A stretch of 53,048 bases of DNA from Desulfamplus sp. GTDB lineage: Bacteria; Desulfobacterota; Desulfobacteria; Desulfobacterales; Desulfobacteraceae. The notes under the pieces were generated by a model, which worked only from the letters and a program-made list of their open reading frames with translations, was not told the origin of the DNA and searched no databases. Numbering within the stretch: the stretch's first letter is position 1; every line of letters begins with the position of its first letter. Location: assembly GCA_015232555.1 (NCBI GenBank), contig JADFZJ010000030.1:1-53048 (forward strand), read 5' to 3'. Below, one piece after another: positions 1 to 53,048 of the stretch. Position numbers and translations under genes: made by a program.

Positions 1-1
1 T

Positions 2-214
2 TGTTCATGGATAAATCAGGTCGAACAATGGTTCAGCATATTTCAAAGAAAAAGATTCAAATTTGCTGATTTCCCGTCAAAGGAGGCTATGAATCAAGCC
101 ATTATGGATTATATAAATGAGTGGAACGCTCATGCACATCCCTTCAACTGGTCAACAAAGTCAGTAGTAAAAGTTATGGCTCATGCTCCTGAACACTTAA
201 AGATTGCAGCATGA
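2..214 (+). pseudogene. IS630-type transposase, C-terminal fragment cut by the window edge
   Basis: Frame 2 is open from the first base to a TGA and encodes about 70 residues. They begin SWINQVEQWFSIFQRKRFK, continue FADFPSKEAM and end NEWNAHAHPFNWSTKS...PEHLKIAA. This is the C-terminal end of IS630/Tc1-type DDE transposases: the glutamate in NQVEQWFS is the third catalytic acidic residue, and the ending resembles the usual WNxxAxPFxWTxK motif. The rest lies outside the window, so it cannot be told whether the gene is intact. It is listed as a fragment because only the tail is visible. Confidence 0.8.
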
Positions 215-247
215 TTTTGTTCACCTATTTATCTGGAGCTGTATTTA

Positions 248-462
248 GAGCCTGTTTGAAAATCAATTGTAACCCTCAGTTTGCTTTGCAAGTAGTCACA
301 ATTTTTAACATGTTTGCTCAAGTGGAGTCTTTATATTGCAACCTTGTCCGTCTTAATGGATTACTGTTTAGAATCTGCTGGAGTCATAAAAGGCTCTTTT
401 GGCTCTATATTGGTTCGTGAGCAAAGATTTTTACATGTTGCATATAATTTTTAAACAGGCTC
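248..462. mobile_element. MITE-like 215-bp element with 16-bp terminal inverted repeats
   Basis: The left end GAGCCTGTTTGAAAAT (248-263) and the reverse complement of the right end (447-462, GAGCCTGTTTAAAAAT) match at 15 of 16 positions. TTA stands immediately outside both ends, consistent with a 3-bp target duplication. The interior has no convincing gene. Size, termini and duplication fit a miniature inverted-repeat element mobilised by a transposase elsewhere in the genome. Whether the adjacent IS630 fragment is related cannot be told, since IS630 elements normally duplicate TA. Confidence 0.6.
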
Positions 463-522
463 TTAACGTTGTTTTTCCGAGATTTAATATCGGAAGTCCG
501 TATATGATTCCAACTATATATC

Positions 523-1323
523 TTACCAAAGATACAAACTTGATTTTTTATTAAGAATTCTTAATTCAATATATTCAGTACAAGCTGATTGAGCAACACC
601 ATAGCATACATGCAGTGGCAGCAAATGCTCCTCTCTCGGATGGCAATATCTTGCATAGGGAGCATGTTCCCAATTTTCCAATCTGTTAACTCTTTCCGCT
701 TCCTCAATATCCGGGTTTGAACATGTATCAATCAGCCACTGCTCAAATTTTTCATTCATAGTTTTATTATCAGTTGTCTCTTTTTCAAAAAATGCCTTCA
801 TATTATGAAATGAAAAACCTGAACCAATTATCAGCAAGTTATCATAACTTATACTGGATAGAGCATTTCCTATTTTTATATGCTCGGAAGGATTCAGGCT
901 TTTGAGAAGAGATAACTGAATACATGGGATGTCTGCGTTAGGATACATTATTTTAAGAGGCACAAATAATCCGTGATCAAAGCCTCTATGCTCATCCAAT
1001 TTATTTTTTATGCCCCTTTTGCTTAATAATTCTTCTATTTGTCTGGCTAAAAACGGTTCTCCTGGGCATGGATATTTTATACGGTAGGATTCTTCAGGAA
1101 AACCATAATAATCATAAATAAGGGAAGGGGCAGCCGCAGAGGTTATGGTTGTGATTTTCTCTTCCCAGTGGGCACTTATTATAATAATCGCTGATGGTTT
1201 ATTAATTTTTGAAGCTAAATAGTTCAATTTTTCCACCATTTCCTCATGCCCTTTATCACCAAGCAGAGGTAAGGGACCACCTCCATGAGATAAAAATAAT
1301 ACTCTAAGATTTTTATTATTCAT
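523..1323 (-). CDS. LigB/DODA-type extradiol ring-opening dioxygenase (YgiD-like)
   Basis: The 266-residue protein belongs to the class III extradiol dioxygenase superfamily. These enzymes use non-haem iron or zinc to open catechol-like rings; YgiD-type members act on 4,5-DOPA in vitro. Visible metal-site and active-site motifs are SHGGGP (His13), SAHWE (His52), GFDHGLFVPL near residue 115 and HPREEHLLPLHVCYG near 230-240. The length is normal for YgiD. The ATG follows AAGGAGT with good spacing. It stands alone, with the repeat array upstream. An O2-dependent activity would be odd in a strict anaerobe, so the true substrate is unclear. The Memo protein of the AMMECR1-Memo-AmrS group shares this fold, but the motifs here are of the DODA type. 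Confidence 0.85.
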   Translation of the reverse strand: MNNKNLRVLFLSHGGGPLPLLGDKGHEEMVEKLNYLASKINKPSAIIIISAHWEEKITTITSAAAPSLIYDYYGFPEESYRIKYPCPGEPFLARQIEELLSKRGIKNKLDEHRGFDHGLFVPLKIMYPNADIPCIQLSLLKSLNPSEHIKIGNALSSISYDNLLIIGSGFSFHNMKAFFEKETTDNKTMNEKFEQWLIDTCSNPDIEEAERVNRLENWEHAPYARYCHPREEHLLPLHVCYGVAQSACTEYIELRILNKKSSLYLW

Positions 1324-1599
1324 TAAATGGACTCCTTAAAGTCTTGTATGTTACTATGGGTACTACACTCACTACCTTATAGCCATTTATTTTGTAAAAA
1401 TGTCTAATATAGTTTTCCAGAAAAGTATTTTGATTCAACAAACCTTTATTAGTGGAGTATGCAGATATTCTCTATTCTGCCAATAAATTTATACTATGGA
1501 TATTAAAACTCTGAGTATGCAGATATCTGTTTTAAGCATCAAACTTTATTTTATTTTATAAGTATTTAAAAAATAATAATAACAATAAACCGTGTTGAT

Positions 1600-1848
1600 A
1601 TGTTCATAACTACGATAACTATCTTAATTTTATGATAAAAACATATACTAAAAATGTTCATAACTATGTTTATAACGTGTTCATAACTATTGAGTTATGA
1701 ACACACTTTTATAAGATGTTCATAACTCAATAGTTATGAACATACTATGTTCATAACTATGTTCATAACTTAGTCAACTACTTGTATTTTAAGGAAAAAT
1801 GATACACTAAAAATGTTCATAACTTTTGTTTATAACTTTGTTCATAAC
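1600..1848. repeat. Iteron-like array of GTTCATAAC repeats with two hairpins
   Basis: The 9-mer GTTCATAAC starts at 1602, 1656, 1679, 1718, 1749, 1761, 1815 and 1840. It occurs inverted (GTTATGAAC) at 1694 and 1733, and as GTTTATAAC at 1668 and 1828. Several neighbours are 11-13 bp apart, about one helical turn. Forward and inverted copies form two perfect 12-bp-stem, 4-nt-loop hairpins at 1677-1704 and 1716-1743, whose cores are reverse complements of each other. The block 1645-1687 recurs with few changes at 1803-1848. The gap 1324-1866 has no convincing gene. It also holds a 14-bp direct repeat, GAGTATGCAGATAT, at 1455 and 1513. Confidence 0.85.
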
Positions 1849-1866
1849 TTTTTTATTACAGCATAA

Positions 1867-2421
1867 TCAAGACTCTACCCACTCTCTTATTCCTGTAATA
1901 TCAACTTTTTTCCAATTTTCAGATATTCTCTTTTTAATAAAGTTATGAAACAAGATGTCAATAACTTCAAAGAGCCTGTTGTAAAGAAAGACCTTTTCGA
2001 GAACTGCCCCTTCAGTGTCGTCCTCGTTTTCCATTTTTCCAGCAACAGGTGTTTTAAGAGATGTTATCTCCATGCTCTCACCCTTGATGTTGAATCGCCA
2101 CTCATTATCATCAATTCTCAGCACAAGATTCATATCTGTTACAACTCCTCCTTTCTTAAGAGCTGTCTTTCCCTCTTCAAGACCTGCATCATCACCTTTT
2201 ATGGAAATCTTCTCAACAGAGTCATCGCCAAGTGAATTTTCAAGGGCAATGCAGTTGCCTATTTCAAATACAATTGAGTTGCAATCAACTCCAGCCTTTT
2301 CCCAATCAGCTTCTGCTATATTTTTTATATTGATATCATTCTCAATAAGATACCAAAGCCATGTGAGAAACTCATTACCAAGAAATTTATATTTATTATA
2401 ACTTATTGATATATCATGCAT
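1867..2421 (-). CDS. Conserved hypothetical protein coupled to RdgC
   Basis: The 184-residue acidic protein has no catalytic motif that I recognise. Near the N-terminus it carries KFLGNEFLTWLWYLIE, which I associate with proteins encoded beside short RdgC homologues. Its start overlaps the rdgC stop in a TAATG arrangement, indicating translational coupling and probably a shared complex or pathway. E. coli RdgC is one protein of about 300 residues, so this protein may supply what the short RdgC lacks. That is inference. The GTTCATAAC array begins just beyond its stop codon. Confidence 0.7.
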   Translation of the reverse strand: MHDISISYNKYKFLGNEFLTWLWYLIENDINIKNIAEADWEKAGVDCNSIVFEIGNCIALENSLGDDSVEKISIKGDDAGLEEGKTALKKGGVVTDMNLVLRIDDNEWRFNIKGESMEITSLKTPVAGKMENEDDTEGAVLEKVFLYNRLFEVIDILFHNFIKKRISENWKKVDITGIREWVES

Positions 2422-3059
2422 TAGATATCATCTCCCATTACCTTGCCACGGTTGACATTAGCAGGAGCCAAGTTCAAGACCATATCCCGTTCTTCATCAG
2501 AAAACTTTTCAGAACCCTCAATAATTGTGAACGGAAAGAGTCTTATTAGCCTAAGTTTGAATGATTTTGTAAACATAGTTTCAAGCTCTTCATTTGCCGC
2601 TTTCTGGGTTGAGAAGAAGAGAACCTGTTGAGCTTCATGATTCCACAGAACATCATATATATTCGGTGTAGATGGCATCTGACGCATAAGTTTATCTGTC
2701 ACATTCTCCTTTATCTCGGTCTTTTCATTTTTTGAGAGAAACTGCCGCCCCTCCTCTTTAAGTTTCCTTTGAACTTCTATAGAGATATGTTTTTGAATAA
2801 TCTTTGAAGGGACACTTTTCTTGTCTATTCTGAGAGAGAAGAGAAAGAAATCTCCAAATGTAAATGTGAATTTTTCAAAATCAGGATTGAAATTGCTCTC
2901 AAATGGTGTCCATCCCATTGTAATTTCTGCATATTCATCCTCAATTGTGGTGATTGCGTTTTGTTTTAGTCCAGCGTGTATGGTCTCCATGACATTCTCT
3001 TCAATCTTTCCATCTACCCTGTACCTTGCAACAGATACGCTTGATGACAACAAACCCAT
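2421..3059 (-). CDS. rdgC: Short RdgC-like recombination-associated protein
   Basis: The 212-residue product begins MGLLSSSVSVARYRVDG and contains FSLRIDKKSVPSKIIQ, then QRKLKEEGRQFLSKNEKTEI and NHEAQQVLFFST. These match the LRxDxxxVP and RKLxxxEKxxL pattern of the RdgC family. RdgC forms a ring that binds double-stranded DNA and restrains RecA. The protein is about 90 residues shorter than E. coli RdgC. CGGAG lies 9 nt before the ATG. It sits 33 nt downstream of cca on the same strand and overlaps the next gene by one base (TAATG). The assignment rests on motif resemblance only. Confidence 0.72.
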   Translation of the reverse strand: MGLLSSSVSVARYRVDGKIEENVMETIHAGLKQNAITTIEDEYAEITMGWTPFESNFNPDFEKFTFTFGDFFLFSLRIDKKSVPSKIIQKHISIEVQRKLKEEGRQFLSKNEKTEIKENVTDKLMRQMPSTPNIYDVLWNHEAQQVLFFSTQKAANEELETMFTKSFKLRLIRLFPFTIIEGSEKFSDEERDMVLNLAPANVNRGKVMGDDI

Positions 3060-3092
3060 AAATAAATACTCCGGTTTAATTTTAGTTAATGA

Positions 3093-4574
3093 TTATATTG
3101 TAGCCTTTATTGCTGCTAATTGAGGTTTAAGAGAGTTACAGGCAATATTGAGATATTGAATGACAAGTTCTCTTAGTGCCTCAAAATTGTTCAAAGATGG
3201 TTCATCAATTACGCACTCAAACAGATAATTCATAACCCTACCAACCTCGGGACCTGGAGTGATATTGAGAATTTCCATTACATCATGTCCTGAAATGGCA
3301 AGGTCTTTGATAGAGAGTGGCAGTTTCCCACCCTTTAGTTGACCATTTGTAAGCTCGCTCCAAATTTTTCCTACCCTAAGCCTGATATCTGACCTGTTAT
3401 AAGGGTGTTTTGCCAAATTAGCAGCTTTATCAGCAATTCTCATCTGCATAAATGTCTGCCATTTAACATCATGCTCTTTTAAAAACGCTAAAAGCCTTCT
3501 TACAGCCTTTGGCGTAGAATCTGGAGTAAGGGGGCGCATGTGGGTTCTGATTACAGCTTCAATAAATTTAATCTCTTCAATGCTGAATCTTAGATTTTTA
3601 AGATCATAAATTACAGCATCAACCATCTTTTCATGTTCAGGAAATGTTATCTGACCATCTTTTATCTGTGCTGCATCATATTTACCTGCATCGTGAAGAT
3701 ATCCTGCAAGACGTAAAATTGGATTACGAGCAGACAGAGCATCACCTGTGAGAAGACAGTGTTCTAAAACGCTCTCTCCGTGATGAGGTCCACCATCAAG
3801 ATTGTCACAACGGGCAAGAGATGGAAATATCAGCTCAAGAACTCCTGCACTATGAAGAGCCTTGAAAAAGAGAGATGGCTTTTTATGGGACATTGCCTTT
3901 AGAATTTCATACCGTATTCTCTCTGGTGAGACATAGCCATTGATATTAGTATTATAAATTGTAATATTTTTATTGTCAGTATTGCTATTTTTATTGCTGC
4001 TGTATGTAGTTGTAAGATGACGGTACCTAATAATACTATCTAAAGCCAAATCATCAATATTACCGTTAATTAAAGATGCAAATCTGCACGCTCTGACCAT
4101 TCTCAACGGGTCTTCTAATATTCTGTCATCAGGCGAACCTGTAAATCTGATAATCTTGTCTGTAATATCTTTTCTGCCGTCAAAAGGATCAATAAGCATT
4201 CCTGAAAGCGGATCAAAAGCCATGCTGTTAATTGTAATATCTCTACAGGCAAGATCGCATTCAGGAAAATTATCCATATCTGAATCAGAACGGCATGATG
4301 CAACCTCAATGCCGTTCACCATACAGATAGCAAACGCTTTTCCAACTTTTTTTACTCGTTCTCCTGAAAAGATTCTTATAATTTCGTCCGTAGGTGCATT
4401 GGTAAGAATATCAAAATCTGAGGGTTTATGGTCTTGTCCCACCATCACCATATCTCTTACAACACCACCGACAAAAAATGCTTTGAACCCTTCTTTGGCT
4501 AATCTTTTTACAATATCAAGACTTATGTTCTGACTATCAGATATGCTTATTTTCACTGCTCTTGCCAGTTCCAT
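3093..4574 (-). CDS. cca: CCA tRNA nucleotidyltransferase / poly(A) polymerase family, HD domain
   Basis: This class II nucleotidyltransferase adds or repairs the 3' CCA of tRNA; poly(A) polymerase is the close alternative. Visible motifs are FFVGGVVRDMV (residues 33-43), catalytic PSDFDIL (Asp53, Asp55), RDITINSMAFDP, DPLRMVRACRFAS, and an HD domain with YLHDAGK near residue 292 followed by IRTHMRPLTP. The 493 residues exceed the usual 400-450, partly through an Asn/Ser/Thr-rich insert near 186-208 that breaks the link to the VSPERIRYE motif. The ATG overlaps ubiX by 22 nt and lacks a clear ribosome site. A GTG at 4556 would give a GTGA overlap instead. Confidence 0.88.
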   Translation of the reverse strand: MELARAVKISISDSQNISLDIVKRLAKEGFKAFFVGGVVRDMVMVGQDHKPSDFDILTNAPTDEIIRIFSGERVKKVGKAFAICMVNGIEVASCRSDSDMDNFPECDLACRDITINSMAFDPLSGMLIDPFDGRKDITDKIIRFTGSPDDRILEDPLRMVRACRFASLINGNIDDLALDSIIRYRHLTTTYSSNKNSNTDNKNITIYNTNINGYVSPERIRYEILKAMSHKKPSLFFKALHSAGVLELIFPSLARCDNLDGGPHHGESVLEHCLLTGDALSARNPILRLAGYLHDAGKYDAAQIKDGQITFPEHEKMVDAVIYDLKNLRFSIEEIKFIEAVIRTHMRPLTPDSTPKAVRRLLAFLKEHDVKWQTFMQMRIADKAANLAKHPYNRSDIRLRVGKIWSELTNGQLKGGKLPLSIKDLAISGHDVMEILNITPGPEVGRVMNYLFECVIDEPSLNNFEALRELVIQYLNIACNSLKPQLAAIKATI

Positions 4575-5164
4575 CTTTGAACAAGATTATGTTCAAATCC
4601 AAAGTGATCTAAAATTCTTGCAACTACAGTATCGCAAAGCTGCTCAATTGTTGATGGGAATGTGTAGAAAGACGGAGACGGAGGCATAATGGTTGCACCT
4701 GCTCTGCATAATCTTGTCATGTTTTCGAGGTGAATGAGGTTCAATGGGGTCTCACGGGGAAGAAGTATCAAAGGTCGTTTCTCTTTAAGACAGACATCTG
4801 CAGAACGGGTGATAAGATTATCTGCCATGCCTGATGCAATTGCTGCAAGGGTTTTCATAGAACATGGAGCGATTGCCATGCCATTATGTATAAATGATCC
4901 ACTTGCAGGGGCAGCACAAGCCTCATGTTGAGTGAAAACTTCAAGAGTAGAAGATTCATGAAAAACAGCCCCTTCAAGCGTAAGAAAATCTTTAAAAGAG
5001 CTTTGCCCATTAAATATTGTCTCATGTTCTAAAACCCTTAAACCTCCGTCTGAAATAATAACCATTAAATGGCATGGTTGTTCAATCAGTGCCTTTATCA
5101 GCCTTATCCCATAAATCGAACCAGATGCACCGCAGATAGCTACGATATACTTTTTTATATTCAT
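4553..5164 (-). CDS. ubiX: Flavin prenyltransferase UbiX
   Basis: The 203-residue UbiX/Pad1 family enzyme prenylates FMN to make the prenyl-FMN cofactor used by UbiD-type decarboxylases. It shows the N-terminal flavin motif ICGASGSIYGIRL, then IAPCSMKTLAAIASG, SADVCLKEKRPLILLPRETPL and ATIMPPSPSFY, all canonical, and has normal length. It is followed by cca with a short overlap and preceded by the thiolase-like gene and ubiA, suggesting a quinone-related transcription unit. No ubiD partner is present in the window. Confidence 0.93.
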   Translation of the reverse strand: MNIKKYIVAICGASGSIYGIRLIKALIEQPCHLMVIISDGGLRVLEHETIFNGQSSFKDFLTLEGAVFHESSTLEVFTQHEACAAPASGSFIHNGMAIAPCSMKTLAAIASGMADNLITRSADVCLKEKRPLILLPRETPLNLIHLENMTRLCRAGATIMPPSPSFYTFPSTIEQLCDTVVARILDHFGFEHNLVQRWNWQEQ

Positions 5165-5293
5165 TGTGTTTTTACCCTATACCATCATTTGTTAAATTAA
5201 ATAATTTTGCTTTTTCCATCGTTTTTACTCCAAACTGTATTAGCTGTTAGATAAAAACCTCATTATTGCCATTCTCATAACTATTGTTTAACT

Positions 5294-6796
5294 TTATTCA
5301 AGAATAGCCAAATTTTGATCATGAGTATTACTATACTTCAGGATAACTGTTGCTCCTACCTGATTCTGAGACTCTAATAGATAAAATATATCCTTCTGTT
5401 CTGGATTATTTTGTGCGATAAACCTGAGTCCATTCTCCATTTTTCCATATATAATTGCATAAGATGGAGAGCCATCTTTTGAATGAACAACTGTGTATGT
5501 TTCTATAATCCCTCTTCCTGAAGCTTTATCCAGAATATCAACTGGTGGATTTCCAACCTTAGGCTCTTTTTCATCTTCGAGATCATGATATGCAATCTCT
5601 ATCTCATTAGGTTCTGAGCTGTATATCCCTGCGGCATGTTTGTGCATAAACCACCCAAGTGAGGTTACCATCCCATTCCCGACTTTTCCGCTTTCAATGG
5701 CATCTGCAAGAGTTGCCACGGCGTGAAGACTGTAGTTGTTTCCAGGTCCGCCAAAGAAACCGAGACCGCCAGTCAGAGTGAGTGTTCTTGGATCATCATC
5801 ATTAAGTTTGAGCATCTTTTGGGCAATACTTACCGACGAGGGAAAGCAACTGTAAATATCAAAACAGTCAATATCGTCCAATGATAGATTGGATCGAAGA
5901 AGAGCCTTATCAACAGATGCCTTTAAAGGCAGGCTTGAGGTAAAATCTGACTTTTCAATGAGAAAACGCTGTCGATCCTCTGTATATCCTCCGCCGAGAA
6001 AATAGACAGGATTTTTACCTCTTGCTCTGTATTGCTTTGCATTATCTTCTGCCATTAGCAATATGGCTGCCCCCATATCAACACTGACAAGCGGATTCAT
6101 TAATTTTGTATACGGAAATGCTATGAATCTGTTTGATGGAGAGGGAGTTGAAATCTCTTCAATAGTTCGAGGAATATGGTTCCATGAGTTCGTATGGTTT
6201 ACCCCGACTCTGCTGAAATTTGCCCACATTACTCCTATCTTCTCCATATATGGTGTAATCGCAAGCCCTGATTCTGCCCAAAGAGCGGTCTCATAGAGCG
6301 GAAAACCGTGAATTGGCAGTATCATTCCATGACGTTCCTCTGTCTTTGTGGCTCCGATTATATCATCACCATTATAGTCTTCAGGAAAACCCTGAAAAAG
6401 GCGGTTTCCCTGAAGGTTTTTACTCTTATCTCTGTGGTAGTAGGTTTCTGCACCTGCAATGAGAACACTGTCCAGTTCCCCTCGGGCGATCATTCCGGCA
6501 GCCTTGTTAATAAGAGATTGGGGAGAGTTACCGCCGATATTTGATGTCATGAAAAATCGTGGTGACAGACTCATCCTGTCAATAAGAGAGCGGTGAGCGG
6601 CATCGTAATATCTGCTCATCACCTTAACCACCATCACTCCGTCAAGGTTACGCTGTGCATCAAATGAGCCTGTCATCTCAAAGGCTTTGCAAGAGGCTTC
6701 TGCCATGAGTTCAACAGGTTCACGGAGTCTCTCATATGATTCATGTTTTGTCTGGGTAACCTCTCCCCATCCTGCCAGAACAACACGTTTATTCAT
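5294..6796 (-). CDS. Thiolase-like protein (SCP-x/acetyl-CoA acetyltransferase-like) with C-terminal OB-like domain
   Basis: I chose the ATG at 6796 because GGAG lies 7 nt upstream; it gives 500 residues starting MNKRVVLAGWGEVTQTK. A longer reading to 6850 has no ribosome site. The thiolase fold shows in DGVMVVKVM, IARGELDSVLIAGAETYY, FDIYSCFPSSVSIAQ and GGLGFFGGPGNNYSLHAVA, followed by a C-terminal segment with ETYTVVHSKDGSPSYAIIYG. Where SCP-x thiolases carry the nucleophilic Cys, this protein reads SNIGGNSPQSLI with no Cys. It may therefore not be a classical thiolase. It sits between ubiA and ubiX; substrate unknown. Confidence 0.75.
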   Translation of the reverse strand: MNKRVVLAGWGEVTQTKHESYERLREPVELMAEASCKAFEMTGSFDAQRNLDGVMVVKVMSRYYDAAHRSLIDRMSLSPRFFMTSNIGGNSPQSLINKAAGMIARGELDSVLIAGAETYYHRDKSKNLQGNRLFQGFPEDYNGDDIIGATKTEERHGMILPIHGFPLYETALWAESGLAITPYMEKIGVMWANFSRVGVNHTNSWNHIPRTIEEISTPSPSNRFIAFPYTKLMNPLVSVDMGAAILLMAEDNAKQYRARGKNPVYFLGGGYTEDRQRFLIEKSDFTSSLPLKASVDKALLRSNLSLDDIDCFDIYSCFPSSVSIAQKMLKLNDDDPRTLTLTGGLGFFGGPGNNYSLHAVATLADAIESGKVGNGMVTSLGWFMHKHAAGIYSSEPNEIEIAYHDLEDEKEPKVGNPPVDILDKASGRGIIETYTVVHSKDGSPSYAIIYGKMENGLRFIAQNNPEQKDIFYLLESQNQVGATVILKYSNTHDQNLAILE

Positions 6797-6868
6797 CATT
6801 TTTCTCCATTTTCTGGGCATATTTTGATGTTTTTGAGTAGTAATAAGCACTTTAATTTAATCGTATTT

Positions 6869-7765
6869 TTATAATAATCTGATAATTGCCTGTACAACCA
6901 CGCCGATAAACAGCATAACTGAGACAAGGCTGTTTATGTTGAAAAAGGCAATATCAATCTTTTCGAGATTATCAGGTCTTACGATACGATGTTCTGCAAT
7001 CAAAAGCAGACCAATTACAATCAGAAATAGAAAAAAAACGGGGTGCATTCCATAAGTGACGTGCATACACACAAGGAAAATAAAGGTCATAAGATGAAGC
7101 AGTGAGGAAACGATCATTGATTTTACAGCACCAAGTTTTGCAGGCATTGAAAAAAGTTGATTCTCCCTGTCAAAATCAATATCTTGACAGGCGTAAAGAA
7201 TATCAAATCCTGCGATGTAAGTCATCAATGCCAAGGTAAGAAAGGTAACACTCAATGATAAAGAGCCAGTAAGTGCTATCCACGCTCCAGCAGGTGCTAA
7301 GGATATGGCAAACCCAAGATAGAGATGACAATATTTTGTGAACCGTTTTGTCACTGAATAGAATAGAAGAAAAAATAGAACTGGAAAAGAGAGAATAAAG
7401 CAGAGTCGTCCAAGCATTGCAGCAGCGAAGATAAAAAGAGCAGAAGAGCCAGCAACAAAAAGTGCAGCATCTTTGCGGGTTAAAAGCCCTGAAGGAATTT
7501 CACGGATAATAGTTCTGGGATTTTTTGAGTCAATATCAGCATCAGCTATCCTGTTAAAGCCCATTGCAGCGGATCTTGCTCCAACCATAGCCAAAAGAAT
7601 CCAGATTAAATCTGATAGCACAACATCATGATCTCTTGATGCCATGACAACAGCAGATAGGGCAAATGGCAGAGCAAAAATGGTATGAGAAAATTTTATC
7701 ATCCTGCCATATATTAAGATTCTCTGTTGCAAATTAAGAGTGATATTTTTGATACTTAATAGCAT
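6869..7765 (-). CDS. UbiA-family prenyltransferase (4-hydroxybenzoate polyprenyltransferase / MqnP-like)
   Basis: This integral membrane enzyme transfers a polyprenyl chain to an aromatic acid during quinone synthesis. The first Asp-rich motif is NRIADADIDSKNPRT and the second is DILYACQDIDFDRE; several hydrophobic helices follow. KFSHTIFALPFALSAVVMA is typical of the UbiA/MqnP branch that works with UbiX. I prefer the ATG at 7765 (298 residues) over the upstream TTG at 7783 because GGA lies 9 nt before it. Together with ubiX this suggests menaquinone formation, possibly by the futalosine route, but no mqnABCD genes are present. Confidence 0.88.
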   Translation of the reverse strand: MLLSIKNITLNLQQRILIYGRMIKFSHTIFALPFALSAVVMASRDHDVVLSDLIWILLAMVGARSAAMGFNRIADADIDSKNPRTIIREIPSGLLTRKDAALFVAGSSALFIFAAAMLGRLCFILSFPVLFFLLFYSVTKRFTKYCHLYLGFAISLAPAGAWIALTGSLSLSVTFLTLALMTYIAGFDILYACQDIDFDRENQLFSMPAKLGAVKSMIVSSLLHLMTFIFLVCMHVTYGMHPVFFLFLIVIGLLLIAEHRIVRPDNLEKIDIAFFNINSLVSVMLFIGVVVQAIIRLL

Positions 7766-7846
7766 ATTCTCAATTCCAATCAACTGACTGGCAGCAAACT
7801 GTGGGGAATTGTACTTTAAAAATGATTAAAAACGTCATAATTGAAT

Positions 7847-8857
7847 TTAGAAAATCCCATAAAGTTTTGTTCCGCAATCAGGGCATCTGCCATCTGAAGT
7901 TATATGATTTTTTATGTTATACACCACTCTTTGAATCAGAACTCTTCCGCACACATGGCAGAAGGTATTTTCAGAATCAAGCCCAGGAGCATTGCCTGTA
8001 TAGACATAACGAAGTCCAGCATCTTTTCCAGCATCAAAAGCCATCTTTAATGTGGCAATTGGTGTACTTCCCCTATCTGTCATCTGATAGCATGGATGAA
8101 AACGGCTGATGTGCCAAGGGGTTTGAATACCAAGATCATTTGCAATAAATTGTGCCATTGCTCTTATCTCTGATGGCTCATCATTGAGATCAGGTATTAA
8201 AAGAGTAGTAACCTCAACAAGAATCCCAAGAGACTTCATTAAAATGAGATTCTCCTTAATTGGTTCGAGCCGTCCTTTGCACTGTTTTCGATAAAAATTA
8301 TCATTAAAAGCCTTTAGATCAACATTGGCAGCATCAAGATAGGGTGCAACTATCTCAATCACCTTTTTTGACATAAAGCCGTTAGTTACAAATACATTGC
8401 GTAACCCTTTTGAATGGGCAATTTTTGCGGTCTCAAGGGCAAGTTCAAAATAGACAGTTGGTTCTGTGTAGGTGTATGAAATACTTGCACAATCTGAGTT
8501 TATTGCCTGATCCACTATCTTCTCTGGATTTATATCTGCCCCTCTTATGCTCCTGTTCTGATTCATGGGAATCTGGGATATACTGCTATTTTGACAGAAG
8601 GAACATTGAAAATTGCACCCTTCTGTTGCAATAGAGTATGAGGTAGAGCCGGGCAGAAGGTGAAAAATCGGTTTTTTCTCAATTGGATCAATTGCTCTTG
8701 AGATGATTTTTGGATATACTAAAGATATCAGTTCTCCATCACGGTTTTCTCTTACCTGACAGATTCCTCTTTTCCCTGGTTCAATGGTGCAGAAATGGTT
8801 GCATATTCCGCATTTAACCCTTTTATTTTCAAGCTCTTCATATATCAATGTTTTCAT
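7847..8857 (-). CDS. amrS: AmmeMemoRadiSam-type radical SAM enzyme AmrS
   Basis: The 336-residue protein has an N-terminal Cys motif CGICNHFC with a further Cys near residue 33 (RGICQVREN). The radical SAM signature CNFQCSFCQ (Cys80, 84, 87) binds the 4Fe-4S cluster, and HISRFHPCYQM near residue 250 is typical of AmrS, a relative of pyruvate-formate-lyase activating enzyme. Two further CxxC pairs near the C-terminus (CHVCGR, CPDCGTKLYG) look like a zinc ribbon. AmrS genes often sit with AMMECR1 and Memo, but neither is adjacent. It probably opens a minus-strand transcription unit that continues into ubiA. Biochemical role unknown. Confidence 0.9.
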   Translation of the reverse strand: MKTLIYEELENKRVKCGICNHFCTIEPGKRGICQVRENRDGELISLVYPKIISRAIDPIEKKPIFHLLPGSTSYSIATEGCNFQCSFCQNSSISQIPMNQNRSIRGADINPEKIVDQAINSDCASISYTYTEPTVYFELALETAKIAHSKGLRNVFVTNGFMSKKVIEIVAPYLDAANVDLKAFNDNFYRKQCKGRLEPIKENLILMKSLGILVEVTTLLIPDLNDEPSEIRAMAQFIANDLGIQTPWHISRFHPCYQMTDRGSTPIATLKMAFDAGKDAGLRYVYTGNAPGLDSENTFCHVCGRVLIQRVVYNIKNHITSDGRCPDCGTKLYGIF

Positions 8858-8913
8858 GGCTATGGTTTAACTCTTATCCAAATAGTGTGTCTCCAATAAA
8901 AACGATTTCATTC

Positions 8914-8964
8914 TTCTTGTTCAGGAATTTCAATCAACAATAATTGCAGTGAAGCTTCTTATAT
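8914..8964 (+). repeat. Copy 1 of dispersed ~50-bp intergenic repeat
   Basis: It contains TTCAGGAATTTCAATCAACA (8920-8939), then ATAATTGCAGTGAAGCTTCTTATAT. The same order of blocks recurs at 18795, 21095, 29478 (partial), 31053, 31107 and 50659. Consensus halves are TTCAGGAATTTCAATCAACA and ATAATTGCAGCGAAGCTGCT; the second can form a small GCAGC-GAA-GCTGC hairpin. It lies between amrS and the EF-hand membrane-protein gene. Confidence 0.8.
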
Positions 8965-9003
8965 CCTATCACATTACACATGTTTTTCTTTTCAGGTCAA
9001 ACA

Positions 9004-11169
9004 CTAAAACAGCAGACCGCTTTTCCATATAATCAATATCAATCCAATTAATATCAGCAATAGAATATATAATCTCCACGGAGTCTTCTTTTCAGCATAA
9101 GGGTCTGTCATCAGACGGGTTGAACCTGACGGAAGTTTTGCTATTTGGGTGAGTGAGCTACCAAAAGGAATATTGATCTTTGCTCGGCTGTTGACTGCCC
9201 ATCCACATGCGTCTAAAATTGGAGAGATGTTTCGCTGACGAAGTTTCAAAGCAGCAATGATCATTGATGGACCTGAAATAAAGAGAATAAGCCCAATAAT
9301 TGTAAGAGGCATTTGCCACCATTTTAAGCCCATAAAACCTGTAACAACCGCTGCGGCTGCTGTTCCTATCGCCCCAACTGCTAAACCGATAGCAGCAAAA
9401 ATTCCAGCAAACTTGCCGACATCAAATGGAACGGCAGTCGGTTTGCCTTCAACTTTTTTAGTGGTATCAGCTATGAGTGAAGCAGAGCTTGTGTTAACTG
9501 ATTTATCCCGCTCTGATGCAAATTTTTCAATCTGCTCTCTCAGCATACGTGCAAACCGTTTGTAAGGAGACCAAAAAGCCTGACGGATGCTGATAGGATG
9601 CTCGATAATTTTCACTATTGTTGCATTCCAATCTCTGTTTTTGCTGTCATAAAAAATTCCGTTTCTTCCCACCATCAGGTTGTCGGCATCGCCATCTGTA
9701 AAGGCTGCTGCAATATTCATCTTCTCAGGGCACTCTTTTCGTGTACATTCACAGTATGCCAAATAGACCCCGCCCATCTGTGCCAGTGTGCTGTGGGCTG
9801 CCACATCTTTAACCTTGATGCAAAGCTCGCAGCTCCGTCCGTCCAAATAGAGAGTTCCAGCTTGAAATATTCCATTCTTTCCCGGGGTATAAAAATCATA
9901 AAAAGAGACAAAGTTGTTAAGGAGCGTATAAAGATCACGATAGTAATGGATAAGTTTATCTAATGAAGTAATTGAATTAACAGAAGATTCAAGAGATTTG
10001 TCTTTTTCAATCAGCTCTGCAATTTTCTCTTGACTCTTGCTGTCAAGAATCTCCCTGAGTCGCTGCAACCCGAGCTTTTCTACAGGACTCTCTTTTTTGC
10101 TGATTTTCCACGCTTGATACTCAGCAAATTTTTCTTTTATCTGAGTCCACTCCTTTTCAGACAGACTCTCTTTAGTCTCTCCAAACAGAGGACGCACTAC
10201 CGTATCACGGAAAGCCAAAAGAGCCTTTGCCCATGCAGGATTAACACTTCCGATCAATGGAAGGTCTGCTTGCGGTTCGATTGTAGCCAATGGAAACGCT
10301 GCTATCTCCTCAGTTTCAGCAGATATATTTTTTAATGAAATATCTTCATATCTTACCTGTGCAGGATTTAGTAACGAAGCAGCATTTGGGTCAAATGCTG
10401 CCAAACTGCAACGGGTAAAATAATCATCCGCCTTTAACTCAACTGCTTCAAATGAGGTAGCCGCAGCAGATGTCATCTCTCCTAATGGAAAAAAACCTGC
10501 ATTTTCCACTTCAGCTTGACGCTGCCAGTCAGAATAGTCGCGTGCCTCGTTGAAAAAAAGATCAGCCTTCTCTTTTGTAATGCCTGGAAGACCGCTTCTG
10601 TCCTGCTCTGACCCCATACACTCCATGATCTCCTCAATCAGTTTTTTGACAGATTCGTCATCAGAAGCCATGGCAGGTATAATGCCGTCACCATTAAATT
10701 TGGTGTTGGCAAAAATTTCAACAGTATCTGCTGTATCCTCAAGAGATATGCTTTCTGCACCAGCTTTGCCTCTGTTTGCTAAAATCTCTTTTGCACAGGC
10801 AAGAATATTTTTACCTTCTGGAGTTTCATCATTGATGGCTGACAAGGGTAAAAGCTCATTAACTCGAGAGAGAGCACTCGGATTTTTAATCAGGGATAAT
10901 GTCCAGTTAATAGCCTCAATAATTTCTGGTGCCCGAATCCTGCTGTCTCCGTCTTTATCCATGTATGCAAGGGTAGTAGCGTCAAATTCAAGTCCTTCAG
11001 TTGGGCATCCAAGAGCAGCCCAAAGTTTCTGATCAAGCTCTCCTATGGATTGTATATCGTCCCCTGTTGTAATCAGAACATGATCGAATCCACCAACCCG
11101 AACAAAACGCCATTTATGCTCTCCATCATCTTTTTTTACTGCTGTATCTTCATTTCCGTTAAGTGTCAT
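9004..11169 (-). CDS. Large membrane-anchored protein with an EF-hand-like motif, function unknown
   Basis: The ATG at 11169 follows AGGAG by 10 nt and gives 721 residues; the longer reading to 11196 has no ribosome site. I do not recognise the family. Near residues 67-80 YMDKDGDSRIRAPEII fits the calcium-binding EF-hand loop DxDxDxxIxxxE. The middle is long, charged and helical, and a segment near 440-500 has several Cys (RSCELCIKV, AYCECTRKECPEK). Membrane segments lie near 584-644 (a Gly/Ala-rich pair) and 697-721 at the extreme C-terminus. A tail-anchored sensor or scaffold is possible, but this is inference. A perfect palindrome lies about 35 bp before the start. Confidence 0.75.
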   Translation of the reverse strand: MTLNGNEDTAVKKDDGEHKWRFVRVGGFDHVLITTGDDIQSIGELDQKLWAALGCPTEGLEFDATTLAYMDKDGDSRIRAPEIIEAINWTLSLIKNPSALSRVNELLPLSAINDETPEGKNILACAKEILANRGKAGAESISLEDTADTVEIFANTKFNGDGIIPAMASDDESVKKLIEEIMECMGSEQDRSGLPGITKEKADLFFNEARDYSDWQRQAEVENAGFFPLGEMTSAAATSFEAVELKADDYFTRCSLAAFDPNAASLLNPAQVRYEDISLKNISAETEEIAAFPLATIEPQADLPLIGSVNPAWAKALLAFRDTVVRPLFGETKESLSEKEWTQIKEKFAEYQAWKISKKESPVEKLGLQRLREILDSKSQEKIAELIEKDKSLESSVNSITSLDKLIHYYRDLYTLLNNFVSFYDFYTPGKNGIFQAGTLYLDGRSCELCIKVKDVAAHSTLAQMGGVYLAYCECTRKECPEKMNIAAAFTDGDADNLMVGRNGIFYDSKNRDWNATIVKIIEHPISIRQAFWSPYKRFARMLREQIEKFASERDKSVNTSSASLIADTTKKVEGKPTAVPFDVGKFAGIFAAIGLAVGAIGTAAAAVVTGFMGLKWWQMPLTIIGLILFISGPSMIIAALKLRQRNISPILDACGWAVNSRAKINIPFGSSLTQIAKLPSGSTRLMTDPYAEKKTPWRLYILLLILIGLILIIWKSGLLF

Positions 11170-11202
11170 TATTTCCAATCTCCTTATTTTTTTCAATTTG
11201 AG

Positions 11203-11226
11203 TTTTGTTAATTTAAATTAACAAAA
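11203..11226. promoter_or_regulatory. 24-bp perfect palindrome upstream of the EF-hand protein gene
   Basis: Each half reads TTTTGTTAATTT, giving full dyad symmetry 34 bp before the ATG at 11169, in the probable promoter region. This suits an operator for a dimeric repressor, although AT-rich DNA raises the chance rate. The rest of the gap to 11536 is very AT-rich. AACAAAATATT occurs at 11219 and again near 11270. No other structure is evident there. Confidence 0.5.
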
Positions 11227-11536
11227 TATTCCTTTATTTCTTCATATTTAAAATAGTTATTGTGGTGTTTAACAAAATATTTTCAGCATTTTATAATCAG
11301 AATTATCAGAATCAATTGGTTGGGAAATGTTATTAACATATACAGTTTTTAAATCAAGTAAAAAAAGATGCTATTATTAGTGTGATCAACGCTTATATTT
11401 AAGAACATAATGACATATAGCTGAAGACGTGTTAATTTTAATTATTTAGAATGTTAATAAAAAAATATCTCCTATGGATTTTGCATTTTGACAAATGCAA
11501 AGTGAGATTATAATTATTTTGGAGTATTATATTAAA

Positions 11537-12439
11537 ATGCAGACCCAAGATTATTACAAAATACTTGATATTGATAAAAATGCCACGCCACCTGAAATCA
11601 AAAAAGCCTATAAAAATCTTGCCGTTAAATACCATCCTGACAGAAATCCTGATGATACACAAGCATCTGAAAAAATGGCTGCCCTTAATGAAGCTTATGC
11701 AGTTCTCTCAAATCCAGATAAAAAGAGAGAGTATGATATGTTACGGGAACGATTTGGCGAAGATGCTGCTGGAAGATTCAGGCAGAACAACAGTTATGAT
11801 GATATTTTGAGAAACTCTGATCTTGAAAAAATTTTTCAGGAGATTGCAGAGGGTTTTGGAATAAGAGGATTGAATGAGCTGTTCAGTAATGTAAATATCA
11901 ACGCAAAAAGCGGAACTTTTGGTAATGAAGGAGTTCATGGCGGATTTTTCTTTTTTGGTACATTTGGACAGAATCTACAAGGTGGACGCTCTGGCTATGA
12001 CGATGAGTTAGCTAAATTAAAGCCCCACCAGAAAGTTGTACGTGAAATTGGTGGGAAAATTGCGAAAAAACTGGTCAATAAGCTGCTGAATGAAAGTATG
12101 AAAAAACTTAATATCTCTAATGATTCAGATACTATAAACACCAAAAGCCGAATGGATGCTAAAAGCAGACCAGAGACCGTAAACAAAATGGACATATACG
12201 ACACTATCACACTATCTCCTTTACATGCAAAAAAGGGTGGTCCCTATGCCTATTACGATAAGCAAAACGATAAAAAGCTAGTTATTAAAATTCCTGAAAA
12301 TATCCCAAATGGTCATAAAATAAGGTTAAAAGGTGCAGGAATGAAAAATTCTATAACAGGAGAAAATGGAGATCTGTTTTTAATAATTAATGTAAAAAAC
12401 GATATGCTATCAAAAATAAAAAATTTTTTTCTAAAATAA
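11537..12439 (+). CDS. J-domain co-chaperone, DnaJ-like without zinc finger
   Basis: Reading from the ATG at 11537 gives 300 residues starting MQTQDYYKILDIDKNATPPE. A J domain covers residues 1-65 with the HPD tripeptide in KYHPDRNPDD, so it should stimulate an Hsp70 ATPase. A Gly/Phe-rich stretch follows (HGGFFFFGTFGQNLQGG). There are no CxxCxGxG zinc-finger repeats. Only one C-terminal substrate-binding domain remains (ITLSPLHAKKGG...LVIKIPENIPNGHKIRLKG), so it is a shortened type-B form. A low-complexity stretch with repeated KSR sits before that domain. GGAG lies 12 nt before the start, which is long. The stress-protein gene follows closely. Confidence 0.88.
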   Translation: MQTQDYYKILDIDKNATPPEIKKAYKNLAVKYHPDRNPDDTQASEKMAALNEAYAVLSNPDKKREYDMLRERFGEDAAGRFRQNNSYDDILRNSDLEKIFQEIAEGFGIRGLNELFSNVNINAKSGTFGNEGVHGGFFFFGTFGQNLQGGRSGYDDELAKLKPHQKVVREIGGKIAKKLVNKLLNESMKKLNISNDSDTINTKSRMDAKSRPETVNKMDIYDTITLSPLHAKKGGPYAYYDKQNDKKLVIKIPENIPNGHKIRLKGAGMKNSITGENGDLFLIINVKNDMLSKIKNFFLK

Positions 12440-12469
12440 AGACACATATTAATGCTGGAGAAGATATAT

Positions 12470-13363
12470 ATGGATCAAAAAAAATTTAGGATATTACTTG
12501 CTTATAATGGATCTGAATTTGCCTTGGCTGCTGCTCGCTATATAAGCCTGACTTTTCCATCGCAGTCAACAGAAGTTGTTATTTTTTATGTTGAGAGCAA
12601 GATTCCAAGATCGTTTTGGCAGATGGAAAAGGATATGGATTTTAGATTCAATACTCCAGAAATCAGAGCAAGTATGGTTGAGAGGTGTAAACTTGTAAAT
12701 GAGTGTTTGGACAAGGTAAAGGCGATACTTATTGGCAAGGGATTTCCTGAAGAGTCGATTAAAACAAAAATTCATACCAAAGAGGATGGGGTTGTCCGCG
12801 ATATTGTTGAGGAGTCACGTCAGGGCTACGATGCTGTAGTCGTGGGCAGAAAAGGGTATTCAAGGCTTAAAGATATATTTATTGGCAGCGTTCCGATGAA
12901 ACTTATTGGAAAAATAAAAGGTATCCCTCTGATAATTGTCGGAGGAATTCCAACCAATAAAAATATCCTGATTGCGTTTGATGGCAACCGTGAGATTTTA
13001 GAGGCTATACGGCGGATAAGTATTATTATCAATAACATGGAATATAAAATCCTGATTTGCCATGCTTCAAATCTTTCTTCAGACGATGCCAAAATAGAAT
13101 ATTATAAAAATGATGATTTTTTCAAAAAATCTGTGGAATGTTTCACTAGTGCTGGTATCTGTGAAAAACAACTAACATGTGAAGTCATATCAGGCAAAGG
13201 AGATGTCACTGATAATATCATCAAAAGAGCTTTTGAAGGCAAGTATGAAAGTATAGTAATTGGACGGAGAAACTTAACTTTTCTTGAGCAGTTTTTTATG
13301 GGAAGAATAGGCGAGAAAATTTTACATGCCGCCGGAAATCATGTTGTATGGGTCTTTCAATAG
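12470..13363 (+). CDS. Tandem universal stress protein (UspA family)
   Basis: The ATG at 12470 lies 9 nt after GGAG; it gives 297 residues starting MDQKKFRILLAYNGSEFALAA. Two Usp domains are visible. The first ends YDAVVVGRKGYSRLKDIFIGSVPMKLI, and the second starts NKNILIAFDGNREILEAI and ends SIVIGRRNLTFLEQFFMGRIGEKIL. The GRxG-(9)-GS nucleotide motif is recognisable in the first and degenerate in the second. Usp proteins bind ATP or act in stress survival; the specific role is not evident. It lies 30 nt after the J-domain gene, suggesting co-transcription and a stress link. Confidence 0.88.
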   Translation: MDQKKFRILLAYNGSEFALAAARYISLTFPSQSTEVVIFYVESKIPRSFWQMEKDMDFRFNTPEIRASMVERCKLVNECLDKVKAILIGKGFPEESIKTKIHTKEDGVVRDIVEESRQGYDAVVVGRKGYSRLKDIFIGSVPMKLIGKIKGIPLIIVGGIPTNKNILIAFDGNREILEAIRRISIIINNMEYKILICHASNLSSDDAKIEYYKNDDFFKKSVECFTSAGICEKQLTCEVISGKGDVTDNIIKRAFEGKYESIVIGRRNLTFLEQFFMGRIGEKILHAAGNHVVWVFQ

Positions 13364-13397
13364 AGAGAACAATTTACGAAATTGAAAACTATAATAT

Positions 13398-13462
13398 ATA
13401 TCCTGCAAAACTTGAGTTTAACGATTGATTTTATTGGATAAAAAATGAGTTTTGTAGGATAT
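13398..13462. promoter_or_regulatory. 15-bp inverted repeat with 35-nt spacer upstream of rnfC
   Basis: ATATCCTGCAAAACT at 13398-13412 pairs with AGTTTTGTAGGATAT at 13448-13462; one position is a G-T pair. The right arm ends 22 nt before the rnfC ATG. There is no T-tract after it, so it is unlikely to be a terminator. It could be a paired operator site or an RNA structure controlling the rnf operon. Confidence 0.5.
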
Positions 13463-13484
13463 TAAATGGGGTAAATCTAAAATT

Positions 13485-14855
13485 ATGTTTTTTTTTAGGT
13501 CAAGAGAATTTCCAGGAAAAGGGAGTTTTCCTCATGGGATACATCCTCCCAGCAATAAATTTTATTCTGCAGGAGCTGAAGTTGAAGTAGTATCTGCTCC
13601 AAAGAAGGTGGTTCTTCCTCTGTTACAGCATATCGGTTCTCCTTGTGAGCCTTTGGTAAAACCAAAACAGGTTGTAAGCTGCGGAGAGATGATAGGTGAG
13701 GGGCAGGCGTTTATTTCTGCTTCGCTTCATTCACCAGTAACAGGTAAGGTAAAAAAACTATCTGTTGTCACTCTACCAAACGGAAGACATCTTCCAGCCA
13801 TTGAGATTCAAACAGACGGTGAGCAGATCGATCCTGACTATCTCTGGAAAGAGATAACTGAGACTGATTGGCACTTTTCCGCTGTCACAGATTACTCTCC
13901 TGATGAAATAGTAAAAATGATCCACGCTTCTGGTATTGTCGGGCTTGGCGGAGCTGCTTTTCCAACCCATGTTAAAGTGACCCCAAACGCGAAACGGCTT
14001 ATAGACACTCTATTGGTCAACGGGTGCGAGTGCGAACCATATCTTACATGTGATGACAGGCTTATGAGAGAAGCACCTCACTCTATTGTAACAGGATCAC
14101 TTTTAGCAGGGCGTGCCCTTTCAGCAAAAGAGATATTTGTCTGCATTGAAGATAATAAACCAGAAGCTATTGATGCAATTAAAAAGGCAGCTAAAAATAC
14201 TGTGATAAAGATTGCTGTGGTAAAGACAAAATATCCGCAAGGAAGCGAAAAGCAGTTGGTAAAAGCAGTAGTTGATCTTGATGTACCTCTTGGAGGGCTT
14301 CCCGCTGACGTGGGTATCGCCATGAGTAACGTTGGAACGATGGCAGCAGTTGCAATGGGAGTAATTAAAAAAATGCCTTTGACCCATAGAGTTATAAGTG
14401 TTACAGGCGGCGGAATTGTCAACCCAAAAAATTTATTTGTTCCTATTGGGATCAGCATGGGTGAGATTATTGACTACTGCGGAGGGTTAAAAAAAGATGC
14501 AGTAAGGATAATAGCAGGCGGTCCCATGATGGGATTTGCATTTTCTGATATGAACACTCCTGTGACAAAAGGAACAAGTGGAGTAACTGTTCTTACACAT
14601 GAGGAGACATTAACAGGAGAGGAGACCTCTTGCGTCCGATGTGGACGATGCGTTGATGCCTGCCCCATGAAACTTGTTCCTACAAGGCTTGCAATGGCAG
14701 CACGTTACAACAATCCATCTCTTGCCCGAAGATATCATATTAATGCCTGCTTTGAGTGTGGTAGCTGTACTTATGTCTGCCCTGCTAATATCAAACTTGT
14801 TCAATTGATCCGTACTGGCAAGGCTCAGGTTGCAGCTTCTATGAAAAAACAATAA
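13485..14855 (+). CDS. rnfC: Rnf electron-transport complex subunit C
   Basis: RnfC is the NADH-side peripheral subunit of the ion-pumping ferredoxin:NAD+ oxidoreductase. The N-terminus FPGKGSFPHGIHPPSNK is typical, followed by GLGGAAFPTHVK and NGCECEPYLTCDDRLM of the flavin/NAD-binding fold shared with NuoF. Two 4Fe-4S motifs lie near the C-terminus: CVRCGRCVDACPMKLVP and CFECGSCTYVCPANIKLVQ. At 456 residues it has standard length for the short-tail RnfC of strict anaerobes. It is the first gene of the order CDGEAB, found in Desulfobacterota and Clostridia. The ribosome site is weak; an inverted repeat precedes it. Confidence 0.96.
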   Translation: MFFFRSREFPGKGSFPHGIHPPSNKFYSAGAEVEVVSAPKKVVLPLLQHIGSPCEPLVKPKQVVSCGEMIGEGQAFISASLHSPVTGKVKKLSVVTLPNGRHLPAIEIQTDGEQIDPDYLWKEITETDWHFSAVTDYSPDEIVKMIHASGIVGLGGAAFPTHVKVTPNAKRLIDTLLVNGCECEPYLTCDDRLMREAPHSIVTGSLLAGRALSAKEIFVCIEDNKPEAIDAIKKAAKNTVIKIAVVKTKYPQGSEKQLVKAVVDLDVPLGGLPADVGIAMSNVGTMAAVAMGVIKKMPLTHRVISVTGGGIVNPKNLFVPIGISMGEIIDYCGGLKKDAVRIIAGGPMMGFAFSDMNTPVTKGTSGVTVLTHEETLTGEETSCVRCGRCVDACPMKLVPTRLAMAARYNNPSLARRYHINACFECGSCTYVCPANIKLVQLIRTGKAQVAASMKKQ

Positions 14856-14874
14856 AGAAAAAGGAGTTTTTATA

Positions 14875-15870
14875 TTGTCAAAAATAGATAGAACAGCCGA
14901 AGTAGAAGAAACTGAGGTTGCATTACCAATACTTAATGTAGCACCATCTCCTCATCTATCTGATGTAAAATTTACGACAATGAGGATGATGACAGATGTT
15001 CTCATTGCACTTTTACCGCTTATAGCAATGTCTCTGTTTATGTTTAGATGGTATGCTGTAAAGCAGCTTCTAATTTGTGTTATTGCCTCTCTTGCAGGCG
15101 AGGCACTTTTTGTTTCAATGCGTGGAAGAAAAGTAACATTAAAAGATTGCTCTGCTGCGGTAACAGGCATCATAATTGCTTTGTCCCTTCCAGCAACTGC
15201 ACCATGGTATGTTGGAACGATTGCCTCCTTTGTGGCAATTGGCATTGGAAAGGTGATCTTTGGCGGACTTGGTATGAATATTTTTAATCCAGCAATGGTT
15301 GGTCGTGCATTTGTTATGATCTCATTTGCAAACCTTATGAGTGCAGGAGCCTATGAAAATTCCGCAGCCTTAGTAGATGCCATCTCACAGGCAACCCCAA
15401 TGAACGCTTTTAAGAGCAGTGCAATTCCAACCCCAATTTTTGACCTTTTTTTTGGATTTACCAACGGCTCTTTAGGAGAGACAAGTGCTCTTGCTGCAAT
15501 TATAGGAGGAACATTTTTATGCGTCAGACGAACAGCTTCATGGGAGATTCCAGCATCCATAATTTTAACGGTTGCCATACTTGCAGGAGTTGCTGATTTT
15601 TCAGCAGGTGATAGAGGTTATCTGCTGTTGCACCACCTGTTTGGAGGTGCTCTTCTTTTTGGTGCTTTTTTCATTGCCACTGATCCTGTGACCTCTCCCT
15701 TGACATCTTTTGGCAAGGTTATTTTTGGTGTTGGAGTAGGTTCACTTGTGATGCTCATAAGACTATTCAGCGGATATCCTGAAGGTTTAATGTTTGCTAT
15801 TCTTTTGATGAACGCCGTAACTCCTCTTATTAACAGATGGACAATACCTCGTCCTATGGGAGATGCCTGA
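14875..15870 (+). CDS. rnfD: Rnf complex subunit D
   Basis: This polytopic membrane subunit carries covalent FMN. The start is TTG at 14875, supported by AAGGAG at the right distance. GLGMNIFNPAMVGRAFVMISF is the conserved core, and the flavinylated Thr is probably Thr174 in SQATPMNAF. Later segments FFIATDPVTSPLTSFGK and RLFSGYPEGLMFAILLMNA are typical RnfD/NqrB features. At 331 residues the length is normal. It follows rnfC by 19 nt and nearly touches rnfG. Confidence 0.95.
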   Translation: MSKIDRTAEVEETEVALPILNVAPSPHLSDVKFTTMRMMTDVLIALLPLIAMSLFMFRWYAVKQLLICVIASLAGEALFVSMRGRKVTLKDCSAAVTGIIIALSLPATAPWYVGTIASFVAIGIGKVIFGGLGMNIFNPAMVGRAFVMISFANLMSAGAYENSAALVDAISQATPMNAFKSSAIPTPIFDLFFGFTNGSLGETSALAAIIGGTFLCVRRTASWEIPASIILTVAILAGVADFSAGDRGYLLLHHLFGGALLFGAFFIATDPVTSPLTSFGKVIFGVGVGSLVMLIRLFSGYPEGLMFAILLMNAVTPLINRWTIPRPMGDA

Positions 15871-15871
15871 T

Positions 15872-16555
15872 ATGAATATTCAAAATACAAATCTTGGACA
15901 GGCATGGCTTGTTATCCTGCTTTCTGTGATATTTGGGATATCGCTCGCAGGAGTTCAGGCTGCTCTTGGTCCAAAAATTGAAGAGAATAAATTAAAAGAG
16001 ACTTTGGCAAAGGTACCTGTTGTTATTCTTGGACAGAAGGCGGCAGACGATCTTGCTGCTAAAGGTGAAAATCTTAATATTAAACCTAATACAGTCTCTA
16101 TTGATAATAAAGGAGTAAAGAAGTTTTACACCGTTTACAGAGCAGACTTTAAAAACGGAACTACTGCGGGTTGGGTTGCAAAGACTTATGGGCAGGGCTA
16201 TGCAGACAAAGTAGAGATGCTTATCGGCATGGATTTTGATATAAAACATGTTACTGGAATTTTTATTTTAGATCAGAAGGAGACTCCGGGACTTGGCAAC
16301 AAAATTGTGGAAGAGTCATGGAGGTCACAGTTTAGCAACAAACCAACTGATACGCCATTTAATGTGGTAAAGCAGGGCAAGGTTGGTATTAATGAAATTG
16401 ATGCGGTCTCTGGAGCTACCATTTCGTCAAAAGTTGTAACTAAATTGGTCAACCAAACAATTTCAGATTTAAAACTTAAAATAGTAGAGACGCACGGACG
16501 TGCGTCTCTACTATTCAATTCAGATGAGAAATCAAATGAAAAAGGAGGTAAATAA
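15872..16555 (+). CDS. rnfG: Rnf complex subunit G
   Basis: RnfG has one N-terminal membrane helix (LVILLSVIFGISLAGVQAAL) and an extracytoplasmic FMN domain. The flavin-attachment motif is AVSGATISSKVV, with Thr183 the likely acceptor. I chose the ATG at 15872 (227 residues), 9 nt after GGGAG; the one at 15863 abuts that motif. The final ~24 residues are unusual: a 32-bp palindrome of the dispersed AGACGCAC family (16482-16513) lies in frame and encodes part of VETHGRASLLF. This looks like an insertion that extended the C-terminus. The stop overlaps the rnfE start as TAATG. Confidence 0.94.
   Translation: MNIQNTNLGQAWLVILLSVIFGISLAGVQAALGPKIEENKLKETLAKVPVVILGQKAADDLAAKGENLNIKPNTVSIDNKGVKKFYTVYRADFKNGTTAGWVAKTYGQGYADKVEMLIGMDFDIKHVTGIFILDQKETPGLGNKIVEESWRSQFSNKPTDTPFNVVKQGKVGINEIDAVSGATISSKVVTKLVNQTISDLKLKIVETHGRASLLFNSDEKSNEKGGK
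16482..16513. repeat. REP-like palindrome, copy 1, inside rnfG
   Basis: TAGTAGAGACGCACG (16482-16496) is perfectly complementary to CGTGCGTCTCTACTA (16499-16513) around a 2-nt centre. The core AGACGCAC...GTGCGTCT recurs intergenically at 48667-48700, and as AAACGCAC...GTGCGTCT at 39966-39991. Here the element is translated in frame. Confidence 0.85.
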
Positions 16556-17175
16556 TGGCAGATCAACCAACAGCCTCTGAAAGATTCATACAGGGAATTC
16601 TACCAGAAAATCCAGTATATCGTCAGCTTCTTGGACTTTGCTCTACGCTTGCTGTTACCAATGGTATGAAATCTGCTATAACTATGGCATGTTCCGTTGC
16701 GTTTGTGCTTGTATGTGCCAATGTAGTTATAAGCCTGATCAGGAGTTTACTCAAGCCTCATTTGAGGATTGTTGTATTTACACTTACTATAGCAACTTTT
16801 GTTACTATTGCCGATAGATTGCTTGCAGCCTACCTTTATCAGATGAGCAAGACTCTTGGACCATATATTCCTCTGATAATTGTAAACTGCATCATCATCT
16901 GCCGTTGTGAAGTGTGTGCATCAAAGCAATCTGTCTTTATTGCTGCCTCCGATGCTTTAGGGCAGTCCATAGGATTCGGTCTTGCACTCTCAAGTATTGC
17001 AGTTATAAGGGAGATATTGGGCACAGGCAGCCTCTTTGGTATTCATATTCTGCCCTCTGCATGGCCAGACTGGGTAATAATGGTTTTACCTCCCGGTGCC
17101 TTTCTCACCTTAGGGTTGCTTTTAGGCTTTATCAACTGGCTTGGAATGCGTAAATCAGGAGGACGTGGTATATGA
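16555..17175 (+). CDS. rnfE: Rnf complex subunit E
   Basis: RnfE is an integral membrane subunit related to RnfA; together they hold an intramembrane 2Fe-2S cluster. [23 protein letters not shown] is the usual N-terminal pattern, and [22 protein letters not shown] contains the cluster Cys (VNC) and the start of the second half. The 206 residues are normal. GGAGG precedes the ATG, which overlaps the rnfG stop (TAATG). Its TGA overlaps the rnfA ATG. Confidence 0.95.
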
Positions 17176-17948
17176 ACTATCTTATAGATATATTTCTGAT
17201 TGCTTTGAGTGCGGCAGTGATCAATAATTTTATTTTCTATTATTTTGTAGGCTGCTGTCCATTTATCGGTGTCTCCAGACGGGTTGACATGGCTTTCGGC
17301 ATGGGCTGTGCAGTTACTTTCGTAATTTCTATAGCAGCATTTCTGAGTTGGAGTATCACCACCATGGTACTTATACCCGGTGCTCCTATCTCCTCATTCA
17401 TAGCTGGGTTCTTCGTTTCAAAGGATGCTGCATTAACCATTGATTTAACTGTATTAAGCTATATTGTCTATATTTTTGCCATTGCATTCTCAGTTCAATT
17501 TGTTGAGATGTATATGAGAAAATTTTTCCCAATACTATATAAATCATTCGGAGTTTTTCTTCCTCTAATAACAACCAACTGTGCTATTCTATTTGCCTGT
17601 CTTACAATAATGACTAATATATCCGGTGTAGAAAATTCTGCTGACGCATGGGACCTTGGGACGTCTTTGTTATTTTCATTTTTTGGTGGAGTGGGCTTTA
17701 CCATTGCCATAGTTATTATGGCTGGCATTCGTGAAGAGCTTGAACTTTGTGATATACCTGAACCATTCAAAGGGGCGGCTATTACGCTTATTGTCGGGGG
17801 TATCCTCTCTCTTGCCTTCATGGGATTTACAGGAGTTGACTCAGGTATTAGAAAGGCTATCACTCCTGAAAATAAAATTTCAATGACAGAGTCTGTATCT
17901 CCTTTCCAAACCGCAATGAGCGAACTTAAAATAAGATTCAGAGAATAA
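17172..17948 (+). CDS. rnfA: Rnf complex subunit A, long form
   Basis: This six-helix membrane subunit is paired with RnfE. Cluster cysteines are in [10 protein letters not shown] and [11 protein letters not shown]. At 258 residues it is clearly longer than the ~190-200 usual for RnfA. The extra length is split between a loop in the first half ([21 protein letters not shown]) and a C-terminal tail after [12 protein letters not shown]. The start overlaps the rnfE stop as ATGA. Identity is firm from motifs and operon position; the role of the extensions is unknown. Confidence 0.94.
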
Positions 17949-17982
17949 AATCAAATCATAATTATCAGATTTAGAGGAATAA

Positions 17983-18792
17983 ATGGTTGAGATAACTATA
18001 GGTATAGCTGCTGCCACCATGCTTGGTATGGCAGTTATCATGTCATACATACTTGGATGGGCTAATAAAAAATTTCATGTTGAGGTTGATACAAGGGTAG
18101 AAGCGGTTAGAGACTCTCTTCCAGGTGCCAACTGCGGAGGGTGCGGATATCTTGGATGCAGCGAATATGCTGTTGCCATAGTAACCCAGAATGCACCTGT
18201 AAATAAATGCCCTGTTGGCGGTAAAAACTGTGCATTGAAAATTGGTGGCATAATGGGAGTAGATGTCGGTGAATCAGTTCTCAAACGTCCTGTGGTTCAC
18301 TGTGGAGCATATTTGGAAGATCGGCTGGGCAGAACCGATTACAGAGGAGAAAAACATTGTGCTGCTGCAAATCTTGTGGCTGGGGTACAAGGCTGTACAT
18401 TCGGCTGCTTAGGATTTGGAGATTGCGTGGCTGTCTGCAAATATGACGCAATGCATGTTGTTGAAGGGCTTGCCGCCATTGATTACAACAAGTGTATTGC
18501 TTGCGGTGCATGTGTCAAAGTATGCCCGAGAACAATTATAGCCATATCCAACTTTAACGAGGATAAAATTCCCGCCGTACTCTGCTCTAACAGGGACAAG
18601 GGTAAAGATGTGTCAAACGTCTGCAACAAGGGCTGCATTGGATGTAAAGCCTGCGTTAAAGTTACAGAACTGTTTTTCATGGAAAAAGACCTTGCCCGAG
18701 CAGATCACAAATCCTATAGAGAAGAGCATAAAGAGGCAGCCGTTCAAGCTATTGAAAAGTGCCCTAATAACTGCATCGGCTTTGTAGGATAA
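17983..18792 (+). CDS. rnfB: Rnf complex subunit B, multi-cluster ferredoxin
   Basis: The N-terminal membrane helix (ITIGIAAATMLGMAVIMSYILG) is followed by the Fe-S motif NCGGCGYLGCSEYA with a later CPVGG. Ferredoxin-like motifs come next: CTFGCLGFGDCVAVCKYDA and CIACGACVKVCPR, then CNKGCIGCKACVKV and EKCPNNCIGFVG. RnfB is thought to accept electrons from soluble ferredoxin. The 269 residues suit the Desulfobacterota/Clostridia type. It is the last operon gene, and a dispersed repeat copy starts just beyond its stop. Confidence 0.95.
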   Translation: MVEITIGIAAATMLGMAVIMSYILGWANKKFHVEVDTRVEAVRDSLPGANCGGCGYLGCSEYAVAIVTQNAPVNKCPVGGKNCALKIGGIMGVDVGESVLKRPVVHCGAYLEDRLGRTDYRGEKHCAAANLVAGVQGCTFGCLGFGDCVAVCKYDAMHVVEGLAAIDYNKCIACGACVKVCPRTIIAISNFNEDKIPAVLCSNRDKGKDVSNVCNKGCIGCKACVKVTELFFMEKDLARADHKSYREEHKEAAVQAIEKCPNNCIGFVG

Positions 18793-18794
18793 AT

Positions 18795-18844
18795 AAGAAC
18801 ATAAGCGGCTTCGCTGCAATTCTTGTTGAATTGAAATTCCTGAA
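18795..18844 (-). repeat. Copy 2 of dispersed ~50-bp intergenic repeat
   Basis: Read on the minus strand: TTCAGGAATTTCAATTCAAC, then AAGAATTGCAGCGAAGCCGC and TTATGTTCTT. It closely matches the copies at 8914 and 31107. It lies in the convergent gap between rnfB and the ferritin-like gene. Confidence 0.8.
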
Positions 18845-18858
18845 TAATGAAATAATGG

Positions 18859-19332
18859 TTATTTGTAATCTAAGAATTTTTCAGACAAAAGACGGATGTG
18901 CCCCATCTCCTCATGGATGATGGTGTCCACCCGTTTTTTTCCAAGCTCTCCTTTGACCAGCTCTTTCATTCCAAGATAAAAGACAATTGAATCTTTTTCT
19001 GTCTCTATTGCTGAACTTAAAATTTTCTTCATATCGTTTTCAGGCATCTCTTTTTTAAAAAATATCTTTGTGTCAGCAATCGCCTTTAAATATAGCAGAG
19101 CCTCTTCAACAGGCTCAAACACTTGACTTGACTTCTCCTTATCAGCAAGCTCTTTTTGCATCTCTTCAAAAACCATTTCATGCCGCTCTTCTATTTGTGC
19201 AAGCTTTATAAGAAAGTTTTTTTCATTTTCTCCCTCAACCTTTTGTGAAGCCTCTTTATAAAATGCTGCACCGTTTCTCTCTATCTGTTTTGCCATTTCA
19301 AAGATTTCATCTGCACTAAAGCTGTAAGCCAT
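18859..19332 (-). CDS. Ferritin-like / rubrerythrin-family di-iron protein
   Basis: The ATG at 19332 follows GGAGG and gives 157 residues starting MAYSFSADEIFEMAKQIERNG. A longer reading to 19407 would run through the neighbour's terminator and is rejected. Four helices carry di-iron ligands: Glu18 (IERNG), the ExxH of IEERHE (48-51), ETEKDSIVFY and HEEMGHIRLL. There is no C-terminal rubredoxin domain, so it is not a classical rubrerythrin. Members of this group are linked to peroxide or oxygen defence in anaerobes; the exact reaction is unknown. Confidence 0.85.
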   Translation of the reverse strand: MAYSFSADEIFEMAKQIERNGAAFYKEASQKVEGENEKNFLIKLAQIEERHEMVFEEMQKELADKEKSSQVFEPVEEALLYLKAIADTKIFFKKEMPENDMKKILSSAIETEKDSIVFYLGMKELVKGELGKKRVDTIIHEEMGHIRLLSEKFLDYK

Positions 19333-19349
19333 TTTTCCTCCAATTTCTT

Positions 19350-19390
19350 TTAATAAATAAAATATCCCCGCCCCAAGCGGCGGGGGTATT
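19350..19390 (-). terminator. Rho-independent terminator of the metallolyase gene
   Basis: On the minus strand CCCCGCC (19385-19379) pairs with GGCGGGG (19372-19366) around a 6-nt loop, followed by ATATTTTATTTATT. The hairpin begins just after the stop codon at 19389 and lies before the ferritin-like gene. Confidence 0.8.
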
Positions 19391-20699
19391 AAACCCGAGC
19401 TTCGCAATAATTTTTAACAATAGCAATTACATCATTTTTTGTAAGAGAACTGCCAAGTTCTGCACTTTTTGATTTTATCTGCTCTGTTATGTTGTGAAGC
19501 TGCTCTGGCAGATACTCTATGTCTATTGAGTCAAGATACTTCTTAACAAGCTGTTTTCCGCACAGAACATTGATAAAATATTCTTCTTTTTTACAATCAT
19601 CTATTTTTTTACTATCTTTTTTATTGATGCACTCATTATAAATTCTGCTATCTTTTTCTCTGATAAAGTCATTATAATTTATATTATCTTTTTGCGGGAA
19701 TAGACCAAATTCGCTGCCAGCATGAGTTCCAGCTACATGGGTTCTGACCCCATTTCCGAAAAATGGGGTATTATAGTTGAACAGAGGCTCTCCCGTTTGG
19801 TTTTTGCAGATATCGCTTACGTAATAATAATATTCTCTAAATGCCTTAATATCTTCAATGTTAAGTCTGAAGTTATAGCCTTGATTTTTCAATATTTTTA
19901 AGACTGTAAACATATCTCCAATGCCGTTTCGCTCGCCAATCCCCAAAGCAGAAACTTCAACAGCAGATGCACCAGCTTTTACACCCATCACAGTATTTGC
20001 AGAAGCCATTCCAAGATCATTGTGGCAATGAACGCTGAATTGTGTGACATGCTTTAAAGTGTCAGTGCTTAGAATATGCTTTAAGGGGTCAGTTCTTATA
20101 AAGTTGGGTACTTTTGCTTCGGTTTTGGTGGATAATGTAATTTTTTTTACTGTATCGTAAAAAGAGTCAGGTGACATTATGCCTGATGTGTCGGGCAGAG
20201 ACAGAATATCAATACAAAGAGCATTTACCAGAAATAATGATACTCTTTCAAGCAGTTCAGGCGAAGATGAACCGATATCAAGCACTGCAATTGAAATAGT
20301 TGCGTTATCAACCCGTTTTCTAATCTCCTCAACTGCAGCCCTGATTTTTTGAAGACTCTTTTCTATCTCCACATTATCCACTTTTTCCTTTATATGGGCA
20401 TGCAGATGAAAATCAGAAATACCGCTGTTTACAAGAGCATCAACATCATAAATTGATGCTCTTCCCATTGCTGCAACTATGATCTTATATCCTTTTTGCT
20501 TAACAACCTGATTGAGATATCTAATGTTTTCCTGCTCTGTAATATGGGCAGGAACGTATCCAGCCTGACATATATCAACACCAAGCTGCTCTTGAAACCC
20601 AAGAATCTTCTCTCTCTGTTCACGAGAAAATACAACTCCGCGATACTGCATGCCTTCTCGTATAGTCTCGTCAATTACTGTAATAGTTCTATTGTTCAT
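19389..20699 (-). CDS. DRE-TIM metallolyase (homocitrate/isopropylmalate synthase-like)
   Basis: The 436-residue protein has a TIM-barrel HMGL-like domain. The catalytic/metal N-terminal motif reads DETIREGMQ (Asp10, Arg14) instead of the usual DxTLRDGxQ, and the second metal motif FSVHCHNDLGMASANT is intact. GASAVEVSALGIGERNGIGD is the usual barrel end. Such enzymes condense acetyl-CoA with an oxoacid or cleave the reverse product; which one cannot be read from the sequence. Two oddities are a 9-residue tandem duplication (TDPLKHILS/TDTLKHVTQ) before the HCHND motif and a Lys/Asp/Asn-rich insert near 335-365. Confidence 0.82.
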   Translation of the reverse strand: MNNRTITVIDETIREGMQYRGVVFSREQREKILGFQEQLGVDICQAGYVPAHITEQENIRYLNQVVKQKGYKIIVAAMGRASIYDVDALVNSGISDFHLHAHIKEKVDNVEIEKSLQKIRAAVEEIRKRVDNATISIAVLDIGSSSPELLERVSLFLVNALCIDILSLPDTSGIMSPDSFYDTVKKITLSTKTEAKVPNFIRTDPLKHILSTDTLKHVTQFSVHCHNDLGMASANTVMGVKAGASAVEVSALGIGERNGIGDMFTVLKILKNQGYNFRLNIEDIKAFREYYYYVSDICKNQTGEPLFNYNTPFFGNGVRTHVAGTHAGSEFGLFPQKDNINYNDFIREKDSRIYNECINKKDSKKIDDCKKEEYFINVLCGKQLVKKYLDSIDIEYLPEQLHNITEQIKSKSAELGSSLTKNDVIAIVKNYCEARV

Positions 20700-20766
20700 T
20701 TAACATTTATTCCTAAATATTGGAGATTGTAAATATTTCTACAGAGCGAATAATTTTGAATTTTTT

Positions 20767-21174
20767 TTACTTTAGAGAACACTCATTCCTTAAATATTTC
20801 CAGGCTTCGCATTTAAGACCTGTTTCTGGATTAACACACATATACTCAACTGTTACGCCATTTTCCACAACAGGCTCAAGTTGATAGCCGTCATCAATGC
20901 AACGGGTCGCAGCAGGATTAGCCATACGCATTGCATCAGGTTTTACGATAGGGTTTGAAGCAGGATTTTCTATTTTTATGTTGCGGCTGTTCCTGCTTTT
21001 TTCTGAACCGCTGCCTGCAAAAGAGTTATATGAATCATTATCGGTTGGAGCAGTGCTCTTGCAGGCAGCAAAAAAAATAAACACAATAAATATAAGAATA
21101 TAAGCAATTTTGCTGCAATTATTGTTGGGTTGAAACTCCTTAACAATAAAAGAAATAGGGCTTTTTTTTAACAT
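20767..21174 (-). CDS. DUF333-family lipoprotein with a repeat-derived N-terminus
   Basis: The 135-residue predicted lipoprotein has a hydrophobic stretch IAYILIFIVFIFFAACKS with a lipobox ending in Cys. A linker follows, then a C-terminal DUF333 domain: NPAATRCIDDGYQLEPV...YMCVNPETGLKCEAWKYLRNEC. DUF333 is found in small heat- or stress-linked envelope proteins; its function is unknown. The dispersed ~50-bp repeat (21095-21145) encodes residues about 11-26, so part of the signal peptide comes from a repeat. The start codon upstream of the repeat is uncertain. Confidence 0.75.
   Translation of the reverse strand: MLKKSPISFIVKEFQPNNNCSKIAYILIFIVFIFFAACKSTAPTDNDSYNSFAGSGSEKSRNSRNIKIENPASNPIVKPDAMRMANPAATRCIDDGYQLEPVVENGVTVEYMCVNPETGLKCEAWKYLRNECSLK
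21095..21145 (-). repeat. Copy 3 of dispersed ~50-bp repeat, inside a coding region
   Basis: Read on the minus strand: AAGGAGTTTCAACCCAACA, then ATAATTGCAGCAAAATTGCT and TATATTCTTATA. It aligns block by block with the other copies and encodes the N-terminal part of the DUF333 lipoprotein. Confidence 0.72.
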
Positions 21175-21189
21175 TGAAGATATTCTCCG

Positions 21190-21240
21190 TTATAAAAAAA
21201 TAGATTCAGCGTGGAGCATATTAATTGATAGCTCCACGCT
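21190..21240 (-). terminator. Rho-independent terminator of the protease gene
   Basis: AGCGTGGAGC and GCTCCACGCT (21208-21217 and 21231-21240) form a perfect 10-bp stem with a 13-nt loop. Read on the minus strand it is followed by GAATCTATTTTTTTATAA. It lies 15 nt beyond the stop of the protease gene. Confidence 0.82.
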
Positions 21241-21255
21241 TTACGATGTAAAATT

Positions 21256-23997
21256 TTATTTGGGGGTAACCTCAGATATTGAAGAGGGCATTGGCGTTGA
21301 TGATATTGTTGGAAAAATAACCTTTGCCTTGGCTTCGATAATCTTGGAGTATATTGGCTTCTCATCTTTTTCATCAACAATCTGTTCAGTTTGACCATCT
21401 ATAGATTGAGCAAAACTATCGTGAGCAGATACCTCTTCGTCACTCTTATCCTGATCAATGATTTTCATTCTTGTGCCGCCATTTTCCATACGGGTAATCT
21501 CAACTTTTTTCCAAACAAGATTGGCAGGAGGAAGTTTTTTACCGTTATAAGCATTGCCCGAACCGTCTGCATTTGAACCTTGCTGTACCGGATCAGTGAG
21601 AGGTGTATTTTCATTTGCATTGCCTTCTGTTGTATCAACTCCGCTCCTCTTTACACCAGAGCGTGTTGAACCACCGTAGTAGCCGCTTATATTGACAATT
21701 CCCCAACTGTAAGAGCCGTTGTTTAACTCATTGCTCTCAGCTTCGGAATCCATATCATCAACCCATAACGCCATGTAGTAAGTGCCAGAAGGGACGGGAT
21801 ACCCATCAAAATCTTCATATAGATTAAAATATGCAGGATTTTCACCAGCTATACGATAAATAAATTTTCCGGGCTGCAGAATAAACTCACTCATCTCATA
21901 GAACAGGTATATCTCGTTTCCGTTTCCAGCAACTTGATCTCTATCTAAAATTAGATTTATGTACCACTCTGTATTTGTTGTAGCGGATGCTCCGCTGTTG
22001 ATTACCTCATAGGTAAGAACACCATTTCCATAGGCATCCCAGTTAGCATACCAAGTTCTGACCTCAAGATCAGGTAGTGTGTTACTAATGGTAATTGTGT
22101 CATTTCCTACAGATATATTATCGTTTTCGTTTGACTCTTTAACCACATTTAAATCATCTACCCAAAGAGCCATATAATATCTCCCTGAACTCAACTGATC
22201 TGGAAATTGGAACCGTATTGAATTGCCATCATCTCTGTAAACACTCTCTCCTGTTTTAAGATTAAAAGGAATAGTCTCATAAATCACATAATGATCGTTA
22301 GTTGTAAAATCAGGATTCTCAGAGAGTATGAGGTTGACATCTGCTCCTAAAGGTGCAGTTCCTGAGCCTGTATTTTTGACTGTGTAAATTAAATCTCCTT
22401 CTCCCCTTGGACGAGGGTCATACGTTACATTCCAGTTTTCCACAGTTAGGTTAGGAAGTGTATTATAATCTGGTGTAGGTTCTGTAGGCTCTGGCTGGAC
22501 AGGTGTAACATTATTTGAATTTTCCGCATCTTCAAGAACATAAGCCTCTGAAAGAACCCCTCCTGATGCAAAATTGTAACGCATCCAGAAAAAACCTTTG
22601 TCTCCCCAGTTCTGACTCCATGAGTTTATAATTTTAAATGCACCTCCGTATTTATCATCATCATATCCGACAATAGTAATGGCATGCCCTCCTTTTCTGC
22701 TTCCAGAGACTGTATCATAGACAGAGTTGCTTCCTGATAGATTCATTAACTGCTCATATACGGAAATGCCTCCAACAACAGGTTTTCGATTTGCCAATGC
22801 TGCCTTGATTTGAGATGTATCATTTACTTTACGCCAGCTTGCAGCTTTAAATTTTGCAGCTTCGGCAAATGCAGCAGAAGATGGCTGTGTTATGTAATCT
22901 GTGGCAGAGTAGGGCATTGTAGCAAGCGTTGCAATGCCTTTATTCTTGGCAAGATCAAGTGCCTCATAAATATATGAACCGACATCTCTTCCTCCGTTAA
23001 TCTGATTATATATAAAAGCGGGGCTGAAAAGGTGATCACGAGTATTAAGAGCCCATCCCATCTCAACTTTTTCCTGATAAGATTTTAAAGCATAGGCAGT
23101 TGCCCACCCAACACAGCTTTGTTGATCTCCTTGATCGCCTGGATTGGGGAAATTTGCACTCAGATCAATTGACCTTGGCGTGACTGGTTCTGATCCACCA
23201 ACTGTACCCAAAAGGGTGCTGTTAAATGTACTAGTTGCAAATGCTGAATAATCTTCGGCTGGAATATCTATTTTTCCAGTCTCTTTATTATTATCTGATA
23301 AATACGTAACCTGAACTGAAACTGTTGCAGCATCGCTAAAGAGTTTGCCGTCAGTTACTCTGAAAGATATTGAGAAGGAGTTGTTACCAGCAGGAACATG
23401 AGTCAAATAGAGCATTCCTGTTGAAGGGTTTATATATGCTGAAGAGTAGCCTGTACTTGTAGATGGAGAGACAAGTTCATAGGTAATAGTATCATTATCA
23501 GGATCATGAGCAGACAATTGCTGGTTAATGTATGGTACAGTTGAGTCAATATTCAAGGAGACAGGGTCAGCAACAGGTTTACGGTTCTGACCATCACCTG
23601 CAGAGCCGATATCAACAAGTTTCCAGTAAAACCAATCGTTTTGAGGGAGTTTATAATTTTGAAGAGATAGAGTATAATTGACACCAGCAAACGCAGCACA
23701 AATTACATTAATGTTAAGATTATTGTCAATAAAAGCACACGATGAACTTGATTCAACAGACCTAATATCAGTCAGCTTGAAATATAGTCCATTTGGATCA
23801 ATAGCGTTACTGTAAAGATCAAGTACAACACGGAAACGGATGCCGCCAAACTCCGCACAGGGGATATCAATGGTAAGATTGTTGTTTATAGATGCACAGT
23901 CTGCCGCCCTTGTCTGAGCAGGCAGCAGAAATAGCAGCAATGTTAGAAAAAATAGAGGGTAAAAGATACTGTATTTGGTAATAAATAGTTTTTTCAC
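21256..23997 (-). CDS. Secreted papain-like (C1) cysteine protease with cadherin-like and CARDB domains
   Basis: The start is GTG at 23997, preceded by AAGGAG. A signal peptide (residues 1-31) ends in TRAADC. Then comes a duplicated ~50-residue unit: CASINNNLTIDIPCAEFGG and CAFIDNNLNINVICAAFAG, each ending in LTDI/LVDI. A cadherin-like repeat covers ~140-235 (PDNDTITYEL...FRVTDGK). The peptidase domain has Cys near 290 (GDQQSCVGWATAYALKSY), His near 433 (GGHAITIVGYDDD) and Asn near 455 (INSWSQNWGDKGFFW), a complete C1A set. Two CARDB-type domains cover ~520-745, each ending in a YYMALWVDDL/M motif. A charged tail follows. Target unknown; extracellular or outer-surface location is likely. Confidence 0.88.
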   Translation of the reverse strand: MKKLFITKYSIFYPLFFLTLLLFLLPAQTRAADCASINNNLTIDIPCAEFGGIRFRVVLDLYSNAIDPNGLYFKLTDIRSVESSSSCAFIDNNLNINVICAAFAGVNYTLSLQNYKLPQNDWFYWKLVDIGSAGDGQNRKPVADPVSLNIDSTVPYINQQLSAHDPDNDTITYELVSPSTSTGYSSAYINPSTGMLYLTHVPAGNNSFSISFRVTDGKLFSDAATVSVQVTYLSDNNKETGKIDIPAEDYSAFATSTFNSTLLGTVGGSEPVTPRSIDLSANFPNPGDQGDQQSCVGWATAYALKSYQEKVEMGWALNTRDHLFSPAFIYNQINGGRDVGSYIYEALDLAKNKGIATLATMPYSATDYITQPSSAAFAEAAKFKAASWRKVNDTSQIKAALANRKPVVGGISVYEQLMNLSGSNSVYDTVSGSRKGGHAITIVGYDDDKYGGAFKIINSWSQNWGDKGFFWMRYNFASGGVLSEAYVLEDAENSNNVTPVQPEPTEPTPDYNTLPNLTVENWNVTYDPRPRGEGDLIYTVKNTGSGTAPLGADVNLILSENPDFTTNDHYVIYETIPFNLKTGESVYRDDGNSIRFQFPDQLSSGRYYMALWVDDLNVVKESNENDNISVGNDTITISNTLPDLEVRTWYANWDAYGNGVLTYEVINSGASATTNTEWYINLILDRDQVAGNGNEIYLFYEMSEFILQPGKFIYRIAGENPAYFNLYEDFDGYPVPSGTYYMALWVDDMDSEAESNELNNGSYSWGIVNISGYYGGSTRSGVKRSGVDTTEGNANENTPLTDPVQQGSNADGSGNAYNGKKLPPANLVWKKVEITRMENGGTRMKIIDQDKSDEEVSAHDSFAQSIDGQTEQIVDEKDEKPIYSKIIEAKAKVIFPTISSTPMPSSISEVTPK

Positions 23998-24105
23998 GGC
24001 TGTCTCCTTAATAAGTTGTGTTTAAGTGATTTAAATCATTATATATCACTGTTCGATATATGTTAGCGTCAGTTTTTAAGATTGTATAAAAATCTGACAG
24101 CCCAA

Positions 24106-27100
24106 TTACATATTATTCAAATCTTTTAAATACTCCTCATAACGAATAAGATAAAATGAGAGCGGTTTTGAAAATTTCCTGCCAAGAATACCATCAACAA
24201 ATAGACGGCTTATGTGCTGTTCCTGCTCTAAAAGTTTCTGGGAAAGAATAAATATCCGCCGCTCTTCAGGTGTAAAACGCAACATCATCTCTTTAAGGGT
24301 AATACGTGCTCTTGGCTGATACATCCAAAAATATAGCATATCAAGAGCATTTACAATCATAACTGTCATAAGATCACGCACCTGAGCATTCGTGCTATTT
24401 AGAAGTTTTTCAGGATTCTCAAGCAAAGAGAGTTCACCAGCATCGGGAAAGATAAGTTCAAGTTTAGAGTATGAATCAAAGAGTTCTGTAAATTTACGTT
24501 TGTAATCACGAATCCGTAAAGAGATATTTTGAAACCTATCTGCAGGACCCTCAATAAGTGCAGCCACAAGATCTGATGCAGTTTTTGATATTACAGCAGC
24601 CCATTTTTGAAGAATAACAGCAGTTTCAAGAGTTCCGATTCCAGTTCCAGTAAGTATGCTTCCAATTATGGTGCTAAAGATAATTGCAATTGGAATTGAG
24701 AATACGCTTCTGAAAAAATTGCCTACAATAGCAGCTTTTGGAAGTCCTCTAAAAGCATTATGACTGGAGAGATATATACCATTTGCAAGTGCCATAACTG
24801 TATAGAGTACTGATGGATTGGTGGATATGGTAATACCCATACTTTGATCTAAAATGAGAGTTTTAACTAAATAGTCAAGCAGAGGGACAGAAAAGCCTGT
24901 AAATAGAAGAGAGTCTGTAAGCCTTTCCCAGCTTACATAGTCGTTCCATCTCAAAAGCGGAGATCGCATAATTCCGCCTCCGCCAAGCACAGCTTGAACA
25001 ATATTTCTCAATCCTGTGATCCCAAACCATATAAAAGCACCAAACCACGCAAGAAACCACCAATCTTTGGTAAGCATAAATGTTGCAAAAGCTGGAACAA
25101 ACCCAATTACCACCTTGAGTGCATTTTTTATTCCAGTATTTAGATTTGTCCACGAACGCATCAAATTATGATCTCTCTTTGGATACTCCTTTTCTTCAGA
25201 TAAAAGGAAGAGATCGCTGCTTATGTTATGCTTAACACCACCTAAAGTAACAATATTGCCAGAGTATTCCATGGTAGTGGTGTCTTCTTTTACAACCCAC
25301 TTTTTAACCTTTCGTGCACCTAAATATTCAAGACCCGGCATTGCACTCAAAATAGAAAACAACTCAGAACGAACTCCTCCTTGATTGCGGGGAATAGAGC
25401 TTATACTCGGATAAACCTGCATTCTAATAGGAATAATGAGACGTGAAGAGGATTTTTTTCTTATTTCTCTTCTTGCCCCCTGCGAAAGAGTTTCAATTAT
25501 ACCAAGTCCCATACCATAGGCAAGAAGAGACCTTCCTGTAGAGTCGCTTCCTATCCTTGATTTGAGCGGAATCCCGTTATACATGCTTTTTAACGATGCT
25601 AAATCGTGGAGAATCTCAACTAACTTTACTCGTCTGTCAGCCTCGTCTGCATATCCTGCTTTCTCCATATTGTGGATAACGTGACGTACAACCCTTTTTA
25701 ACTTGATTAAACTGCCTTGATTAATTGCCTGCTGAAGCTCATTTATAGCTGGAATATGGTCAGTTACTCCAGCAGCATAATCTTTTAAATTAAAAATCTC
25801 TAAACGTGAGATAAGCCCGTCACCCATATATAAAATTTCAAGCACATCCTCAACCTTGAGATTACTTAAGTTAAGTGTGATTTTGAAACTGCAATGCAAC
25901 TGCGATATTTGAGAGAGAAGCTCTGCAACTGAAAGATTGAGCCTTTCAGGCACATCAGGACCATCTTGAGGCATCCAAGGGTCAGGAAGATCAGAATAAT
26001 ATTCAGGAGATAGATAGTTATTGACAATATCAATGGTTGTAAGCCTGTTTGCACGTTCAACCATCTCTTGATAGCTTTTATATTCGTCAGAATTTAGATA
26101 ATCTTCACAAGCTGTTTTTTTATCAGATTTTGAAGAGTGTGTGTTGCTACTCTTATGTAAAGAAGATACCAAAGGAGATGCACCTGCTGCATAAGATGGT
26201 GAAGCATTCCTGACTACTGAAACTGCTTGATAGTGAATATACTCACCAAGATGAAGGATAGATGCTTGACCAGGTGCAACAAAATTTATAAATTTTTCAG
26301 CATCAAGCAGAGGAATTTCAATGCCTGTATCTTCAATAAATTTTTTTCTGTGTTTACTGTTAAACGCATCAAGAACTTTAAGAACATATTTTGCCTGATA
26401 TCTCATCACCTCCTTGCCCTTTTCCATGAAATCAATAACATCAGGCTCTGCAAGAAAGCATAAGAAAGATTGTGCATCGCTAAGCCCGCGGGAGACCCAG
26501 ATAATAGATGCAAAACGATCTCTATATCTTGCTGTAAACTCAATGCCGATACGGATATCCATGTTCATTATCTGAGCCGCTTCTGATAACTCTGCAACAA
26601 AACGGGGTGCAATATACTGATAATAGACAACTCTAAGACGCCGAATACCTTTTATCCAAGCGTCCATAATAAGGTGTGTCGGGGTTTTACGCCCTTTGGT
26701 GTTGGCATCATGGACATGATCGTCAAAAGTTGATTGATTCCACTCTTCGGGCATCTCTAACAGGTGGTATTTTTCAAGTTGTTTTCTTATAACTCGTGGT
26801 TTACCAGATGCTGTTTTCCTGAAATCATGGGCAAGCTCAAGCTGGAGGCTGTATTTGCCGCGGGCACGCACCAGCTCTTTCATAATTTGGAGCAGCACCC
26901 GTGCAGTATTTTTTTGCATAGAGCCAGTAGTGGTGTCAATAATCTCGTCTCTTAAACCTTTAAGGGCTTGAAGTCTGTAATCTACATCCTCTCTCTCTAA
27001 TGAGTTGAGAAGATTTACAACCGAGTAAGCAATGCGAAGCCCTTTGGACTCCGCAAGCTCCTTGATACCAAAAGGGTGAAAAAAAGGATAAAAAAGTTTT

Positions 27101-27216
27101 TTTGTATAGGATAGGGATTTATGATTATCATACAGATCGTTGACAATCTTTATAAGTTCATGGTCTCTCTTGTCAAAAAAGAGCCGTCCAAAATCCTCTG
27201 TATCACAACTGTTCAT
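24106..27216 (-). CDS. Large membrane protein with PHP-like motifs, function unknown
   Basis: The product has 1036 residues from the ATG at 27216 (a GTG directly precedes it). I do not recognise a named family. Residues 160-225 show a pattern reminiscent of PHP phosphoesterases: FDDHVHDANTKG (HxH near 168-170), then an A-x-x-x-G helix (DAWIKGIRRLRVVYY), EAAQIMNMDIRIGIEF and SIIWVSRGL. Membrane helices are predicted near 700-740, 767-783, 802-817 and 830-870; the rest is soluble and charged. It starts 6 nt after the metallo-hydrolase stop codon, so the two are probably co-expressed. The PHP relation is inference from the motif order. Confidence 0.7.
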   Translation of the reverse strand: MNSCDTEDFGRLFFDKRDHELIKIVNDLYDNHKSLSYTKKLFYPFFHPFGIKELAESKGLRIAYSVVNLLNSLEREDVDYRLQALKGLRDEIIDTTTGSMQKNTARVLLQIMKELVRARGKYSLQLELAHDFRKTASGKPRVIRKQLEKYHLLEMPEEWNQSTFDDHVHDANTKGRKTPTHLIMDAWIKGIRRLRVVYYQYIAPRFVAELSEAAQIMNMDIRIGIEFTARYRDRFASIIWVSRGLSDAQSFLCFLAEPDVIDFMEKGKEVMRYQAKYVLKVLDAFNSKHRKKFIEDTGIEIPLLDAEKFINFVAPGQASILHLGEYIHYQAVSVVRNASPSYAAGASPLVSSLHKSSNTHSSKSDKKTACEDYLNSDEYKSYQEMVERANRLTTIDIVNNYLSPEYYSDLPDPWMPQDGPDVPERLNLSVAELLSQISQLHCSFKITLNLSNLKVEDVLEILYMGDGLISRLEIFNLKDYAAGVTDHIPAINELQQAINQGSLIKLKRVVRHVIHNMEKAGYADEADRRVKLVEILHDLASLKSMYNGIPLKSRIGSDSTGRSLLAYGMGLGIIETLSQGARREIRKKSSSRLIIPIRMQVYPSISSIPRNQGGVRSELFSILSAMPGLEYLGARKVKKWVVKEDTTTMEYSGNIVTLGGVKHNISSDLFLLSEEKEYPKRDHNLMRSWTNLNTGIKNALKVVIGFVPAFATFMLTKDWWFLAWFGAFIWFGITGLRNIVQAVLGGGGIMRSPLLRWNDYVSWERLTDSLLFTGFSVPLLDYLVKTLILDQSMGITISTNPSVLYTVMALANGIYLSSHNAFRGLPKAAIVGNFFRSVFSIPIAIIFSTIIGSILTGTGIGTLETAVILQKWAAVISKTASDLVAALIEGPADRFQNISLRIRDYKRKFTELFDSYSKLELIFPDAGELSLLENPEKLLNSTNAQVRDLMTVMIVNALDMLYFWMYQPRARITLKEMMLRFTPEERRIFILSQKLLEQEQHISRLFVDGILGRKFSKPLSFYLIRYEEYLKDLNNM

Positions 27217-27221
27217 CACAA

Positions 27222-27932
27222 CTATCCATTTTTATAGCAAATATGAACATCAATTTTTCCTTCAAGACCTTTTTTGAACATCTCAGCATCTGAATCTCCA
27301 CCTACAAGTGAACCATAGTGCATAGGAATTGCAACTTGGGGTTTGATCTCAAGTGCTGCTGATATAGCTTCCCCAGCAGTCATTACATAAGTTCCTGATA
27401 CAGGCAAAAATGCAATATCGCATTTTATATCAGACATTTCAGGAATAAGATCGGTATCTCCAGCGTGATAGACTTTAACCCTACCTATATCAACAACAAA
27501 ACCGAGCCAATTTTTACTCTTCGGGTGAAATTTCTTGTCGATGTTGTAAGATGGAACAGCAGCAATATTAATGCCTTTTACATTTATATTATCTCCCGGG
27601 GCTATAACCTCTATTTTCCCTTCAACAGATTTGCCAAGCTCTTTTTTCAGTTTTTTAGCAGAATCTTTTTCAGTAACAATAATAGTATTCTGCCCTAAAA
27701 TTTTTTTAACATCTTCGGGTGAGCAGTGGTCATAATGTTCATGGGTTATGAGAATAATATCAGCTTTACTCTTAGACGCATCTGCTTTATTTTCTGACGC
27801 ATTTGATTTGTCTTTTGTCTCAATCTGATAGGGATCAAAATAGATTATCGGGTATCCTGCCTCTACTGAGTCAATCATCATGCAGTCATGCCCAAGCCAT
27901 TTGATTTTTTCTAAAATAGTATTGCTCTCCAT
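27222..27932 (-). CDS. Metallo-beta-lactamase-fold hydrolase (UlaG/UPF0173-like)
   Basis: The 236-residue protein shows the binuclear metal motif ILITHEHYDHCSPED (HxHxDH), then VYHAGDTDLIPEM and the late His in AIPMHYGSLVGG. This matches the UlaG/UPF0173 group of metal-dependent hydrolases; the substrate is unknown. GGAGGAG precedes the ATG. Between the first strand and the HxHxDH motif is a Lys/Ala/Ser/Asn-rich insert with repeats of KADAS/KSKAD, encoded by a short DNA tandem repeat near 27770-27820. It is followed directly by the large membrane-protein gene. Confidence 0.88.
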   Translation of the reverse strand: MESNTILEKIKWLGHDCMMIDSVEAGYPIIYFDPYQIETKDKSNASENKADASKSKADIILITHEHYDHCSPEDVKKILGQNTIIVTEKDSAKKLKKELGKSVEGKIEVIAPGDNINVKGINIAAVPSYNIDKKFHPKSKNWLGFVVDIGRVKVYHAGDTDLIPEMSDIKCDIAFLPVSGTYVMTAGEAISAALEIKPQVAIPMHYGSLVGGDSDAEMFKKGLEGKIDVHICYKNG

Positions 27933-27952
27933 TTGTCTCCTCCATTTACTGA

Positions 27953-28927
27953 TTAACGAAATTTCTGTTCAGGACTTACACCTTCATCAAGAATAATCGC
28001 CTCAACCCTGCGGTTTTGCTGTCTGCCTGCTTCTGTGTCATTGCCTGCAATTGGATACTGCTCACCATACCCTTTTGTGATCATCCTCTCACTATCAATA
28101 CCTCGCTCCATCAATGCTGAAAATACTGCAATTGCCCTCTGATTGGAAAGACCAAGGTTGTAGGAATCGCTTCCTCTGCTGTCTGTATGTCCCTCAATCA
28201 GCATCTTTCTTTTAGGGTATTTTTTCAAAAAATTTGCCAACTTGTCAGTTATCAGCAGTCCGCCTTGAAGAAGCCTTGATTTATTAACCTCAAATAAAAT
28301 GTTGCCAAGAGTTACCACAGCACCTCTGTCTGTCATTTCAGCGTGCAGCTCTGCAAGTTCTTTTTCAAGCTGCAATTTCTGTGCAAGTGCGGCTTCTGCT
28401 TCAAGTCTTGATTTTTCAGCCGCTCGCATCATCTCCTCTGAATGCTGTTTTGCAAGCTCTGCCTCTCGTGCTTTCTGTTCAGCCTCACGAGCTTTTTGTT
28501 CAGCAGCAGCACGGGCAGCATCAGATTCTTGCTCTCTTGCCTTTAGCAAAATTTTATCTTTGCTGACGCTCAACTCGGAAATTGCTGTTTCAGATTTTTT
28601 GCTTTCAGACAGCAAAACAGCAAGTTCAGCTTTTCGTTCAGCAAGATAAGAAAGATGTTCTGTCTCTGCCCTGTCTCTTGCCCGTGCTGCTCGTTCCGCT
28701 TTGTCCAATGCCTGTTTAGCATCGTATAGTGCAACTGGTGCATTAGATGCAACTTCTGGAGTTATTGAGGCATTTTGATATGCCTCTCTTGCTCTTTCAA
28801 GAGCCGTGTTTTTAATTGGACCAGATGCACAGCCGTTGATTATAAGCAGTGCGGAGATGATTATAAATAGTGAGGTTTTATAGCGTATTAAGCAAATTTG
28901 TTTCTTGTTTTTGTTGTATGTATTCAT
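27953..28927 (-). CDS. Lipoprotein with DUF4398-like N-terminus and OmpA peptidoglycan-binding domain
   Basis: The signal peptide has lipobox IINGCAS. A helical region follows with alanine/arginine-rich repeats (ALYDAKQALDKAERAARARD, then EQKAREAEQKAREAE), probably a coiled coil. The C-terminal OmpA domain has LIEGHTDSRGSDSYNLGLSNQRA and ERMITKGYGEQYPIAGNDT, the peptidoglycan-binding motifs. At 324 residues it fits OmpA/DUF4398 proteins of Desulfobacterota. It should be anchored in the outer membrane and bind the cell wall. It lies 11 nt downstream of another DUF4398 lipoprotein gene, likely as an operon. Confidence 0.9.
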   Translation of the reverse strand: MNTYNKNKKQICLIRYKTSLFIIISALLIINGCASGPIKNTALERAREAYQNASITPEVASNAPVALYDAKQALDKAERAARARDRAETEHLSYLAERKAELAVLLSESKKSETAISELSVSKDKILLKAREQESDAARAAAEQKAREAEQKAREAELAKQHSEEMMRAAEKSRLEAEAALAQKLQLEKELAELHAEMTDRGAVVTLGNILFEVNKSRLLQGGLLITDKLANFLKKYPKRKMLIEGHTDSRGSDSYNLGLSNQRAIAVFSALMERGIDSERMITKGYGEQYPIAGNDTEAGRQQNRRVEAIILDEGVSPEQKFR

Positions 28928-28938
28928 AATTATTATCC

Positions 28939-29349
28939 TTAATAATACCTCTGCTGATTTCTATTAACCTCATTTTGTAAGGTTTCGATGCTGTCACGCA
29001 AATCTTTTTCCATTCGTTTGATTTTTTGGGTTTGAGATTTTACTTCGGCAACCCTTGCATCCATAGAAGCCTCGTCAGCCAAACGCTGTGCCAAAATAAA
29101 ATCCTCTCGTTTGGCAGCCTCCCTTGCCTTCTGGAGTTTATCTTCTGCAATTCTGACATCTAACGGAGCGTTTACAGTGGCACTATTTTCTATAGCCATT
29201 TTGATTGCCATCTCTGCATCAGATATGTTTTTAATTGGCTTAACAACCTTTGCGGCACATCCTGTAATAGTAGCCATGGCAAGAGCTGCCGCAACAAACA
29301 ACGGTAGAATCATAACTTGATAATTTAAGACAGAACATTTTGATTTCAT
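28939..29349 (-). CDS. DUF4398 lipoprotein
   Basis: The 136-residue protein has a signal sequence and lipobox (TITGCAAK). The mature part is helical and includes NAPLDVRIAEDKLQKAREAAKRED, the same pattern as the N-terminal part of the next gene. The ATG is preceded by AAGGAG. Function is unknown. Pairing with an OmpA-domain lipoprotein suggests both belong to one envelope structure. The 386-bp gap to 29735 holds a partial dispersed repeat (29478-29508); otherwise it is AT-rich DNA presumably carrying divergent promoters. Confidence 0.8.
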   Translation of the reverse strand: MKSKCSVLNYQVMILPLFVAAALAMATITGCAAKVVKPIKNISDAEMAIKMAIENSATVNAPLDVRIAEDKLQKAREAAKREDFILAQRLADEASMDARVAEVKSQTQKIKRMEKDLRDSIETLQNEVNRNQQRYY

Positions 29350-29477
29350 AAAATTTTCTCCTTTATAAGTAAAAATAGAGTATGAGCTTGAATTAAACTT
29401 CTTTCAATAAATATCAGACAATTTCTTATAATAAAAGTGATAATGTAGTCGGATATAATATACATATTTATTTTTTT

Positions 29478-29508
29478 GCTTAGGAATTTCAATCTATCAA
29501 TAATTAAC
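29478..29508 (+). repeat. Partial copy of dispersed ~50-bp repeat
   Basis: GCTTAGGAATTTCAATCTAT then CAATAATTA matches the first half of the family; the GCAGCGAAGCTGC half is missing. It lies between divergent genes. Confidence 0.5.
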
Positions 29509-29735
29509 GCCAAAATACCAACGCATAGCGGCAGTTTTTTCCTCCTTGTAGATATGGTTGTTAGAATTATTTAAGCAGTATCTGAAAATTTAAATTTTTA
29601 ACATCTTGTAATTTAACGATATATTCATAAATTAATAACATGGCATACTATTTGCTTTTTAGTATTACAAATTGATATTCTATAGGTTATATATTTAATT
29701 TGTAACTAATAACTGAGCATTGAAAGGATGGGGCT

Positions 29736-30806
29736 ATGAAATTTGCATTCAAAAAATTATTCCAGATACTGCCGCTGTTTTTTAATACTGCTGCCAGCAA
29801 TAGCGACCATAACAAACTTGCCCAGCATATTATCAACCTTAATCAACAAAACTCTATTAAAGGCATTATCAATGAAATGGCAGTTTGTTTGAAAGAGATT
29901 TTGAACTATCGGCTGTTTGCTTTTGTTATACAACGTAACTTAGGGGTTGATGTATGGCTTGATCCAAGGATGTACAAAAAATCTTTAGAGTTAGTTTTTA
30001 TTCAAGATTTTCATCTGTCAGGTGAATCCGAAATCAATTATCTCAATCATACTTTTAACAGTAATGAACAAGAGTATCAGTTTGATCTTGAAAATCTTGT
30101 ATCGTACATACTTGATGAGGAGAATTGTCATGGAAAAATTTATATGCTCACAAAAAAGAACATGGCATCATATCATGATAATATTGTGGCTATGATTTTA
30201 AAAAGTACAGCCATTGCCCTATCAAAACAGATAAATATAGATATATTAACCAGTGCTGCGGCTATTGATCCTCTTACAGGCTGTTATAATCGGCGTGAAT
30301 TTGAAGAGCAGATGCGAAAAACTATTGCAAGTGCAAAAAGACATAAAAATAAACTATCAGTGTTCATGTTTGATATTGATCATTTTAAGAAGGTCAATGA
30401 TACCTACGGGCATCAAGCTGGTGATGTTGTTCTCCAAAGGGTATCTGATGTTGTAAGAAATGATATGAGAACTGGAGATATTCTTGCTCGATATGGAGGA
30501 GAGGAGTTTATTGCAATACTTCCATCAACAGGAAAGCAGGAAGCCATAGAGTTAGCTGAACGATTAAGAGATAAAATTGAGGAGCAAATTATTGTTACTG
30601 ATGCTGGTACTATAAAGGTTACGGCAAGTTTTGGTATCGCATCACTTGAACCATCTTATGAAAGACCTGATTCTGCTGATATGCTCAAGTTGATTGAAGA
30701 AGCTGATTCCATGATGTACAAGGCAAAGCTCAACGGAAGAAATACAGTCATGCCGGGTCTAATTCAGCTTTGCCAGCAGCCAACAAAAAACACAGGAACA
30801 GTATAA
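29736..30806 (+). CDS. Diguanylate cyclase (GGDEF domain)
   Basis: The 356-residue cytoplasmic protein makes cyclic di-GMP. Residues ~1-165 form an unassigned N-terminal domain, possibly GAF-like. The GGDEF domain begins DPLTGCYNRREFEEQM, continues FMFDIDHFKKVNDTYGHQAGD and has active site ARYGGEEFIAI. An inhibitory I-site RTGD lies five residues before GGEEF, so product feedback is expected. The ribosome site AAGGATGGGG is good. A strong terminator follows at 30917, so it is probably monocistronic. It sits upstream of the chemotaxis cluster. Confidence 0.93.
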   Translation: MKFAFKKLFQILPLFFNTAASNSDHNKLAQHIINLNQQNSIKGIINEMAVCLKEILNYRLFAFVIQRNLGVDVWLDPRMYKKSLELVFIQDFHLSGESEINYLNHTFNSNEQEYQFDLENLVSYILDEENCHGKIYMLTKKNMASYHDNIVAMILKSTAIALSKQINIDILTSAAAIDPLTGCYNRREFEEQMRKTIASAKRHKNKLSVFMFDIDHFKKVNDTYGHQAGDVVLQRVSDVVRNDMRTGDILARYGGEEFIAILPSTGKQEAIELAERLRDKIEEQIIVTDAGTIKVTASFGIASLEPSYERPDSADMLKLIEEADSMMYKAKLNGRNTVMPGLIQLCQQPTKNTGTV

Positions 30807-30879
30807 AGATCATTTTTTGATGGCACAACTACTGATAACACAGGAATAATATAAAGATCATTTTTTGATAGCCACAACT
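30789..30879 (+). repeat. Direct duplication of ~42 bp at the 3' end of the diguanylate cyclase gene
   Basis: AACACAGGAACAGTATAAAG through GATGGCACAACT (30789-30830) recurs with few differences at 30838-30879. The first copy contains the gene's last codons and stop; the second lies wholly downstream. This is consistent with a recent tandem duplication. Confidence 0.8.
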
Positions 30880-30916
30880 GATTATTCAATTTATCCCCTT
30901 CTTGTTCTTTTCATCC

Positions 30917-30957
30917 AGAAGTTCCTTGTCCATAAACGGATAAGGAACTTCTTTTTT
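30917..30957 (+). terminator. Rho-independent terminator after the diguanylate cyclase gene
   Basis: AGAAGTTCCTTGTCC pairs with GGATAAGGAACTTCT (one G-T pair, 15 bp in all), directly followed by a run of T. It separates the diguanylate cyclase gene from the che cluster. Confidence 0.9.
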
Positions 30958-31052
30958 TCTCATCCAAACAGATTACATCCTTGACATACTTGTTTTCCAT
31001 GAACTATTCTGCATGGACTTTAAATTAGCAGCAATTTTTTTTGATATGTTTT

Positions 31053-31106
31053 TGTTCTTGTTCAGGAATTTCAATCAACACTAATTGCAGCATATCTGCT
31101 TATGTG
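31053..31106 (+). repeat. Copy 4 of dispersed ~50-bp repeat
   Basis: TTCAGGAATTTCAATCAACA (31061-31080) followed by CTAATTGCAGCATATCTGCT. It is the first of two adjacent head-to-tail copies upstream of cheA. Confidence 0.82.
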
Positions 31107-31160
31107 TGCTTAGGAAGTTCAATTTAAAAATAATTGTAGCGAAGCTGCTTATGTTCTTAT
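31107..31160 (+). repeat. Copy 5 of dispersed ~50-bp repeat, tandem with copy 4
   Basis: TGCTTAGGAAGTTCAATTTA, then ATAATTGTAGCGAAGCTGCT and TATGTTCTTAT. The left half has diverged and the right half is close to consensus. It ends about 55 bp before the cheA start. Confidence 0.75.
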
Positions 31161-31215
31161 AAAAATATTTATAATTGATGCAAGGCAACAAAAGGATTGG
31201 AGTAGCACGAAAATT

Positions 31216-33537
31216 ATGGAACGCTTAAAAGAAGCAATCGACAATTTATCTTTACAGGTTGCTGGTCTGTGCATTGGTCAGCCCCCTGCTTTAAATACAA
31301 TGATAGAGACCTTAGAAGAGATTGAAACATTATCATCAGATTTAAATGCAGCCACCTTGCAGACCGTTGCTGGTGCATACAAATCCTACGTCAAAAGCAT
31401 GACGGACAGAAAAATTACTACAACTGCTCCTTTAGAACAGGGATTAACCCTTTTAAATGCTCTTGTTAGACATCTTGAAAAGGGTGTGGAGTTTATTTTT
31501 GATATTTCTGATGTGCTTCAGATTCTTGACTCTTCGTTTTTTGAACAATCCGATGCCTCATCTTCTTTACCTGTATGGGAGACTTCAGACGCTGAAGAAG
31601 TTTATGTGTCAAATAAAGATTTAATAGACTTACCATTGTCAACCTCTTCTTTAGATTTAGGTAGAGATACATCTCCATTCAAACCATCTTCACTGGAATC
31701 ATCAACTTCAACGAACATAGAATCATCAATTCCAACAACCATAATACCATCAACTGCCAAACAGCTATCTGAAGATGATTTACAGATATTATCTGATTTT
31801 GTCGGAGAGGCAGAAGAGAATCTTGATAGTATTGAGTTGGAACTCATGGAGATTGAGCGAGACCCTTCAAACCATGATATTATCAACAATATTTTCCGCC
31901 CATTTCATACAATTAAAGGGGTGTCTGGATTTCTTGATCTTAAGAAGATCAACAAACTTTCCCACTCTACAGAGACTCTCCTTGACGGTGCCAGAAACGG
32001 AGATTTTTTCATCAACTCTATAGCAACAGATGCAATTCTTGAATCTGTTGATCTCTTAAAAAAGCTTCTTAACAGAGTCAAGCAGAGCATTAACAGCAAG
32101 CTAACACCCGATGACCATGACATTGATATTGAGCCTTTAAGACTGAAATTACAGCAATTGCCCGCACTGCTTGCCAAAGATAAGAAAGAACCCATAGGAA
32201 AAATTCTTATACGAAAAGGGGTTATTGATGAAGATACTTTAGATGATGCCCTTGAAGAACAGTTTCGTACTGGCAAAAAGATAGGAGAGATTCTTATTGA
32301 AGGCGAGTTTGCTGGCTCTACAGATATTGCTTCTGCACTTATGGAGCAGAAAAGTCAGAAAAAATATGCTTCATCTCAAGCAAATAACACACAGGTAAAG
32401 GTAAACACAAACAAACTTGACGATCTTGTCGATTATGCAGGAGAACTTGTCATTGCCCAGTCCATGCTCAAGCAGCAGGCATTAAAGGAGGCATCTTTTT
32501 ATCAAAGTATCAATCAATTAGAACAGATTGTCTCCAATATTCAGCGTATTGCAATGTCCATGCGTATGATTCCAATTCATTCAACCTTTACCAAAATGAT
32601 TCGCCTTGTTCGTGATCTCTCGAAAAAATCAAAAAAAGATGTTGTTCTGCAGATGTCTGGAGAAGATACGGAAATTGACAGAAATGTGGTGGACGCTCTG
32701 TATGAACCGATGGTGCATATGATAAGAAATTCTGTTGATCACGGTATTGAACTTGCTCAGGAGCGAATAGCTGCTGGAAAAACTGCCCAAGGAACAATTT
32801 TTCTTAGAGCCTATCACAAGGGGGGAAGTATCCAGATTGAAATTGAGGATGATGGCAAAGGATTAGCCAGAGAGCGTATTCTCGAAAAAGGTATAGCCAC
32901 TGGGCTTATAAAAAAAGATGCTTCCCTTACAGATTCCCAAATATTTAGCCTTATCATGGAACCAGGATTTTCAACAGCCAGCACCATTACAGATATCTCA
33001 GGAAGAGGTGTTGGGATGGATGTTGTTAAAGAGGGTATTGAGAAGTTCCGAGGTACTCTTGATATACGTTCAGCTAAAGGAGTAGGAACCTGTTTTACTA
33101 TCAGTCTTCCTTTGACTCTTGCTATCATTGACGGAATGCTGATAAGAGTAGGAAAAGAGAGATATGTAATACCTACAATCTCTATTCAGCGATCATTCAG
33201 ACCTGAGAAAAAAGATTGCTTTACCTTGAAAGGCAAAGGAGAGATGATTAAGGATCGTAATGAACTTATCCCTCTTATCCGTATGAAAGATATCTGCAAT
33301 GTTAATAATGATTATCTAACCCCGTGGGAAAGCCTTGTTGTAGTGGTAGAGTCAAAAGATGAAAAGAGGGGACTGCTTGTGGATGAACTTTTAGGAAAAG
33401 ATGAGTATGTCATAAAAAGCCTTGGCACAAGCCTTGGGAATATAACTGGTTTTTCAGGAGGTGCAATACTTGCAGATGGAAAAGTGGGACTGATTCTTGA
33501 TATGCATGGTATTTTTGCACTGGCTTCTAATTTATAA
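31216..33537 (+). CDS. cheA: CheA-type chemotaxis histidine kinase with an MshEN-like insert
   Basis: The 773-residue kinase has an unassigned helical N-terminal ~120 residues, a Ser/Thr-rich linker (~150-185), an Hpt domain with phospho-acceptor His231 (FRPFHTIKGVSGFLD), and at ~325-385 a segment resembling GspE/MshE N-terminal domains (PIGKILIRKGVIDEDTLDDAL...GKKIGEILIEGE). A dimerisation helix (NTNKLDDLVDYAGELVIAQSM), ATPase motifs (MIRNSVDHGIE, EDDGKGL, ISGRGVGMDVV) and a C-terminal CheW-like domain follow. It should autophosphorylate and feed CheY and CheB downstream. The insert and long N-terminus are unlike E. coli CheA. MshEN domains in other proteins can bind c-di-GMP. Confidence 0.92.
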   Translation: MERLKEAIDNLSLQVAGLCIGQPPALNTMIETLEEIETLSSDLNAATLQTVAGAYKSYVKSMTDRKITTTAPLEQGLTLLNALVRHLEKGVEFIFDISDVLQILDSSFFEQSDASSSLPVWETSDAEEVYVSNKDLIDLPLSTSSLDLGRDTSPFKPSSLESSTSTNIESSIPTTIIPSTAKQLSEDDLQILSDFVGEAEENLDSIELELMEIERDPSNHDIINNIFRPFHTIKGVSGFLDLKKINKLSHSTETLLDGARNGDFFINSIATDAILESVDLLKKLLNRVKQSINSKLTPDDHDIDIEPLRLKLQQLPALLAKDKKEPIGKILIRKGVIDEDTLDDALEEQFRTGKKIGEILIEGEFAGSTDIASALMEQKSQKKYASSQANNTQVKVNTNKLDDLVDYAGELVIAQSMLKQQALKEASFYQSINQLEQIVSNIQRIAMSMRMIPIHSTFTKMIRLVRDLSKKSKKDVVLQMSGEDTEIDRNVVDALYEPMVHMIRNSVDHGIELAQERIAAGKTAQGTIFLRAYHKGGSIQIEIEDDGKGLARERILEKGIATGLIKKDASLTDSQIFSLIMEPGFSTASTITDISGRGVGMDVVKEGIEKFRGTLDIRSAKGVGTCFTISLPLTLAIIDGMLIRVGKERYVIPTISIQRSFRPEKKDCFTLKGKGEMIKDRNELIPLIRMKDICNVNNDYLTPWESLVVVVESKDEKRGLLVDELLGKDEYVIKSLGTSLGNITGFSGGAILADGKVGLILDMHGIFALASNL

Positions 33538-33591
33538 ACATCACTATAGAAACTACGTTTAGCAGACTGATTTGCTAAGAGGTTTAACACA

Positions 33592-34071
33592 TTGAAAATT
33601 ATAGTCGGCGTTTCAGATATGAAGGTCAGTAATGATTCGCAAAGTGATATTATCACCTATTCACTTGGCTCCTGCATTGGACTTGTTGTGTTTGATCCCT
33701 TTGTAAAAACAGGGGGAATTCTACATTATATGCTTCCTGAATCATTTATTGACAGAGAGAAGGCTGAACGAAATCCATATATGTTTGCGGACACTGGTAT
33801 TCCATTGCTGTTTAAAGAGGCTTACAAATATAACGCCACAAAAAAAAGAATGAAAGTTGCGGTCTTTGGCGGCTCTCAAATACTTGACCAGAAAGGTTTT
33901 TTTAACATAGGAAAACGCAATTACATGGCATTGAAGAAACTTTTATTTAAAAACAATGTTCTGATCAACTATGAGGATGTGGGAGGCAATGTGAACCGAA
34001 CTATTCGTCTTGAGATAAAAACAGGTGACATTTTTGTTAAAACATCAGGATCAAGTGAGGTGAAGATATGA
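33592..34071 (+). CDS. cheD: Chemoreceptor glutamine deamidase CheD
   Basis: The TTG start at 33592 is supported by AAGAGG 9 nt upstream. The 159-residue product has catalytic Cys28 (SLGSCIGLVVFD) and His45 (GGILHYMLPES), plus FGGSQILDQKGFFNIGKRNY and VGGNVNRTIRLEI, all typical CheD. CheD deamidates receptor glutamines and interacts with CheC/CheX-type proteins; a cheX gene lies downstream. Its TGA overlaps the ATG of a 20-codon reading frame. Confidence 0.92.
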   Translation: MKIIVGVSDMKVSNDSQSDIITYSLGSCIGLVVFDPFVKTGGILHYMLPESFIDREKAERNPYMFADTGIPLLFKEAYKYNATKKRMKVAVFGGSQILDQKGFFNIGKRNYMALKKLLFKNNVLINYEDVGGNVNRTIRLEIKTGDIFVKTSGSSEVKI

Positions 34072-34130
34072 AAACCTCATGCATGACACAAGCTAAATAT
34101 ATCAATTCTTTGAAAGAGGTGAAGTTATGA
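34068..34130 (+). CDS. 20-residue bridging ORF between cheD and the HDOD gene
   Basis: The ATG overlaps the cheD stop (ATGA), and the stop TGA overlaps the ATG of the HDOD gene (ATGA). GAGGTGAAG precedes both this start and the HDOD start. The product reads MKTSCMTQAKYINSLKEVKL and matches nothing I know. It may serve only to carry ribosomes from cheD to the HDOD gene, or may be chance. Confidence 0.4.
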   Translation: MKTSCMTQAKYINSLKEVKL

Positions 34131-34975
34131 CCACAATTCAGCTTCTTATCAAGGATATCAAAAATTTAAGACCTGTACCAGCAATTGCCAATCAGATAAT
34201 TGAAATGGTAGATAATCCTTCTGTCTCAATGCAGGATATTGCAAAGATAATTCAATATGATCCTGCTGTTACTGCGAGCCTTCTGAGAACCTGCAACTCT
34301 GCTTTTTTTGGTCTTACCAACCCTGTGGAATCTGTAAAAGATGCTGTAGCCATACTTGGAATAGATCAGGTTGTTGAACTTTCACTGCTTAATGCAAGTG
34401 GAAAAACACTTAACAAAGCGTGGAAAGGGTATGGTCTGCATGAAGGTGCTTTGTGGAAACATGCTGTATCATCTGCACTTATTGCAAAAGATATTGCAAA
34501 TAAAATAGCTCCTGAAAGCAGAAACACAATATTTACAGCTGCCCTGCTCAAAGATATCGGCAAAACAGTATTAGACAAATTCATACAGATATCTTCAGAC
34601 AAAATTCAGACGCTTATTGATAATAATGGATATAGCTTTATTGAGGCTGAAAAAAAAGTTATAGGCACTGATCACGCTGAGTTAGGTGCAATGATTGCAA
34701 AAATATGGAAATTCAGCCCTAAAATGGTAAACATTATAAGACATCACCACATTCTTGATCAGAATGTGGGAAAAGACAGAGATACTGCAATTGTATATCT
34801 GTCAGACTGTATCTGCATGATGATGGGAGTAGGTGTCGGCGTAGATGGGCTTGCATACCGTTTTAATGATAAGGTTATCAGGGAGCTTGCCATTTCACCA
34901 GATGATATTTCAAAGATCATCGCAGATTTTACAATTAACATGCAGAAGGTTGAATCTCTTTTGCGTGTTGTATAA
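34127..34975 (+). CDS. HDOD-domain signalling protein
   Basis: The 282-residue single HDOD domain begins LIKDIKNLRPVPAIANQIIEMVDNP. Family landmarks include IIQYDPAVTASLLRTCNSAFFG and AVAILGIDQVVELSLLN, then ALLKDIGKTVLDKF and IIRHHHILDQN. HDOD proteins lack full HD phosphohydrolase activity and act as regulators in chemotaxis, c-di-GMP and stress signalling. Its place between cheD and cheY suggests it is part of this pathway. GAGGTG precedes the ATG. Confidence 0.9.
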   Translation: MTTIQLLIKDIKNLRPVPAIANQIIEMVDNPSVSMQDIAKIIQYDPAVTASLLRTCNSAFFGLTNPVESVKDAVAILGIDQVVELSLLNASGKTLNKAWKGYGLHEGALWKHAVSSALIAKDIANKIAPESRNTIFTAALLKDIGKTVLDKFIQISSDKIQTLIDNNGYSFIEAEKKVIGTDHAELGAMIAKIWKFSPKMVNIIRHHHILDQNVGKDRDTAIVYLSDCICMMMGVGVGVDGLAYRFNDKVIRELAISPDDISKIIADFTINMQKVESLLRVV

Positions 34976-35377
34976 ATAATATTTTTGAGGTCAATTAAAT
35001 GACATTCTCAATTTTAATTGTAGATGACTCAATGCCAATGCGGTCTGTAATCAAAAAAACCTTTAAAGCCGCAGGATATTCAAGTTCAGATTTTCATGAA
35101 GCTGGAAGTGGCATGGAAGCTCTTGAAAAACTTGCAAACCATTGGATTGATATCGTTATAACAGATTTTACCATGCCCGAAATGAATGGTCTTGAAATGC
35201 TTATGAAGATGAAGCAGAATGACCTTTTTAAAAATATTCCTGTTGTTGTTATTACTACAGAGGGCAGCAGGGAGAAAATAGATCAATTTATGAAGAGCGG
35301 TGCAGCAGGTTATATCAAAAAACCATTCACCCCTGAACAGATAAGAGACATGATAACCAATATTCTTGGAGAGTCCC

Positions 35378-36987
<1,610 letters not shown>

Positions 36988-37050
36988 AACCAAACCTAAC
37001 AGTATAGCCTTTGATCTATTTTTGATTTATTTAAGGTCAACCTGAATCGA

Positions 37051-38571
37051 ATGACAACAGAGCCTAAAAAACATATACTCTCAAAATGGAGTGCCAAGAA
37101 CGGTAAAGGGGCAAAGGTTATAGAGGCAGTTGAGTCTGCTCGTGATATTGTAAGTTCAAGAATGTTTATGTTTTTTACATTTATGACATTTCCTGTTCTT
37201 CTAATATCCGTCTCCCGTACATTTGAAACAGGATGGCAGCCCATTTTTTATCTCCATACAGTTTTCTATTTTATCACCGTAGTAATTGCCCTTTTCAGAC
37301 GATGTCTTTCAATTACATTCAGAGCAGTTACAATGCTTATAGTAATGCTTGTTCTTGGTGTTGCTGATCTTTTACAGTATGGTTTATGCGGTATGGGATT
37401 TCTATTTTTATCAATATTTTGCCTAAATACCCCTATAATGTTTGGTAAAAAATGGGGAGTTACGGCACTTTGTATAAGTATATTTTCTATTGCTCTGACT
37501 GCGATACTCTCTTTAAACGGGACACTTTCACCATCTTTTGATATTGCTGTTTATGTTAATGCTCCCACTTCTTGGCTTACAGCGATATCGGTATTTTCTA
37601 TTTTTGTTGCTCTATCTGTAATTGGTATGGCAAGGGCAAATGAAAAACAACTAAATAGCATTGATTCTCTTGAGAGAAGTGAGACTCTTCATAGGAATCT
37701 GCTTATTGAATACAAGCAGGCAGAAGAAGAACGCAAAAAAGCAGAAGAAGATAGAAAAAAGATTGAAGCCCAGTTGCGTCAATCTCACAAAATGGAGTCC
37801 ATAGGGACGCTCGCAGGCGGAATTGCACACGATTTCAATAATATTCTTAGTGCTGTGATAGGATATTCTGAAATGACACTGTATGAGGTTGAAAAGGGAT
37901 CGGTTGCTGAGTACAACATCCAGCAGATCAGCAAAGCAGGCAAACGTGCAAAAGAACTTGTAAATCAGATACTCACCTTCGCACGAAAGACTGATGAGAC
38001 TAAATCTCCAGTAACTGTAGGGGGCATTGCCAGTGAAGTGCTCGCTCTTTTGCGATCTTCATTTCCGCCTTCAATAAATCTTGAAACATCAATAAATACT
38101 AATTTGATTGTAATTGGAAACGCAATCCAGTTACATCAGGTGTTTATGAATCTTTGCACAAATGCCTTTCATGCGATTGAAAATATAGATGGTATTATTA
38201 ATGTAGATGTCTCTGATATAACTATTTGTGCGGATAACAACCCTTTGCCAGCCGGTGATTATGTCTGTATAAGAGTTTCAGACACAGGTAGCGGAATGCC
38301 GCCTGATATCATACCATTTATATTTGAACCATATTTTACGACTAAAGCCCCTGACAAAGGGACAGGCATGGGGCTGTCTGTTGTTCACGGCATAGTTAAA
38401 AAACATGGGGGCGAGATCATTGTGCAAAGCGAGCATGGTAAGGGAGCTACATTCACAGTATATCTGCCAGCAATAAAAACTGAAACAATAGTATTAGAGC
38501 ATAAAATTGAGAATATAGTTGAGTGTGACAGGACTAAAATTTTATCGACTGACAGTGTGATAAAAATATAA
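37051..38571 (+). CDS. Membrane sensor histidine kinase
   Basis: The 506-residue protein has about six N-terminal hydrophobic segments (residues ~30-190) forming an unassigned MASE-like membrane sensor. A short coiled coil (KQAEEERKKAEEDRKKIEAQL) follows, then a HisKA domain with His260 (LAGGIAHDFNNILSAVIGYSE). The ATPase domain shows N (MNLCTNAFHAIE), G1 (VSDTGSGMP) and G2 (DKGTGMGLSVVHGIVKKHGG) boxes. There is no receiver. It is last in the che unit and may phosphorylate one of the neighbouring receivers, though that is inference. The ligand is unknown. Confidence 0.9.
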   Translation: MTTEPKKHILSKWSAKNGKGAKVIEAVESARDIVSSRMFMFFTFMTFPVLLISVSRTFETGWQPIFYLHTVFYFITVVIALFRRCLSITFRAVTMLIVMLVLGVADLLQYGLCGMGFLFLSIFCLNTPIMFGKKWGVTALCISIFSIALTAILSLNGTLSPSFDIAVYVNAPTSWLTAISVFSIFVALSVIGMARANEKQLNSIDSLERSETLHRNLLIEYKQAEEERKKAEEDRKKIEAQLRQSHKMESIGTLAGGIAHDFNNILSAVIGYSEMTLYEVEKGSVAEYNIQQISKAGKRAKELVNQILTFARKTDETKSPVTVGGIASEVLALLRSSFPPSINLETSINTNLIVIGNAIQLHQVFMNLCTNAFHAIENIDGIINVDVSDITICADNNPLPAGDYVCIRVSDTGSGMPPDIIPFIFEPYFTTKAPDKGTGMGLSVVHGIVKKHGGEIIVQSEHGKGATFTVYLPAIKTETIVLEHKIENIVECDRTKILSTDSVIKI

Positions 38572-38585
38572 CAATAAGACCCTTG

Positions 38586-39911
38586 ATGGAAAATAGCCAG
38601 ATAATTCAAACTGATGTCATAATCGTTGGTGCAGGAGCCTCTGGTTTAATGTGTGCAATTACAGCGGGAAAGCGGGGACAGAATGTTATTGTTCTGGATC
38701 ATGCAAAAAAACCTGGTACCAAAATACTCATGTCAGGAGGTGGACGCTGCAACTTCACCAACCTGAATATCTCTCCTGACAACTACATATCCAATAATCC
38801 ACATTTCTGTAAATCTGCCCTTAAACAATACACTCAATGGGATTTTATTGAGCTTGTTCGCAGCCACAAAATTCAATTTGAGGAGAGAGCACACGGGCAG
38901 CTTTTCTGCATCAACAGTTCTCACGATATTCTTAATATGTTAATTAAAGAGTGTGACAAATTTAATATAAAGTTCAACATGAACTGCAATATCAAGAAGA
39001 TAGAAAAAAATTTTGAAACAGAAAATTTTGAAAATTCCAAAACAGCAGATAATCAAAAAAAATTGAACAGTGTTCTTAATAACACTGTTATTAAAACGAA
39101 TAGTATTAAAAATAAAAATCATTTTTTCAGAATTTTTATCGAAAACAACATCGTATATCAATGTAGATCAGTTGTTATAGCAACTGGCGGACTCTCAATT
39201 CCTTCTTCTGGAGCTACTCCATTCGGGTATCAGATTGCAAAGCAGTTTGGTATAGATATTGTGCCTCCCCATGCAGGACTTGTTCCATTGACACTTAATC
39301 CTGAGGATAAAAAAATATCAGCCGCTCTTTCAGGGATTGCTCTAAATGCAATTGTAACTATCGGAAAACGTAAATTTAGAGAAAATATCCTGTTTACCCA
39401 TAGAGGATTGAGCGGACCAGCCATTTTACAGATATCTTCATACTGGAATCAAGGTGAGAGCATTACGCTTAATTTGCTCCCAGAACTCAACCTGTTTGAT
39501 TGGTTAGTGCATCAGCAGCAACAGCTTCAGGGGAAAAACGATAAAAATATTAATGCTAAAAAACTCAAATCTATATTGTCAGAACTCCTGCCCAAACGGC
39601 TTATCATAGCCCTTATTCCTGAAAAATATTGTGAAGCTAAACTTGGAGAAATTCCGCATAAAGAGTTAAAGCAGACGGCAGATAAACTTCAAAGCTGGCT
39701 TGTCAGACCTGATGGAACAGAAGGCTACAGAACCTCAGAGGTTACGGTTGGAGGTGTTGACTGTGACTATATCTCCTCAAAAACTATGGAGTCCCGACAT
39801 GTTAAAGGGCTGTTTTTTATCGGAGAAGTTCTTGATGTAACAGGCTGGCTTGGAGGCTATAATCTCCAGTGGGCATGGTCTTCAGGCTGGTGTGCTGGAA
39901 TGGCAGTTTAA
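38586..39911 (+). CDS. HI0933/BaiN-type NAD(P)/FAD-dependent oxidoreductase
   Basis: The 441-residue flavoprotein has FAD motif VIIVGAGASGLMCAITAGKRG near the N-terminus, then AKKPGTKILMSGGGRCNFTN, VIATGGLSIPSSGATPFGYQIA, LFTHRGLSGPAILQIS and C-terminal GLFFIGEVLDVTGWLGGYNLQ. This is the YhiN/HI0933 family; activity is generally uncharacterised, although BaiN reduces bile-acid intermediates. An Asn/Lys-rich insert (about residues 138-180) interrupts the conserved fold, encoded by repetitive DNA at ~39000-39120. The ribosome site is weak. A terminator overlaps the stop codon. Confidence 0.87.
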   Translation: MENSQIIQTDVIIVGAGASGLMCAITAGKRGQNVIVLDHAKKPGTKILMSGGGRCNFTNLNISPDNYISNNPHFCKSALKQYTQWDFIELVRSHKIQFEERAHGQLFCINSSHDILNMLIKECDKFNIKFNMNCNIKKIEKNFETENFENSKTADNQKKLNSVLNNTVIKTNSIKNKNHFFRIFIENNIVYQCRSVVIATGGLSIPSSGATPFGYQIAKQFGIDIVPPHAGLVPLTLNPEDKKISAALSGIALNAIVTIGKRKFRENILFTHRGLSGPAILQISSYWNQGESITLNLLPELNLFDWLVHQQQQLQGKNDKNINAKKLKSILSELLPKRLIIALIPEKYCEAKLGEIPHKELKQTADKLQSWLVRPDGTEGYRTSEVTVGGVDCDYISSKTMESRHVKGLFFIGEVLDVTGWLGGYNLQWAWSSGWCAGMAV

Positions 39912-39956
39912 CTCAATTTTTATTTATACTGTTTGAAGTCATAAATTGAGTTTTTT
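39910..39956 (+). terminator. Rho-independent terminator after the flavoprotein gene
   Basis: AACTCAATTT (39910-39919) pairs perfectly with AAATTGAGTT (39943-39952), and T runs to 39956. The left arm includes the stop-codon end. It probably closes the che-flavoprotein transcription unit. Confidence 0.7.
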
Positions 39957-39965
39957 CCTAAACCG

Positions 39966-39991
39966 TGGAAACGCACGGCCGTGCGTCTCTA
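39966..39991. repeat. REP-like palindrome, copy 2, between flavoprotein gene and kbl
   Basis: The core ACGCACGGCCGTGCGT (39971-39986) is a perfect palindrome; flanks continue with two mismatched positions (TGGAA against TCTCTA). It shares its core with copies at 16482 and 48667. Confidence 0.78.
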
Positions 39992-40048
39992 CTTTAGACA
40001 TAAAAAGTTCAATTCATGCCCGATTAGAGTATAAAAGGAGAGTGTAAA

Positions 40049-41287
40049 ATGACACAAAATTTTCTCAAACATCTTGCTGAACAAACTATGCAGCTTCGCA
40101 CAGAGGGACTTTATAAGGAAGAGAGAGTCATCATCTCACAACAGCAGGCTGACATTATTGTTGCAGATAACCAAAAAACAGATATCCAAAAAGTAAGTAA
40201 CCAAAAAATAGGTCAAAGGTATGTTATCAATTTTTGTGCTAACAACTACCTTGGACTTGCTAATAATAGAGAGCTTATACAGGCAGCAAAGGATGGTCTT
40301 GATAAGCATGGTTTTGGCATGGCATCTGTCAGATTTATCTGTGGAACTCAAGATGTTCATAAAACACTGGAAAGGGGTATTAGTGATTTTCTTAAAACAG
40401 AAGAGACTATTCTCTATTCATCATGTTTTGATGCAAACGGCGGACTTTTTGAGACCCTTTTTCAGGAAGAGGATGCCATTATCAGCGATGCACTCAACCA
40501 CGCAAGTATCATTGACGGGGTAAGACTCTCCAAGGCACAGCGATTTCGTTATAAAAACAACGATATGAATGACCTTGAAATACAGCTAAAAGCCGCTCAA
40601 GCTAACGGTTGCAGATTCAAGGTTATTGCAACTGATGGCATATTTTCAATGGACGGAGTTATTGCCAATCTTAAGGGTATCTGCGATCTTGCTGATAAAT
40701 ACGATGCCCTTGTGATGGTGGATGACTCTCATGCAGTTGGATTTATCGGAGAAAAAGGAGGCGGAACTCCAGAATACTGCGGTGTTCAAGGTCGCATTGA
40801 TATACTGACAGGTACACTTGGCAAGGCTCTTGGTGGTGCTTCTGGCGGTTATACGAGCGGAAGATGGCAGATTGTGGAGTGGCTTAGGCAGCGTTCTCGA
40901 CCATATCTATTTTCCAACACTCTTGCCCCGTCAATTGCTGCGGCTTCGATTAAAGTTCTTGATATGCTCAAACAAAGTGACGATTTAAGAGTCAAGCTTA
41001 AAGATAACAGCCGATATTTCAGAAACCAGATGACAAAACTTGGGTTTACCTTAGTTCCTGGGGAGCACCCGATAATACCAGTTATGCTTGGAGATGCTCT
41101 TATTGCAACTAAAATGGCAAAATTGCTGCTTGATGAGGGAATTTATGTTGTAGGATTCGCATTCCCTGTTGTTCCAAAGGGAGAGGCACGTATTCGTACT
41201 CAGATGTCAGCAGTGCACGAAAAATCACATCTTGATAAGGCTATTACAGCATTTGAAAAGGTCGGGCGGGAATTAGGTGTGATATAG
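40049..41287 (+). CDS. kbl: 2-amino-3-ketobutyrate CoA ligase (glycine C-acetyltransferase)
   Basis: This PLP enzyme cleaves 2-amino-3-ketobutyrate with CoA to glycine and acetyl-CoA, the second step of threonine breakdown. It is close to E. coli Kbl along its length: [57 protein letters not shown], the PLP-lysine motif [18 protein letters not shown] and [14 protein letters not shown]. The 412 residues include an insert of about 15 ([18 protein letters not shown] region) where E. coli has a short turn; the DNA there repeats AACCAAAAAA. AAAGGAG precedes the ATG. Its partner tdh lies 3.2 kb downstream. Confidence 0.95.
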
Positions 41288-41293
41288 CGTATT

Positions 41294-43627
41294 ATGAACT
41301 CTTTTGGATTAAAACAGAGCAGAGTAAAAAGTTTAAGAGTGCCTGTAATGGTATCTGGAGTTATGGTGACTATTTTGGCAGTTGCTCTTTACCTTGCAAA
41401 TTTAAATTCTATTCGTTTGATTGACAACAGGCTGTATGATTTATCTCTTCAAATATCTCTGGCAAAAAATTCAAATTCCAAACTTAATAGTAGAGAGGGT
41501 TATACATCTGCAATTGTCGATATTGATGAATACAGTCTCATGCGATTCGGTCAGTGGCCTTGGCCTCGATATCGTGTAGCTGAACTTTTAAATAAAATCC
41601 ATGATGCAGGTGCTGTTGCTATTGGAGTTGATATTTTGTTTGCAGAGCCAGACAGAACATCTTTGATTTTGATTCAAAAGAGTTTAAAACAGGATTTTAA
41701 TATAGATATCACATTCTCTGATCGTTCACATAACCTTATCAAATCCCATAACCTTATGGACAATGATACTCTGCTTGCACAAGCCGTTGATAAGACATCT
41801 GCTACCCTTGGATACTATCTCAATTTCCAATCTGATCCTGTTGAGATTCAAACTTCTGATATAGTCAAATTTGTCATTTCTAAATCTATAACCAATAACA
41901 ATCTTAATGATTTGCCTGTTCTTACAGCTAATATCTCCTTTGTAACTGGAGCTGACCCGGATGCTGTTTTTAGATATATGTTTAAGGCAGTTAGCATTAT
42001 ACCGCCCATTCCAGTTCTTATAAATAAAGATAGCAGTGCTGGTTTTATGAATGCACTTGCAGATAATGACGGAGTATTAAGAAGAACACCACTTTTTATC
42101 TCATGTAATCAGAAAATTTATCCTCAGCTTGCTTTAGCCGTTATTCTTAATTCTATGAAAGATATGAGTGCAAATCCTATGATAAGAATATCATATAATG
42201 GCGTTGAATCACTCAATTTGGAGAGCAATCGTGTCTATTTAGATCGTAATGGCTCAATGCTTCTGAATTATCGTGGACCTGCACATACTTTTCCATATAT
42301 TTCTGCTGGTAAAATACTTGAAAATAAGGTGAGCAATGAAGATTTGAAAGGCAAGATTATCTTTATCGGCAGTTCGGCAGCAGGATTGAAAGATATCAGA
42401 ATATCGCCTGTGGATAACCATTTTCCGGGGGTTGAAGTGCATGCTACAATTGTAGATAATATTTTGAAGAGTGATTTTATATTACGCCCTGACTGGGCAC
42501 TTTCTCTTGAGGTTATTTTGACGATTGTATGCGGTATCGTCACAACTCTTCTTATTGGATTGACAGGTGCATTAACAACTCTGATATTGAGCATAATTGT
42601 AGGGAGTATAATTTTTTTTGTTAGCGTATGGGGACTTGAGAGCCATCATATCTGGATATCCTCTCTCTTTCCTTTAATTACGCTCTTATTTAATTTTACC
42701 ATATTAAATCTTGTAAAATATGGACTTTCAGAAAAGGATAAAAAATTCTACCGTTCTGCTTTTGGTCGTTATGTATCTAAATCTGTGGTCAATCAGATCA
42801 TTGAATCGCCTGAGAAATTTAATTTAGATGGTGAAGAAAAAGAGATCACAGTTCTTTTTTCTGACATCAGAAATTTCTCAGCAATTTCTGAGATGCTCTC
42901 ACCATCTCAAGTAAGCAGGCTGCTTCACGACTACTTTACGCCTGTGACAAAAATGATAATTAACCATCAAGGAACACTTGATAAATTTATTGGAGACGCC
43001 ATTATGTGCTTCTGGAATGCTCCAATAAATGTCGATAACCATAAATATTTGGCTTTAAATGCTGCAATGAGGATTCTTAAAATACTCGGAGAGTTGAGCA
43101 GTTACTTTGAAAAAGAGTATGGTACTAAGATTAAAACAGGCGTAGGTATCCATTCTGGCATGTGCCGTGTAGGTAATATGGGTTCTGCCGATCTTTTTGA
43201 CTACACAGCCATCGGCGATAATGTCAATATTGCCTCAAGACTTGAGGGCTTAACCAAATTCTATGGTCTTGAGATTATCTTCAGCAGCACTATGATACCT
43301 GACGCACAAAAAGAGATAGCTGTTCAGTATGTTGACAAAGTGAGGGTAAAAGGGAAAACAGAGCCAATTGATATCTATACAGCCCATTTGATAGAAGAAG
43401 GTGTTGATTATTCTGTCATGCAGGTTGAACTTGACCATTATCACCATGCAATTCAACTTTATGGTAACAGAGATTTTAAAGAAGCGTTTGAGATATTTTC
43501 AGCTCTTGATAGCAAAAAGGGCAGCAGCAAAAAACTCTACTCCATTTACAGGCAACGAGCTTTAGATTTTATCAATAATCCTCCAGATAATGAGTGGGAT
43601 GGAGTTTTTAATCATATTACAAAATAA
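41294..43627 (+). CDS. CHASE2-domain adenylate/guanylate cyclase
   Basis: The 777-residue membrane protein has an N-terminal helix and an extracytoplasmic CHASE2 sensor (~30-390) with IDNRLYDL, AIVDIDEYSLMRFGQWPWPR, IGVDILFAEPD and IGSSAAGLKDIRISPV. About three membrane helices (~400-470) follow, then a class III cyclase domain with ITVLFSDIRNFSAISE and GDAIMCFWNAP (metal aspartates), plus YTAIGDNVNIASRLEGL and VRVKGKTEPIDIY. It should make cAMP or cGMP in response to an envelope signal. An 18-bp in-frame duplication gives HNLIKSHNLM near residues 145-156. It starts 6 nt after kbl and is followed by a FecR-domain gene, a common partner of CHASE2 proteins. Confidence 0.92.
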   Translation: MNSFGLKQSRVKSLRVPVMVSGVMVTILAVALYLANLNSIRLIDNRLYDLSLQISLAKNSNSKLNSREGYTSAIVDIDEYSLMRFGQWPWPRYRVAELLNKIHDAGAVAIGVDILFAEPDRTSLILIQKSLKQDFNIDITFSDRSHNLIKSHNLMDNDTLLAQAVDKTSATLGYYLNFQSDPVEIQTSDIVKFVISKSITNNNLNDLPVLTANISFVTGADPDAVFRYMFKAVSIIPPIPVLINKDSSAGFMNALADNDGVLRRTPLFISCNQKIYPQLALAVILNSMKDMSANPMIRISYNGVESLNLESNRVYLDRNGSMLLNYRGPAHTFPYISAGKILENKVSNEDLKGKIIFIGSSAAGLKDIRISPVDNHFPGVEVHATIVDNILKSDFILRPDWALSLEVILTIVCGIVTTLLIGLTGALTTLILSIIVGSIIFFVSVWGLESHHIWISSLFPLITLLFNFTILNLVKYGLSEKDKKFYRSAFGRYVSKSVVNQIIESPEKFNLDGEEKEITVLFSDIRNFSAISEMLSPSQVSRLLHDYFTPVTKMIINHQGTLDKFIGDAIMCFWNAPINVDNHKYLALNAAMRILKILGELSSYFEKEYGTKIKTGVGIHSGMCRVGNMGSADLFDYTAIGDNVNIASRLEGLTKFYGLEIIFSSTMIPDAQKEIAVQYVDKVRVKGKTEPIDIYTAHLIEEGVDYSVMQVELDHYHHAIQLYGNRDFKEAFEIFSALDSKKGSSKKLYSIYRQRALDFINNPPDNEWDGVFNHITK

Positions 43628-43685
43628 TTAAGTTAAATGAGGCAGTCAGGGGCATATAAAAATATTTATAATTAAGGATATAATA

Positions 43686-44408
43686 ATGAACACAAATATT
43701 AATCTGAACCGCCGCGATGCACTAAAAACAATAGCCTCATCTACTTTAGTTTGTGCTACTGGAATTTTAGGAGCTGATGAGTTAGTCAAATCTGCTTATG
43801 CAATGGGAAAAGCTGATACTCCTCAGGGAATGCAGAAGGTTGAAGGCGATGTAAAAATTAATGGTACTCCAGCAAAATTAGGCGATATTGTATCGCATGA
43901 TGATATTATTACTACAGGAAAAAATAGCTCGGCTATTTTTGTCATCAATGATTCAGCGTACATGATGAGGGAAAACAGCAAATTAATTGTAAAAAATTCT
44001 GATAAAGACGGTGAGTCAAAAAAAGGAGTCATTAACGTATTAAGGCTTTTAGATGGGAAACTCTTATCTGTTTTTGGTTCAGGCGATAAAACCGTTGAGA
44101 CACCAAGTGCCTATATTGGAATCAGGGGAACTGGAATATATATAGAGGTTGACCACGAAAAAACATACATCTGTACCTGTTATGGTAAAGTTTTAATAAG
44201 TTCTGCTTCTGATATAGAGAATCAGGAGAGCATTACAGCTAAATACCATGAGTTTCCCCGCTATGTTTACAGAACAAGCCTTATAAAACCAGCTCCTATT
44301 CTTAATAACCACAAAGATTCAGAACTGGTGATGCTTGGAGCATTTGTTGGTCGTTTTCCGCCTTTTGCAAAAAAAGTTGAGAAACAAGAAGAGCGAGGTG
44401 GATATTAA
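43686..44408 (+). CDS. FecR-domain exported protein with twin-arginine signal
   Basis: The 240-residue N-terminus has NRRDALKTIASSTLVCATGIL, a twin-arginine-type signal. A FecR domain follows: NGTPAKLGDIVSHDDIITTG, SSAIFVINDSAYMMRENSKLIV, LRLLDGKLLSVFG and VETPSAYIGIRGTGIYIEV. The C-terminal part has TCYGKVLI. FecR domains sense or relay envelope signals; here the likely partner is the CHASE2 cyclase encoded 58 nt upstream. The Cys pair ICTC might bind metal, which is speculative. Confidence 0.85.
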   Translation: MNTNINLNRRDALKTIASSTLVCATGILGADELVKSAYAMGKADTPQGMQKVEGDVKINGTPAKLGDIVSHDDIITTGKNSSAIFVINDSAYMMRENSKLIVKNSDKDGESKKGVINVLRLLDGKLLSVFGSGDKTVETPSAYIGIRGTGIYIEVDHEKTYICTCYGKVLISSASDIENQESITAKYHEFPRYVYRTSLIKPAPILNNHKDSELVMLGAFVGRFPPFAKKVEKQEERGGY

Positions 44409-44483
44409 ATGGATATTGGGTACCTTTTATAAAAATAGTCTATAGTTAATAACTGTTATAAAATTATAAAAAGGAATAACAAT

Positions 44484-45509
44484 ATGAAAGCACTTGTTAA
44501 AGCAAAACCTGAACCTGGTCTTTGGTTGCAAGACGTTCCTGAACCTCTATATGGAGATGACGAAGTTCTGATTAAGATCAAAAAAACAGCAATATGCGGC
44601 ACTGATCTGCATATATTTAATTGGGACGCATGGTCGCAAAAGACAATAAAAACCCCTATGGTAATTGGACATGAGTTTGTTGGGGAGATTGTTGCTGTAG
44701 GTGAAAATGTTCACAATTTTCAGCCAGGGCAGAGAGTATCGGGCGAGGGACATTTAACATGCGGAACCTGCAGAAACTGTAGGGCAGGTAAACGCCATCT
44801 TTGCAGAAATACCTATGGAGTTGGGGTAAACCGTATAGGCTGCTTTACAGAACTTCTTGTTATACCGTCTATCAATGTCTATCCTATCCCTGACGATCTT
44901 GAAGATGATGTAGCAGCTATTCTTGATCCATTTGGAAATGCTGCACACACTGCACTCTCTTACGATTTAGTTGGGGAAGATGTTCTGATTACTGGAGCTG
45001 GTCCAATTGGTATTATGGCTGTAGCTCTTGCAAAGAGAATCGGTGCAAGACATGTAGTTATAACTGATATCAATGACTACCGTCTTGATCTTGCACGAAA
45101 ACTTGGTGCAACTAAAGCTGTTAATATTAACCGAGAAAACTTAAATGATGTAAAAGCCTCACTTGGCATGAAAGAGGGTTTTGATGTTGGCATGGAGATG
45201 TCAGGCGTGCCGTTAGCGTTTAATCAGATGCTCGAACATATCACCCATGGAGGAAAGATTGCTATGCTTGGAATTTTTTCTGAAAAACCTGTTTTAAACA
45301 CGGATCTTGTTATATTCAAAAGCCTTACTATTAAAGGAATTTACGGAAGAGAGGTTTTTGAAACGTGGTATAAAATGGTGAGCCTGCTACAATCTGGATT
45401 GGATATCACGCCTGTTATTACCCATAGATTTTGTGTAGATGACTATCTGAAAGGGTTTGATGTGATGAACAGTGGAATGGCTGCTAAGGTTATTCTTAAC
45501 TGGAGCTAA
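44484..45509 (+). CDS. tdh: L-threonine 3-dehydrogenase
   Basis: This zinc-dependent medium-chain dehydrogenase oxidises threonine to 2-amino-3-ketobutyrate with NAD+. The 341 residues are the standard length. Catalytic zinc ligands appear in [18 protein letters not shown] and [14 protein letters not shown]; structural zinc cysteines are in [18 protein letters not shown]; the NAD motif is [18 protein letters not shown]. It supplies the Kbl substrate, but the two genes are separated by the cyclase and FecR genes. AAGGAA precedes the ATG. Confidence 0.95.
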
Positions 45510-45565
45510 AAAATCTTGCATCATAAAGATTCAGAGATTATAAACAAAACAATTAGAAAACATAT

Positions 45566-45616
45566 AATGGTTTTTATAACCATTCAAAATTCAGTGTTGA
45601 CTTAAATCTCAACACT
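45566..45616. promoter_or_regulatory. Two consecutive stem-loops in the ilvE leader
   Basis: AATGGTT (45566-45572) pairs with AACCATT (45578-45584), and AGTGTTGA (45593-45600) pairs with TCAACACT (45609-45616). Neither is followed by a T-tract. They lie 26-76 nt before the ilvE GTG. They may be operators or leader RNA structures; no leader peptide is evident. Confidence 0.45.
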
Positions 45617-45641
45617 ATTACAAAAAATGGAGGTAATTTAA

Positions 45642-46706
45642 GTGGAAATAACCATCAAAGAAAAAGAGCAGAAAGGTAAAAGACCGGCAGATTCGTCATT
45701 AGGGTTTGGGACAATTTTTACTGACCACATGTTTAACATGGACTACAACCCTGAAAAAGGTTGGTACAACCCACGCATTGAACCGTTTCATAATCTCTCA
45801 CTCTCTCCTGCAACCATGATGTTTCACTATGGACAGGCTATTTTTGAGGGGCTTAAAGCATATAAAACTGCTGACGGAACTATTCAGCTTTTTAGACCAA
45901 AGGAGAATTTCAAGCGTTTCAACAAATCTGCAAAAGGAATGTGCATACCCGAGCTTGATGAAAATTTTGCACTGGAAGCTCTCAAAACCCTTTTGAAACT
46001 TGAAAAAGATTGGATACCTGAAACTTTAGGCACTTCTCTTTACGTACGTCCAACTATCATTGCAACTGACCCGTTCCTTGGTGTTCGTGCATCATACACC
46101 TACCGTTATTTTATTATTCTCTCTCCAGTTGGTGCCTATTATGCAGAAGGTTTCAGTCCTGTTAAAATATGGATATCCACCGATCATGTAAGAGCAATTA
46201 GAGGCGGAATCGGCGAATATAAAGCTGCCGCCAACTATGCTGCAAGCCTTTTTGCTTCAGAAAAGGCAAAAAAAGAGGGATATGCCCAAGTGTTATGGCT
46301 TGATGGTGTTGAGCGGAAATATGTTGAAGAGGTTGGGGCAATGAATATCTTCTTTGTGATCAACAACGAACTCGTAACTCCTGAGCTTAACGGAAGCATC
46401 TTGCCAGGTGTTACAAGAAATTCTGTGCTGCATCTTGGCAGAAAATGGGGAATGAATGTATCTGAACGCAAGATCAGCATGGACGAGGTTGTTGCGGCAC
46501 ATAAAAGCGGTAATTTGAAAGAGGTTTTTGGTGCCGGCACTGCAGCAGTTATCTCTCCTGTCGGTGAAGTCCGCTACGGAGATAGTATTATGCAGATCGC
46601 AGACGGACAACCTGGTCAGATTGCTGTTAAATTCAATAAAGTCATTACAGATATTCAATACGGCAGGGCAGAAGATACAGAAAATTGGATTGAAAAAGTG
46701 CTTTAA
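45642..46706 (+). CDS. ilvE: Branched-chain amino acid aminotransferase
   Basis: This class IV PLP aminotransferase interconverts valine, leucine and isoleucine with their 2-oxoacids. The start is GTG at 45642 after GGAGG. The 354 residues match the long (type II) BCAT form. Motifs include FHYGQAIFEGLKAYKTADG, LYVRPTIIATDPFLGVRAS, the PLP-lysine region IGEYKAAANYAASLFA, VEEVGAMNIFFV and LPGVTRNSVLHL. With VorDABC downstream it can feed oxoacids into catabolism, or run in the synthetic direction. Confidence 0.95.
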   Translation: MEITIKEKEQKGKRPADSSLGFGTIFTDHMFNMDYNPEKGWYNPRIEPFHNLSLSPATMMFHYGQAIFEGLKAYKTADGTIQLFRPKENFKRFNKSAKGMCIPELDENFALEALKTLLKLEKDWIPETLGTSLYVRPTIIATDPFLGVRASYTYRYFIILSPVGAYYAEGFSPVKIWISTDHVRAIRGGIGEYKAAANYAASLFASEKAKKEGYAQVLWLDGVERKYVEEVGAMNIFFVINNELVTPELNGSILPGVTRNSVLHLGRKWGMNVSERKISMDEVVAAHKSGNLKEVFGAGTAAVISPVGEVRYGDSIMQIADGQPGQIAVKFNKVITDIQYGRAEDTENWIEKVL

Positions 46707-46783
46707 CCCCAAATTTTTTTATTGATTATATATGACTGAGTGTTCGTTCAGGTTATGAAATCTCGTCATTTTTGAAAATCACA

Positions 46784-46825
46784 AGGCTCACAGAGTTCAA
46801 GTTATAATAATCGATCTGTGAGCCT
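46784..46825. promoter_or_regulatory. Inverted repeat flanking a -10 box upstream of the XRE-cupin regulator gene
   Basis: AGGCTCACAGA (46784-46794) and TCTGTGAGCCT (46815-46825) form a perfect 11-bp inverted repeat with a 20-bp spacer. The spacer contains TATAAT at 46803-46808. The right arm ends 20 nt before the regulator's ATG. This placement suggests an operator around the promoter, probably for autoregulation. No good -35 box is visible. Confidence 0.55.
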
Positions 46826-46845
46826 AAATTTAATGAGGAAAAGTG

Positions 46846-47394
46846 ATGGCAAAAAAAAAAGATGAATTAGTTCCTATTGGCACACAAATCAGGCAGATAC
46901 GGCTTGAAAAAAAGATAACACAGGACTTTATCGCCAATGAGACAGGATTGTCCATTGAGTTTATTGAACAGGTAGAGTCAGGAAAAAAGAGACCTCCGGT
47001 TGGGACACTTCTTCAGATATCTCGGGCATTGGGAATTGATTCCGGATTTCTGCTAAAAGAGCAGGAAGATACAACTGAGGAGCGGGTAAAAGCATATACA
47101 AAAAGAACGGATAATTACGCATATACTCCATTGACGCCTGGAGCTGAAAATAAGCATCTTAAAGCATTTAGAATTACAATTGAGGCTGGAAAGGCACATG
47201 AGGGGGTTGGATTTCAGCATGAAGGTGAGGAGTTTTCTTACGTGTTGAGCGGAGAGGTTGAAATCACTGTAGGCGACCATGTTAATCGTCTAACGGCTGG
47301 TGAGTCGCTCCACTTTAATTCTGGCGTCAAACACGATTTGAAAAATGTGGGAGATACTGACGCAGAGCTGGTTGTTGTGGTCTATACCCCATGA
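46846..47394 (+). CDS. XRE-family transcriptional regulator with cupin domain
   Basis: The ATG at 46846 (182 residues) lies 8 nt after GAGG; a GTG directly precedes it. Residues 8-65 form a helix-turn-helix: IGTQIRQIRLEKKITQDFIA then NETGLSIEFIEQVESGKKRP. Residues ~110-180 form a cupin with HEGEEFSYVLSGEVEITVGD and LTAGESLHFNSGVKHDLKN. Such proteins bind a small metabolite in the cupin and control nearby genes. Here ilvE, the acyl-CoA dehydrogenase gene and the regulator itself are candidates. An inverted repeat precedes it. Confidence 0.92.
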   Translation: MAKKKDELVPIGTQIRQIRLEKKITQDFIANETGLSIEFIEQVESGKKRPPVGTLLQISRALGIDSGFLLKEQEDTTEERVKAYTKRTDNYAYTPLTPGAENKHLKAFRITIEAGKAHEGVGFQHEGEEFSYVLSGEVEITVGDHVNRLTAGESLHFNSGVKHDLKNVGDTDAELVVVVYTP

Positions 47395-47437
47395 TACCCC
47401 CCATCTTTTAAAAATCCAAATCTGGAGGTCATAATAA

Positions 47438-48592
47438 ATGCTATTCAGTTTAACAGAAGAACAGTTGATGATTCAGAGTATGGTCAGGGAGTTTTCAAGA
47501 AAAGTTGTAGGTCCTACGGCTGCCGAACGTGATAAAACTAAGGAGTTTCCGGCAAAGAATTTCAAACAGATGGGAGAGCTTGGACTTATGGGTATGATGA
47601 TACCACCTGAGTATGGCGGTGAAGGTTCAGATACCGTATCATACGTGCTTGCACTCTCCGAAATTGCCTATTCGTGTGCATCAACTTCTGTGGTTATGTC
47701 TGTTCAAAATTCAATTGTATGCGAGAGCATTTTAAAATTTGGCACTGAAGAACAAAAGAAAAAATTTCTTGTCCCTTTAGCCTCAGGCAAAATAATTGGG
47801 GCTTTTGCTTTGACAGAACCAGAAGCAGGCTCAGACCCTGTAAGTCAAACTACAACAGCGGTTAAAGATAAAGATGAGTATATTATTAATGGCACTAAAC
47901 GATTTATCACATCTGGAAAACATTGCAGCGTGGTTATTGTTACAGCAAAAACTGATGAGAGTGCGGGACACAGGGGAATCAGTGCGTTTTTAGTGCCCAA
48001 AGGTCTTGCAGGCTTCAGCGTAGGGCATATTGAAGACAAGATGGGTTTAAGAGCTTCGGACACCACAGACCTTATTTTTGAAAACTGCCGTATACCTGCG
48101 GAAAATATTCTCGGTAAAGAGGGCGATGGATTTAAGATCGCCATGTCTGGCTTGGATGGTGGAAGAATTGGCATTGCAGCCCAGTCTCTTGGAGTTGCAG
48201 AAGCTGCATTTGATGCATCAATCAGATACACTCGTCAGCGAAAGCAGTTTGGGTGTGCAATTTCAAAACATCAGGGTATCAGGTGGCAGATTGCAGATAT
48301 GGCGACCCAGATTGAGGCTGCAAGACAACTTGTGCTTTCTGCAGCAGCCATGAAGGATAGAAAAGAGAAATTTACCACTCAAGCATCAATGGCAAAACTC
48401 TTTGCATCTGAAATGGTCAATCAGATTACTGCAAGGGCTGTGCAGCTCCATGGCGGATATGGTTTTACAAAGGATTATGATGTAGAAAGATATTATCGTG
48501 ATGCAAGGGTTTTTACTATTTATGAGGGAACTTCCGAGATTCAGAGAATTGTTATATCAAATAATATTTTGAAGGATAAACGCAATCAGTAA
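47438..48592 (+). CDS. Acyl-CoA dehydrogenase, short/branched-chain type
   Basis: The FAD enzyme introduces an alpha-beta double bond into acyl-CoA. The 384 residues are standard. FAD and substrate motifs include GAFALTEPEAGSDPVSQTTT, RFITSGKHC and GRIGIAAQSLGVAEAAFDAS. The catalytic glutamate is in FTIYEGTSEIQRIVISN near residue 370, the position used by short-chain and butyryl/isobutyryl types. GGAGGT precedes the ATG. Next to ilvE and vor it may act on isobutyryl- or other branched acyl-CoA; the chain length is not provable from sequence. Confidence 0.93.
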   Translation: MLFSLTEEQLMIQSMVREFSRKVVGPTAAERDKTKEFPAKNFKQMGELGLMGMMIPPEYGGEGSDTVSYVLALSEIAYSCASTSVVMSVQNSIVCESILKFGTEEQKKKFLVPLASGKIIGAFALTEPEAGSDPVSQTTTAVKDKDEYIINGTKRFITSGKHCSVVIVTAKTDESAGHRGISAFLVPKGLAGFSVGHIEDKMGLRASDTTDLIFENCRIPAENILGKEGDGFKIAMSGLDGGRIGIAAQSLGVAEAAFDASIRYTRQRKQFGCAISKHQGIRWQIADMATQIEAARQLVLSAAAMKDRKEKFTTQASMAKLFASEMVNQITARAVQLHGGYGFTKDYDVERYYRDARVFTIYEGTSEIQRIVISNNILKDKRNQ

Positions 48593-48666
48593 AACAACGA
48601 ACAAGCTTTTACGGGCACAACTAACAATACAAACAAGAAAAATTTTAGAGCGGCATAGCAGTGAAA

Positions 48667-48700
48667 AACTTAGAGACGCACAGCCGTGCGTCTCTAAGTT
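48667..48700. repeat. REP-like palindrome, copy 3, between convergent genes
   Basis: AACTTAGAGACGCAC (48667-48681) is perfectly complementary to GTGCGTCTCTAAGTT (48686-48700) around AGCC. The core is that of copies 1 and 2, but the outer arms differ from copy 1 while remaining paired. It lies between the acyl-CoA dehydrogenase gene and the ACT-protein gene and could also end transcription from both sides. Confidence 0.85.
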
Positions 48701-48711
48701 AATAATTAATC

Positions 48712-49197
48712 TTATCCCTTCATAAATATTTTTGACGCAAGCTCAATATCTTCAGGTGAGAAGACAAACAGACATTTGCCGCCTGACGATGAGACAGAAC
48801 CATAAACATAGTTGATGTTTATCCCCTCTTCACCAAATTTTTTAGTCACTTCAAAGAGTTTGCCAGGAGTATTATCAAGCTCAATAGCAATCAACTCTTT
48901 GGTATCAAAGAGATAATCTTTCTCTTTGAGAAGAGCTACAGCCTCATCTGTTTTGTCAACAAGCATACGGATAAGAGCAAATTCAGCAGAGTCTCTTCTT
49001 ATAGAGCTGTAACTTGCTGAAGATGCGATTCTTTTCAAAGATTTTCCTCTTGCCTCAAACAGATTTTGAACATAGCTTGACGCATCCTGAATAGTAATGG
49101 CATCAATATTCACGCCTGATTTGCCCATCAGTTCAGCAAGTTTGGCAAGCTCTCCTGGCACATTCTTCAGAAAAAGAGAAATTTCTGTTCTGATCAT
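48712..49197 (-). CDS. Tandem ACT-domain protein
   Basis: The 161-residue protein contains two ACT domains. The first starts TEISLFLKNVPGELAKLAELMGKSGVNIDAI and the second ELIAIELDNTPGKLFEVTKKFGEEGININYVYG. ACT domains bind amino acids and regulate enzymes or transport. It lies downstream of vorC on the same strand and could sense branched-chain or aromatic amino acids for the pathway. A middle segment (RGKSLKRIASSASYSS) is a longer linker than usual. AGAAGG precedes the ATG. Confidence 0.85.
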   Translation of the reverse strand: MIRTEISLFLKNVPGELAKLAELMGKSGVNIDAITIQDASSYVQNLFEARGKSLKRIASSASYSSIRRDSAEFALIRMLVDKTDEAVALLKEKDYLFDTKELIAIELDNTPGKLFEVTKKFGEEGININYVYGSVSSSGGKCLFVFSPEDIELASKIFMKG

Positions 49198-49324
49198 AAC
49201 AACCTTCTCCCCTTGATTATATTGTTTTTGTATTATTTAATCTCTTAAAAGAGACTGACTTGTAGGATTGAATCATTGTTGCTTTAAGATTAAGTATCCA
49301 TATTATCAATACAATATCTGTAAT

Positions 49325-49864
49325 TTAAGATGCAGCCGCAATCTTTAATCCTTCATCAAAAGCCTGCATGTTAATTGGTATAAGCTTGGGCTTTGATGAG
49401 AACTCCTCTTGAACACACTTTCTCAAAATTTCAATATCCACCATACCGCTTTTTGCTGCAAATGCACTGACAGCAATAATATTGGCACATTTTACGCTGC
49501 CAAGCTGAATTGCTGCATCATTGGCTGGAACGATAAGCTCTTGAATATCAGTTCTTCCGCTTCTAACTGGAATCAAAGAACTGTTGATAAGAACAACTCC
49601 TCCGGGTTTTACAACTGGTGCAAATTTTTCAAGCGATGGACGGTTCATTGCTACAAGATGAGCAGGATTTTTAATTATAGGTGATCCGATAAGACGATCG
49701 CTAACTACAACCGTGCAGTAAGCGGTTCCTCCTCTCATTTCAGGACCATAAGATGGAATCCACATCACCTGTGCCCCCTGCTTCATTGCTGCATAAGCAA
49801 GCAGCTTGGCACTAAGCAAAATTCCCTGACCGCCAAACCCTGCAAACATTACCTCTTTTTGCAT
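49325..49864 (-). CDS. vorC: 2-oxoacid:ferredoxin oxidoreductase, gamma subunit
   Basis: The 179-residue gamma subunit has the characteristic start MFAGFGGQGILLSAKLLAYAA, then WIPSYGPEMRGGTAYCTVVVSD and PANDAAIQLGSVKCANIIAV. It forms part of the CoA-dependent enzyme that oxidatively decarboxylates 2-oxoacids to acyl-CoA with ferredoxin. The order ferredoxin-alpha-TPP-gamma (DABC) matches Vor/Kor complexes. 2-oxoisovalerate versus 2-oxoglutarate specificity cannot be settled here; the neighbours favour branched substrates. AAGGAG precedes the ATG. Confidence 0.9.
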   Translation of the reverse strand: MQKEVMFAGFGGQGILLSAKLLAYAAMKQGAQVMWIPSYGPEMRGGTAYCTVVVSDRLIGSPIIKNPAHLVAMNRPSLEKFAPVVKPGGVVLINSSLIPVRSGRTDIQELIVPANDAAIQLGSVKCANIIAVSAFAAKSGMVDIEILRKCVQEEFSSKPKLIPINMQAFDEGLKIAAAS

Positions 49865-49891
49865 ATATAAATACTCCTTATTTGTAAGTTT

Positions 49892-50629
49892 TTATTCAGG
49901 TTTTTTAAATTCACCCAGAGGATAATAGGGGATCAAGGTATCTTCTGCCCATTTTAATGCGTTCAGAGGTGTCATGCCCCAGTTTGTCGGACAGGTGCTG
50001 ACAAGTTCAACAAAGCTGAAACATTTATGTGCCATCTGGTACTCAAACGCCTGCTTAATTGCTTTTTTTGCCTTGTTTATATATTGAGGCTTAAGCAGAG
50101 CCTGACGGGCAATATATCCTGGTGTGGCAAGGCTTGAAAGAAGCTCGCACATACGGATCGGCATACCCGTCTCCTCAACATTTCTGCCAGTAGGTGCAGT
50201 TGTTGCTCTCTGCCCGGGCATTGTTGTTGGTGCCATCTGTCCGCCTGTCATACCGTAAATTGCATTGTTGATAAATATTGTGGTGAACTTTTCTCCTCTG
50301 TTTGCTGCATGGACAATTTCGCCCATTCCGATGCTTGCAAGGTCGCCGTCTCCTTGATAGGTAAATACCATAAGATCAGGTCTTACCCGTTTCATGCCTG
50401 TTGCCATAGCAGGGGCACGTCCGTGAGCTGCCTCCTGAAAATCGCAACTGAAATAATTATATGCCAGGACAGCACACCCTACAGGTGCAATGCCAACAGT
50501 TCTGCCTCTGATACCAAGCTCATCAATCACCTCTGCCACAAGACGATGGGCAATTCCATGAGTGCAACCAGGACAGTAGTGTGTATGGGCATCTGAAAGG
50601 GCTTCTGGTCTTGAAAATGTTTTTCCCAT
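49892..50629 (-). CDS. vorA: 2-oxoacid:ferredoxin oxidoreductase, TPP-binding beta subunit
   Basis: The 245-residue subunit contains the thiamine diphosphate site: HYCPGCTHGIAHRLVAEVID near the N-terminus and the TPP motif GDGDLASIGMGEIVHAANRG with INNAIYGMTGGQMAPT downstream. The length is standard for separate beta subunits of the Vor/Kor class. It lies between vorB and vorC, but a 131-bp gap with a dispersed repeat separates it from vorB. The ribosome site (AAAGG) is moderate. Confidence 0.9.
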   Translation of the reverse strand: MGKTFSRPEALSDAHTHYCPGCTHGIAHRLVAEVIDELGIRGRTVGIAPVGCAVLAYNYFSCDFQEAAHGRAPAMATGMKRVRPDLMVFTYQGDGDLASIGMGEIVHAANRGEKFTTIFINNAIYGMTGGQMAPTTMPGQRATTAPTGRNVEETGMPIRMCELLSSLATPGYIARQALLKPQYINKAKKAIKQAFEYQMAHKCFSFVELVSTCPTNWGMTPLNALKWAEDTLIPYYPLGEFKKPE

Positions 50630-50658
50630 ATTATATTTTACCTTTAAATATTTTATTA

Positions 50659-50704
50659 TTCAGGAATTTCAATCCAACAATAGTTGCAGTGAATCTGCTT
50701 ATAT
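50659..50704 (+). repeat. Copy of dispersed ~50-bp repeat between vorB and vorA
   Basis: TTCAGGAATTTCAATCCAAC (50659-50678), then AATAGTTGCAGTGAATCTGC and TTATAT. It lies within what is otherwise a compact operon and probably does not stop transcription, since the remaining subunits follow. Confidence 0.78.
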
Positions 50705-50760
50705 TTGGATTGTTAGATGGTGTGAGATAACACCACACACCCTGCGAATCTTATTTTTGA

Positions 50761-51837
50761 TTAGTTGTTTTTCAATAACGAAACAACATGCTCTGCAACC
50801 TCTTCAGGCGTGTAGATGTCTCCGCCGCACTGCCCAAACCATGTAACCTCTCGTTTGCCTTTAAGGCTTCGTTCAACATCTTCAATCATCTGACCCATGC
50901 TCATCTCAATGCTGATAACCCTTTTACAGCTCGGCTTTATTGCTGCGTCATGGATTGCCTTTTCAGGAAATGGGAAGAGTGTTTTCGGTCTTATCATACC
51001 AATCTCAAGACCTTGTTCTTTCATGTTATCAATTGCAGTTTTGCAGACGCGGCTCATTGTGCCGTAACTCACAATCAATGCCTGATAATCGCCGTCTGTA
51101 TTGTAAGCCTCAAACCTTATCTCCTCTCTTTTCATCTGTTCATACTGAGCTTTGAGAGTAAGATTATTCTGATTCAACACCTTTGGATCAAGATAGAGAG
51201 ATTTTACAATATTTTTCTTTGTACTTCCTCTTTTATCCATACCAGTGGTTGCCCAATCATCTTTATTTGATGGTGGTACATATAAATTCTCAGGAAATTC
51301 AACAGGCTCCATCATCTGACCAATAAGCCCATCTCCCATAATCATCACAGGACCACGATATTTTTCAGCAAGTGGAAATGCCATCATAGTCATCTCTACA
51401 GCCTCTTGAACTCCATCAGGTGCTAAAACAAGCAGATGATAGTCTCCATGACCTCCGCCTTTTGTTGCCTGAAAATAGTCCCCTTGAGATGGCAGAATAC
51501 CGCCAAGACCTGGACCACCACGAACAATATTTACAAACACTGCTGGACATCTTGCCCCTGCAATATAGCTTATAGCTTCACTCATAAGGCTGACACCAGG
51601 GCTTGAAGATGTTGTCATAACCCTCTCTCCACAAGCAGCAGCACCAAAAATCATATATCCAACCGCAACTTCACTCTCACCCTGAAGAAAGACTCCGTTT
51701 ACTTCTGGCATTCTCTTTGCGAGATATTCCGCGACTTCAGATTGCGGAGTGATAGGATACGCAAAATAGTTAAGACAGCCTGCACGAATAGCAGCTTCAC
51801 CAATGGCTTCATTTCCTTTCATCAATACTTTAGCCAT
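50761..51837 (-). CDS. vorB: 2-oxoacid:ferredoxin oxidoreductase, alpha subunit
   Basis: The 358-residue subunit has AKVLMKGNEAIGEAAIRAGC at the N-terminus, then YFAYPITPQSEVAEYLAKR, TTSSSPGVSLMSEAISYI and NIVRGGPGLGGILPSQGDY. The C-terminal domain has IRPKTLFPFPEKAI. These are the pyrimidine-binding and core domains of the VorB/KorA type. The ATG overlaps the ferredoxin-subunit stop as TAATG and follows GGAGG, so the two are translationally coupled. Confidence 0.92.
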   Translation of the reverse strand: MAKVLMKGNEAIGEAAIRAGCLNYFAYPITPQSEVAEYLAKRMPEVNGVFLQGESEVAVGYMIFGAAACGERVMTTSSSPGVSLMSEAISYIAGARCPAVFVNIVRGGPGLGGILPSQGDYFQATKGGGHGDYHLLVLAPDGVQEAVEMTMMAFPLAEKYRGPVMIMGDGLIGQMMEPVEFPENLYVPPSNKDDWATTGMDKRGSTKKNIVKSLYLDPKVLNQNNLTLKAQYEQMKREEIRFEAYNTDGDYQALIVSYGTMSRVCKTAIDNMKEQGLEIGMIRPKTLFPFPEKAIHDAAIKPSCKRVISIEMSMGQMIEDVERSLKGKREVTWFGQCGGDIYTPEEVAEHVVSLLKNN

Positions 51838-52109
51838 TATTTTCCCTCCATATTTGACACAACAGTCTTTCCACTCCGACTCTCTGCTGGAGAAGAATCT
51901 CCTGTTTCAATAATTGTTATAGCCACATCAGGACACATCACACAACATAGTGTGCAGTGAATACAATCTTCGGGTCTTGCCTGAAATGCTGGAAAATATC
52001 CCTTTGGACTTACCTTGTCCGAGATTTCCAGAACCTTCTTGGGGCATACATTTACGCACAGACCACATCCCTTACATCTTTCAGAATCTATAGTATGTTT
52101 AAATGCCAT
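51837..52109 (-). CDS. vorD: 2-oxoacid:ferredoxin oxidoreductase, ferredoxin-type delta subunit
   Basis: The 90-residue 2[4Fe-4S] ferredoxin-like subunit has cluster motifs CKGCGLCVNVCPKKVLE and CIHCTLCCVMCPDVAI. It relays electrons from the TPP subunit to soluble ferredoxin, which Rnf could reoxidise. The second motif has an extra Cys (CTLCC). AAGGAA lies about 10 nt before the ATG, and the stop overlaps the vorB start. Confidence 0.92.
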   Translation of the reverse strand: MAFKHTIDSERCKGCGLCVNVCPKKVLEISDKVSPKGYFPAFQARPEDCIHCTLCCVMCPDVAITIIETGDSSPAESRSGKTVVSNMEGK

Positions 52110-52168
52110 GAATTAATATGTTCCTTTATTTTTTACTTTAATCATTCCATTTTTAATATTTATTACCA

Positions 52169-52873
52169 CTATTTTTTCCAAGGGGGCAAAAGCCTTCTTT
52201 CAATGGGCAAAACAGGAGTTTTAAATCGCTGTAACTCAACCATTGGCAGCAAGGTTACATCTACTGTAATAAATTCCACCTTTCTGCCCGACTGCAACGA
52301 GAGTTCCTGTATCAACTCATATCCTCTGTATATATCATCTGGCGATGTCAACTCCATCAGATTGGAATTACTCGCAAGACCAGTAATTTTTAGTTTTGAC
52401 GTATATTCAATCTCCTCCATTATTCTAAGACAACCTTTCACACTATCTGTAAATGGTCTGAAAGGATTTACAACCTGTATCATATTTATTTTTCTGCCAG
52501 CAAAAGCATCTCCAAGAGCTGCAAGCACAGTAACACCAACATCATCACCGCCAGCATCAAGTATCAAAATGTCTGGCGGATTTCTAATAATACCAGCAAC
52601 CTCCCGAGCTAAAATCGGCAAATCAGCCTGCATATATTTTGCATCTGGAAGCACAACATTTATACCACACTCTGTAAGGGCTTGTCTTGCCTCTCTGGTT
52701 CTAAAATATGGATTTACCAGATCAAGGTCTGCAATAGCCACATCAAGACCAGCTTTTTTTCTCTTAAAGGCAAGATTTACAGCAGTTTCTGTCTTTCCGC
52801 TTCCATAATTGCCGCATATAATGACAATTCCATCTAAAGAGATTTCTTGTATTTTATAAGATTTATCGGTCAA
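52169..52873 (-). CDS. P-loop ATPase (CobQ/MinD-like) preceding the vor operon
   Basis: The 234-residue protein has Walker A NYGSGKTETAVNLAF (residues ~22-36) and the deviant second motif VAIADLDLVNPYFRTREAR. ILILDAGGDDVGVTVLAAL is the Walker B region, and QVVNPFRPFTDSVKG follows. It belongs to the SIMIBI class, often annotated as cobyrinic acid a,c-diamide synthase-like, but no cobyrinate features are visible. A maturation or regulatory role for the oxidoreductase is plausible because of its position as first gene of the unit. The start is TTG at 52873 with AGGA upstream. Confidence 0.85.
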   Translation of the reverse strand: MTDKSYKIQEISLDGIVIICGNYGSGKTETAVNLAFKRKKAGLDVAIADLDLVNPYFRTREARQALTECGINVVLPDAKYMQADLPILAREVAGIIRNPPDILILDAGGDDVGVTVLAALGDAFAGRKINMIQVVNPFRPFTDSVKGCLRIMEEIEYTSKLKITGLASNSNLMELTSPDDIYRGYELIQELSLQSGRKVEFITVDVTLLPMVELQRFKTPVLPIERRLLPPWKK

Positions 52874-53026
52874 TTCATTAATGTCCTAATTGTTATATTA
52901 TTTCAGAATTTAGTTTTTAATTACTGGTTATAACGGATTTGGGGGAGCAATGATTTTAAGCTGAAAAAAATAAACATCTTCTGTTATTGTTTAGTTTGCA
53001 GAAAAAACGATAATCAAGGAGAGTTT

Positions 53027-53048
53027 ATGAATAAATCAGTTGCCACCA
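53027..53048 (+). CDS. Start of a truncated gene at the window edge
   Basis: AAGGAGAGTTT precedes an ATG at 53027 that reads MNKSVAT before the sequence ends. It is divergent from the ATPase gene, with 153 bp between them. No function can be given. Confidence 0.5.

Follow-up and report, generated by a model that had tools for sequence, protein, structure and literature searches.

The chromosomal origin of Escherichia coli, oriC, is a cluster of DnaA boxes with an A+T-rich side at which the duplex is unwound, and dnaA does not adjoin it. Thermotoga maritima uses an oriC box which differs from the one described here, and its DnaA also has altered contact residues (structure 2z4r reads NRSHPVV), but these are other residues than those altered in the protein discussed below. 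The published basal unwinding system, the BUS of Bacillus subtilis-type oriC, consists of DnaA-trios, a spacer of about 4 bp, and a weak and a strong DnaA box in tandem, with 10–13 bp between the trios and the better box (PMC8287927). The standard DnaA box consensus is given as TTWTNCACA (PMC7561715), and the epsilonproteobacterial oriC has a class-specific box with a TTCAC core and flanks dnaA (PMC5043019).

Here we analyse an array of 9-mer repeats in a window of 53,048 nucleotides (contig JADFZJ010000030.1) from a Desulfamplus sp. genome. The source bacterium is a relative of the magnetotactic sulfate reducers. A sequence-only reading of the window had listed chromosome organisation, partition, replication, recombination and a multi-site operator as possible roles for the array; from this list we single out replication, and consider that the array is very probably oriC, the chromosomal origin of replication, in a Desulfamplus-like member of the Desulfobacterales, with putative DnaA boxes. 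The features are listed here from left to right, where box means a putative DnaA box throughout.

1545..1592, + strand: A+T-rich stretch (90%), proposed duplex-unwinding element (from composition and alignment)
1571..1588, + strand: six DnaA-trio-like repeats, 3'-AAT-AAC-AAT-AAT-AAT-AAA-5' outward from the box
1589–1592: 4-bp spacer ACCG between the trios and the weak box
1593..1601, + strand: weak proximal box TGTTGATAT, in tandem with the box at 1601
1601..1609, + strand: box of TTATGAACA type, the strong box in the proposed module, with 12 bp between it and the trios
1599..1665, + strand: block of a box, a 45-bp spacer with conserved AACTA and CTAAAAAT, and a second box; box starts 54 bp apart
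1655..1663, + strand: box
1667..1675, + strand: variant box TGTTTATAA
1678..1703: inverted box pair (1678–1686 on + and 1695–1703 on −), left arm of the 26-bp palindrome
1717..1742: inverted box pair (1717–1725 on + and 1734–1742 on −), right arm of the 26-bp palindrome
1748..1768, + strand: two tandem boxes, 12 bp apart
1758..1824, + strand: diverged second copy of the 1599–1665 block (79% alike), without trios
1814..1847, + strand: three tandem boxes (1814, 1827 variant, and 1839)
1867..2421, − strand: p184, the usual neighbour of the proposed origin
2421..3059, − strand: RdgC-like protein, 212 aa

Like E. coli oriC, the locus has a box cluster and an A+T-rich side and lies away from dnaA; unlike it, none of the 12 boxes is of the exact E. 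coli type and many are near-identical to one another. With the B. subtilis-type origin it shares the trios, the spacer of about 4 bp and the weak and strong tandem boxes, and the 12 bp from trios to strong box falls within the published range, but the box is TTATGAACA rather than TTATCCACA, inverted pairs form a 26-bp palindrome, and no dnaA adjoins it (PMC8287927). The epsilonproteobacterial origin resembles it in having a box particular to its class, but with another core sequence and with dnaA, rather than rdgC and p184, as the neighbour (PMC5043019).

The repeat array and its proposed unwinding module

Ten exact copies of GTTCATAAC are found in 247 bp (1602–1848), compared with 0.44 expected for the whole 53-kb window, and ten copies were reached in none of 100 shuffles of the window. 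Eight are forward (+ strand; 1602, 1656, 1679, 1718, 1749, 1761, 1815 and 1840) and two inverted (− strand; 1694 and 1733), and there are two one-base variants, GTTTATAAC (1668 and 1828), so that our recount agrees with the sequence-only reading. Since T precedes all 12 sites, we take the repeat unit to be TGTTCATAAC. There are 12 DnaA-box-like sites with no more than one mismatch to TTATGAACA in 1601–1847, and position 6 is A in each of them instead of the standard C, making this a variant box. We infer that these repeats are DnaA boxes, atypical in sequence, which DnaA would bind. No open reading frame of at least 80 aa overlaps the box cluster (1601–1847), and there was no Rfam match above the gathering score and no tRNA. 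The array sits 1.6 kb from the contig end; window positions 1–213, at the contig edge, resemble the end of an IS transposase by eye.

It had been suggested that the 9-mer should be counted genome-wide and in relatives. In the source genome (G000; 3,818,984 bases; other G-numbers are genomes of relatives, in the main draft assemblies), GTTCATAAC occurs 53 times, 10 times in the array and 43 times elsewhere, compared with 57 for the reversed control, and it is not dense outside the array, where none of the six same-direction close pairs are found. Paired copies occur in four of 39 genomes (own included), all of the same genus and each with one array at one locus (G000, G004, G007 and G009).

The left side of the array has the anatomy of an unwinding module, with six NAN trios separated from the weak box by 4 bp and from the strong box by 12 bp. 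The published rule calls for a box with no more than two mismatches to TTATCCACA and, no further than 16 bp from it, at least three NAN trios (PMC8287927), and the window conforms to it with a strong box which has two mismatches. Under a stricter trio rule, (G/A)A(T/A), the run of trios in the window is interrupted by AAC, leaving a 10-bp spacer to the weak box, while the 4/12 spacing is retained under this rule in G004, G009, G014, G022 and G006 (nTSbin21). The strict rule found matches at six of 30 rdgC loci (G000, G009, G014, G018, G021 and G022) and at the G004 array, and none in 2,175,870 bp taken from elsewhere in the group, a set that excluded the eight of 119 stretches with an array or rdgC; G007 fails because one trio differs.

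A 31-letter module pattern, which like the strict-trio rule and the box-cluster pattern used below was chosen with the sequences already known and with kinship ignored, so that the contrasts with background are descriptive, was found in exactly one place each in 18 of 86 family genomes (G000 included) and was absent in its exact form from the other 68; the reversed control gave none in all 86. Fifteen of the 18 places adjoin p184, the other three being those of G004, G007 and G018, the last of them on the rdgC contig at a distance of 10 kb from the gene. Within the genus, five of ten genomes have the exact pattern and G001 a diverged form (G002, G003, G005 and G008 are 63–74% complete). In addition to its pattern match G018 has one looser module, and contig C363 of this genome thus carries two module-like places 10 kb apart (18886 and near 28165), one of which is at rdgC.

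To the right of the module, the twin hairpins noticed earlier are both present with cores that are reverse complements of each other, having 12-bp stems and 4-base loops (1677–1688/1693–1704 and 1716–1727/1732–1743). Taken together they form one perfect 26-bp inverted repeat (1678–1703 with 1717–1742, 13 bases between), which is the principal secondary structure of this strand (z −8.7). The reported duplication of a block was also borne out, but its length is 67 bp (1599–1665 and 1758–1824) and not about 43 bp. The same twin geometry, with box starts 17 bp apart and pairs 39 bp apart, is seen in G029, from another family, and in HSG9 and GMC6; G009 has one altered box and a distance of 40 bp from pair to pair, and G006 retains a single pair. 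Mutually reverse-complementary cores, of three different sequences in all, are found in the window, G004, G007, G009 and HSG9, and not in G029 and GMC6. The step of 54 bp from first to second box occurs twice in the window and again in G004, G007, G009, G006 and a plasmid of Desulfosarcina sp. BuS5, and this fixed distance suggests a segment that could be bent or looped. DnaA may assemble on the palindrome as opposed pairs; the symmetry of the palindrome may also have come from template switching at inverted repeats.

Conservation of the array and the rdgC neighbourhood

Homologous DNA of about 230 bp (1545–1771) was found in G007 (87% identical), G009 and G004 (82–83%) and G001 (72.5%), and position 1545, where blastn homology to G009 and G007 begins, is the left limit of the DNA conserved in relatives. 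The array is present in close relatives, although not in all. A looser pair pattern was found in eight of 389 genomes of the order, of which four outside the genus hold single pairs that we read as unrelated to the array. A hairpin-pattern scan of named genomes returned 32 stretches, nine of them from Desulfobacterota, including four Desulfamplus MAGs; the other 23 are mostly from Clostridia and the like, and the one inspected (L321) resembles an unrelated hairpin.

In the window the array lies at the 3' end of p184, and so beyond the 3' end of the RdgC pair as first placed. The 212-aa protein matches the Pfam RdgC profile (E 1.3e-11) over positions 8–157 of 298, which is the N-terminal half only. 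Sequence searches with p184 (Pfam, NCBIfam and solved structures) gave nothing convincing, and its predicted fold (pLDDT 84) has a single match at E < 0.001, E. coli RdgC (2owl; E 3.8e-4). On this predicted structure p184 is probably the other half of a split RdgC, and RdgC may be split across two genes in the window (1867–3059).

Among the relatives, rdgC is present in 30 of 39 genomes (own included) and p184 adjoins it in 29 of 30 rdgC loci; 24 of the 30 are full-length (3.5 kb). At least four boxes in 300 bp were found at eight of the 24 full-length loci (five of 19 without the genus) compared with one of 543 background segments, again a descriptive contrast, and the box cluster is absent from the other 16. 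Inverted box pairs with the 17-bp step number 10 in 102 kb, at seven of 30 rdgC loci, compared with one in 1.95 Mb. In G029, G037, G038, G024 and G035 the boxes are found 5' of rdgC, so that their side varies. The association with rdgC is real and extends outside the genus, but it is not obligatory. The array adjoins p184 and rdgC in G000, G009 and G001, and in G004 and G007 (L078 and L079) it is found beside a gene read by eye as hemerythrin, with rdgC on another contig that has no box cluster; in the stretch examined, neither these two genomes nor strain HSG9 have rdgC next to the array. Judging from these arrangements, the array and rdgC became parted within the genus, by inversion or movement.

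These changes of neighbour bear on the suggestion that the array is a multi-site operator for nearby genes (a LigB-type dioxygenase, p184 and rdgC, or the G004/G007 gene). While the sites are non-coding and helically spaced, as might be expected of an operator, the same array is found beside different genes across genomes and in the window it lies at the 3' end of p184, and we consider this explanation extremely improbable.

They also bear on whether the array belongs to a mobile element or plasmid lodged in the chromosome, as its replication origin (iterons) or as one of its ends (such as that of a Tn7-like transposon). A similar array is found on the 109-kb BuS5 plasmid (NZ_CP087953.1 near 53420; L077 9940–10130; E 1e-4, 74%), where it is accompanied by trio-like repeats, the neighbours differ in G004 and G007, and one end of the array starts with TGTTGATA, which we take to be reminiscent of Tn7-like transposon ends. 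Nevertheless, the module occupies one place per genome in the 18 genomes, 15 of which share the p184 flank, and no Rep or transposase family was found in ten neighbouring open reading frames (523–12439; two matched nothing), making a mobile element highly improbable. The Tn7-like end was rejected, as TGTTGATA is the weak box of the conserved unwinding module and no matching far end was seen by eye. No Rep gene is listed in the (incomplete) gene table of the BuS5 plasmid, which may itself replicate from a chromosome-type origin. A phage origin was also considered and rejected: a distant phage search was weak (best E 0.3 among 20 of 162 matches), and when 60 viral stretches with paired 9-mers plus ten other loci were ranked by site density, the best 14 (nine viral) were other box clusters and no copy of the array.

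GC skew and origin-near genes

In G036 (400 of 550 kb) and G035 (whole 387-kb contig) cumulative GC skew reaches its minimum 2 bp from the 3' end of rdgC, and in G038 (whole 153-kb contig) 574 bp from it, inside the gene; these represent three families other than that of the window. In the sister species G009 the minimum lies 1.4 kb from the array (whole 67-kb contig). These four of eight contigs have their skew switch no more than 1.5 kb from rdgC or the array. In others the minimum is located away from rdgC, by 22 kb in G031 (180 of 295 kb) and 36 kb in G033 (60-kb end piece), or away from the array, by 17.6 kb in G007:C1 and 63 kb in G004:C189, and G007 has no skew switch at rdgC either. 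The minimum for the window is at 11243, which is 9.5 kb from the array, itself close to the contig end. In the genus of the window GC skew is weak and tracks gene direction, and this was unchanged by third-codon-position correction. Of twenty sampled stretches of the closed G033 genome, most of those in the first half had positive skew and most of those in the second had negative skew, indicating a switch close to where the record starts, at 36 kb from rdgC, and sampling of the closed G023 genome gave no clear skew switch.

The gene rpmH is usually found near the origin. It lies 10 kb from rdgC in G036, 24 kb in G038, 30 kb in G035, 54 kb in G033 and 93 kb in G023, and on a contig other than that of rdgC in the remaining three of eight genomes searched. 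In the closed G033 genome dnaA and parB are about 1.2 Mb from rdgC, in the closed G023 genome dnaA is 1.6 Mb and parB matches are 0.6–1.0 Mb away, and in G036 parB is 93 kb away. We conclude that several families probably have their origin region around rdgC, although for some of the genomes skew gives no signal or points elsewhere.

A probable origin-near location would suit a partition centre (parS) or another chromosome-organisation site, but the sole ParB match of G000 is on another contig (C49) and the sites are unlike the parS palindrome, and we give this reading almost no credence. A more serious rival is that the array is a DnaA-titration or regulatory site which holds many boxes while the true origin is found elsewhere, of the sort exemplified by datA and DARS. 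This would accommodate the G004 and G007 arrays, which are apart from rdgC and unmarked by skew, as well as the distance between the array and the skew minimum in the window. It sits poorly with the conserved trio–spacer–box module, with the skew minima that fall at rdgC in three further families and close to the array of G009, and with the rest of G000, which holds only one pair of the TTATSAACA pattern outside the array (C73:25072) and no tandem TTATNCACA pair. We therefore regard titration as quite improbable and retain the origin as the preferred explanation.

The initiator protein and a model for initiation

G000 has one DnaA match, located on contig C23. Its base-reading helix has RYHAT where B. 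subtilis DnaA (8btg) has RDHTT, and the preceding helix has K where the Bacillus protein has P. The region reads YHAT in 27 of the 28 relatives' loci that gave it and YHTT in G022 (33 genomes were matched and 30 loci examined, with G005, G007 and G031 having no locus; G033 gave no region, and the G012 row was excluded as being in the wrong frame). D433, T435 and P423 (E. coli numbering) are named as contacts in PMC7561715, D433 and T435 being base contacts, and box differences in epsilonproteobacteria are ascribed in PMC5043019 to changes where helix 5 of DnaA domain IV begins. The altered contact residues of the G000 protein could likewise account for TTATGAACA. An inverted pair in G037 has the standard TTATCCACA as one of its arms. 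We also note that G010, G024, G026, G035, G036 and G037 each have at least two extra weaker matches to the DnaA C-terminal domain.

We propose that DnaA encoded on contig C23 would occupy the twelve TTATGAACA-type boxes, and that a DnaA filament would spread from the tandem pair at 1593–1609 onto the single-stranded trios at 1571–1588. The A+T-rich stretch at 1545–1592 would then open and the helicase be loaded, while the spacer blocks and inverted box pairs to the right would hold more DnaA and shape or time the complex. A bolder version holds that the Desulfobacterales have re-tooled initiation, in that the base-reading residues of DnaA changed and the box followed to TTWTGAACA, the palindrome of two inverted pairs, whose symmetry is maintained by matched changes in both cores, is a separate DnaA-assembly or cruciform element, and the adjoining split RdgC acts at the origin; we think this combination rather unlikely and offer it tentatively.

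We regard the array as a known kind of element, an origin, in an unusual form, with a non-standard box, a palindrome of opposed boxes, rdgC and p184 as the usual neighbour, and a change of neighbour within a genus. No paper treating TTATGAACA together with DnaA was found among the open-access papers searched, and none of the matches listed there dealt with a Desulfobacterales oriC or with rdgC and an origin. The array provides a concrete and testable origin for an order of environmental bacteria with non-consensus boxes. It would also be a natural example of an initiator and its site having been altered together, and of an origin whose neighbours have changed inside one genus.
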